Shown: positions 1-64,000 of the stretch, piece by piece
Layout: every line of letters begins with the position of its first letter
Position numbering within the stretch: position 1 is the first letter of the stretch
Assembly (NCBI GenBank): GCA_026874595.1
Contig: CM049307.1
Span: 81,010,643-81,074,642 of the forward strand
DNA length: 64,000 nucleotides
DNA from: Sipunculus nudus
Lineage: Eukaryota > Annelida > Sipuncula > Golfingiida > Sipunculidae
Reading direction: 5' to 3'
Notes under the pieces: model-generated
Told to the model about the DNA's origin: nothing
Databases searched by the model: none
The model's input: the letters and a program-made list of their open reading frames with translations, nothing else
Translations under genes and position numbers: made by a program

Positions 1-465
1 ATGTGGCCCGTGACGTCATGGTCACATAATCAGCTCGTTTCTTTACGCAGACGGTTAGCCTGGTTATATGGCACCGAAATTACCTTGGCCTTTTTTTACA
101 TTTTAGTGAGAAAAGCTGCAGTTTGAACTGTATTCTCATTCTAGGGATTAATAAGACGCTTTCACCTTGTGGCGGTTTCAAATATTCTTTTCATCTATTC
201 ACGGTCCCTTAATGTACACTTTGCGATATCTTCTTACGAGCGTTTATCTTGTACCTATATCTGTTCAACTTAGGCTTTATGCCTTGTAAACCAACATTTT
301 CATGTTATTAGACTATAACTCGTCGTTACAGCTCGCTATAATATCATTATGAATTAACTGGTGTCAATAATTATACCTGGTTGTCAAATCTCTATGTTAT
401 ACATCTCGATATTCCTTTTTTATATTACTCCATTTAAAAAAAATGTTTTTATTCCTCGCACTTAA

Positions 466-564
466 AATTATTATTATCTCATCATCATCATTTTAATCAT
501 TATCATTTTAATCATTATCATTTTTATTCTTCTTCTTCTTCTTATTATTATTATTATTATTATT

Positions 565-615
<51 letters not shown>

Positions 616-637
616 ATTATTATTATTATATTTCCAC
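466..637. repeat. (ATT/TTA)n microsatellite
   Basis: A long trinucleotide tract with a mixed TCA/TTA start. It generates poly-Ile and poly-Asn open frames that are not genes. Confidence 0.95.
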
Positions 638-2719
638 ATGATGTATACCTTGCTGTAACTGTGTATAGTGACGACAAGACTGATATTACGTGTATCCCAG
701 GTTTTTACCAGCTCCGCAGTGACGGCGTTCCGCGAATTTTTCTGGCCTCTTCCCGGGTCGGGACGTCGGGTGTGGAAAACAGAACCCTGTATCAGGCCTG
801 TTTACACTTGCTGGGCTGCTTTTTGGCTGCGCTCTGGTCCCCGACGTTCTCCTCTTTGGCGCCAGACAAAGCTTTGCTACATATCTTTTATCAGATTGCT
901 GAAAGACTCGAGCTAGGATTAAGTATAGCCCCTGAAGCAGTGCTGCATGGGTAGTCCGTCCGTCCGTCTGTGCATAAAAGCGCTATCTTGTCACTCTCTG
1001 ATCTTGTCTTATTTATGTATTTCACGGATCGTCTCCTGGACGTTATGGGAAACACAACAGTGTACGCTCAGCGCATGGTCAGAGCGACTGTAGGCAACTA
1101 TATCAGATACCTTCTGATCTCCAAGGTTTACCAGTTGGTTGTTTTCTCTGCTCTCAAATTTCTCGGATTTCTCGGCACCCTCAAGCATTTAACATGTCTT
1201 AATTTTAAACTTTAACAGCATTTATTTAAGTTTTGAGACAATACAGAGGAATTACTTTCTCAAATTAATATGACATTATTTACTCGTGTAACAAATATAA
1301 CAGATAAAAGAACGGCAAATGCATTAGGATGATTGAGAAAAAGTTAAAAACTAATCTACTGAAAACTGTTCTAATGGTTTTTAATTAAGCTAGAAACATC
1401 GCATTAATAACAAAGGTACTTAAATTAAAGTATAAATTTCTGGCTGATTTATTAAATCGTCAAACTTAAATCATCTTACCGTATGCTGAGATCAAACCGA
1501 TGGGGATACACAGTGACAGTCTGACCAACATCAATTATGAAAAATTTCTTAATTTAAGTTTTATATATGTCTTCAGTTCCAATATGCTGGTGAAAATAGT
1601 TTGACCGTTTATATTTTGACCACATTCAACAATTGTTAATTTAGGTTTTCAGGACATCACCAGTGGAAATATACAAGGAGAAAGACATGATCAATTACCT
1701 TATTCAACCCTCAAACAGATTTCAAAGACATTTTGACGGGAACTTTTCAGAACAATCTTTCTTATATTTCTGAGAAAACCTGGTAATTTATCTAAAATAT
1801 TTGTAAACATATATCACCCAGTTACTGGTCGTTTGGTGGCCAGTTAGGTTAAATTATTGGTTGTATGCGAGGTGTATGTTTGGCCGATCTTGGTCCGTTA
1901 GAAGATGAGTTTGGTGATAGGACGATTCGGGTATCTGAGAACCCAGGTCGCTACCGCACAGACTAAACAAAGGTGGCGTCGACTTGCATGTAAACCCCAT
2001 TCCAGGTACGTTCAAAGTCCGCGGGCAGACTTAGTAGGTGATAATGACCAACAGGGACCCAGCGAGTGTTGATAGCAGCACCTACCGGTTCAATCGTGGG
2101 ACATTAGCGAAAACGTTTGAAGGGAGAACATCAGAAAACAGGAAAGCGTCAGCTTGCGGAATTACGACCAAAACAGACTTTTCGACGCCAGAAAATGCAG
2201 GTCCTTTCTGGAGGTGGATTGATTTTTGGCCATGGTCGCCGGATGCGTGGGAAGGCGGACATTGTTTGTCCGTCGTCCGGAGGTGGCGCTCGGTTTCATG
2301 TTAAGAGCGTACGGAAATTATACTTGGTATGCGTCGATACATCGTGTAACTACTGTTCTGGGTCGTAACAGAGGTACTGCGTTGATTCGGCCGGCGCCTC
2401 GCAGACATGGCTGTAAATTTTCACACCATTCTGATATTGTAATGGCGGAGATACGCCCGAAAACTTTATTGGCCCTCCGCCAAAGGGAGCGAAATGCGAA
2501 TTAGGTATACCTTCACAGCCCTGTGAATATATATACCGTATAATAAAGCCGAGGTTGCAAACTCCGTGAACTATTAAACCGGACTTTGGCTGCGTCTGAA
2601 AGGAATTGCGCCTATATAAAAGAAAAAATGGCAAATCTAAAGTGAAAGCCAAAAATAATTATGATTACTGGTTATGAATATATGAATGGAACATTATTGT
2701 TGTTAATTCCACATTCTAT

Positions 2720-3010
2720 CCAAGCCCGAGTCGAATTAAGCCAGTTCGTCTTATAGTTCAAGTCCATATCCTTGCGCTTTTAATCTAAGTCCGAGTCCCT
2801 GAAAATTCGAGTCTTTTTTCATTTTATATAAAATTACCACTAATTCAAGATATCAGTTAATCCATTTATTGTTTGGTTTATTTTTAATTATCTTATGACA
2901 AATTCTGTATCTCCACTAAAAACGTTTCAGCAATTAATGTTTTTACAATGACTTTTCAGTTGTATAGACCTAAGCTAACATTTTAAAGTCTGGACTCGAG
3001 TCCTACATCT
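2720..3010. repeat. GAGTCCGAGTC-motif interspersed repeat
   Basis: The left part has several direct and inverted copies of the words CGAGTC and AGTCCGAGTC, and the right end reads GGACTCGAGTCC. Similar words recur at 63760-63990, which suggests a dispersed element with short internal inverted repeats. Its boundaries are approximate. Confidence 0.4.
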
Positions 3011-3145
3011 TCCTTATAGAATATGCAAACGAAGTGCATATTATATTAAGAGATATTCATAGGTACACTTACTACAAGCAGTTTCTAAATATGTCACAGA
3101 CATAACAAACGCCGATGTTCCCTTTTTTCGAATAGATAAACAAAT

Positions 3146-3148
<3 letters not shown>

Positions 3149-3187
<39 letters not shown>
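3149..3187. repeat. (TA)n microsatellite
   Basis: Pure alternating TA tract. Confidence 0.95.
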
Positions 3188-3192
<5 letters not shown>

Positions 3193-4107
3193 CTATTTAT
3201 GCCTATGTATTAAATTTGTTTATTAATATTTAGTTTAGATTCATCTGAACCAGCAGTTTAAATCGATGTATATTTCAAACACAACAAACAGCACAACAAA
3301 CGAATGTTAACTCCAAACAACAGAAATGTCACAGAGACGTTCCCATGAAATATACCAAACAGGTTGGCCGAGGGGCCCCCGCATCTTTTAGCTTAGGTGG
3401 TCTCGTTATACTAAGAAAAATAGCTCGACATCTGGGTCCGTGTAAACTTGTAAGTTAAGTGTATACAGTGAACGCGGGATATAGATATACACACGTCAAC
3501 GCTTGCTACAGTCCACCTGTTCTTTAACTCCAGTTGGCAAATCCATCGGTCCGCGTGCTCAACTCGTGGCTATTTGTCAACAGCATTGCCTGCGTAATAG
3601 GTAAGCTGCACTAGGCAATGAAACAAACTATTAATTGACACAACTTACTGTCAAGAGTATTCAAAACATGAACCGTATAGAACATTTAAGACAGTTGCCA
3701 TCTAGATTATTTAATCATTATCTTTCAGAATATATCAGACACTGACCGTCCAAAATTATTAACACTTCTCCCAGAAAGAATATTTAAGACAACTAGAATA
3801 TAAGAAATTTCTGTTCACAGTAATCAATACCGTCAAGACTAAGCAAGATATATGCGATCTAGAATATACAAGATATGCCGTCCTGAATTTTCCCCGTCCA
3901 GAATCTATAAATCCCTTGCCTGTCCAGGATATTTTAGACATCCACTCCACTGTACTGTCCAGAATATTTGTTTAATTTGAAATAATATTCAATATTTATT
4001 TATTAAAACGAAACCTGCTCTGAAATCCGTGTGCTTCTTTTGTTATTATTTTTTTCAGTTTTTCAGTTTATATGATTTCTTGTGAAACATTTCAAATAAT
4101 AGGAAAG

Positions 4108-4116
<9 letters not shown>

Positions 4117-4170
<54 letters not shown>
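4117..4170. repeat. (TA)n microsatellite
   Basis: Alternating TA tract of about 50 bp. Confidence 0.95.
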
Positions 4171-4172
<2 letters not shown>

Positions 4173-5751
4173 TGCATGGCACTGTTGATAGAACTCATTG
4201 GACGATACGTTCGTTTAATATACCGGTAACTTTAATCTCTGGTCCTGTAAAGTTTAAATGTTTATTCTTGTATATATACAAAACATATTTGTATCTCTTT
4301 TTAGAGAAACCATTAAAAACTTTGGAGCGGCAAATTGTTTGGTTGGTAATTATTTTAATTCCGATGTATATAGGTATGATGTACGGCTTCAGGCGTTTGG
4401 CTTTCCGTCTGGCAAATAATTGTAAGAATATCTTCACTCGATAACTTTCCTGAAATTAGAGGGTGTTAGGTATAGTGATTAGAAACATTTGAATTTTAAT
4501 AAACGTCCATATCTAGGTATCTCATACCAAAATTGAATATTGTCCATAACGCGGTGAAAGATGGGACAAGCTCAATATTATTATTGTAGGGAAGACAGTA
4601 AAATTTCGCTCCTGCAGCGGTTTGCACGTTGAATGAATTTTAGAACACATGGTCTTGCATGCATGTTTATGTATGTATTTATGCATTTATATATTGTAGT
4701 ACTCCATAAACAAAGCTATGCAAACCATACAGCTATGATAGGAAAACTTTCTGCAGAATTATTACAGTTTTTTAGTCTAAGAAATAAGTATAACACCTAT
4801 ACGGCATCCCAACATACATGGCTGAAGCCACCGGAATTCACTAGAAAACATTTTAGTTCAGTAAGAAAATGACAGACGGCTCTGAATGTATTGGAAGATT
4901 TATATGCGGATGGATAAGGTAATTTTTACATCAATATTTGAGTCAAACTATTTTTAGTGGTCCTCTGTCAAAACTTTTTTAAAAATTTACCTTTAGGCAC
5001 AATGTATGCCATAGGTCAGATTTGCACCTGATATTTATTTTTGACCTTGACCTTATTGAATGTTTCTTATTATCGCTCAGTTGTGGGTGTCTGAGGGGGT
5101 GGGGGCTTTCAGGGATCGTTTGGTGATCGTTAAAATCTAGTTTCATAACATATTCTAAACGTGACCTAATAACATAGAACATTTTCTATGTTCTTACATA
5201 CAGTATCCTTGTTATTTATGAGTCTGACTTTGCATGGAATTATGATGATCCATATATTATATAACCTTGCGGTTAACTATCAGTGTAAGGATTTGGGAAT
5301 CATTGTTAAATAATTGATTTTTTATATGTGTGTGTGTGGGGGGGGGGGGGTGCTGTATAGATGAACTTGTCTTATTTTATAGATAAGGTTTCGACCCTTG
5401 GTCAGAACGCTCGTACCCTTCTGCGTGACGTCACACACCTGCTCCTGCAATTCAGCTTTGTCCAGATACAGTTAAAATTAACCCATTAAGGGAAAGTAGT
5501 TTAGATTTCCAACATAACAGACCTCTTTTTTTCAGTTGTCATTTCAAACAGGAAATACAGTGATGCTACAAATCAGTTCATAAACAAAACTAAAACACAT
5601 GATATCAAGTCTTTCTATTTACATTTATTATACAATACCAAAATCAACTCATCCAGTTTTATGTGAACAAGAATGTGTATGCTTTCATTTATACATTAAA
5701 ACAAAATACTTACTTTCAATGTAATAAATAATTAAATATGTTGCTAATATA

Positions 5752-5754
5752 TAC

Positions 5755-5788
<34 letters not shown>
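5752..5788. repeat. (TA)n microsatellite
   Basis: Alternating TA tract, slightly interrupted at both ends. Confidence 0.9.
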
Positions 5789-5792
<4 letters not shown>

Positions 5793-6232
5793 TTATAAGG
5801 CAACATATATATCTGCAGGACATAAAAAACACCTTTATACTGATCTTGTATCTTTAAACTGACTTTGTCGGTAAGTTATTTTTTCCGAATATACACTAAT
5901 ATCAGTAAACTATCATTATGTAATAACTTAACTTTAGTTAAATTGTCTCGACTATTGTTACAACATCATTTTACACAAGATCGTGTTTTATATAAAACTT
6001 GACGCACCGTTATAATTTAGGTACAAATATCTAGGATTTGAATGTTCATAACAAAATGTAATTAATGTTTAATGAGACAATAAAGTTACACAACATATTC
6101 TCTGAAATTCGCTGGATTCTTTCAGAAAGCAATATCAGTATATAAAAAATCTATTTTTAGTTTTGTGTATTAATATATCTGCTAATTAAACATTGTATTG
6201 GGAAACTCATTAGTTAACAGTCCATAAAATGG

Positions 6233-6276
<44 letters not shown>
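6233..6276. repeat. (TA)n microsatellite
   Basis: Alternating TA tract. Confidence 0.9.
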
Positions 6277-6279
<3 letters not shown>

Positions 6280-7034
6280 ATTATATAATTTCAAAACAAT
6301 AAAGATTGATTCTCAATACCACCTGATAATTACTTACTTTAAGAGAGACGAATTTTCCGTGTATGAAGAAATGTATTTGAGCAAATTATTTAAGAATCTG
6401 TTTTTAGATGTATATTCGGAGCATTTACGATAAATCTAGTCTTGATGGGATTAAACTACGGCACCTCCCGTTTTACTAATTAAGTACCTCATTTAACTCA
6501 CTTTAACGTGAAGCTGGTCACGTGACCAAAATGACACTTGTTCACAGGAGGATATCGAGTAATTTCATACCCGAGCGCCTGCTTCCGCAAGCGAATACAC
6601 CAGCGGGCTAATGAACCCCTGTACATGGACTCTACACATATTACACTTAGTTTACGGCAAATAAAATTTACACATATAAATAATTTCAAAACAACACTTT
6701 TATCGTATCAACAAACATAAACACCAAAAGGTCCTGTACAATGTACATGCATATTAATTATGTACATATGAAAAGGAAGAGAGATAATTAACAATATACA
6801 GACTGTAGAAGTCCCGACCGGCTGTGGGTGGGAGCTTGGCACCTTGTATGTCTTAACTCATGGAAGTCCCACGCGGTCGGCGGGTCCAGGTCTAATTTGC
6901 TGGAAGCAGCAGCCTAGGATGCTGTTCGGTTGCTTCCTGTGAGGTAGATGCTGTTTTGGTGGCCATCGCAGCCATGGCCAGAAGCTGGACAGCATGTTTT
7001 TGCTGCTGGCAGGAGGGCGGTTATAAGGACCACC

Positions 7035-7781
7035 TCAGCACGAGCAGGCACAGCTTGTAATTATTGGATAGCGGATCTGAATCCAGCGGCAAGCTTTAGA
7101 TTTACGACAATGCCACCACAGTAAAGTCTTAGTACTTGAGTCGCTCACTTTGCACGACATCCCTGGCGGAACCGAACACGATCGTCTGCTGTAGCAACTT
7201 CCTTCGCGTATCCACCGCGGCCAGAACCTCAATCCCAAATCCCGCCATTTATAAAGCACAGGGCAATAACTATACGCCCAAAGATAAAGTTGTATTTTCC
7301 GTCGCGCGTGGCGGCTGATTTTACTCCGCAGACGACGACTGTCGTACATATTTACCGTAAACAATCCACGAAACGCATCCGGCATTTGCCTGCGGCGGAA
7401 AGCCCGTCCATTCTTAAAATGATACACTAATGTCCCGTTAGGGTGTAAGAGACCTTCCAATGGCCGCACGGTAGACATAAATGTTGGATCATAATGTTTA
7501 CCAAGTATCGTTCTTAGCGTTACTGGGTCTAAGTCCTTCACACCAGGCAATAAGTGTTTATCTGTTGGGTATTTAGGTGGTCTGACCGGTAACTCATCTG
7601 AGGGGGACGGCCTTATGTCTCTGAACCTCGGGGGTAATTTCGCACGGAACTGCATTTTAAACAAAGTCGGGTCTACCTCGTGGAGTTCTCTGCTGGTGAC
7701 GGGCTTTAAACATACTATCAACAGTGCTACAAGTCCTGCGAGGCACAAGCGATGAGCTGCGATAGTCCTGCAAGTCTCCAT
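7035..7781 (-). CDS. noggin: Noggin homologue, secreted BMP antagonist (single exon, complete)
   Basis: A 248-residue protein encoded by one exon. A hydrophobic signal peptide covers about residues 5-30. The N-terminal region has the family pattern LRTILGKHYDPTFMS, in the segment that in Noggin clips over the BMP surface. A basic cluster at about 149-164 matches the position of the heparan-sulfate-binding stretch. The C-terminal domain begins at Cys173 with CPVLYKWRDLG.RFWPR, continues GSCYSRRSCSVPPGM, and ends at the last residue with CACSC. Nine cysteines (173, 196, 202, 210, 225, 231, 244, 246, 248) fit the Noggin cystine knot. The length is close to vertebrate Noggin (about 230), and vertebrate Noggin genes are also single-exon. 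The start ATG lies in GCCATGG, a strong Kozak context. Noggin is secreted and sequesters BMPs in axial patterning. The assignment is based on motif recognition without a database search and is very secure. Confidence 0.96.
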   Translation of the reverse strand: METCRTIAAHRLCLAGLVALLIVCLKPVTSRELHEVDPTLFKMQFRAKLPPRFRDIRPSPSDELPVRPPKYPTDKHLLPGVKDLDPVTLRTILGKHYDPTFMSTVRPLEGLLHPNGTLVYHFKNGRAFRRRQMPDAFRGLFTVNMYDSRRLRSKISRHARRKIQLYLWAYSYCPVLYKWRDLGLRFWPRWIREGSCYSRRSCSVPPGMSCKVSDSSTKTLLWWHCRKSKACRWIQIRYPIITSCACSC

Positions 7782-7881
7782 GGCTATCTTTGTTAAAAAT
7801 TACCTTAATAAAACTTTATCACAAATCCCAATATAAATCCAACCTCACTATTCCTCCTATGTTGCAGTATGACCGACGATC

Positions 7882-7888
7882 CTTTATA
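7882..7888 (-). promoter_or_regulatory. TATA box of the Noggin gene
   Basis: On the minus strand TATAAAG sits about 100 bp before the Noggin ATG. A start site about 30 bp downstream would leave a 5' UTR of roughly 70 nt. Inferred from spacing. Confidence 0.55.
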
Positions 7889-9076
7889 AATAAGTATAAG
7901 ATGTCCGCTGCTACTCTTTAATGAAATAACTTTCACACTTCATTAGACATCATTTGCGGCATGTAACAACTACATTAACGTCATAGTATTAATAAATAGC
8001 GTCTCACATGACGTTGGGTGCGTCATTTACGACAGTACAGTGGAATATCTTGCAGATTTTCGAAGCCCCGACGATCTATATCCATTAAAATCCAGTAGAA
8101 AACGTTTCTGTTCACGTCTTGCGGTTTAGCCTAGTAATGGTCCTCACATCACACGCCTCATTTGGCAGATTATACAAATACCACCTTGCGGTTAGGCTGG
8201 CCAAAGATAGCCGGGTATTTGAGCACGTCCCCTCACCAAGTCCTGATGTTTATCTTTCTCTGTACCATTGATAGGGTATGTGAGAAAGAAGACCTACCAA
8301 GGAAAGCCGCCCCTGTATAATAACTAGCCCACCTCGGTGTGGCCCCCCGTGCAATCACAGCACACCAGGAAAATACCTGTCCAATGGTACGCGTTCGTTG
8401 ATTTGCCCTTCAAGAGTTAGTACAGTCGCTTCCCAGCTAGTGAGTCTTTGTTGGGGGCAGCAAGCTCGCCGCCACGGAGTCTAGACGCCCGCTCTCTACT
8501 CATTTGAACATCCCACGTTCATTTGTCAAGCCGGTGGACTCATTCATATGTATAAACTCGACGTGTAATAAGACAATACAACGGTCACACGCGTGAGCTC
8601 TCGCTACAGATTTGCTATAACTGTTACTGAGGCCTCCCCCTTTCGTGCTCCCAATGAGATATTCAATGGTTTATATATCCCATCGGTAGGCGTCCTTTGA
8701 ACGGACGGTGAGCTTTTAACTATAGGGATATTAATCTTCTATTGCTGGGTAAATAAGGCTGTGTTGACAGTGATTAGGCGGGAATTAATTAGATTATTAC
8801 ACGCTTCGCGCCGTTTCTAGATTGGCTCCGCGCTTTTCGTGGCCCGATCGCTGGAGAAAGCGGCAACCTTAACAACTGGGGGTCGGAAATCAAATTAACG
8901 AGCTTTAGAAACGGGTTACAAGCACCAATCAAACTCGAAATCGTGTCCAGAAAGGGGACTATGAGCTCTGGTCAGAGGAAATGCGAAAGCTACCTGACCA
9001 AAGAATAGGAGCACACCACCAACCCACTATACACCGTTAACTTTGTTATAGTAGCTACTCCGGCTAACAGTCCCCC

Positions 9077-9135
9077 CCACACACACACACACACGCACGC
9101 AACATACATGGAAATGCCAATACATCTCTGTCTAT

Positions 9136-9200
<65 letters not shown>
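9077..9200. repeat. (CA)n tract followed by (TA)n tract
   Basis: A CA-dinucleotide run at about 9077-9102 and alternating TA at about 9139-9200. Open frames here are repeat artefacts. Confidence 0.9.
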
Positions 9201-9201
<1 letters not shown>

Positions 9202-10090
9202 ACGTAATAATTTTTTTGATGTACTTGTGTGGTAATATAGTCTTTTATACATTAAAATACCTGTTTTAACTTTAAAGCATAAAAACATTTAAATATTATA
9301 TATAATATATATATTTATATGTATCATAGCACTAATAAACCCATGGAGTTGTATTTTAAATTAGTTTTTGGATTGAGAGACAGGAAAAGATAAAGAGATT
9401 ACTGAATTTTGTAGTTTTATAATCACATTGCCAAAACTCTGCGTAAAAAAAGTAAATGTCTTTGTTTGTCATAACTTCAAATGAGTGACGATAACTGTTT
9501 TTGTTTGTCATAACTTCCAATGAGTGCTGATAACTTCTAATGAATGTATCAAAAAGTACAAGAACACAAGATATACTTTGATATGATTAAGCGATTGATT
9601 TCAAAACTGTTAAGCTTTTTTTTATTCATTAAAAACAAGAAATAGAGTTCCGTTAATTGATTTACACAAGTATTAACATTAATTAAATTAACTTTACACA
9701 TCAGGCTTATTCATTAACCATAAGGGTAGCACCTTCCTAATCTCTGCTGAATTACGGTCTTCTTTGTATTTACAGTTGTCTAGATACCATTAAAGATTGT
9801 CTTTCTTTTAACGCTATTAACCTCATCGCATTAATGTGGCACTTGAGTCTTATTAAATGTTGTAATATTAATTTGTTTGTACTGAGAGAGAGACACCTTT
9901 TGTTTCAGGTACTTAATGCAAATGCATGGAGCGTGGAATCGTTGAGGCGTAGTTAATTGATTATGTCTATGTGCATACAGTGTTTAGTGTAACGGGATTA
10001 TTGGCCACACGCTAATGAATACTGTTCATCTCAGTATTTTGTATCCGCACTGAATCTCATTGGACGTGGACACTGGCTTTATAAGATGCA

Positions 10091-10091
10091 T

Positions 10092-10125
<34 letters not shown>

Positions 10126-10292
10126 CAATTTGTATATATACAATTATACAATTTATATATATATATACAATTTATATATATACAATTTATATATATATGT
10201 ACAATTTATATATATACAATTTATATATATATGTACAATTTATATATATATATGTACAATTTATATATATGTTCAATTTATATATATATAAA
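10091..10292. repeat. AT-rich minisatellite, unit like TACAATTTATATATATA
   Basis: About ten imperfect units of 16-22 bp, each a CAATTTATATATA core with a variable TA run. It produces a Tyr/Ile-rich false open frame. Confidence 0.85.
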
Positions 10293-11004
10293 CAATTTTA
10301 ATATCTAGAGTAAAATCTATTTGTAATATTATGTGAAGAAGTTACTTTGCATTAAATCTACTTAAATATTAGTCGATTTATTGTATTTTCTCACAAGTTA
10401 AGGTTGATCAACAGGTGTATCAGAAAGCTATATAGCTATTTGGTTTCTTCGTTGTCTTAGTGAAAAATTTACCAGTTTTTGCCATATACACGAAAACTCT
10501 TGAAAATCGTCCAAAGTTTAAGCTCAGGTGAACGATAGACATTCATTTTATTTTTAAGTTATCCAAGTCATTAAAAATGTTGTCTTTATATAAAATAAAT
10601 GCACTGTTGTTTAAATAAAATGGAATATCAGTGACTATATAGTTTGTAAAAAACTTCAATGCAATGCTAGCGTTTATTCAAGATATAATAATGTAGGTAC
10701 ATAATATATATTTTCATGTGTGTGTGTAATAACAAAATAAAATTTGCCGAGAATGCCCAGATATAAAATTCATGTATCACCAATTTTCATCCTTTAGTTT
10801 ATATTAAAGGGCTATAGCATATTTTAATGTATCATTTATCAAGAGCATTTACCGTTCTAATCTGCATTTATGGTTTTATACACTATAGTAAACATACTTG
10901 CACATATACACTATTTAGTGCAGATTTGAAAATGTATCAACACCTGCATACTTTATAAATATCCTTTGCATGTGGTTATGGGATTGGAAAGAGCGTACGA
11001 GAGA

Positions 11005-11135
11005 ATCATATATTATCACGTGACTCCGTGTCGTCCGGTTCGCTGGCCTCGTATTCAGCGCTGTGCCTCGCGCGTGCGCCTCCATATTGAAATGTACAAG
11101 TCTGGGTCGAAGGCTATAGGCATTTGTAAGTTTCC
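11005..11135 (+). promoter_or_regulatory. Candidate CpG-rich promoter / first exon
   Basis: An isolated CpG-dense patch in AT-rich DNA. In order it carries a CACGTG E-box, a GCGCGTGCGC NRF1-like site, a CCATATT YY1-like site, an ATG (at 11092) and a GTAAGT donor-like site about 35 bp after that ATG. This resembles a TATA-less promoter with a short first exon. I found no plus-strand downstream exon, so it may be a chance match, a repeat or a distant gene's 5' end. Confidence 0.25.
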
Positions 11136-14005
11136 CAGCTTAGTTTCGCAGTGCAGTCGAAGGTCGGGGTACGCATGTATAATAAGAATGTACCTGTTGT
11201 GTACTGGTATTTATACATATGTTACGTATTCACTGTCACACATCATTTGGAATTGTTTGAATAAATCTCCACCGGCAGGCCTGCAGGCTAAGACTTGCAG
11301 TGAAATGGTCAAAATGTTGTCACTTTTATAGCAAAAGGTCGCTTAGGTGAATGACTATTGTGATGCAAGATTACCATAATATCCTTAATCAAATAAATCA
11401 CAACATGCAGTACTCAATAGGATACACTTTTATTATGATTAGTCCAACATTTGTAATAAATCCTTCCTTGGTACAAGAGATATACCTGTCTTAATAGTGC
11501 CGAATTTAACCACCAGGTAAAAGCACTGATATGTATACTTTCTCTAGGTATCTGGCAAATAAATACAGTTTACAGAGTACCGGAAATTCTGATTATCAGA
11601 CTATTTAATAAAAAAAAGTTATGCTTCAGAGATAACAAATCCATAACTTTACTGAGATATCTTGTGCACAAACGAACAAACAGAGACCCGGCATAGTAGA
11701 CAAATATATTAGTTGGATGGCAAAAATTGTACTGACATAGAGGTTGCATATATGACTAAGAATATGAACTTATCTAACGTGTTCGCACTGATATAAGAAA
11801 AAGTTCTGAATACCGAATATATATAGTCTTTCCTGCCATCGGGTATCCACAGATATGCAGATATGTAATTTTTATATATTCTAGCACATTAGATTTTTTT
11901 TTTTTTTGGGGGGGGGGGGCGTTTGTTTTATTTCTCTTCTCGCTATTGATTCATTCTGTCTTAAAAGCCTAAGTTCAGGTGATATACATATGGTAGGCGG
12001 GGCTTAATTTTTCCTGTATGTTAGTTATGAACTCTGAGTGAATATAGGAAGCATTTAACCCAGTGAAGCCGAAACGATGTATGGTCAAACTCAATGCGTG
12101 ATAATTGTAAGAATGTTTTCAGTAAACCAGACAGTGTTTTATTGTGAATCTTTACATCTAGTATACTCATATAACCCTGTGTCGACAGTTGAAATGTCAT
12201 TCAAATCTCATCCACATTTAGTTTTCTTTTCTTTTTTTTTTTACCATTTTTAATTTATAGAATGGCATGAACTCTCCAGGCTTTGTTCCAGTTTGTTTTC
12301 GTTAATTTATGCATTCTCTCGCTAACACATAAAAAGAGTTATATATAAAGTTCATCGGCTCCATCTGGCGGAGAACCTGTAAACATATAACAGTAGCTTG
12401 TTTAAGTTTCCGGAAGTAAGATGTACTAGTTTTGTTTTTTTTTTTTTGGCAAATGGTCTTCGAGAGCGGACGTACAGCCAGTGTTAAAAAAAGCATTTTT
12501 ATGAAATAAATAAACTTAGAATGGCGCCATGCAGTTGAGCTCATATCTACCCCAACTCTAAAGTCTTTATTGGGAATTACACATGTAACTTTTGTCTTTA
12601 TTTTCCTTTACCACCTTTCTGACAAACCATGAAGTTTTTTTTAATTGCTTTAGTTTTGCGTAATCCTGCTAACATGTAGATAAACAAAAAAACATACATC
12701 GCTGGAAACTCAATATTGCAAGTCACGTAGATTAGCGAAGTACTTTTTCCTGCAAGTTAAGCAGTAACAATTGTGTTATTATCATCTTGTCCCCTGATCA
12801 TATGAATTTTTATCGAAAATATGTTTTTAAGAGGAAATAAATAATAGATTGCTTCTTGCATTGATTTCTGAGACAGAAATACCTGCCTTAACCGTCAGCT
12901 TTTCAAGAATAACTACAGAGCCTCTAACTTTTTGGTAACGCCATGCCGGAGCGTTCGTACTGATTTCAGTTCGTGGATTTCCCTGTTTCTGCATATACAT
13001 ATTGCAGCTTCGAAGTGTGTTGAGTTTTAATTGTCTCCGAGCAGATACAGGTAGCCGCTGAAATGTGATTGCCTTATTTGATTTTCATGCGTACTCTGGT
13101 TCCCACTGTATCCTCGGCCAAGCGGGATCTGGCCAGTGCTTTTAAAGTGATTGTGGAACCAGTCTGTTTTTCATGACATCACGCACGCAGATACCTGCTC
13201 TCATATTAATTCACTCACTGTAAGCCCATTGATCAAACTGCATTCAACCTACCCACAAACACACCAGGGGGAAACTCAGGTCAAAATATGTTCGAAACTA
13301 AACATAACGGGGAGATCTCATAATACCGCCAAAACTAAAAATTCAATCATTCAGAATTCTTTCATAACTTAATATTTTATGTCGACTTAATCGGAAAATG
13401 TCATTGAAGGCAATGAAGAAAGTATGAAGACATACTGCACACACCCACAAGACGTGGGCATTTACATAATTGTTATTATTTTTAATTATTCAATTTATAT
13501 ATTTACAAAACTTACCATATTATTCTGTTCCCGTATATGGATTAGTTTTTAATTATTTATTTCTTTTCTAAATTCTCATCTGAGTATACACAGCCTAACT
13601 TTATGAGAATAGCGGTGACGTCGCAGCAAGATACATGTAATTGGCAGTTGAAGTACAGTTTTCTGTATGACTGTCGGCAGGACTCGAAGTAGGCCCTTTC
13701 ACTCCACATCGTACTGAGTCGTTCATGCATGGCTGGGATGATAAGGTAGAAAATGAAATAAACTTTAGATAAAAAGAAAAGTCAATTTGTGCAGTACATT
13801 ATTTATTATTCACAAATATAGAAAATATCACAGGTGTTGCAAATGTATACAGATGTAACAAAGGCAGGTATTGATGTTCTTGAAAGTATCCAGTATTAAG
13901 ACAATTCTTGTTCCGACATAGTTTGTTTAAATGGTTTCAACAGTGTAGCTTTCGTCCGCCATATACTTAAGGATTTTTGAGTTGTCTCTCAAACTATTTT
14001 AACAA

Positions 14006-14041
<36 letters not shown>

Positions 14042-14105
14042 TTTTATAATTGTTATAATTATTATAATTATAATTATTATTATTATTATTATTATTATTA
14101 TCATT
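14006..14105. repeat. (ATT)n microsatellite
   Basis: Trinucleotide tract interrupted by a TTATAATTATAA segment. Confidence 0.95.
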
Positions 14106-14598
14106 TATTATTTTTTACTTTTAAAACACTTATAAAACTTCTCGCGTACTATATGTCGAAAGATTATTCAGGTATAGGTTATACCCAAAATAGTGTTGAA
14201 TGACATCAACCGATGGTCTATTCCGTAAACATGTCCAGCACTGAGTTCATCCATAGTGGCTTGTCTTTAACGTGTTTTCGTACTGAGTTACAAGTAAAAA
14301 TAGTTTTATTGTAAATGTGTATAGAACTATTTTCTAAATTTCATTTCAGAATACGTGCATGGAATTACAATATTGCTGTGCGCTAAATACATGAATTCAT
14401 TACAGTTACCCCTAATTTTACCACCAGAGTGAAGATTGTGATATATGTTCTATTGCATAGGATGGATTATGTATGTAATGTAAATTATAAAATGTCTTTC
14501 AGTGATTTTATGTGGAGTATATTGATCACTAGTCCATTCTCCTAAATTATCTTCTCAACGAATCTTTTGGCTAAATACAGGTTTAAAAATCATAGATC

Positions 14599-14604
14599 TT
14601 TATT
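14599..14604 (-). terminator. Possible poly(A) signal of the kringle gene
   Basis: AATAAA on the minus strand about 580 bp beyond the stop codon. It is a candidate only, because AT-rich DNA contains this hexamer by chance. Confidence 0.25.
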
Positions 14605-14659
14605 ATAAATGTTGTGACGTCACATGTTTGCATTAAAATATTTGAACATTACAGTATAT

Positions 14660-15085
14660 TTTCCAGTGACGTCATAGCATAGACTGATGTTGTAAATACT
14701 CAACATGAACGCATGGATTTGTACTGCTAGTATTTAACATCATTTAATGAATTGCTGTAACATCATTGCACGGACTGATGTTGTAAATATTCAAAATCAC
14801 TTCATGGACCGAAGTTGTAAATACGTGTATTCAGTATCATTGAATGGATTGATATTGTAAGGATCCAACATCAATGAAGCAGTTGTTTTAACTATTCAAC
14901 ACAATTGCATGGACTGGTGTTGTTTGTATAGGAAACATAATTGAATGAACTGATGTTATAAATATTCAATATCACTGAATCATTTGTTGCAAATATTCAA
15001 TATTATTGCATGGAATGATAATGCTAATATAAATCAACATACATTGAATTATATTGCAAGTGTTCAACATCATCATATTATGAAT
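14660..15085 (-). repeat. Degenerate ~45-50 bp minisatellite just past the kringle gene stop
   Basis: About nine imperfect units resembling ATTCAACATCATTGCATGG followed by ACTGATGTTGTAAAT. Most units pair CAACATCA with TGATGTTG, so each could fold as a small hairpin. It starts about 100 bp beyond the stop of the kringle gene and is probably in its 3' UTR. Confidence 0.7.
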
Positions 15086-15186
15086 GCAGTGGATATTGTG
15101 AACTGATTCTCTATTGCCCTCAACAGATAGTATGGCCAATCACCAGTCATTCTTTTAATGTGCAGATACCGGTCTATGGTGAAGTC

Positions 15187-15428
15187 CTATGGTGCGCCTG
15201 CGCCCGACATTGTCACTTCCTTCGTGCTGTTGTTAAAGTAGAGTGGATTATCCATAGTGTCCATTTGTGAGTCCTTCTCTTTCGACTTTGTACGGCGAAT
15301 ATACCTGATCACGAAGGCAGCGACAATGGTCCCAAACACCAGAGCACCGACGATACCGATTCCAATGTAGGCCCCGGTCGATAAACCAGTGAGACCCGCG
15401 GAGACCGCCCCCTCACAATCGTTGCATA
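15187..15428 (-). CDS. Kringle gene exon 10: transmembrane helix and NPLY tail
   Basis: Final coding exon, acceptor TCCCTCAG, stop TAG. It encodes a CNDC pair, then the hydrophobic helix AYIGIGIVGALVFGTIVAAF, a basic stop-transfer RYIRRTKSKEK, and a tail with DNPLYFNNS. NPLY fits the NPxY consensus for PTB and clathrin-adaptor binding. With the signal peptide this sets a type I topology. Confidence 0.9.
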
Positions 15429-18400
15429 CTGAGGGAAAATACGTATATCTGTATAATAACTGAAGGTGGTGGTTCTAAGTTATCACGAAACTGCACTATG
15501 GCCACGCCTCTAGAATATCCTAAAGTCTTTGTGTTTAAGTGTCAGGAACGATTCTAATTGTCTCCTAAGGGAGGGAGTTTTCTATGTTTGCCCTATAAGT
15601 CATGAGACATTTGACATTATTTCGCGAATGGTCTATCGTAGTGCTATCTATCAGGAACTACCCGAATCATATGGAAAGTCAAAGCCGCATTGGCCTGTTC
15701 CAACGCAGAATTGCCTCTAAGCAGAAGCAAACCCGTCTCCAGAGTGTTACCTTTGAACATTTGGTAAATGTATTGGAGATATAAAGAGGGTAAGAATTTG
15801 TTCAAAATAAATACTTAATCTAAAGAGTAGACTGTAAAGGGAATTAATAAAAACAACCGATTTCTGTTGATTTTCTAATAAAAATATACAATGGAAATGT
15901 GTAATGAAGTAATATGGGAATGTAATGATATATTTATATTTACCAGAAATGTAGATATTATACTTATTTTCCATGTGAAATAACATTTAAATGCACCAAA
16001 GAATAAGATCAAACGTTCACCCATGGTTAGCATTGAGAGGCGTCAACCAGAGGCGTCCCTTGTAAATACTACTTCATGACTCCAGTTACATATTTATCCT
16101 TAAAGCTATCATTTCCCCAAAGAAATTGTTTCAACAAGAAAGATTTCCTTTTCAAATTATCCTATATGCATGAATCGCAATTTCCGTGACCAACTCATAT
16201 TTTTAAATGAAATTAAACTTTGAGTAATCCTGCAAAAACTAGTCCGTTTCATCCCCTCATGTCCGCCTGTTTTTTTTTTTTTTTTTGCTATGAAAATTCT
16301 TTTTAGTTACATTTCACGGGAAACAATTCTATTGTAGAATATAGGATTAAATAACCTAATTTTCACCAAAATAAATAAATACCTACCTTACACCTTATTT
16401 ACGAAACAGAATTATTTGGAAATATGAGAAATCAGTCTACATTTTACAACATATCTGACCACTTATGGCGGTCAAGGTCATTGCATGGTCACATGCAAAA
16501 ACAGCCTCAATTGACAGCTGCTGATTGGATGATGTCATGTAAACACTCTAAAAAATATAACCAGCTAAAACAAAGATGGCTACTCATATGGCGACACATC
16601 ATATCTGCCAGATCATTGTGAAGCGACTGAAAATTGTGAAACATAAATTTGGGATTTATTGTACTATTCTTAATTGGCATATTAGGTTGTCACTTTCATA
16701 TGTAGTTTCCTAGGAAATTATTGAAAAATATAAACTTATAAGAAAATTATCTTAAAAAAACAGGTGGAAAGCAGGTGGTGAAACGGACTAAGGTTGCATT
16801 ACAGAGGTAATTGCAGTTACTTATACATTTACACGTCGGAAATAGTTTCGCGCTTCTCGTTGACGATGGATTCTTAATTTTAAAAATTCAAAGACAGATT
16901 CAAAGACCCACAGCATAGAAAGACAAAAAAGGCTCTCTTGCGGTGAACAGCTCTTTTGAATTAAACGTACATACTTTATAAATTGGCCGAGCTTCATTGA
17001 TCGCGGGGCTATTGCATAAATCTAGTGCTGAAATTGACAATGAAACCGACAAGCACCGACAATGAACTCGCACCGGTAACAAAACATTGTGAAGTCATAG
17101 AGCCCCAGCCGGCTGTGATATCATACCATTTTACATTTATTTAATTGTTTTTATCCATTGCCAGTGGGCTAGAACATGTTCGGTCCATAAAAAATATATT
17201 GTTTTTAATCGTGTATTGCCGCTATATTGGCCTTAATAAAATAATTAAAAGTATATAAATATAAACTATGCTGATGAAACAGCTGTTACTTTCAATCCTT
17301 GGCAATATGAGGACAATAGACTTTTTTTTGTTTCTTCGATATCTGTGTTTGATTCACACTGACCAGTTTATCGTCAGAATGCTTTAAATATATAGAAAGT
17401 ACTAACGGACTACTTACTTTACACATTTCATCTGAACATCCAGACCAGGGAACAAAATTCAAGGTTTGCAGAGAGCAGAAGATTTTACAGTGGCGACACA
17501 GGTAGATACCAATGTTCAAGTGGCTCGGGGTGTTGATGGTTGATATATACAGCAAGATTAGCCGGTTGTATACGAAAGACAACGCAGGCGCGGATAGTGA
17601 AATACCTGGGACTTGGTTTTGTACAGAAGCGCCAAGGCGCCATTGCAAATTTTCACGTGATAACAAACGAAACCTGGTCACTAGCGTTCTTTTGTAAATA
17701 AAGAAGTGTTTGGCAACAGCCAGAATTATCTTCATTGAAATCTTATTGGCTAAAGAATGCTCTTTAAAACATAAAATAGACAATTCAACCTCTACTTTCA
17801 GACCTGTTGTAATTTTTTCTGTATATCCATTAAATTTAGCAGATAAATTTCGAAGTGACTATTACTTAACCCTCGAGGGCGCGTGGTTTTACGTTTTACT
17901 ATGAACAAATTATATCCTGGAATGCTTATGCTACTTAATGCGTATACTTAAATAACACTAAAATAATAGTGGCTGTAGAGAAATCACGGAGATACCGAAT
18001 GTTTATGGGACCAAGGTTGTAATATTGATACATGGGATAAATAGACAGTTTTTTTCTGGAAATACAACACAGGCGCCGGGAGTAAAACGAGCAAGAAACT
18101 TCCAACATGAAAGAACACAGTGGCGCCAGCACATATTTTAACTTCTGGAATATCTGCGACTCTTACATAACGTAAAATATAACAAAACTTCACGTGTTGA
18201 GTACTACAATGTTACCGACGTTAATTATCGTTTACTGATAGTGTATGGAGGCAATGAACACTTGTACCATGTATTTACACAGACATGTACTTAAGCGCAG
18301 AAGAAAAACAGTATATCTTGGGACCCGGGAGCTGTCAGCGCACAGGGAATTTCCTTTAACTTCATTGTAAAATGACGTTTATTAATGTTAGAGAACTGGC

Positions 18401-21400
18401 ATATTACCAGACTGCTGCGTTATTAATTTCTCTGCCCTGTTTATTGTAACTGAAGAATATTTGGGGAAAATATGATAAACGAAACCACATTTTTCATACT
18501 AGACAGTCTTTATCTTCCTTATATGAGGAGGAAAGTTTTCATCTGAAGACGTGATTCAGAATACAAATCAATTTGCAAAATAAAATTGCATTGACGTTTT
18601 TCAATATATAACATTTAATTCGATAAGCTTTTTTTATGTAAAGTTATACTACAGACATTGAAGTCTACAAAAACCTGGTTAGCAAAGATAATAACCAAAA
18701 GTAAGAAAATTCAAACCTGTTGTCAACTCCGACTTGGTTGATCTTCCAGGGTCACTTCCGGCGCGTGGCGTCATGCTTTGCGAAGGTGACGTCACGTTAT
18801 CAGCTGTCTTTTCCCCGGGGCTGCTGTGATGTGACCTTGTGGTCGATTCTGGTGTATGTGTTGTGGACCTGCTTGTTAACGGAAGTGAACCGGGGCTACC
18901 TGGAAGAATTATTTCTACATTATCAATCAAAGACACTCGGATTTTAATTAGGTATATGGTCGCCCTGTAAAAATATTTTAATTCTGTCACTAGATACTGT
19001 AGTCCATGCCAATTTACCATAAGTGTAAAAATAAAACACCTATGAACTAGATTATTCATATATGTGTGAAATATCTTTCAGATCGTTCAATATCATTCTG
19101 AACTGATAAGCCCAACAGAAAGCGTATATGTAAATGTGCGTGTATACCTTAAAAATCACCAGAGGAGCAATTTTCACGAAAAGTGACTGCGTGATCTCTT
19201 GGCTAAATTACGTCAAACCAGCGGGGTGGCACTCAGACTGGGTTTATTTTTGCATGCTGTATCCAAGCAATTATACGCTCGGTTTGAAGCGATATTTTAC
19301 GCATATAGCCACAAACGCATACTTAATCAAAAGTTTTAAGCTTAGCCCTTTAAAAACAGTGCATACACAATCACCAATTGCATACACAAAGACAGATTTT
19401 TACTAGCCATATTTTCGACAAAACATGTAAACTAATCGTAACAAATGTTCGGGTCCGCTACATTTATAAAGAAAGATCATTTTTACTGCTACCTCAATGA
19501 AAATTGTAAAATTGTCTTTCTTTGGTCCAATGTTGGAATCTGTTTCAGTAACAAAACATCTTTTATTATTCCAAGTCCGTGGCAGCCACGATTTTACAGG
19601 CCTTGATTTATAAAAAAAATGACCAATGCAATTTAACCAATCAGATGACTCGCTATACGTTGCTGCCGGAGCACACCTGGTGCTAGTTCTCAAACAAACG
19701 ATTAGCATTTCAAGTAGGACATCGACAATTTGACCAGTCAAATAAAAGCCATATAAACCGTTCCCGTTTCTAGGGCATGTGTTCTTGTTCAGACGGCGTG
19801 TGAGGTTTGTATTGTTTGAATATTGTTCTTTGATTTGATTGGCAGCTTTCATTTCGACCCGAAAACTTGCGGCTTGTTCCCACTTCAGAGCGGGTGGCTG
19901 AATCAAGGTCTGTGAAAGCGTAGGTGGTATGAAGATAAACAAATTGTTCGCGGAGCACAAATTCTAAGGGTTACTGGTGTTCTGAGAAAATTTATTCGGA
20001 CTTACTACTACTGACACCTGGCGACGAGGAACCCGGTGTAGAGGTAGGTGTGGTCGGAGGCACAACCGGCGTGCTTGGTGACGGCGTTGCTAGAATCAAA
20101 CAGGAGATGGTTCAGTAAGCGCCTGTATACGCCCATCACAGTTTGTAAGATATTTTTTAAATCTTTTAACGTTTTGGTAATTTTGTAGATATAAAGGTAT
20201 GACTAAGCTGTGGTGAGATTTAAAGATTTATTGTTACATGCATGCCGTCTCTCCTGTCCTTTCATTTCATTAATTCATTCATTTAACATGTAACGAAAGA
20301 GATTATGTAGAAATATTAAATACTTCCCAAAGCGAACTCAGTCATTTTATCCATGGCTCATAAAGCTATTCCCCTTTATATGTTTTTCATGTTGTCCCTT
20401 TTTATATTTACGTTTAAATAGCTTCATATGGTTATGGAAATATAATTTTTAAAATTTACTTTAAAACCTAACAATACATCTATCATCTCTGGCAGCCACG
20501 CCTTTACAGGCCTTGATTCATAAAAATGACCAATGCAATTTAACCAATCAGATGACTCGCTATACGTTGCTGCCGGAGCACACCTGGTGCTAGTTCTTAA
20601 ACAAACGATTAGCAATACATGTAGGACATCGAGAATTTGACCAGTCAAATAAAAGCCATATAAACCGTTCCTGTTTCTGGGGCATGTGTTCTTGTTCAGA
20701 CGGCGTGTGAGGTTTGTATTGTTTGAATATTGTTCTTTGATTTGATTGGCAGCTTTCATTTCGACCCGAAAACTTGCGGCTTGTTCCCACTTCAGAGCGG
20801 GTGGCTGAATCAAGGTCTGTGAAAGCGTAGGTGGTATGAAGATAAACAAATTGTTCTCGGAGCACAAATTCTAAGGGTTACTGGTGTTCTGAGAAAATTT
20901 ATTCGGACTTACTACTACTGACACCTGGCGACGAGGAACCCGGTGTAGAGGTAGGTGTGGTCGGAGGCACAACCGGCGTGCTTGGTGACGGCGTTGCTAG
21001 AATCAAACAGGAGATGGTTCAGTAAGTACCTGTATACGACCATCACAGTTTGTAAGATATTTTTTAAATCTTTTAACGTTTTGGTAATTTTGTAGATATA
21101 AAGGTATTACTAAGTTGTGGTGAGATTTAAAGATTTATTGTTACATGCATGCCGTCTCTCCTGTCCTTTCATTTCATTAATTCATTCATTTAACATGTAA
21201 CGAAAGAGATTATGTAGAAATATTAAATACTTCCCAAAGCGAACTCAGTCATTTTATCCATGGCTCATGCAGTTATTCCCCATTATATGTTTCCCATGTT
21301 GACCCTTTTTATATTTACATTTAAAAAGCTTCATATGGTTATGGGAATATAATTTTTTAAATTTTCTTTAAAAACCTAACAATACCATACCATCTGTGGC

Positions 21401-24400
21401 AGCCACGCCTTTACAGGCCTTGATTCATAACAAATGAGCAATGCAATTTAACCAATCAGATGACTCGCTATACGCTGCTGTCGGAGCACGCCTGGTGCTA
21501 GTTCTGCACCTAACGTTTAGCATTGCAGGTAGGGAATTGAGGATTTTACCAGTCAAATAAAAGCCATATAAACCGTTTTCGTTTCTTGTGCATGTGTTCT
21601 TGTTTAGACGGCGTGTGAGGATTGTGTTGGTTGAATATTGTTCTTTAATTTGATTGGCAGCTTTAGTTTCCACCCGAACACTTGTGGCTTGTTCATAAAT
21701 CAATCAGAGCGGCTTGCTGAATCAAGGTCTGTGAAAGAGAAGCTTTCTCAAACTTGGTAGTATAAAGATAAACAAATTGTTCTCGGAGCACAAATTCTTA
21801 GTGTTACTGGTGTTCTGAGAAAACTTAGTCGGACTTACTACTAATGGCACCTTGCGACGAGGAACCCGGTGTTGAGGTAGGTGTGGTTGGAGGCACAACC
21901 GGCGTGCTTGGTGATGGTGTTGCTAGAACGATACAGAAGATGGGTCAGCAAGCGCCTGTACACGACCATTGCAGTTTGTAAGAGATCATTAAAATTATTC
22001 TAACATTTCGGTAATTTTTATAGGGAAAAAGGGACCAGGAAGCTTTAGAGAGATTTACAGATTTATTGTTACATGCATGCCGTATCCCTTGTCCTATCGT
22101 TTCATTCATTCATTCATTCGTTCGTTCATTCATTAATTTATCATGTAACGAGAGAGGTTATGTAGAAATATTAAATAATTTACAAAGTGTACTCAGTCAT
22201 TTTGTCCATGAATAACGCAGTTATTCGCTATTATACGCTTCCCATGTTGACCCTATCTATATTTACGTTTAAAGTGCTTCATATGGTTATAGCAATACAA
22301 TATTAAAAATTTTCTTTAGAAACTTTAATAACCTTGTTCAGGCTTTCATGATACAAGCCAAAAGGAATGAACATCATTTGGGTTTAGATCCTTCAAACTT
22401 AGCAAACAAGGGCCAAAATACTTTATGTCCCAAAAAGCCTCTACTCAGAACATGTCTTCATCCCGAAAACCTGTATTTTCCGTTGTTTTAAATACACTTT
22501 ATAAATAATGAAAACAGGAAATAATTTTTGCTTTATACTTACTCTGGCCTTGTGGAGTTACTGAAGATGACGTAATGATTGCCGATGACGTCATACTTGG
22601 CGTAGCGGTGGTTGTTGTCGCAGCTGCTGTCGTTGTGTTCGGCAACTGAGGTGGAACAAAATCTGAAAGTAACACATGTAAATAAAATAAAATATGATAT
22701 ATGTAAACTCAAGGGACAATGTACGTTTAACATTTTTTTCTTGCGGGTATGAATAAAAACCAAAAGACATATATATTTGGAGATAGTTTGCACATGAAAC
22801 TGTTCAATCGCACAGGTACCGTTCCTCCTATATACTCGCTTAGCAATGCTTCGGACCTTAACACCTAGCAACAGCTCTAAGATAAAAAAATTCTATCAGT
22901 CCAGAAATATCAAATGGTCACTGAGAATTTCCATAGATATTGTGCCAACTTAATGAGAAAGATTATATTGCAGGTTTCTTGAATTTGATACTTTTCCGAA
23001 AAAGAAAGTCTGATTTACTACAGGAAATTGCTTAATTTTAATATATGTATATATATCTCCATTGCCTCGGTGGACAAGATGAGAGTAACCTTCTCTGGGC
23101 AGTATGGTTAAAAGAAAATGGCGGTTTAGCCTGTTTGATACTTCGTCCCAGCATGGAGACTGATTTCCTCCGCGCTCCGTGTGGTGTCCAATATCACATA
23201 CTGTGGATGGCTTCATATTCGCGTGGTTATTTTTCGCGTTTTTCACATTTTCCTTGTTTCGCGAGGATTCCATTTTCGCGACCTTGGTATGCGGAAACTT
23301 ACACATAGTGCATACATATCCATTATCAGATTGATTATTTAATATGCGCGCTTCATCATAACAATTTTCGAGATGATTTTCTTTCGCTAATATCGCGAAT
23401 TTTAAACATTCGCGAATAAAGAGCAAACCACAGTATACACCCATAGAGTGTTGGTGCTGAAACTGCTGCATCAGTTTGAGTTCCTACGAAACATATTCCC
23501 TGGTCCCTTTAACGCTTGTGTGGGGGTAAGACAGGGCTGTGAACGTATGTGGCTGATGTTTTCCTCAGATTGCTAAAAATTATACCGTGACCCAGTATCG
23601 TTAAAACTACCGAAAAAACACAAGAATCACGAAACAGGCTCATTGGTGAGGCTAGTATACATGGGGGTATACATGGGTATACATGGGGGCCCGATCGTAA
23701 CTGCACACTTCGTAAAAGATTTTGCAAAAGTTTGACCCAGATTCGTTTTAACAACATACATTACAGGAGTTTTAGAGTGCAAGTCGTAAAGAGTTATGAT
23801 CCGACATATCATACCACACTAACAAGACGTGTTAGAATTTATTGCAAAGCGTGTAAAAGTAGTAGAGAAGCGGATCCGGGGGTCCGGAACCGTTTTTCAG
23901 CCACCGCAACCTTTTAAAGGGTTTCAGATCAAATTTTGCGGCCTGGAACCCCCCCCCCCCCCCTTATTTAAGGTTTTGTTATTAGTCCTACTGGGCTGGA
24001 TCCCTCCTTTTCCTAAATCCTGTATCTGCCCCTGTAGTCGTCCCACCAAACGGCGCAATCGTTTTTTTTTTTGGGGGGGGGGGGGATTTTAATCAGAAAT
24101 GCTAATACTTCTGTTCATTTTGCCTACATAACATTATGAGCACGTTGGAAACAAAAAGTGAAAAATTTGATTCATAGTTGATTTGACTTGACTTTGTATA
24201 TAAATATCCGAAAATAGGTGGAAGCTCCTTGGTAGGACGGAATACAATCTCAGCATTATGTCAGCTACAAAAATACCAAGACTTAAACCGACACTTACAA
24301 CAATACTGTACGTCGCAAAGGTCCCACTCGACATCAGGATCTGTCGTGTAGCACCAAGTGCCGTCAGGGTCCACGTCGTCAGGGTTTCGGCAGTAGTTCT

Positions 24401-27400
24401 CGGCTGCGGTGAGACTCTCGTCCGGGTACATGGATACGTGATTGAAGCTATGTCCATGTGGTGACTGCGAGTCCCAACGTTGACAGGTCACGTGATCACG
24501 GGTTTCCGCCTTTTGACCCATGTAATAAAACGTGCCATCTTCCGGGATACAATCTGAAGCAAAACATATACCCAGTATAGTTCTTGAACTGGGATACTCA
24601 TGCACAACAATTCTATCTTCTATCGGGGGATTTGCATAAGGGTGTTTCTCAACAACCTTTTTTTCGTAAATCAGTGCAGGCGAGCGATTTTTAACCCTTT
24701 TGCTATGTGTTTTCGATAAAATTTAGCATGACCAGATTAAAAAGCGTAAAAGCACAACATTACATACGGAAATTTTATCGAAATGTTCTTTTGTGCACAA
24801 GGTACCATCGAGTTTGGAAAACATACTATTCAGGGTAGAGTCTGTGTAGGCATCTATGGCCCGAAATCCCAACCTGCCGACCACTACCTACATTCACCAA
24901 GTATAATTAGTAGCTGGAAAGCAGTGATTTTCCACACTCCTCTGTCTGTCCTTTTGTGTGTGTGTTTTTTTTTTTCGTTCCTCTGTATGTGCAGTTACGA
25001 TAAAAAGGTCGGGAATGAATTTCCATGAAATATGAAGAACTTGCTCTAGCTGCAAGGAAGATCATATATTAAATATATCCGTAGTAAAATGCGATGCAGG
25101 ATCGGGTTTTAATAGTATATATTAATAGTTTAATGAACTTTTTGTTGAGATGGTTTTCACAGAAGAGAGAAGGGTATTTTGGTTATCTGGACAAACAACA
25201 ACGGATGGTGGAGGTTTCATCTAGTAAAACGGGTCTGCGGTAAAAGAGTACATTTTCCCGGAACATGCTCTGGCCTCTTACCACAATAAGGAACATCACA
25301 GTGTTCCCATCGTTTATCAGGGTCGGTAGTGTAGCACCAAGGACCTTCGTTCCACGAAGTATCGGGATTACGGCAGTGGTTCTCGGCCAGGGTCAGGTTA
25401 CCCTCGGGGAACTGGTCGTCCGTGTACCAGGCGTGCTGGTGAGGTTCCTGGGAGTCCCACCGCTGACACCCACGCCCGCTCTTGGTGACGTTCATCGGAC
25501 CATCGTACTCCTGGCCTCCCCGTGTTTGCCGACAGTCTGAACAAAAAATAATAACTTCGCATATCCGAATCTCATTATCCGAAATCTATAACTACTACTA
25601 CTACTATAGCACCACTACTACAACTTCTACAAATACCACTACTACTACACCTAATATTACTGCTACTACTACTACTTCTACTATTACTTCTACTGCTACT
25701 ACTACTACCACTGATAATAATGATAATGATAATATCACAATTTGAATAAGAATACATACCATATGTCCGAATCTAGGAATAACTGTCACTACTACTTACT
25801 GCTATTGTTACTTCTACCACATCTACTATTAATAATAAGAAGAAAGAAATAAGGAGAATATATAGTAAAAACGTAATAGATCATCTATCTTTTAAGGAAT
25901 GAAATATTTATCATTAAAATTTATCATCACTATAAACCTTTTGTATTAAGGTTCACTAGGAGCTGAACAAAAATATCCGTTAAACTCAGACACATACATA
26001 AACCTTTCTATTTATGGCACTTTATGTCAATACTGATATTTTAGAATAAATGTACTGGCGTAGAGGAAGCCACTGCTGATCTTTCAGTATTGACGTTATG
26101 TGTTCACGAATCTTTTTTCCTAATTATAAACTTCGCTCTGGCTTGTCAACCCTTCTCTTTTATTCGTTTATTTGTTTATTTTTTTATAGGCACATTCTCC
26201 ATTGAATGAGGGAGAATGTATATGTATAGCAAAGGATTTTTTAAAGGATGTTATATGATTATATCCATGACGAAAGTTATGTTTTCATCAATGTTGGCCA
26301 TTTGCTTTTTCCTATCCGTCCTTCTACCTGTTTGTTTGTCTGTTTGTAAAGCTCTGTGCACTACGTCTACCGCTACAAACTCATAGATGGATTTCTAGAA
26401 TAAAAGTAGGAGGCTTTGGGCAGATAACTTAACCCAATTGTGATTTTTTTTTTCAAAATTCAAAAGTGAATGGATGATCCTTTTGTGTATCTATTAATTT
26501 TCTTCCGATGTAAATAATTTCCAACTGCGCTGACGGAGGATAATTTGCCGCCACCAGAAGGGTATGCTTCTATCCCCGTTTATGTGTGTTTGGGTGAATG
26601 TTTGTTCACAATATAACTTACGTAATCATGAAAATTATTTCATGAAATTATCAGGGCATTTTGGGAATGGGCCATGAAAGAATTAATTAGATTTTCGTGT
26701 GTGATCCGGGACATGTCCAGGATTCATGAACGTCATCAAGGAATTTTGAGGCAACCACCAGCTATGCACAAATGAACCTTGGAATATGGGTCGATTAAGT
26801 GAATGGCGGAGGCTTGCATTCATTAGAATGCGGATTTCTAGTTACTGTTGTAATAACACGTAGAGCTGGTGCCAAAGAATAATTGACTAGATAAAGAATC
26901 AATCTATTTGTTCTTTAATGGTTTTCCACTTATTGTGTGTTTTTAGAAGACTTCTCAGTTTTATCATTTTACTCATTTTACTCAACAATTCTTGTTTGTT
27001 TCATTTTTTAAGACCGCGAACAGAGTGAAAATGCTAAAAGTATGCCCGGGGGTGACAGATGAGCCTTTTATTGTCATAATACTTATGGCTACATCGGGAA
27101 TTTCTTGCTGCAATAGATCATTAAAGAAAACATACAGATCAAAGTAGAAAAATTCAAAAGGAAACACCAATTAATATTGCTATAATAATAGTTCTTTTAG
27201 GCTTAATTTAGAAAAGTAATTGCCCAAGCCGCCGTATATCTGTGCGAAAGCACGCACCATTATAGACACACGAAGGTGTAAAATCATCGATTAACATGAC
27301 GATGCACGATCCCTCTGCCGCGCTGTGTAATTATCACCGCAGTTCAAGCACAGATCATGACGTCAGCGGAAGACAAGAGAAAGGGGCAGGAATTTGTTAA

Positions 27401-27895
27401 GGGCGTTATATAAGCAACCGCAGAAAGCATAAAAATAGAATAAAGTCAATGTCCTGGGGCGACTATGAAAACAAAATCCCACATGTGTCCTCGGAAATTC
27501 CGTCTGATGCTGGCTTCAAAGAAACGTTTATTGAAAGCTTCATGGTTAAAATGGACAATGGTTCCTTTTTTTAGAAATAAATCAAACAAAAACATTTCCT
27601 ATAGCATTTTAGACAATTGATCTGTGGTAAACGACTTCACGTGGGGGCGTTGATTTTCCATGCGTCAGTTTTGTTATTGCATGAGTGGCTATACTGTACG
27701 ACGTGTGAACAGAGACAGGCTTCGTGTTATTGCATTTACTAAACTGGAAGACAATGATTAATCTTTAAAAAAGGCAATATATGACTGCCATAAACAGTCT
27801 TCTTCATGAAAGGACGGTACGACCTCTGATACATTTTAAGTTTTATTGGTTATTTTGTAATAATTATTAGTAACTTCATTAAAAGGATGATGAAA

Positions 27896-27944
<49 letters not shown>

Positions 27945-30900
27945 AATTGATTTATTAATTAATTTAAATATTTTGTTGTATTATTAATTATATTATGACA
28001 TTGCTGCCGTACTTTTTGTATAGTCCATTAAGATGAAATTGCTGTAGTCATATTCTCTGATACTTAAAAAAAACAGTGTTAAATATGTTGTAGCTATACC
28101 AATGATGGATTCTTGTTTTATAATTTTCCTTAAAAAATCGTTCGGTAATGCATAATTATATGGTGAACTCTGTCTTTTTATTGTAAAATATAGCTTAAGA
28201 CCTTGTCCGAATAGCTTATGCAAAAGTTTTACTATATTGTTTCATAATAGATTACTTTTCGAAGGGGTTACGCTAGTGGTGGGCCGATCATCGAGTTTTT
28301 TCGAAAGTCAGTCAGTTTGCTGCAACTTTCAAGCGCTCGATTATGAAAGGCAACTATCGATTACATCATACTCATGATTGTTTTTACCAGAATGTCTTTA
28401 AGTTATAGGCAAAAATTACTCTTCCATTTTTTACAACATTCCACGCTTCATATAATGAGTTTGTGTTCCCAAATAACCTCCGTTTATAACTGAGTATATA
28501 TATGACACGATAGACGAGAGAACGGAGGACCTATTAAACCTCCGTGAACTGGCAGGGAGCTGCAGAATTAGCGCAGAGTTTTCTAACGAGATGTTCATTG
28601 CAAATTATGGGCGGTGTGGAGTTAAAATGCTCCATAATGCTCCAGGTCTATGCCAATTTTGCAAGATTCTCTTAGAAATAATCTCCTCAACTGATGTCAG
28701 GTGCCGCTGCCGCATGAGTAATTGTATTTTTAGCTTTCAATTTCTTATTTTTTAATTTTTACCATAAAATATATGGGCCCGTAATTTTTCTGGCAGGCCT
28801 GTGAAACCAGTATACATATCGGCAGTCATCATAATTCCTATCAAATGAAAGTCCTGATAGTGAAGTTAAAATGATACGCGGGAGTATTCATGAGGGCCAG
28901 CAAGTAGATGTCCTAGACTGTGGTTTAATTGATTACTTTAATTAATTAAAATGAAAATTTGAATAGCATATCTTAGTGATAAAAGGAAAATATAAAAAAG
29001 GCAAAAACTTCTTTTTGTAAGGTAGAATTACTAAGACATGCGGGCTGGGTTAAGAGAGTACAGTTTCACAGATAATTGCAAATTTCTTTATATTTGTCTG
29101 AACCGATTAATAATCGATCATCGATCGGTTTGCCCAAACCGACTCCCACCACTAGGTTACGCTGATTGGTTAGGTTTTCTTGTCATAATTTGCGATATTA
29201 ATGAACAGCCAAGTCATCAGCTTAAGGACGCAAACAACGGAGCCAGGGAACAAAGGGTGGCGTCTAAAAAAGCTACTCGTTTCATTTATATTACAGTCTG
29301 GCGAATCCTGTATTATAGTTAAGAATTACACTTTAAACACAAAGTATATTGATTTTCTATGAATAAACAGCAGTTCTGGAACAATGAGATAAGATGCCTG
29401 TGTACAGCGATTTAATAAAAAAAACCTAGAGAATTACTTTTGCATGAATGGGGTAAGGTACAGCATACCGTACTGTGTCATGTTGTCTGGATCTTAGATT
29501 CTACATGTGGTATTTAAATGACGGAGCGATGCAAGGTCACACCAGGGTCAAAGGCTGATGCAAACAGCAGTGATATGTAAGGGGTTGACCTCTGGTGGAG
29601 ATGGAGTGAATTACCTGACTGAATAATAATGTACGTGTAATGCGTATGCAAAACTGAGAGCTTACAGTAGGCAATAGGCATGTTAAAAATGTGTTTTTCT
29701 GTCTTGAAAACACCTTGTAACCAACACGGTACACTAGCTCCTTATGCAGCGGTCGCATTCCATTCCTGTGATCAATTTTATTCGAACCACAGATCCCACG
29801 TACAGTTCCTCATGTAAACCGCCACCAGGAGGAGCCATATATTTTGGCGCCGAACCAAACGTGGCTTTTTTGGCGATGACTTGACCGACACACGGAAATG
29901 TTCATATTGATCGAAATATTTTTAATTTGGCTTTTATTAATTGATATCGCCATGAGCGCCATAGGCCTAGCTACTCGGGACAGCGCCACAACTCACGGCT
30001 CCTCCGTGTGGCGGTCCACGACAAACGTTTTCCCGTTGGAACAATGTGTCGAATGAAATGCATGTAGAGTGTACCTACAAGTAAACCGTCAATGTTTTAT
30101 ACTTCTTTTCAAAGAAGAGCGAGCAAAAGAAGAGTAAAATATCTAACTTTGTCGGGCGAAGGTAACAAATATGGCGTCTCACCACACTTTGGTATTTCGC
30201 AGTATTCCCATTCTTCATTTGGGTCCGTGGTGTAACACCAGGGACCAGTCTTTCCGGTTCCGGCTGGATTCCGACAATAGTTACTGGCGCCCTCTAGAGT
30301 AGAATCTGGGAAGTACTCTGAGCTCGTGTAAGGATGGTTGTGTGGATACTGATTGGCCCATGATTGACACGTGACACCATTCCTCGTCATATTCTGTCCT
30401 CCCATATACTCCGCGCCATGATCTGTAAACCGGCAAGACTCCCAAGAAACGACACCTGTAAAAGTTGTTCAGCACACAACATAAAATGACTGTGGCTTAA
30501 ATATAAAATCTAAAGAAGAGTTTGAATACAGTTTACGTTTTTTTTGTGAGTAGGGCTAAGTGCAACATTTATACAATAAAATCGCAAAATACGCATATGA
30601 ATTAAGAATCGATTTTACGTATTGCTAGAAAAGTCTTAGAGTTTTTGGGATTTGGGATTCCTCGTCTTCCCGTGTTTATTAAGCTGTTTTTCTGTAGGCT
30701 ACTGGATGATGTATCATCCATTGAATAGGTGATTTAACATGCAAACATAACTCATATATGATATAGAGTCGTTAAAACTTAATATAAAACTTGAGTGATA
30801 CTAGTAATTACCGTGAATTCAATCTGTGAACAGATGTCTGATATAAATCTGGTACATTACGTTACAGAGTGTCGTCAAGAGCACTAAAGCCATACAGATT

Positions 30901-31265
30901 TTTAATTTATGAATAGGGACCAATTAAATATAGAATATATGGACTTTCATAAACTAACATAATCTTTTTTATGTTTTGTATGATATTATCTTTTTTTTAT
31001 TTTATTTTGGGGTCTAGCAAATTCCCCTTTATGACTGTGGGCCCTGAGCAAGTGCCCCATTAACTCAATATAGGCATAAACCGACCATGAGAATATTCAA
31101 TTTCAGGAGTTAACCGGGTTCAGACAATCGCCAAACTCTGCAGCCCGTTCCCACTTTTGCAGATTTAGATGATAAGATAAATAAAATTTTATCTAATATA
31201 TATATAATTTTATTATTTATCTTACCAGAGGAGAAGAAGAAGATGAGGATTAAACGAGCATCCAT
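15187..31265 (-). CDS. Three-kringle, mucin-like stalk, single-pass membrane protein (whole gene, 10 coding exons)
   Basis: Joining ten exons with consensus GT-AG ends gives an uninterrupted 1,620-nt frame of 539 residues. Signal peptide about 1-18. Kringles at 21-104, 106-189 and 191-274 each have six cysteines and the C.NP...WCYTTDP core. A Ser/Thr/Pro-rich stalk covers 275-459, a Cys pair 461/464, a transmembrane helix about 479-500, a basic stop-transfer (RYIRR) follows, and a 39-residue tail carries NPLY at 520-523. All internal junctions are phase 1. Kringles bind proteins, often through lysines, and NPxY motifs recruit PTB-domain and endocytic adaptors, so a cell-surface receptor or adhesion role is inferred. 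It is not plasminogen, HGF, Kremen, ROR or PIK3IP1, because it has no protease, CUB/WSC or kinase region and PIK3IP1 has one kringle. Orthology is unknown. Exons are listed separately. Confidence 0.9.
15429..18716 (-). other. Last intron of the kringle gene
   Basis: A 3.3-kb intron with no supported exon. It contains a TA-flanked MITE (16242-16788). A 163-codon open frame at 17292-17783 has a donor-like end but the wrong phase to join this gene. Confidence 0.6.
16242..16788. mobile_element. MITE with ~40-bp terminal inverted repeats and TA target site
   Basis: The left end GTCCGTTTCATCCCCTCATG and the right end (read on the minus strand) GTCCGTTTCACCACCTGCTT align as inverted repeats that both run into a poly-T. 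Each side is flanked by TA, as in Tc1/mariner-type elements. The 547-bp element has no transposase. Confidence 0.7.
18717..18899 (-). CDS. Kringle gene exon 9: membrane-proximal Ser/Thr-rich stalk
   Basis: Phase 1-1 exon of 183 nt, acceptor TTCCAG and donor G|GTTTGA (weaker than the others). Residues 399-459 are rich in Ser, Thr and Pro (for example SRSTTHTPESTTRS) with no cysteines. An NVT sequon is present. Confidence 0.82.
19577..20488 (-). repeat. Tandem segmental duplication unit 1 (contains exon 8)
   Basis: First of three ~0.91-kb head-to-tail units. It matches unit 2 almost base for base across both intron and exon. Boundaries are estimated from where the similarity restarts (GGCAGCCACG). 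Confidence 0.85.
20006..20089 (-). CDS. Kringle gene exon 8: stalk repeat, copy 1
   Basis: Phase 1-1 exon of 84 nt, acceptor TTCTAG and donor A|GTAAGT. Pro/Thr/Ser make up most of the 28 residues. Being symmetric, it can be skipped or duplicated without breaking the frame. Confidence 0.85.
20489..21397 (-). repeat. Tandem segmental duplication unit 2 (contains exon 7)
   Basis: Nearly identical to unit 1, so this copy step is recent. Exon-to-exon spacing from unit 1 is 907 bp. Confidence 0.85.
20913..20996 (-). CDS. Kringle gene exon 7: stalk repeat, copy 2
   Basis: Phase 1-1 exon of 84 nt. The protein is identical to that of exon 8 (ends SSSPGVSS). Acceptor TTCTAG and donor A|GTAAGT are identical to the neighbouring copy. 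Confidence 0.85.
21398..22330 (-). repeat. Tandem segmental duplication unit 3 (contains exon 6)
   Basis: Same order of landmarks as units 1 and 2 but with many substitutions and small indels. Exon-to-exon spacing from unit 2 is 926 bp. It is the oldest branch of the array. Confidence 0.8.
21839..21922 (-). CDS. Kringle gene exon 6: stalk repeat, copy 3 of the genomic triplication
   Basis: Phase 1-1 exon of 84 nt adding 28 residues (TTPSPSTPVVPPTTPTSTPG, then SSSQGAIS). It is the most diverged of three near-identical exons and comes first in the transcript. Confidence 0.85.
22543..22662 (-). CDS. Kringle gene exon 5: Thr/Ser-rich stalk start
   Basis: Phase 1-1 exon of 120 nt, acceptor CTTTCAG and donor A|GTAAGT. 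It encodes residues 275-314, starting YFVPPQLPNTTTAAATTTT and then many Ser/Thr. The composition fits an O-glycosylated mucin-like stem. No cysteine is present. Confidence 0.85.
23197..23437. mobile_element. TTCGCGA-rich MITE, copy A
   Basis: The left end TACTGTGGATGGCTTCATATTCGCG and the right end CGCGAATAAAGAGCAAACCACAGTA form terminal inverted repeats. The interior carries several CGCGAA/TTCGCG words. It shares both ends with the copy at 45955-46391 and lies between kringle gene exons 4 and 5. Confidence 0.7.
23860..24085. repeat. GGATCC...GGGGG-type degenerate interspersed repeat
   Basis: Contains GGATCCGGGGGTCC, a C run and a G run, and a second TGGATCCCTCC. The words match 37465-37620, suggesting a dispersed element. 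It has no coding content. Confidence 0.4.
24299..24553 (-). CDS. Kringle gene exon 4: kringle 3
   Basis: Phase 1-1 exon of 255 nt, the same length as exon 3, with acceptor GCTTCAG... and donor T|GTAAGT. Residues 190-274 form a six-cysteine kringle with QRWDSQSPHGH, YCRNPDDVDPDGTWCYTTDP split around the core, and CDVQYC. The acidic NPDDVDPD stretch makes this the best candidate of the three for lysine binding (inference from the Asp pair used by plasminogen-type kringles). Equal length and the shared QRWDSQ motif point to duplication with exon 3. Confidence 0.93.
25282..25536 (-). CDS. Kringle gene exon 3: kringle 2
   Basis: Phase 1-1 exon of 255 nt, acceptor TTGTTCAG and donor G|GTAAG. Residues 105-189 hold a complete six-cysteine kringle with QRWDSQEPH, HCRNPD and GPWCYTTDP. 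NPD is kept but the next residues are TSWNE rather than an Asp-x-Asp pair. A likely N-glycosylation site (NLTL) lies inside. Confidence 0.93.
25588..25735. repeat. (ACT)n trinucleotide repeat next to kringle 2
   Basis: An imperfect ACT/ACC tract beginning about 50 bp on the intron side of the exon 3 acceptor. Confidence 0.9.
25800..28265. other. Kringle gene intron 2, proximal part
   Basis: AT-rich intron sequence with no supported exon. It includes an (ATT)n tract at 27896-27942. Confidence 0.6.
27896..27942. repeat. (ATT)n microsatellite
   Basis: Pure trinucleotide tract. Confidence 0.95.
28274..29154. mobile_element. Non-autonomous hAT-like element with 8-bp target duplication
   Basis: Ends TAGTGGTGGG...CCCACCACTA are perfect 10-bp inverted repeats, extended by GCCGATCATCGA-like and ATCGATCGG-like subterminal words. 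Identical 8-bp sequences GGTTACGC flank it at 28266-28273 and 29155-29162, the hallmark of hAT transposition. It is 881 bp with no transposase frame and lies in intron 2 of the kringle gene. Confidence 0.88.
29818..30015. repeat. GC-rich inverted-repeat segment
   Basis: ACCGCCACCAGGAGGAGCC at 29818-29836 and its near-perfect inverse GGCTCCTCCGTGTGGCGGT at 29997-30015 bound a GC-rich 198-bp block about 170 bp downstream of kringle exon 2. It may be a small MITE. Confidence 0.5.
30183..30455 (-). CDS. Kringle gene exon 2: kringle 1
   Basis: Phase 1-1 exon of 273 nt, acceptor TTTACAG and donor G|GTGAG. It carries the end of the signal peptide and a full kringle (residues 21-104) with six cysteines, a CQSW core, YCRNP and GPWCYTTDP. 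The NPD triplet typical of lysine-binding kringles reads NPA here and the following residues are not acidic, so classical lysine binding is doubtful (inference). Confidence 0.93.
31226..31265 (-). CDS. Kringle gene exon 1: start codon and signal peptide
   Basis: Encodes MDARLILIFFFSS and ends G|GTAAG (phase 1). With the next exon the leader continues GVVSW before the first kringle cysteine. It is a short hydrophobic signal peptide with a charged N-end. The ATG is 85 bp below a TATA-like box. Confidence 0.88.
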
Positions 31266-31349
31266 GCCGGTCTGTCACAGCGTCTGTTTGGTAACGTTCT
31301 GACACCTTTGTCCATACACGGACTATCTGACCTCGCACGACCTCTCTTA

Positions 31350-31355
31350 CTTATA
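31350..31355 (-). promoter_or_regulatory. TATA-like box of the kringle gene
   Basis: TATAAG on the minus strand, 85 bp before the ATG, which leaves a 5' UTR of about 50-55 nt. Inferred from position. Confidence 0.45.
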
Positions 31356-32288
31356 CAGTATCCATATTCATCTGTCAGCTCGTGTTACAGCTACCTGTGC
31401 TGAAACATTACCGGGGTTCATTAAGACGAGTTACTCTTGACCCCGGAGTGTAACTTGACCTCGTGCAACAAAGTGACAAATCAAAACCCCAAAACAGGGG
31501 CGGAGGGTTTTGGAGGGGTTTTCCGGGACGAGATCCGCCTGCTCTTAACCAACGACCTTTTTTTAGACAATTTTTATGCATGACACCCGTTGACCTCTCC
31601 CTGCAAAAAAAAATCCTTGTTCCGCGCCTGATTTATTTATATATTTCATATCGAATATATAAAAATTATTCTCTGAATATAAAGGGATGATTACATTGAC
31701 CATCCCCATCAGCCTTGCTAGAAAATGGGAATGGGAGATATATTCCCCTATCCCCCTGTATTGACGCCCCTGGGAGGGGGGGGGGGGTAAACGGGAAGGC
31801 GATTCATGGCAGTGGCTTTAAAATAGAACTGAGCACTTGGAATTTTACATTTGACAAATTTAATTGCAGAACACTGCATTTTCTCACCAGGGAAAGGTAA
31901 TATCCTATGTTATATTTATTTGCGATCCAAATAAGCCTGGGTCAATAAATAATACTTTTGATCATGGTAACTATGAATTAACAATCATGTAACTGTTACC
32001 TTAGTATAAGCTGAAGGGTGCTGAGTTTACATCCTGATAATTATTCCATCGACACCTACCAGGAAATTTTCCCAGTGGACCCCTGCCCACCAAAAGCTAC
32101 TCCGACGGGTTCGCGTTGTAAGATAGGCAAGAGAATTAACCTATTCCTTCTCCATTTGAGTCAACATTTCAGTTTTAATTATCTTTCTTTTTATATTGTT
32201 CATTTCTCGTTGCACGGGGGAGGATTGGTCAATGGTGGGTATCCATTGGTCTGTTCTAGTACAGTACTAGTATGTACGGTTTTACACC

Positions 32289-32560
32289 ATATGGGTATTA
32301 ATGAAATAAGTCTGTTTCCCTGTGCCTCATTCACCAAAGCAAAAGCACTTATATAATTATGTGTTACAAGAACAGTAGTTTATGTTAATCATATTATATT
32401 CATTTTTCATAATATTAATAACGATAATAAAATAATAATATGAGTGATTATGATTACCATTGTGACTATTATCCGTGACATGTGCAACGGGTATCTCTGT
32501 CCATTGGACGCACACATTTGTAAACAGTTTTGAAGATACTAAATCATATCAATATTATGT
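32289..32560. repeat. Direct duplication, copy 1
   Basis: About 270 bp nearly identical to copy 2, starting CATATGGGTATTAATGAAAT. The offset between copies is about 618 bp. No coding content. Confidence 0.85.
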
Positions 32561-32906
32561 TTGTCAAACAGCCTGCAAGATGAGTTTGAATCTTTGTTTT
32601 ACTAAAGAAAGGTAATGACTTGTGCCCATGGAGACTGTGTTTCAGTTTTGGTTGTGAGCACACATGTATACTATTGTGTTAATTCGTCATTCTTAGCATA
32701 ATATTGAGATTATGGGCTGTTTACCACAATATGAATGCCTCCTGATGCAAGACCACTGGGATACATTTCTTTATATTACTTGTATCACGACTCGGGTAGG
32801 CTTATCAGCCCAATTATCCGATTGCCTACAGTGTCGGGTTGTCACGGCTATTGGGAAATGCACTCCTAAAATTGTTTAGAATTTAAAAGTTATTTAAAAG
32901 ATTTTC

Positions 32907-33178
32907 ATATGGGTATTGATGAAATAGGTCTGTTTCCCTGTGCCTCATTCACCAAAGCAAAAGCACTTATATAATTATGTGTTACAAGAACAGTAGTTTA
33001 TGTTAATCATATTATATTCATTTTTCATAATATTAATAACGATAATAAAATAATAATATGAGTGATTATGATTGCTATTGTGATTGCTATCCGTGACATG
33101 TGCATTAGGTGATCTCTGTCCATTGGACGCACACATTGGTAAACAGTTTTGAAGATACTAAATCATATCAATATTATT
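32907..33178. repeat. Direct duplication, copy 2
   Basis: Matches copy 1 with only scattered substitutions, for example ATTGATGAAAT in place of ATTAATGAAAT. Confidence 0.85.
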
Positions 33179-33839
33179 TGATTATTATTATATTTTCATG
33201 AGATTTGGTGTGATGGGTTTGAAACAGAAAAGTTTGATTAGAATCCTGGTGGGGATCCTTGTCCCTGACGACTTTCTTGTTCAGTACATGACATGGAGGA
33301 ACGGACAGACAGACAGCAGAGCCGACCCGCTCCCGGGCAGGTTTTGGGTGGACATATCTATATGCAAAGCCACATTTCTACTCCACTTAATCAGCTCTCT
33401 ATACTTAATGATATTTCATGTGCTGGGCCCCCGCTGTTTAAAGGAAATACCTTAGGATTATCAGGCATGCCCACGAATCAGATAATCCCTCAGTCCGGCT
33501 CATGTTCATTAAAATCTCATAAATATATGGATTTTCCCTGAGGATAAATAATTTATAACGTACAGTTTGCCCCAAAGTTTATCACACTTAAAGCATGGTG
33601 TTTAATACCCTCATAGACATGGTACACCTATATTGATGCCATTATATATATCGACTTCCAGATATTTTTGCCATCCGACTAAGACGTCCCACCCTGTGAC
33701 AAAGAGGAAAAAAAGCCCTCAATAGAATATTATTGTCTTTACTGCCACCTGATATTATGATATTTACATTAAAGTTATACGACAGCAATTTTAATTCATT
33801 TTTTCAAAGCACTTCATAATTAAAATTCGATTTAAATCA

Positions 33840-33841
<2 letters not shown>

Positions 33842-33920
<79 letters not shown>

Positions 33921-33940
33921 CTATATATATATATATATAT
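33842..33940. repeat. (TA)n microsatellite, ~100 bp
   Basis: Alternating TA with one AGCTA interruption. Confidence 0.95.
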
Positions 33941-36900
33941 TTATCCCAACATTAGATGCATAACTACATTATAATTTAGGAGGCTATATAAAGATAAATA
34001 TGATATTCTTGGATGAGGGTTTTGTCTTTTTGTCATTACGGTAGTTGTTGATTTAAGGGAATTGAGTGGACTTCCTTATTTAAAGAGGGCGTGCTTGGGT
34101 TAGGGGAGGGGGAGGGGCTTCTTTCCGAACTCGTATAGACTGCTCCCCTCTGTATTTTCTCATCAAACAAGTCCCATGCTTCAAGCAAAAGAATGGATTA
34201 TACCGCAGACACCACAACATCTGGGGCTCTTCGTGCTAAAAACAAGTTATAAAGACTCAATTCAAAGCGATTTAAGCCTGCAGTTTCAAAAGTATGAAAA
34301 TATTTGTCATGGCTTTCACACACGATTGCGTCAATAAGTGAAAATGGATTTTCTTTATTCTACATTTGGAAAGTATTTAATGGATTTGTTATTGTGTTTG
34401 AATTACTACAAAAACTTTCTTTAACGCTATGTACTGTGTACAATAAAACAATTCTTACTATATAGATTTTGGAAATGTTTTCGTTTGCATTATTGTGACA
34501 CAGGTATGATGGTCTCTTTCACATTTGTGTTTATATAATTGAGTTTTCTCTTACTTTCACACAACTACAAGTAACAGAAGCCAGTAAACTAATATTTTCC
34601 CTTAGATATTTCAGATATAATCGCTGCTAAAGTATGTAATTTCTTAGAACATCGTTATAACTGTATATTCTACTGTTAAAGGTTTCTTTTTTTCAACTAA
34701 TGAAAAAAATCGAAAGAAAATGGGAGTTTAGGGAGCTCTTTTTCCTGGCTCATTTGGTCTCAGGTGGAAATTGAACACCCAGATTACAAACTACATGATC
34801 TAACTACCTATTTTTTCTGAAAGTTTGCCCAATTGCACACAAGTGACACACAGGACATAACACAAAGCTTAATTTCCAAAAGAGCAGTAATCTTTCAACT
34901 GTCCCCACCTTTAGCTTTTTTTAGCAACTCACAGTCACTAGAAATAGAATGAAGTTTATGTTTATAAAATAAGAGAAGAGTTTAAATATTGTTAAATATA
35001 TGGTTTCTGAAGTATTTTTAATTTGATTTCTTAAATACTGTAGGAGGTATATAAAATTTGGTTTTCCTATGGTGAACTTGGTACCACACTTTTTACATGT
35101 AAAAATAATCAAGCTTAAAAGCATCCCTGCACAACTGATAGAGAGAGGTGGACCAGAGAATAACTGACCCATTAAAGGACCATGAATCATTGTTTTTTCT
35201 GCAAATGCAGCAATATTTCAGCTGCTTCTGACATCTAGTGGAAGAAAGTTGGACTAAAATACTGATGGACGATATAAATAAATAATAACTATTTGAGCAG
35301 GATACACATCCAGCACAGGCAGACCAGTGCTTCCAGAAATGCTGAGGAAAGTGTCTGTCATGCTCAACATTTGTCTCAGACACTAGGTCTAGAGGAGGCA
35401 GGCATTTCAGCAATACTACTGACTCGTCAATTCCTGCTCTTATCACTATAATGCTCTTATCACTACAGTGCATGGACATTGTGTTTGTTCAAATGAGTAC
35501 TTCATCAACCAACCGATGGGAATTCAAATTTGCTGTGCATTGTTTTTTTGTGTTCCTCATGCTAACCTTCTGTTTTTTAAATACAGGGACCTTCCAAATT
35601 TAACAAAGTCTTTGGGAATACTTATAAATCCAAAATTCAAAATCCTTTCAAAATTTACTATATATAACACATTTTAGAGAAAACAAGACACTTTTTAACA
35701 CTATTTATTTTATCCTAAAACAAATCTTCGTAAATCTGTATGTTTGTCCCTCACTTAAGGAACACTATAACAGACATTATAACATATTATACATTACTAT
35801 AACGGACATAATAAGAGACTATAACAGTTTATAACATATACATATTAAATAAACATTTTTTTAATTTAAAGTTTACAACAGTAAATAAAGTTTTTAAATT
35901 CTTAAATTTGCATCACTGTACTCATAATTATGATCTAAATACAATAATTTTTATATTACATAACACGCCAGTCTTTGGTCCTCTCTTACATTGCAAGCAA
36001 CAAATATATCAGCAAATACAAATAAACATTCATAAATTTGAAGGAAAATATATCTAAAAATAAAAATTAAAGGTACATGAAAGATAAAAGGCAGTGAACT
36101 ATCACAGTGTTATGAGTTAACAAATACAGTACCCTGTTTTCTACTTGAATATAAAACCTTTGCCACAAGGGCTAAAAGAAGAAAACATAAATATTTATGT
36201 TAATGAAATTTGAAAAAACTGTGTTGTGTCAATCTTCAGTACAATTATTAGAAGCCTACAATGGCTGTGGGCCCTGTGGCCTGCAAAGCCTAAGTCATAA
36301 TACAAGCCACATGGGGGGAATGTACTGCATTGGTCACCCATCTTGTTGCATTGATATCGGTGTTAACAACCAATAATTTTAACTTTAATGTATGAGTGAT
36401 GAATTAGTAGAATCCATGTGAACTCACAAACCAAACTGAAAATATGTCTTTATGGTAACAAGTCATTTCCAGTTTTGTGTACAAGCTGGCTGCATCCATT
36501 AACCATTGTGAGCAATGCTTGTATCCATGTGGTCAGAAATACAACAAACAGGCAGAGGGATTTACCAATATGCTGAGGTAAAATGAATTTTTCTCACACA
36601 TGGTAGGTGTGTTTAGAAAGTATACTAAAAAACCTAACTATAAGTCTAATTTATGTCAAGTGACAGCCTACTTGAAAGCCATTGGGCGTTATATAAAATG
36701 ACAAAAATATTTGCATCCTCATAGAGTCTTATAGTATGGTCCTCCTTGCATGATGTAAGGGCACTCTGATGCTAGTATGCTGGTCACAGACCCTCTGTCA
36801 GAGGGCCAAAATAACTCACACAAAATGATGTTTCTGACTATATCCATATAAATGAGATATGAAATACTATAATTTAATTCAAGATTACTATGTGGATGCA

Positions 36901-37464
36901 GATGTGATGTAAAACAATCTGAGTAAAATGTTATAAAATGCCCAATACATAATAACAATAATTGGCATATGTTGGAACTTCTTGGCCAATGTGATATTAC
37001 AAAATAATATGTATTTAAGGTTAAATATTCATACATTGACCACTGCTGTCATCTTGACACATATGTTTAAAAATACCCCTGAAGTAACAGTCACATTTAA
37101 ATTGACCATTTCAAATGTCTACATTATAAAAAGAACAATTATACGACATTTTTATGTCTATAAAATATGAAAAGGACATTTTCAAACAGCAACACTACAT
37201 GGCACTTCCAGTCAAGTAAGGTAAACTTGACTGTTCTAAAAACTTTATGGTAAATACTTTCTCTAACAACTTTAAAAAGTAAACATTATAAATACATTTT
37301 AAAGAAATATTGTTGGTAAAATCAACACTTTGTGGAGATATCCATGCATAGTTTCAGAGTCACTGCTGACATTTTGTGACACGTTTAGAAAGTACTAGTC
37401 ACACCTGCAAATCTGCAAACTTCATGTGACTAACTGAGTCTTATGAAGTTAATAGTATCAGACA

Positions 37465-37620
37465 GACATCAGGGATGGATCCAGGATTTAGGAAAAGGAG
37501 TGGTACACATCAAGAGGACTCATGTCAAAGCCTAAAAAAAGGTCCCCCGGTCCAAAAATGGGGGGGGGGGGGGGGGGGTCCCAGGCCACAAAAATTGGTC
37601 ATAATAATCTGACATCAACA
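37465..37620. repeat. GGATCC...G-run degenerate repeat, second copy
   Basis: GGATGGATCCAGGATTTAGG followed by GGTCCCCCGGTCC and an 18-base G run ending in TCCCAGGCC. Same word set as 23860-24085. Confidence 0.4.
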
Positions 37621-39407
37621 TTTCTTATTTACATACATTTTGTATAAACTGAATGCACCCATGGGTTATGGAATGTAGCTCTGAAGAAGCGACTCTTTAA
37701 ACAATATATGGATGGTGCATGCTGTGGATGCTTTTTGTCAGTGAGGATTTCAAATGTGCAAAATTCACAAAAGGGGACTTACTGCAAATTTACAACCTTC
37801 ATAAATAAGAGGTCAAATGTTGAAAAGTAAAAAGTAAACATTATGAAAAAAAAAATGTGTCTGTTCAAAGATTGATATTCTAAATGATATCAGATCTTTC
37901 CAATCAAATGCCATTAACTAACATTATTTAAGTTTATATGATTTTCTGCACATAATATTTGATATAGTTTATTCCTATAATAATGGTTATACTCTGTGTA
38001 TAGACATTACCAGTAGGTCATTTGTATTGTCAGACCATGAAAATGGAACACTTGCAAAATACTGAAAAGGTGAAAATTGCTAAATTTTTGACCCCGTGAA
38101 TATGAAGATAACCACAGTGTATGGCTTAACTTGTTATATTTGAGTTACTTCTCATAAGTATGAGAGATATATAATGACTGACTTATATATACACTCTATT
38201 ACTAACAAACTTATCTTGTTAAGGAATCTATGCAAAGCAGTTATCATATTGATAATATCAAGGGCTTGTTTAGATGGTTGTTAGAGCAGCGCTGCTAATA
38301 AAAACTTGTTTATCATGGAATTCTGACAGTCTGTAGCGATGACTCAGCGTAAGAGTTGATGCACTGCTGTTGTTACTGATACATTCAATATTAGAGAAGA
38401 AGTCTCTAGTTGCATAAAAAACAGCTGTATTGATCATGTGGGTGATTTTTCATCTTATTCAGTTCATATCCTTTAGTAAACACTGTTTCTGAAATATTAG
38501 TCGTAAGAGTTCACCCTGAATGCTATTTTCATAACTTGGTGTGGTGAAAGGATAAGTGGCTTCAATATATTTAATTGCTATTTTGTCTTTTTTCAAGTGT
38601 GTGTGCAGACAACAGATTACTTGCATCCAATGCACAAACATACCAAACCCCTGCATTATTTGGCCCACTGAGCACCTGGGGGCCAAAGAGGTTGGGTGAA
38701 GGGATTATTTCTTAGATCTCAAGCATTTCATGACAGCTTCATATGTTAGTAAATCTTTACCTGACTAAACAAGCCATATCAGTCTATAAAGCTACGTGAT
38801 CCTGTTTAACAATTTCATACTATAGGAAAATAACCTGTTAATATTTGGGACTAGCGCACAAGGTACAAGAACAATGCCTCTACTAAGGGCATAATTGAGA
38901 ATGCATTAACATGACCTTATTAGAGGAGTGTTCTTAATACTGGACAGAAATTTGAAAGAGGTCAGAGAACCTGACTTGTCTATGAAGTTCGGCTGATATT
39001 GAGAAGTGACCATTAGCAGAACATCTACAACAGTTAACTGTCCTCAAAACATGGTTGGTCATTCAGTCTTGACTTTACCAAGGTAGACAAAATAGACTGA
39101 CAGTCTGCAGAGATGATATGAGTAGGTAATGTATATTCTTGCAGTGTGATATCAACTTGTGCAGTCAAAAATATTCATGCATAGATCAGCTAGCAAATAG
39201 AAATCACAGTGAGATTTTGTGGCTATGTTTTAAATATGATGAGATGATAACAATCGACAGAGTATAATCTTTACTTTCTTTGCAAACCATTTATGAATGA
39301 ATTTGATAAATTGTATGAATATTATATCATATCCTTGTGTGTGACCCGCAAAACACTCCATCATGGGGGAAGTTTGCCCACCTGAGGATAATAGCTATGA
39401 TATGTCA

Positions 39408-49828
<10,421 letters not shown>

Positions 49829-52300
49829 ATCTAACTCCTCTGATTTCGTCAAGTGCGCGTGACCCCTGACACTCCCAAACGTGATGACTCCCTGTGTTTA
49901 TTTGTTTTGGTGGTTCCATAGTATCGATGCTGTGATATTTTACCGTTTCCCCAAATGCTTTACACCTGTTATATTTTGCCGTTTACAGTATTCGTATCAG
50001 TCCTGTTGAAACGCCAGCTAGCCCAGCTATAGCGCTATTTAATTGTTATATGTTGCATTTTTCAACTTTCGCTGTATAGGAAATGTCAAAAAACTTCTTT
50101 TTTTTTTGGTTTCGTGGAATATATCGATGAATGATTAAAAAAATATAAGTATAACAAATTGAAAAGAGCGAAATAAATTACCTACCCAATCAAGCTATTG
50201 GCGAATGATATTTCGCTGACCAAGCTGAGCAGCGCAATGTAGATTATTTAGTTGATCATCCCTCTGATCAGTCGCCTTTCACGATTTAGAATTTATGAGC
50301 CTTAAAAAACTCTATGTGCCCCATATGTGTTGGCTCTGTTGTATCTCCATTTATATAGAAAACCATATTAAAATTATGTAATTTTATTTTCACATTTTTA
50401 ATAAGAAATTATGGAAAAGGGAATATACGTACCTTACTCAATACTTACTGTCTATATATATAATTACTTGCTGGTGACGAAAAAACTTGCTAAACTTGCT
50501 AATACGGTCTAAATGGCCGAAACTGCAAGTATAAAAGGGCGATCCGTCTGGAAACACTGTCGTTCACAAGATCGGGTTCGGCACTCGAATGGCATGGCTC
50601 GGTCTCCGCTGCTGGGATCGGTAGAGGGAATGTAGGTTGCTTCTGCCTATGCGGGTGTGGTTGCTGTAGCTTTCCTGCAAGATCACCAGTTCGGAATGTA
50701 CGATGGCGGTCTCTTTGCTTGGCTTGGTGTGGTACCGCATCTGTTGGCTCAGAGAACATGCTTAAGGAGCGCATATATAGGGCTGAGGTCTTGACCACAG
50801 CAACCTGTAGATCCTCAATGAGCGTAGACTTCTACTGCTCTGCTGCAGATATATAATTACCAGGGTGAAGGTCTCTGTCTCTGGATCTAAACATATCTTA
50901 AACACATTTCGCCTGTATATTCCTCAGTGTTTATATGCTTTAATTCACATCTGTTTAATTATACTGTGAAGTACCATTTTTTTAATTGAAAATAGGTTTT
51001 ATTAATATTTTCAATGATGACTAGGCCTTTTTGAATATTAAAATGTAAAAAATAAGATCGTTCGATTTTAGGAATGATATGAGTCAATGTCACTTGATCG
51101 AAAAACGCTTTTGGAAATGGAAAGTACTGATTAATGATGAGTTAAACATGGATTTAGTTACGATATTGCCTTTATAATCTCATGAATTAATTAATAGATA
51201 CAATTTTAATTACTTTTTAAATAAACAAATCAAGAAACATGTTCCTTGGCCATTCATGTCCCCTGAAAATATATTTTGCCTATTACATAATGTGGTATGG
51301 ACTATATGAGATAAAACATGGCTAAATCAAATAATTCTAAATGCATATTATTAATACTGATTTAAGCGAAGCCACTTTTTGTTAAAAAAAATACCTTTTG
51401 GTCGCATTTTTATAATTTAACTGTGCCAAATTTCTTTTCTTTTATAGACATTCATATTCTGGCTTACTGAAATATAAAGAGAACAAGTGACCCATGGGTC
51501 ATGACGCTCAGCTGCCAAGCATGACCTGTGACATCATGGACTGAGATTCACAACTTCCAGTCAAATTCTGAAGAACCAATTTGCCAATTTGTTGAAAATT
51601 TTCTATGACAACAGAAATATATATCACCTATGTCTGGTTAAAACACAGTGAATTGATGGTCTGAGGAAAATGCATGATTGTTAGGCTATCAGGAACTATT
51701 CCAACAGCTTGCTTGAAACCTGTCAGTCTCAAAGGAACACTAGAAAGGGCAAATATAAGATCAAAATATATAGCAAAAATCAAGGAAATATATGCAAGAA
51801 TTATTGAGAAACAGGTGCTTCTGTATGAATTTTTATTCAATACAAGCCAACTGTACTGCACTTTTATAAATGATGGTAATATTTATTCAAAAATATTTGA
51901 CCCAATCCTTTACAAGATTACATAAATATACATCCAACTGCATTCACTTTAACTGTTCTTGAGATAATATGATCAAAAGGAATTAAAAGATGGTAGCCTG
52001 GTGGCCATATTGGACTTCTGACAAGTCTGAAATCAGACAACAAACATTCTCTAAATCAGACCAAACATTAAAGAAAAATTACTGAAACTGCACTGAAGAT
52101 AGAATTTCTAAGGTGGCTGACTGGCAGACATAATGGATTTCTGACAAGTATGACATTTGATATCCCACATTCTCCAATAAGAGACCAAACTTGGGGCAAA
52201 TTATCCAGTAATGAATGCCCAAAATAGTTCAAAAGGCAAGTCCAGGCCCTCATATCAGATTTATAGATATGCAATTGTAAAAAGTGTAAGTCCAATATTT
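49829..52300. other. Region upstream of the BTB gene, no further gene
   Basis: Besides the 381-bp insertion it is ordinary AT-rich DNA. A 14-bp palindrome TGACCCATGGGTCA near 51488 also occurs near 39855, marking another dispersed repeat. Confidence 0.5.
50468..50848. mobile_element. Unclassified 381-bp insertion with 12-bp target duplication
   Basis: ATATATAATTAC occurs at 50456-50467 and again at 50849-50860. The insert is GC-richer than its surroundings and has a TATAAAAGG on the plus strand near 50529, three ACTTGCT words at its left end and a 99-codon minus-strand frame. It may be a SINE or a solo LTR-like unit. No domain was recognised. Confidence 0.55.
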
Positions 52301-52306
52301 TTTATT
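52301..52306 (-). terminator. Poly(A) signal of the candidate gene
   Basis: AATAAA on the minus strand 23 bp beyond the proposed stop, which would give a very short 3' UTR. Confidence 0.4.
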
Positions 52307-52328
52307 ATCACTCTGCTTTTCAATGGGG

Positions 52329-52354
52329 TCAGCAGGGTAGGTAAACTGCCAAAC
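52329..52354 (-). CDS. Candidate gene: possible terminal exon
   Basis: Strong acceptor TTCTTTTCTTTCAG|. The frame gives GLAVYLPC and stop TGA, followed 23 bp later by AATAAA. Confidence 0.42.
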
Positions 52355-55300
52355 CTGAAAGAAAAGAAATGCAGAAAGCATGACTAAGAGTCTTGAAATA
52401 AAACAAAAAGCCATCCTAAATCAAGGTACACATCCACATATTATGAGAACAAACACTTGCTTTTATATGTGGTGATATATATTAAAATATTCAGATATCT
52501 AGGAAACTAAGTTTATTGCTAGGATTCCATAAAATAAACTGCAAAATGTTCCCATTATCTTATAAATCAGTAGCTAAACATTAATACTATACTCTCATAG
52601 TCTTAATGCCTGGCTGAAGCATTCTGACAACAGTGTTTTTGTTATGAAGTAACGAGGTACTTATCACTGAGCCTTATCACTTAATAGGCTGATACAATGT
52701 CACCAGTGTCACTCACAATTACAGCCACACAGGGAGATGTACCAGCTGGAGTGGGATGGTTATATATACAAGAAAAAAATAGAGATGGTCTATAAAATAA
52801 GTAATTGTGAACATCCCTGACCTATGACCTTGGCCTTTTGCCCATATATCAACTGGATTCTTTCTAAATGATGGGTAACTACTAACCACTTAAATCTGGT
52901 ATAATTACTTGGCAACCAATGGGTGAATAACTTTGACCTGCAACCTTTAACCTGCTGACCAGCTGATCCCAAAATCAATAAGTTATTTATTCAAGCAAAA
53001 AGACCCATAAATATGAAGTTTGAGTCAAACTGATTGATGCATAGATGTGGCATATGTGAAAGACTGAAGGTTTGGGTTGAACAGTTACACTTGAAATATG
53101 CTCACAAGCATTTAGAACAATTAAACATTGTGACCTTGACCTTTGACTTTTTGACCTCAACATCAATAGGCTTCTTCCCTTATTGGTAGGTGAGCCATAT
53201 ATGACAGATGGAAGGTACAGATTGAAAAGTTTGCCTGAAAATGACTCCACGCAAGAAGTGGGTGCTATGAACTTGACCTTTGACCTCAAAATCAACAGGT
53301 CTTTTCCCCTGTTGGCAGAGAAGTGATATCAGTGCTGGAAGGTTTGGAATGAAAAGTCTAGCTTGAAATGTGTCCACAACCTTTTCAAAGAAGTGGATCC
53401 TGTGACCCTGACCTTTGACCTTGTGACCTCAAAATCTATAGGATTTTTCTCCAAATTAGTAGGTGAGCTATATGTGAAAAATCAAAGAATTGGGATGAAA
53501 GGGTTCGCTTAAAATGCATCCACAGGCTTTTCAAAGAAGAGGCTCCTGTGACCTTGACCTTTGACCTTTTGACCTAAAAAAAATTATGGTTCTTCCCCTG
53601 TTGGTAGGTGAGCTGTATGTGAAAGATGGAAGGTTTGGGATGAAAATTTTGTCTCAAAGAGTTATTTCTGTGGGGTGCAAACACACCCCATAACTTCGAG
53701 AATATAGGTCGCAGTGACCTAATTTCAGGTTTGCAAGGAGATCTTTTTATAACCTCTAAGACTGCATGGGGTTCATGGCCCTAGCCCCTACGGTTACGAT
53801 TTGGGCCGTCCGGCCGGACGGACAGACGGAAGGACGCCGGACAAAGACCCATCGCTATAGCCCAGCATGACTGAAAGTCAGCTGAGCTAAAAAAATGTGT
53901 ACATTATTTTGCATTAAGGTGTGTTTTCATGTGGGCCTATATGCGTAGGCTATATGAGTATGTGCGTATATGTGTAAAAACTAGGTGTGTTTCCATGTGC
54001 GCGTATATGCGTGAACTATCATACTAATATATTTGTACAGTTGATCGAGCAGGCCTTGCACAAATAGATTCTGAAGTGACGTCATTTTACCCCGAATCCC
54101 CGAAAACTCTATGGGTGAAAATCGCTCCTGTGGCGATTTTCATGCATACTAGTACGCACACACGCATATATACGCTGACGGACACATGAAAACACCCCAG
54201 TTACAAAATCATATGAGCGATTTTTTCACGTATGCATGTACGCATATACGCGCACATGGAAACACCCCTTTAGTCCATCTAATTAAGTGACACGCATATA
54301 TCATTTAAGTATAGGTTTAAAGGGTGTTTCCATGTGCGCGTATATGCGTGAAAAAGCGACTGAAAAGTGGCGCCCGGGGCTCATGATATATTTGAAATTA
54401 TAAGTTTTTGATTCACAATTCTATACTGCATCATCATTTGTTTCTTGTTTTGTTCATATGGCATAGCATTATGCATTAAAAGGCATTTTTTATCCAATAT
54501 ATATAAAGATATATTTTAAATTTGCAAAATGATAAATATCTGAAATTATAACTTGATTCAGAATTCACAATTCTAAATTGCACCATTAATTATCCATTAT
54601 TTGGCCCATATATAATCACATTATGCATAATGATGGGTTTAATTATATTTTAATTTGTTAAAATTATTTAAAAGGAAATTAATTTCTTTAAACATGATAC
54701 GTTACCTCGGATTACTCCTTGAATAACTATCTCAAGTAAAGTTTTGTACATTGGCGTGAAGCCAGCTTTACAGTTAAGAAAATTAAGTTCAAACAATAAT
54801 AATCATTGCATAACACTTGGTGACTATTGCTGTGTGTGTGTGGGGGGGGGGGGGGTTAAAAGAGGGGGGATATGAGAATTACTGTTTATCTGTGACAGCG
54901 TGGGTGCTCAACCAGTGTTGAATTACTGATAAGATTACCCAGGCAGGGCTGAAGTGGGCTGCCTGGATCTTGATCATGCAAGTTAATTTTTGAGGTCTTC
55001 TTTTCAAATTTCGGATTGTAAAAGAATAAATCCTCTTTTATACATTCTATGAAAATTATATCAGCAGAGTTTATAGGAAAAAATGTGCTATGGTCAAAGT
55101 TGTGTCAAATTTTAGGTACTGATTTTACCGTTATGCATATAACTTAAAAACTTTATGGAATTCTGATCTGATTTTTTGGTATACAATTGAATGTTGATTA
55201 GATAAAGATAAATCCATGGGATAAAGTCTGCAGCTTCAACAATTATATTTGTAGATGTGAAAATATTTTCCTGTTTTTTTTTCCAAAGTACATTATGATT

Positions 55301-58300
55301 GAGCCCAGAACTTAAAAAATTTACGCAATATTATTATTTAAAAAAATAAACAAGATAAGTTGATACAATGGTTTATTGGTCTACAATGGTTCACCAGGCA
55401 GGTTTAGTTGATGCAAATTCTAAGAGTGATACTCTATTTATTTTACTACTGTTTTACATTAATACTACTCTTTGAATTTGCAACTATCAAGACTGATCAA
55501 CTATCAACATCATGAATGATGTTAGGGTACTTTTTATTAATCTCTTTTGCTATACGGTCTCTTCCACCATGACCAGTGCTTAGATGAGCACGTTTGATAA
55601 CAATTAATCCTCAATATACTGACTTATGATGGTACTGTGATATCACGTACACTTCCTCTCAAAGAGATGTGGCAATTGCTCTTATGAAATGAATTTCAAG
55701 ATGGTTAACTGTTACTTACTGGTGTACCAATTTAATTTCTGAAGAGTTTGAAATTCTGTCCACGCTCCCTCACAGGGTCCAATTCTACAAACAAGGGACC
55801 TGTGGGTTAGGGCGCTTAGCTCAAGCGTGTAGGCATCCTTCAGTCTCGGAAGACTATATAGTTTCGCCCTGGGTGGATGTTCTGAAACAGCGTCTTGTAT
55901 GGCTGGTCAGGCCAATGCGGGAGTGGCAGTCTCTTCCACAGCTAGTACACATGAACTCTGATGCTGTTCTATGGGTTTGGCTTCTGGCTTTCTTCTTCTG
56001 TTTCTTGCCTTTGGATTGCTGAGCTAGGGCCTCTTCGAACTTGGTAAGGCCTTTCTGTACTGTCTGCATCTGGTTGTTCGTTCTGAGGCGGTGGCTTCCA
56101 AGTTGTTCAGTTCGATGCCCATGGCCTTCAGGTCTCTCTTACAGGCATCTTTGTAGCAGCGTTGGGGTGTACCTGTGGGGCGTGTACCAGTTCACCGTTA
56201 AGGAGATCCTTGGGGATGCGACCTTTGCCCATTCTCAATACGTGTCCAAGCCATCGCATGCATGCGTCTTTATTAGAGTATGGCGTACATGCTGGTGATT
56301 TCAGCTCTTCATGACAGCAGTGTCTGGCACTTTATCCTGCCAGCTGTTTTGCAGGATGCTGTGGAGACAGCGCATGTAGAAGGCGTTCAGCTTGTGCTCC
56401 TGTCGGGCGCTAAGTGGCCAGGCCTCACTGCCATAAAGCAAGTCACACTGCTTCAGGTTCTGTGGACCTAGACATTGGTGTATTCTGTCTACTTCCTTTT
56501 GTTCCACACTCACTTGGTCAACTTGGACATGGTGGTGGCTGCCTTGCCTATTCGCTTGTTCAGCTCAGTATCGAGGGAGAGAGAGAGTCAAAGATCGTTG
56601 AGCCCAGGTAGACGAAGTCGTGCACGACTTCGAGCTGGTAATATGAGATTCTGATGTACGGTGGAGTGTCCACATCCTGCCCAACCAGTACTGGATAGAG
56701 CTTTGCTACAAGATACAAATTGCAGCTGACACAGGCAACCTCCATGGAATGTATAATGGAATCAAACAGGCACTCGGTCCAGCACAGACGAAAACGGCCC
56801 CACTGATGTCTGCCACAGGTGAAATCATCCAGGACAAATCACACCAAGTGGAACGCTGGGTAGAACACTACTATACTCCCAGCTGTATGCCAGGAAGGTG
56901 CACTGCAGGTGCCATAGTATCCCCAGACAATGGATATGCACAATTTCAGGCCAATACGGCAAATCACTTCTGAGAAAAGGGCATTTATTTATTCTATGAA
57001 AATGGGTTAGCAAGTGGCGCCACCTGTCTGGTCTACGAGAAAACTCTCCAAGATGTATTTACATGCCAAATGTCAGACCAATACATTGAACCACTACTGA
57101 GATATGAGCAATTTTCACCTACAGGAAATGTACGGATGGACGCCACACGAAAACAATTGCACATGACGCTGCCAGTCTTGAATTCGAGATAGAGGTATCC
57201 GAGATCTATGGACATGCACAATTTCAGGCCAATAAGGTGAATTACTCTTGAGAAAAGGGAATTAATTTATACTATGCAGACGGTAAGATAGATGGCGCCA
57301 CCTATCTGGATTACGATAAAACTCCCCCCCGATGGATATAAATGCCAAATTTCAGACCAATACATTAAACTACTACTCATTTTCACCTAAAGCAAACGTA
57401 TGGATGGACGCCACACAAAAATGATGGCCACCAGTCTTAAATGCAAGATGGAGGTATCCAAGATCAATGGACATGCACATTTTCAGCCCAATCTGTCCAT
57501 TAGTTTTTGACATAGCTTTTTGCTCACAGTACTAGGGTATTGATTGGGCATTAAACGGAGCAAAAACAAAAAAAAAGGACAGAAGGTGGAAGACAACAGA
57601 CAACAGGAGACAGCATTATCCAAGATCTTCGGTCAACTTGATTTTTGGACCAATCCATGAATCACTTATTAAGATATTTATGATTTTTTTGTGATTTTCA
57701 CCATATATGGCAATATTCAAGGTCATGGTCACTCTCATAGGAAAGATCATTACCCCATTCTAAATATACTTCATCCCATAACCCATATCTATGTATATTG
57801 CATAATATAAAAGAAATCTGTCCATTATTTTTTTACTTATAATGCTAACAGTACTATCAAGTGGCAATGATGTGGATATTAAACGGTACGAAAACAAGAA
57901 AGGGATAATAAGTGACGCCACCTGTTCCGGTATATGACAACACTATCCAAGATCTTCCGTCAAGTTGACTATTGGACCAATCCATGCAAGATTTCTTGAG
58001 ATATTTCAGAATTTGTGTGATTTTCCAAAAATGAACCTATTCAAGGTCAGAGTGACTCTCCTAGTAAAGGCCATAACCCCATTTTGAATAGGCTTCGTCC
58101 TCTCACCCAAATCTATGCACAGGTAAAGTTTCGTAAAGATCCTTGAAATATTTTGTTTAATTATCTCGCCTGAAAGAAATCTCGGCGGCGGCGGCGGCAC
58201 GACCGTGCTTAACCCATAGTATCCAGCTGGGGATATACAATCAAGTCTCTGAAGACGCCCTGAATGCCGTTGAGTGCATGCCCATCCTGGAGGAGCTTGA

Positions 58301-61300
58301 CAGCGAACCAACCCTCAAAGAGCTTAAGGAAGCACTGAAGTCATTTGTCCCACAGAAAGACCCCAGGGACAGACGGCATCCCCGCCGAGGTCCTGAAGTG
58401 CTGTACCGAGGCAGCAATCCAAAAGCCTCACGACATCCTCTGTCTCTGCTAGAAGGAAGGTGGAGTACCACACGCTATGAGGGATACCAGTGAACATAGT
58501 CACACTGTATAATAACAAAAGTGACAGGAGCGATTGTAACAACTAGCGCGGCATTCCTCTCATCAGCGTCACTGGGAAGCTGGCACCTTCCCCGCTCCTG
58601 AAGTATGATTTTGGATCAGCTACCGAATGTTTCTACCTCCGAACCAGGTCAGACGGGAAACCTCTCCAGGCTAAGAGCAAAGTATAAAGTTCAATTGAAG
58701 AATATTATTATGAGAATATTTCTACACAATCCTAGCTTTAGCATGTGGAATTCATAATGGTAATGAGGCAATATTTCACTTTCTTGTATATTACTTAGAA
58801 TGACTGTAACATATATACATGTAGTAAACCTAGGCGTTGGTCAGCGCTTCATGGTCTTATTCTCCACTGACAACAGTCCTAATATCTTTTTAGGGGCTGA
58901 AGCCCCCCGTGCACCCTACCGAAACCACAATAATCATTTATTTAATATATATGCCTTTAAACAAACCACCATTTCAATAAAAACCAAAGCTGAAAAAAGA
59001 AACATTGTACAAAAAGCGTGTTTCTATACCAAGCTCATATCTATTCGTATTTTTTAAAGGAATAAGGTGGATATATACCCACAATGCATGCATGCAGACC
59101 TAAACATTTCTATTTGAGTGATTTCTTAGCGATGACTTTAATTGTATCCGCCGTTCAAGTGGAATGTTTCTTAAGGCTCTGTCATTTTCCTTACGGATAA
59201 GGATAATTGATTATTGAATTTTTTATTGAACTTTTTTTTCACCTCGCCTTATCTTAAGGGTATACACACTTCATTGATTTTATTTAAATTATATTGTATT
59301 ACCGTTAAGTTAATCAAGTTATATATGGTCTTTGTTTTTATAATTGCAGTAGTAGGCCTAAGCACTCCAAACGTATATTGTCTCTTTTAACTTTTTTTTG
59401 TTTCATGTCAGTTCAGGTTCGTACAAATATGAAATTTATCTCGAGATCTCTGCATATACATGCTGCTACATCCCCATTAAAACTTTGGGGCAAAAACACC
59501 CCAGATTTTGCCAAAATCTGGGGTGTGCGGCATCCCTGTGAAGTCCCCCAATGCTACTCCCTGGGGACCCTTAATGAGCTGACCATCTGTATTATCTGGT
59601 TATCAAAGGCCACATTGACAGCTAGGGTGGAGGCTTAAAGTAGTGCTCTGTATCAGCCAAAAAGGCCTTATATAATATAGTTCATATTTAATTTATACAT
59701 TTCAATGATCATATATTACACAAGATGATTTTTTCACTTCCTGTCTTTACAAAGATGAATTTAAAGAATATTTGCACAGATTTTTGCTTGACAAAATTGC
59801 CCAGTTATCTAAGTTATGTGTGCGTAGTAATATAGCCTAAAATGAGAGATACACAGGGGCTGCATAAGCTAAAGTAATAATCTGAAGTGAACATTGTAAA
59901 TGTATCAGTTTTTTTTTTAAGAAAAATTAATTCAATTCAATGAGAAACAACAATTGTCATTCAGGTGAAAAATACCCAGGAATTATTATTTATATTAGTG
60001 TATGAACATACTAATTAACATAAGAATGTAAGCAAATTTTATAATGTCCTGTTTCTACATCCCATCGACATTCCTGTTTGTTTTAAAAGCCTACCTTGAA
60101 AATTTTGAAAAAATAATCATCCATATTTTCATTCCATTATTCAATTTATGAAATATACAATAAGATTTCTTATATGGACTACAAATAGCTAGATATATAC
60201 ACATGTATAATTTTTATAATGTACTTTTTATTCCAATTTCAATCTGCTTCACGGATAAGGTTTATAGCATCACTTGGACTACTGCCTTCTCAAATGTTTT
60301 TGTATGTTAACACAAGTAGAGAGCAATCATTAGGATTTTTAACTACCAGGTCCATTATTTCATAAGATGACACTTTAAAGATTTAAACTATAACTATTAA
60401 TAAAAATAAATGCATTTATTTCTAAAGAAGGCAACAATCAAACTAATACTGGAATTATTTATGTTACCAATTTATATGTATCAAGTATACTCCCTGCTGC
60501 TTTCTAATGAATAAAATTTTAACTGGCACCCACAGGATTGCCCTTGCTAATGACACCTCCTTTATATTATCTTATCTGTCACCCTCCCTGCTGTCCAGCA
60601 GTGGCCTGACTGCCCACATGCACAGCTGAATTACTGGTGTATGTGCATGTAGGTCAGCGCTGTTGGGCTGTGTCACTAGAGGCATGGATTGCTTGCACCT
60701 ATGTGCACAGGCATGCTATTCAGGGCTGACCAACACTCTTTTCCTTCACCAGCAGATTTGTCTAATAAGCAATTCAATCTTTATTTGTTTCTGTCTCAGT
60801 CATTTTTTAAATAGTGAAGAACCCGATACGCAGACTATAATTTTTGTGATAATAACTTATTTGCAAAGTGTGAAAGTATTTACATATGTATAAATACTCA
60901 TAAATTTCATGTGTCAAAAATGTGTGTACAGTTTTAAAAATTACTAATTAGAAACCGATTTATGACAAATGAACTATAGTATCATTGATTTAATATGTCA
61001 TAACGCCATGGCTGTACCATGATGACATGCTGAATAGGTAATCACTTTATTTAACCCGGGAAAGAACTGAATGAAATGTGTTGAAAAGTGGGATATAGAA
61101 CAAGGAAGACGTGGATCAGTATAATTTGAAGATGCTATATGGAAAAACAGTAGGCAAAAAGGGATGGATCAGATCCACATTTTAAATTTATTGTCCCAAA
61201 ATTTCAGATTTCATCCAAATTCATTGCAAAACTTTGCAGATATTATTTGGACTCGCAAACACACATGGAAACCTATCCGATCACATAAACCCATGCCACC

Positions 61301-62567
61301 TCCATAGGCCGAGGTAATGATATACCTCATTTAATATATATCTATCCTTGCTAACAACATGCACAATTTGAAAAAAAAATGAACCTAGCAGCTCTTAGAA
61401 TATGTAACCAAGGAGATATATGATATCATATAATTTTCTTGATGTAACTTACAGATTTGGCAATTTCTATGATTTCAATGTTCTTGTCTAAATTCATAAA
61501 GATGCCAATTTCTCCTTGACTAATGTAAGGAATTTTCTATTTACATGCTATTTCATCTGGGTTGAAATTAAGTGACAGGCACTTAGCAAAGCCGCTGAAA
61601 ATAGTCACAATTTGGTTATGCTTTCCATTCAATTCTTATTTTATTCATAAATATCACATTTTTTTAGATTTTACTTTTATTTTCCAAGTTTTGAAAAAGC
61701 AAAGGTATTTTTTAATATTACACATATAATCACAATAATTTTTCCATAAACATAGGGACTTAAAAGTTGACATACTCATCATGTATAAACTTAAATCAGA
61801 ACTAACAGGGACTTCTTCAATGATAAAATAACACATTGAAAATAGTTAAATTCCGATGATTACTATTACCTAAAATATTGACTCCGGTAAATGGGATTGA
61901 CATGTACATTTTTCGTCAGTTGGTTCATCAGTTTTTATAATGAAACCATCAATCAACCCTCATACAACCTGAGGTCTATTGCTGTCGCAGGCTCAGATAC
62001 AGATGCCCCCCCCCCCCCCTCCCCCCCGGCTTCCCATTTTGATGCTGTTCCTTACTTTGTGTTCATATATCTCTGAAGGAGTGCATAATCTTTTTAATCT
62101 ATTATGCAAAAATGCAATTGATTTAATCGATTTTGAAAGAAAATAACCAATTACAATTTAATCGATTAATCGGCACACTGCTATAGTTAATAGGTCAATG
62201 GATATTTTGATGAAATTTCATCTGAGCTAAATGATACCTCACATTCATTACATCTCATTATGAATTACTCTGAACCTTAGACTAAGCATGTAAAAGCATT
62301 GAATCAATATTTGTTTTATATAAGTGATCTTGTTTAAATATTCAACACTCAAATGCTGTAAAATATAAATAGTGATAAAGTTAGATTTTCAGGAGCTTTT
62401 TTTAAAGAATTACACAGACGATAGTCATGTGAAATATCGTCATGTCTGCAAGATTTTGGAACATCTGTACCTGACACCGAGTATATGTTTCCCAGATCTT
62501 TTTCATAAGTGGATTATAACGATAAACATACATGTCATCAAATGAATATCGACCAATAAGAATTACA
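52329..62567 (-). CDS. Candidate multi-exon gene of unknown function (tentative model)
   Basis: Six minus-strand segments have acceptor and donor sites and protein-like frames. The last four join in compatible phase: 60095-60168, 55720-55784, 54706-54765, 52329-52354. The segment at 61453-61594 joins them in phase but contains one in-frame TAG. The segment at 62471-62567 does not join 61594 in phase, so an exon is missing or misplaced. Visible features are a kelch-like DDMYVYRYNPLMKKIW and a C-terminal run GFTPMYKTLLEIVIQGVIRG ending LAVYLPC. A poly(A) signal 23 bp past the stop supports the 3' end. I do not recognise the family. It could be a gene with an allelic or assembly error, or a decaying pseudogene. 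The 5' end was not found. Confidence 0.35.
52806..53890. repeat. Diverged ~130-145 bp tandem repeats with DR1-like motifs and a shared tail
   Basis: Units repeat GTGACCTTGACCTTTGACCT, then AGGTGAGC.ATATGTGAAAGA and GGAAGGTTTGGGATGAAAA-like words, at about 53130, 53268, 53401 and 53548, with older copies to the left. The right end is CGGACGGACAGACGG followed by CCCAGCATGACTGAAAGTCA and GCTGAGC. That tail also occurs near 40630 and 43830, so this is a dispersed repeat family. Confidence 0.8.
53917..54370. mobile_element. Inverted-repeat MITE with CATGTGCGCGTATATGCGT arms
   Basis: GGTGTGTTTCCATGTGCGCG and TATATGCGTGAA occur in direct orientation near 53930, 53983 and 54320, and inverted near 54170 and 54240 (CGCGCACATGGAAACACCCC). 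It looks like one foldback element (about 53917-54275) plus a solo end. Confidence 0.6.
54706..54765 (-). CDS. Candidate gene: likely exon
   Basis: Acceptor AACTGTAAAG| and donor CGAG|GTAACG, phase 1-1, encoding GFTPMYKTLLEIVIQGVIR. Phases match the neighbours on both sides. Confidence 0.48.
54836..54855. repeat. (TG)n followed by a G run
   Basis: Simple sequence. Confidence 0.9.
55720..55784 (-). CDS. Candidate gene: likely exon
   Basis: Acceptor TTTGTAG| and strong donor A|GTAAGT. It encodes IGPCEGAWTEFQTLQKLNWY plus T. It lies just outside the broken LINE. Confidence 0.48.
55850..56750 (-). pseudogene. Broken non-LTR retrotransposon, C-terminal part of ORF2
   Basis: Minus-strand frames, shifted several times, encode the post-reverse-transcriptase region of an ORF2 protein: VVHDFVYLGSTI, LLYGSEAWPLSARQEHKLNA with FYMRCLHSILQ, and a terminal zinc-finger-like CTSCGRDCHSRIGLTSHTRR. 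These are familiar from the LINE proteins often mislabelled craniofacial development protein 2-like. Several stops and frameshifts show it is dead. Confidence 0.8.
56715..56880 (+). pseudogene. Inverted upstream part of the same LINE, segment 1
   Basis: Opposite strand to its own C-terminal part. ADTGNLHGMYNGIKQALGP, then TKTAPLMSATGEII and VERWVEHYY, is the linker between endonuclease and reverse transcriptase in these LINEs. It stops abruptly at an insertion. Confidence 0.75.
56885..58205. repeat. ~1.3-kb repeat inserted in the LINE, with ~275-bp tandem units
   Basis: Words such as GGCGCCACCTGTCTGG and GACATGCACAATTTCAGGCC recur at about 275-bp spacing (56935/57210 and 57016/57293). Later units share CTATCCAAGATCTTCCGTCA and TTCAAGGTCA. 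The LINE frame breaks off before it and resumes after it. Confidence 0.65.
58206..58680 (+). pseudogene. Inverted LINE reverse-transcriptase part, segment 2
   Basis: Continues the LINE: VSEDALNAVECMPILEELDS, EPTLKELKEAL, then a frameshift, then HDILCLC-, CNN and GIPLISVTGKLA-like stretches of the N-terminal reverse transcriptase. Frameshifts and stops make it non-functional, and the YxDD catalytic region is absent. Confidence 0.72.
58700..60090. other. Intronic/intergenic DNA, nothing recognised
   Basis: AT-rich sequence with a short GC-richer patch at 59470-59640 that contains a small inverted repeat (CACCCCAGATTTTG / CAAAATCTGGGGTG). No exon supported. Confidence 0.5.
60095..60168 (-). CDS. 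Candidate gene: possible exon
   Basis: Acceptor CATATAAG| (no good pyrimidine tract) and donor AAG|GTAGGC. Phase 0 in and phase 2 out fit both neighbours. It encodes KSYCIFHKLNNGMKIWMIIF and SKFS. Confidence 0.28.
61453..61594 (-). pseudogene. Candidate gene: exon-like segment with in-frame TAG
   Basis: Acceptor CTATTTTCAG| and donor AAATCT|GTAAGT. The frame reads GFAKCLSLNFNPDEIACK, then TAG, then KIPYISQGEIGIFMNLDKN and IEIIEIAKS. Both halves look coding and share one frame, so the stop looks like a point mutation, sequencing error or pseudogene lesion. I left it as seen. Confidence 0.35.
62007..62028. repeat. Poly-C tract
   Basis: C run interrupted by one T. Confidence 0.9.
62471..62567 (-). 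CDS. Candidate gene: possible exon with kelch-like motif
   Basis: Acceptor TGTGTAAAG| and donor CAG|GTACAG. It encodes VILIGRYSFDDMYVYRYNPL and then MKKIWETYTRCQ. The spacing of Y.Y.P.....W recalls a kelch blade but the diagnostic GG pair is absent. Confidence 0.38.
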
Positions 62568-64000
62568 CTTTACACACAATATGATTAAAATTTCTAACAA
62601 GACAACATTTCAGCCCAAAAATGTGTAGAAGCCCATCCTAGAGTTAAATTGCTGTGTGCTAACAAATTTTCACAAGTAATTGTTTATAAAATATATATGT
62701 GTTTATTGCTTACAAAAGATATAAATAGTACACTAAAATTCTCAGCTGAAATCAGCTGAAACTATATCTTTCCTTAATTTTAATGCAGTTTAACTGACCT
62801 GTCTTATTGCCTAATTGTACTTAATTGTGTATAATTAGTTTCTGACTGCTATATGTTAAGGATAAATAAAAATTCAAGAGAGGCATGTAGTGTCATTTCC
62901 CATAGGGGAGACTGTCGATGTTGTTGACCGTAGTCGGCCTCATTTTTTCCTCCAATTTGAAACACTTTTTGTTTCAACCATGTTAAAAAAATGATGACCT
63001 TGAACTGGATCTTCAAGATCAAATCAGCGGAATTATTACTCAGGGTCTCTACAATTTCTTGTGATATTGGTAACCTTTGAAGCACTAGCTGCACATTCCT
63101 CAAATTTGATACAGAAGTTGTTTCAACCAAGTTCTCAAACTGAGAACATGATGGAAAATTTATGACCTTGATCTTCATCTTTAAGGTCAAGTTAGAAAAT
63201 AAATTATTTGTGAACACTATAACTTTGAGCCACTCAATATATTTTCATGAAATTTGACCTGTGAAAGGTTTCTACCAAAATCTCAGATGTTTTAACAAAC
63301 TAGTGGCCTTAATCTTCATTTTCAAGGTCAAATTATGAGAAATCTAATAATTTTGTGGCCCCAAACTTTTGAAGTATTTTCCCCCTCAAATTAGGGGATG
63401 GGAGGAGGGAGGGGGGACATCTCTGTTTTTTTTTAAAAAAACTCATTCTAGTTAAAATAAATTGTGATAACATACTTGTTTTAAACAAAACAAACATGCT
63501 GTATTCACACACATAATGCTATAAATAGATGAATTATACAAATTGGATATTAATAAAGATGTATATAAAATATTAAAAAAAAATAAACAAGTTGATTTTA
63601 AAATGATGATAATCATATTAGGCTATTGTGAACTTTCGCCCTATTATGTATTTTCATGGACATTTACAAATTTACATTTTTTTCCAGTGTTTTCTTTGTT
63701 GCTGTCTTTGTCTTTACACCACAGTCTCACTCATAAAAATCTGAACTGTGAAGGGTTCAGTGACGTTGGACTCGAATTGAGTCAAGAATCGGACAGGAGT
63801 CAAGACTCAAATGCACTTTTCTAGGGACTCGGAATTTAACTCAAGCTTGGAGGCCAGTGCTGAAAAAAAATCAGCCAAGTACAGGTTGATTCCAGTGTTT
63901 TATTTCCAAGTTTCGTGACTTTTTTTTATCAAGAAAATTATTTTCAGTCAGACTCGGACTTGGAATCGACTAGCCTGGACTGATAGTTAGAACTGATCGA
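62568..64000. other. Right-hand flank with AAGGTCAA-type and GAGTC-type repeats
   Basis: 63000-63340 repeats words like ATGACCTTGATCTTCATCTT and TAAGGTCAA at roughly 170-bp spacing. 63760-63990 has AGTCAAGACTC and ACTCGGACTTGG words similar to 2720-3010. No exon recognised. Confidence 0.5.

Follow-up and report, generated by a model that had tools for sequence, protein, structure and literature searches.

Most known kringles belong to secreted proteins of the clotting and growth-factor kinds, and a few receptors carry a single copy. The locus analysed here, a 64,000-nucleotide stretch of the Sipunculus nudus genome (the window), raises the question of what a protein would do that carries three kringles ahead of a mucin-like stalk, a single membrane helix and a cytoplasmic NPLY motif, and whether it stands alone in this genome.

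Gene model and protein architecture

An earlier note on this DNA had read a complete 539-residue frame with phase-consistent splice sites, and this was borne out. Joined in sequence, ten minus-strand exons (31265-15187) give 1620 bases, exactly 539 residues and a stop codon, and all nine introns are GT-AG with phase 1 at each junction. Exon 1 (31226..31265) carries the start codon and a short hydrophobic signal sequence (MDARLILIFFFSS) with a donor score of 5.1, and TATAAG lies 90 bases upstream at 31355 (a pattern match only). Kringles 1, 2 and 3 are encoded by exon 2 (30183..30455, with a weak acceptor), exon 3 (25282..25536) and exon 4 (24299..24553), respectively, each identified using Pfam and aligned to kringles of plasminogen. 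The stalk is built from exon 5 (22543..22662, Thr/Ser/Pro-rich by composition), an 84-base Pro/Thr/Ser cassette in exon 6 (21839..21922), further cassettes in exons 7 (20913..20996) and 8 (20006..20089), and the Ser/Thr-rich exon 9 (18717..18899), where donor and acceptor are both weak and form the weakest splice sites of the gene. Exon 10 (15187..15428) encodes the membrane helix, a basic flank and a 39-residue tail with MDNPLYFNN and the stop codon.

A scan of 20 kb on both strands for phase-1/phase-1 open exons recovered exon 3 alone in a stricter first pass. With relaxed thresholds it returned 22 candidates on the gene strand, namely the eight internal exons (ranks 1, 2, 5, 7, 8, 9, 10 and 20), seven boundary variants and seven unrelated candidates, together with four on the opposite strand; its weak splice sites put exon 9 in 20th place. 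Since the thresholds were relaxed after a first look, the scan serves as a consistency check and not as a blind test. The best unrelated candidate (17761-17606, minus strand), located in the last intron, has no similarity evidence and was not added to the gene. Profile search found no further kringle exon in the window (next match E 0.33). The gene is almost certainly real, and from splice sites and phase we infer that its ten exons are spliced together.

Pfam analysis of the joined protein found three kringles (PF00051, E 1.6e-63, 211 bits against a 34.3-bit cut-off) and no other family above cut-off, the three others reported up to E 1 all falling below it. Six cysteine columns are invariant in the alignment of the three kringles, and neighbouring kringles are spaced by one residue, from the last cysteine of one to the first of the next. 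The stalk (residues 276-462) is 66% Ser/Thr/Pro (123 of 187 residues) with a single cysteine near its end. The sole hydrophobic segment peaks at 2.49 in 19-residue Kyte-Doolittle windows starting at residues 481-482; RYIRRTKSK follows directly and the cytoplasmic tail ends TMDNPLYFNNSTKEVTMSGAGAP. NPxY appeared in 0.83% of 200,000 shuffles of the 39-residue tail, and the residue two before the asparagine is Met, where the classic FxNPxY has an aromatic residue. The architecture first read from the DNA, three kringles, a mucin-like stalk, one helix and an NPLY tail, was thus recovered in each part, and by this predicted architecture the product is very probably a multi-kringle surface protein. 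Matches of the tail-profile to solved chains were weak (best E 0.021), and matches of tail exons to Syndecan and ErbB helix models were rejected as below cut-off. Structure prediction for the kringle from three sequences did not succeed (mean pLDDT 40.8). Viral and prokaryote collections gave 37 and 16 pattern matches, respectively, with zero relatives among them.

Exons 6, 7 and 8 each lie in one of three tandem genomic units of ~907 bp (19580..22330, with manually placed outer limits), and the copies are spaced by 907, 908, 926, 928 and 948 bp. Between the units of exons 7 and 8 the exon is identical (84/84) and the remainder 95.9% alike. Most diverged is the exon 6 unit, which is 91.7% alike to that of exon 7 in the exon and 85.3% outside, and the seven exon changes comprise four third-position and three second-position changes. 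On small numbers, the stalk exon has changed somewhat less than the DNA around it, which is what coding sequence would show. The two units ~4% apart could perhaps be two alleles set in tandem by the assembly. A direct repeat of ~270 bp is also present at 32288-33177, its two copies 618-619 bp apart and 96-98% identical.

As to the neighbours, a minus-strand open frame at 7038-7799, 3' of the kringle gene and in the same orientation, matches Pfam Noggin (3.2e-62) and looks like a single-exon noggin. A BTB exon (42209-42451, minus strand, Pfam 1.2e-10) and a BACK-like frame slightly below cut-off (39411-39698, minus strand) possibly belong to one BTB-BACK gene. The minus-strand frame at 45310-45657 had no Pfam or PDB match; we take it to resemble a discoidin-like segment of FBXL4 or BTBD9.

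Kringle arrays, helix exons and NPxY tails elsewhere in the genome

The genome (1,426,538,692 bases, 153 contigs) was searched with a kringle profile and 150 of the 350 first-look candidates were scored. All 150 passed the curated cut-off, one with an internal stop, giving a lower bound of at least 150 kringle-coding stretches, most of which are clustered as judged by eye. Across the DNA scanned, window included, a phase-1 GT directly follows the last cysteine in 43 of 55 kringles. The window kringles are 47% alike to each other and 49.5% alike on average (best 62%) to those of an array on C9; two of the three fall among the C9 kringles in a tree (nearby supports 0.40 to 0.97), with kringle 1 elsewhere. 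By these comparisons, the window kringles seem to come from the common kringle pool of the genome.

The DNA on the 3' side was read for 14 kringle arrays, that of the window among them, and we judged a same-strand helix exon to be present in nine (the window, C9:28.89-28.95 Mb, C10:33.34, C10:39.15, C10:7.81, C10:24.74, C5:52.39, C17:4.52 and C15:50.59), three with NPxY and six without. None was seen 3' of C10:39.19 (8 kb read), C10:16.38 or C16:16.73 (10 kb each), the minus-strand array at C10:33.37-33.39 (16 kb) or the plus-strand array at C10:33.33. The frames lacking NPxY lie at L031 2149-2340 (C5), L032 8825-9211 (C17), L030 2419-2733 (C10), L034 9061-9480 (C15), C10:39148687-39149061 (L024) and L029 3440-3571 (C10). 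Their tails are unlike one another, and a single type of ectodomain may occur with many different tails.

The count of nine in 14 is weakened by a control comparing the density of helix frames in same-strand 3' flanks with that elsewhere. At a loose threshold there was no excess (1.05 per 10 kb in flanks versus 1.01 elsewhere); at a strict threshold, set after seeing the data, the flanks held 0.60 per 10 kb (8 hits in 133 strand-kb, at 8 of 14 arrays) versus 0.19 elsewhere (10 hits in 533). The C9 helix exon fails the basic-residue filter and is not among the eight strict flank hits. The six NPxY-less helix exons are therefore likely as a set, each individually unproven, and some may be chance. 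Because these six frames lack the motif, an NPxY tail is not general among array helix exons, though some tails may continue in later exons.

Over 333,307 bp, both strands, 21 NPxY matches occur in frames of at least 25 residues, and four of these are preceded, within 70 residues, by a hydrophobic stretch. Three of the four are same-strand exons 3' of kringle arrays: that of the window, C9:28954934-28955296 (NSFENPAY) and C10:33340281-33340508 (SSFNNPGY), the latter two separated from the nearest kringle of their array by ~1 to 2 kb and each with a possible phase-1 AG start. The fourth, antisense to the C5 array and without a basic flank, looks spurious. As the scanned DNA came from the surroundings of kringle arrays, and same-strand 3' flanks make up 133 of its 667 strand-kb (20%), three of four (two of three without the window) is suggestive and not overwhelming.

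A candidate signal exon (33349282) and six kringle frames precede the helix at the C10 locus, which is probably one six-kringle gene. The C9 array (C9:28890001-28960000) has 28 kringle frames, some partial, on one strand over 61 kb, followed by the helix and an SFENPAY tail, and could possibly be one giant kringle receptor. This array yielded neither a signal exon nor, close to its 3' end, any exon rich in S/T/P, and its protein may have no stalk. The joining of exons at both loci is taken from strand and nearness. Aligned with the window tail, the C9 and C10 tails share N, P, Y and ten further columns; identity among the three is 27-31%, mostly within the helix. Searched against the genome, the window tail exon matched itself (E 3.7e-47), then other places at 0.55 and 7.0, and recovered neither the C9 nor the C10 tail. 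The order of kringles, helix and NPxY thus recurs at three loci, and a shared origin of the tails finds no support in their identity or in the tail search.

This recurrence raises the interest of the window gene. At least 150 kringle-coding stretches, and three arrays with helix and NPxY, suggest that in this lineage the kringle became a module of general use for surface binding.

Proposed ligand binding and uptake, and competing explanations

Alignments to the kringles of plasminogen gave the lysine-site residues. In kringle 1 the acids that follow CRNP are lost (CRNPAGT) and the R71 position is E; kringle 2 retains the first acid and R71 and has lost the second acid; kringle 3 retains both acids, with E in place of R71. 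Only kringle 3 thus keeps both acids, and the other two lack an intact lysine pocket. Across the DNA scanned, window included, a loose pattern found an acid pair in 25 of the 55 kringles that span 70 or more profile positions. Plasminogen kringle 5 is our model for a preference for lysines inside chains. By analogy, kringle 3 may favour such lysines too, because it has the amine-holding acids without the basic carboxylate-holding residue.

On the observed kringles, stalk, helix and motif, we propose that the window protein would be a single-pass (type I) cell-surface receptor whose mucin-like stalk, presumably O-glycosylated, would hold the three kringles off the membrane. The ligand of the kringles would be a protein or a glycan, contacted most likely via kringle 3. 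The cytoplasmic MDNPLY would recruit PTB-domain adaptors of the Dab2/ARH/Numb class to clathrin pits, and bound ligand would be taken up through this adaptor-clathrin route. FxNPxY is described as binding the PTB domains of Dab2 and ARH (PMC3522622). The idea is favoured indirectly, because two of the 13 other arrays have a helix exon with NPxY and both have FxNPxY, the stronger form. The window gene would then belong to a recurring type, in which a helix exon lies 3' of an array of phase-1 kringle exons and, at no fewer than three loci, encodes an NPxY tail. We put the probability of a kringle-built endocytic receptor, with uptake via NPLY as its main role, at about 0.45, a tentative figure lowered from 0.50 because of the helix-frame density control.

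The main rival is adhesion or anchoring, in which the kringles would grip a lysine-rich secreted matrix, the stalk would lie in the glycocalyx and NPLY would engage talin-like FERM/PTB domains and the cytoskeleton instead of clathrin. NPLY is also found in integrin beta tails, which counts for this reading. So does the nearest published architecture, the flatworm protein Tmed-krg1, a proposed lysine binder whose RNAi gives a non-adhesive phenotype (PMC9229212). Against it, both lysine-site acids are kept in kringle 3 only, and Tmed-krg1 is likened by description only, its published description as available making no mention of an NPxY tail (PMC9229212). On balance we consider adhesion unlikely as the main role. 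Phosphotyrosine signalling is less probable again. Here, NPLYFN would be phosphorylated and read by a Shc-type PTB domain and, via Y-x-N, a Grb2-type SH2 domain. The tail, MDNPLYFNN, would suit this, NPxpY and pYxN being known adaptor motifs (a match of motif only); the C9 and C10 tails, however, read NPAYSAG and NPGYEDV, so Y-x-N is not common to them, and Pfam found no kinase domain in the window protein.

A role in immune recognition, as a receptor from a family that has expanded and is diversifying, with tandem kringles as variable binding surfaces, would fit the at least 150, mostly clustered (by eye), kringle-coding stretches, the tails that differ from locus to locus and the stalk exons in tandem units; we regard it as improbable, slightly more so than phosphotyrosine signalling. 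All of these readings presuppose a correctly joined gene. Introns of 4.6 and 3.3 kb, the weak splice sites of exon 9 and exon joining that is known here from sequence alone would also be compatible with a secreted kringle gene adjoining an unrelated mucin or membrane gene. The single strand, phase 1 at each junction, the recovery of the exons in the relaxed scan with few others on the gene strand, and the same order of kringles, helix and NPxY at two other loci all speak against such a mis-joined model, which we consider very unlikely. Endocytic uptake remains our preferred reading.

Comparison with known kringle proteins and endocytic receptors

The named kringle receptor families (ROR, Kremen, PIK3IP1) and plasminogen were excluded by their domains, in agreement with the earlier note, which had inferred a distinct kringle receptor. 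ROR and NRK join a kringle with an Ig/cysteine-rich domain and a tyrosine kinase (PMC2772990). They share with the window protein a kringle near a single membrane helix but Pfam found no tyrosine kinase, Ig or cysteine-rich domain in it. ROR is also disfavoured by the scores of two kringles against solved structures: kringle 1 scored 79.5 bits with the best single-kringle plasminogen chain and 69.6 with the best ROR, and kringle 3 scored 75.8 and 54.7 with the best such plasminogen chain and the best ROR, respectively. PIK3IP1 has one kringle, which is extracellular as in the window protein, with a transmembrane segment and a short tail. The tail of PIK3IP1 (TrIP) is reported to hold a segment resembling p85 inter-SH2 (PMC7520711). 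Pfam found no p85-like segment in the window protein or its tail exon. Kremen1 and Kremen2, likewise type I membrane kringle proteins, have WSC and CUB domains, both absent from the window protein (Pfam). The clathrin uptake signal of Kremen1 is given as DXXXLV (PMC3522622), whereas the window protein has NPxY.

By sequence, the nearest solved kringles are those of the plasminogen, HGF and apolipoprotein(a) group (plasminogen chain E 6e-94). These proteins are secreted, and plasminogen has a trypsin-like domain that is absent from the window protein (Pfam). Plasminogen-like proteases of lower chordates are described with two to three kringles and a trypsin domain (PMC6337849), and the annelid and mussel kringle proteins described in two papers are MAC/perforin-kringle proteins (PMC2762978, PMC4581086). 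No multi-kringle NPxY receptor was recognised among the papers listed by searches of the open-licence PMC literature; the main text of PMC12549020 lacks the word 'kringle', and in the available text of PMC6626399 it appears as one table entry.

The single-pass kringle proteins named in the earlier note have one kringle each, but one is not the limit for membrane kringle proteins. Tmed-krg1 of the flatworm Theama mediterranea has six kringles, is predicted to be membrane-bound and is expressed in the anchor cell; the authors propose that it binds lysines of a cohesive protein, report homologues in two other flatworms and state that the protein was not localised (PMC9229212). Alike to the window protein, by description only, are several tandem kringles outside and a predicted membrane segment. 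Unlike it, Tmed-krg1 has 1357 or 1367 residues (table versus text), six kringles and no predicted signal peptide, and a mucin stalk is not mentioned in its description as available (PMC9229212). Of the proposal of a distinct kringle receptor, the receptor-like architecture outside the named families therefore stands, and its uniqueness does not: the protein is probably one of several and has a precedent in Tmed-krg1.

In overall design, the window protein invites comparison with endocytic receptors of another module. Members of the LDL receptor/LRP family have a small Cys-rich repeated module, a stalk, one helix and a short tail with x-D-NPxY. The window protein likewise has a repeated binding module, a stalk, a helix and NPxY (MDNPLY), but its module is the kringle, and it has no LDLR class A, EGF or propeller match (Pfam, up to E 1). 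We propose that it may repeat the LDL-receptor design with the kringle as module. That an entire family of endocytic receptors arose in this lineage, with tandem kringles (3 to perhaps 28) substituting for LDLR-A repeats and NPxY serving for uptake, is a doubtful extension that the helix-frame density control made slightly less likely still; if correct, the family would be an independent counterpart of the LRPs.
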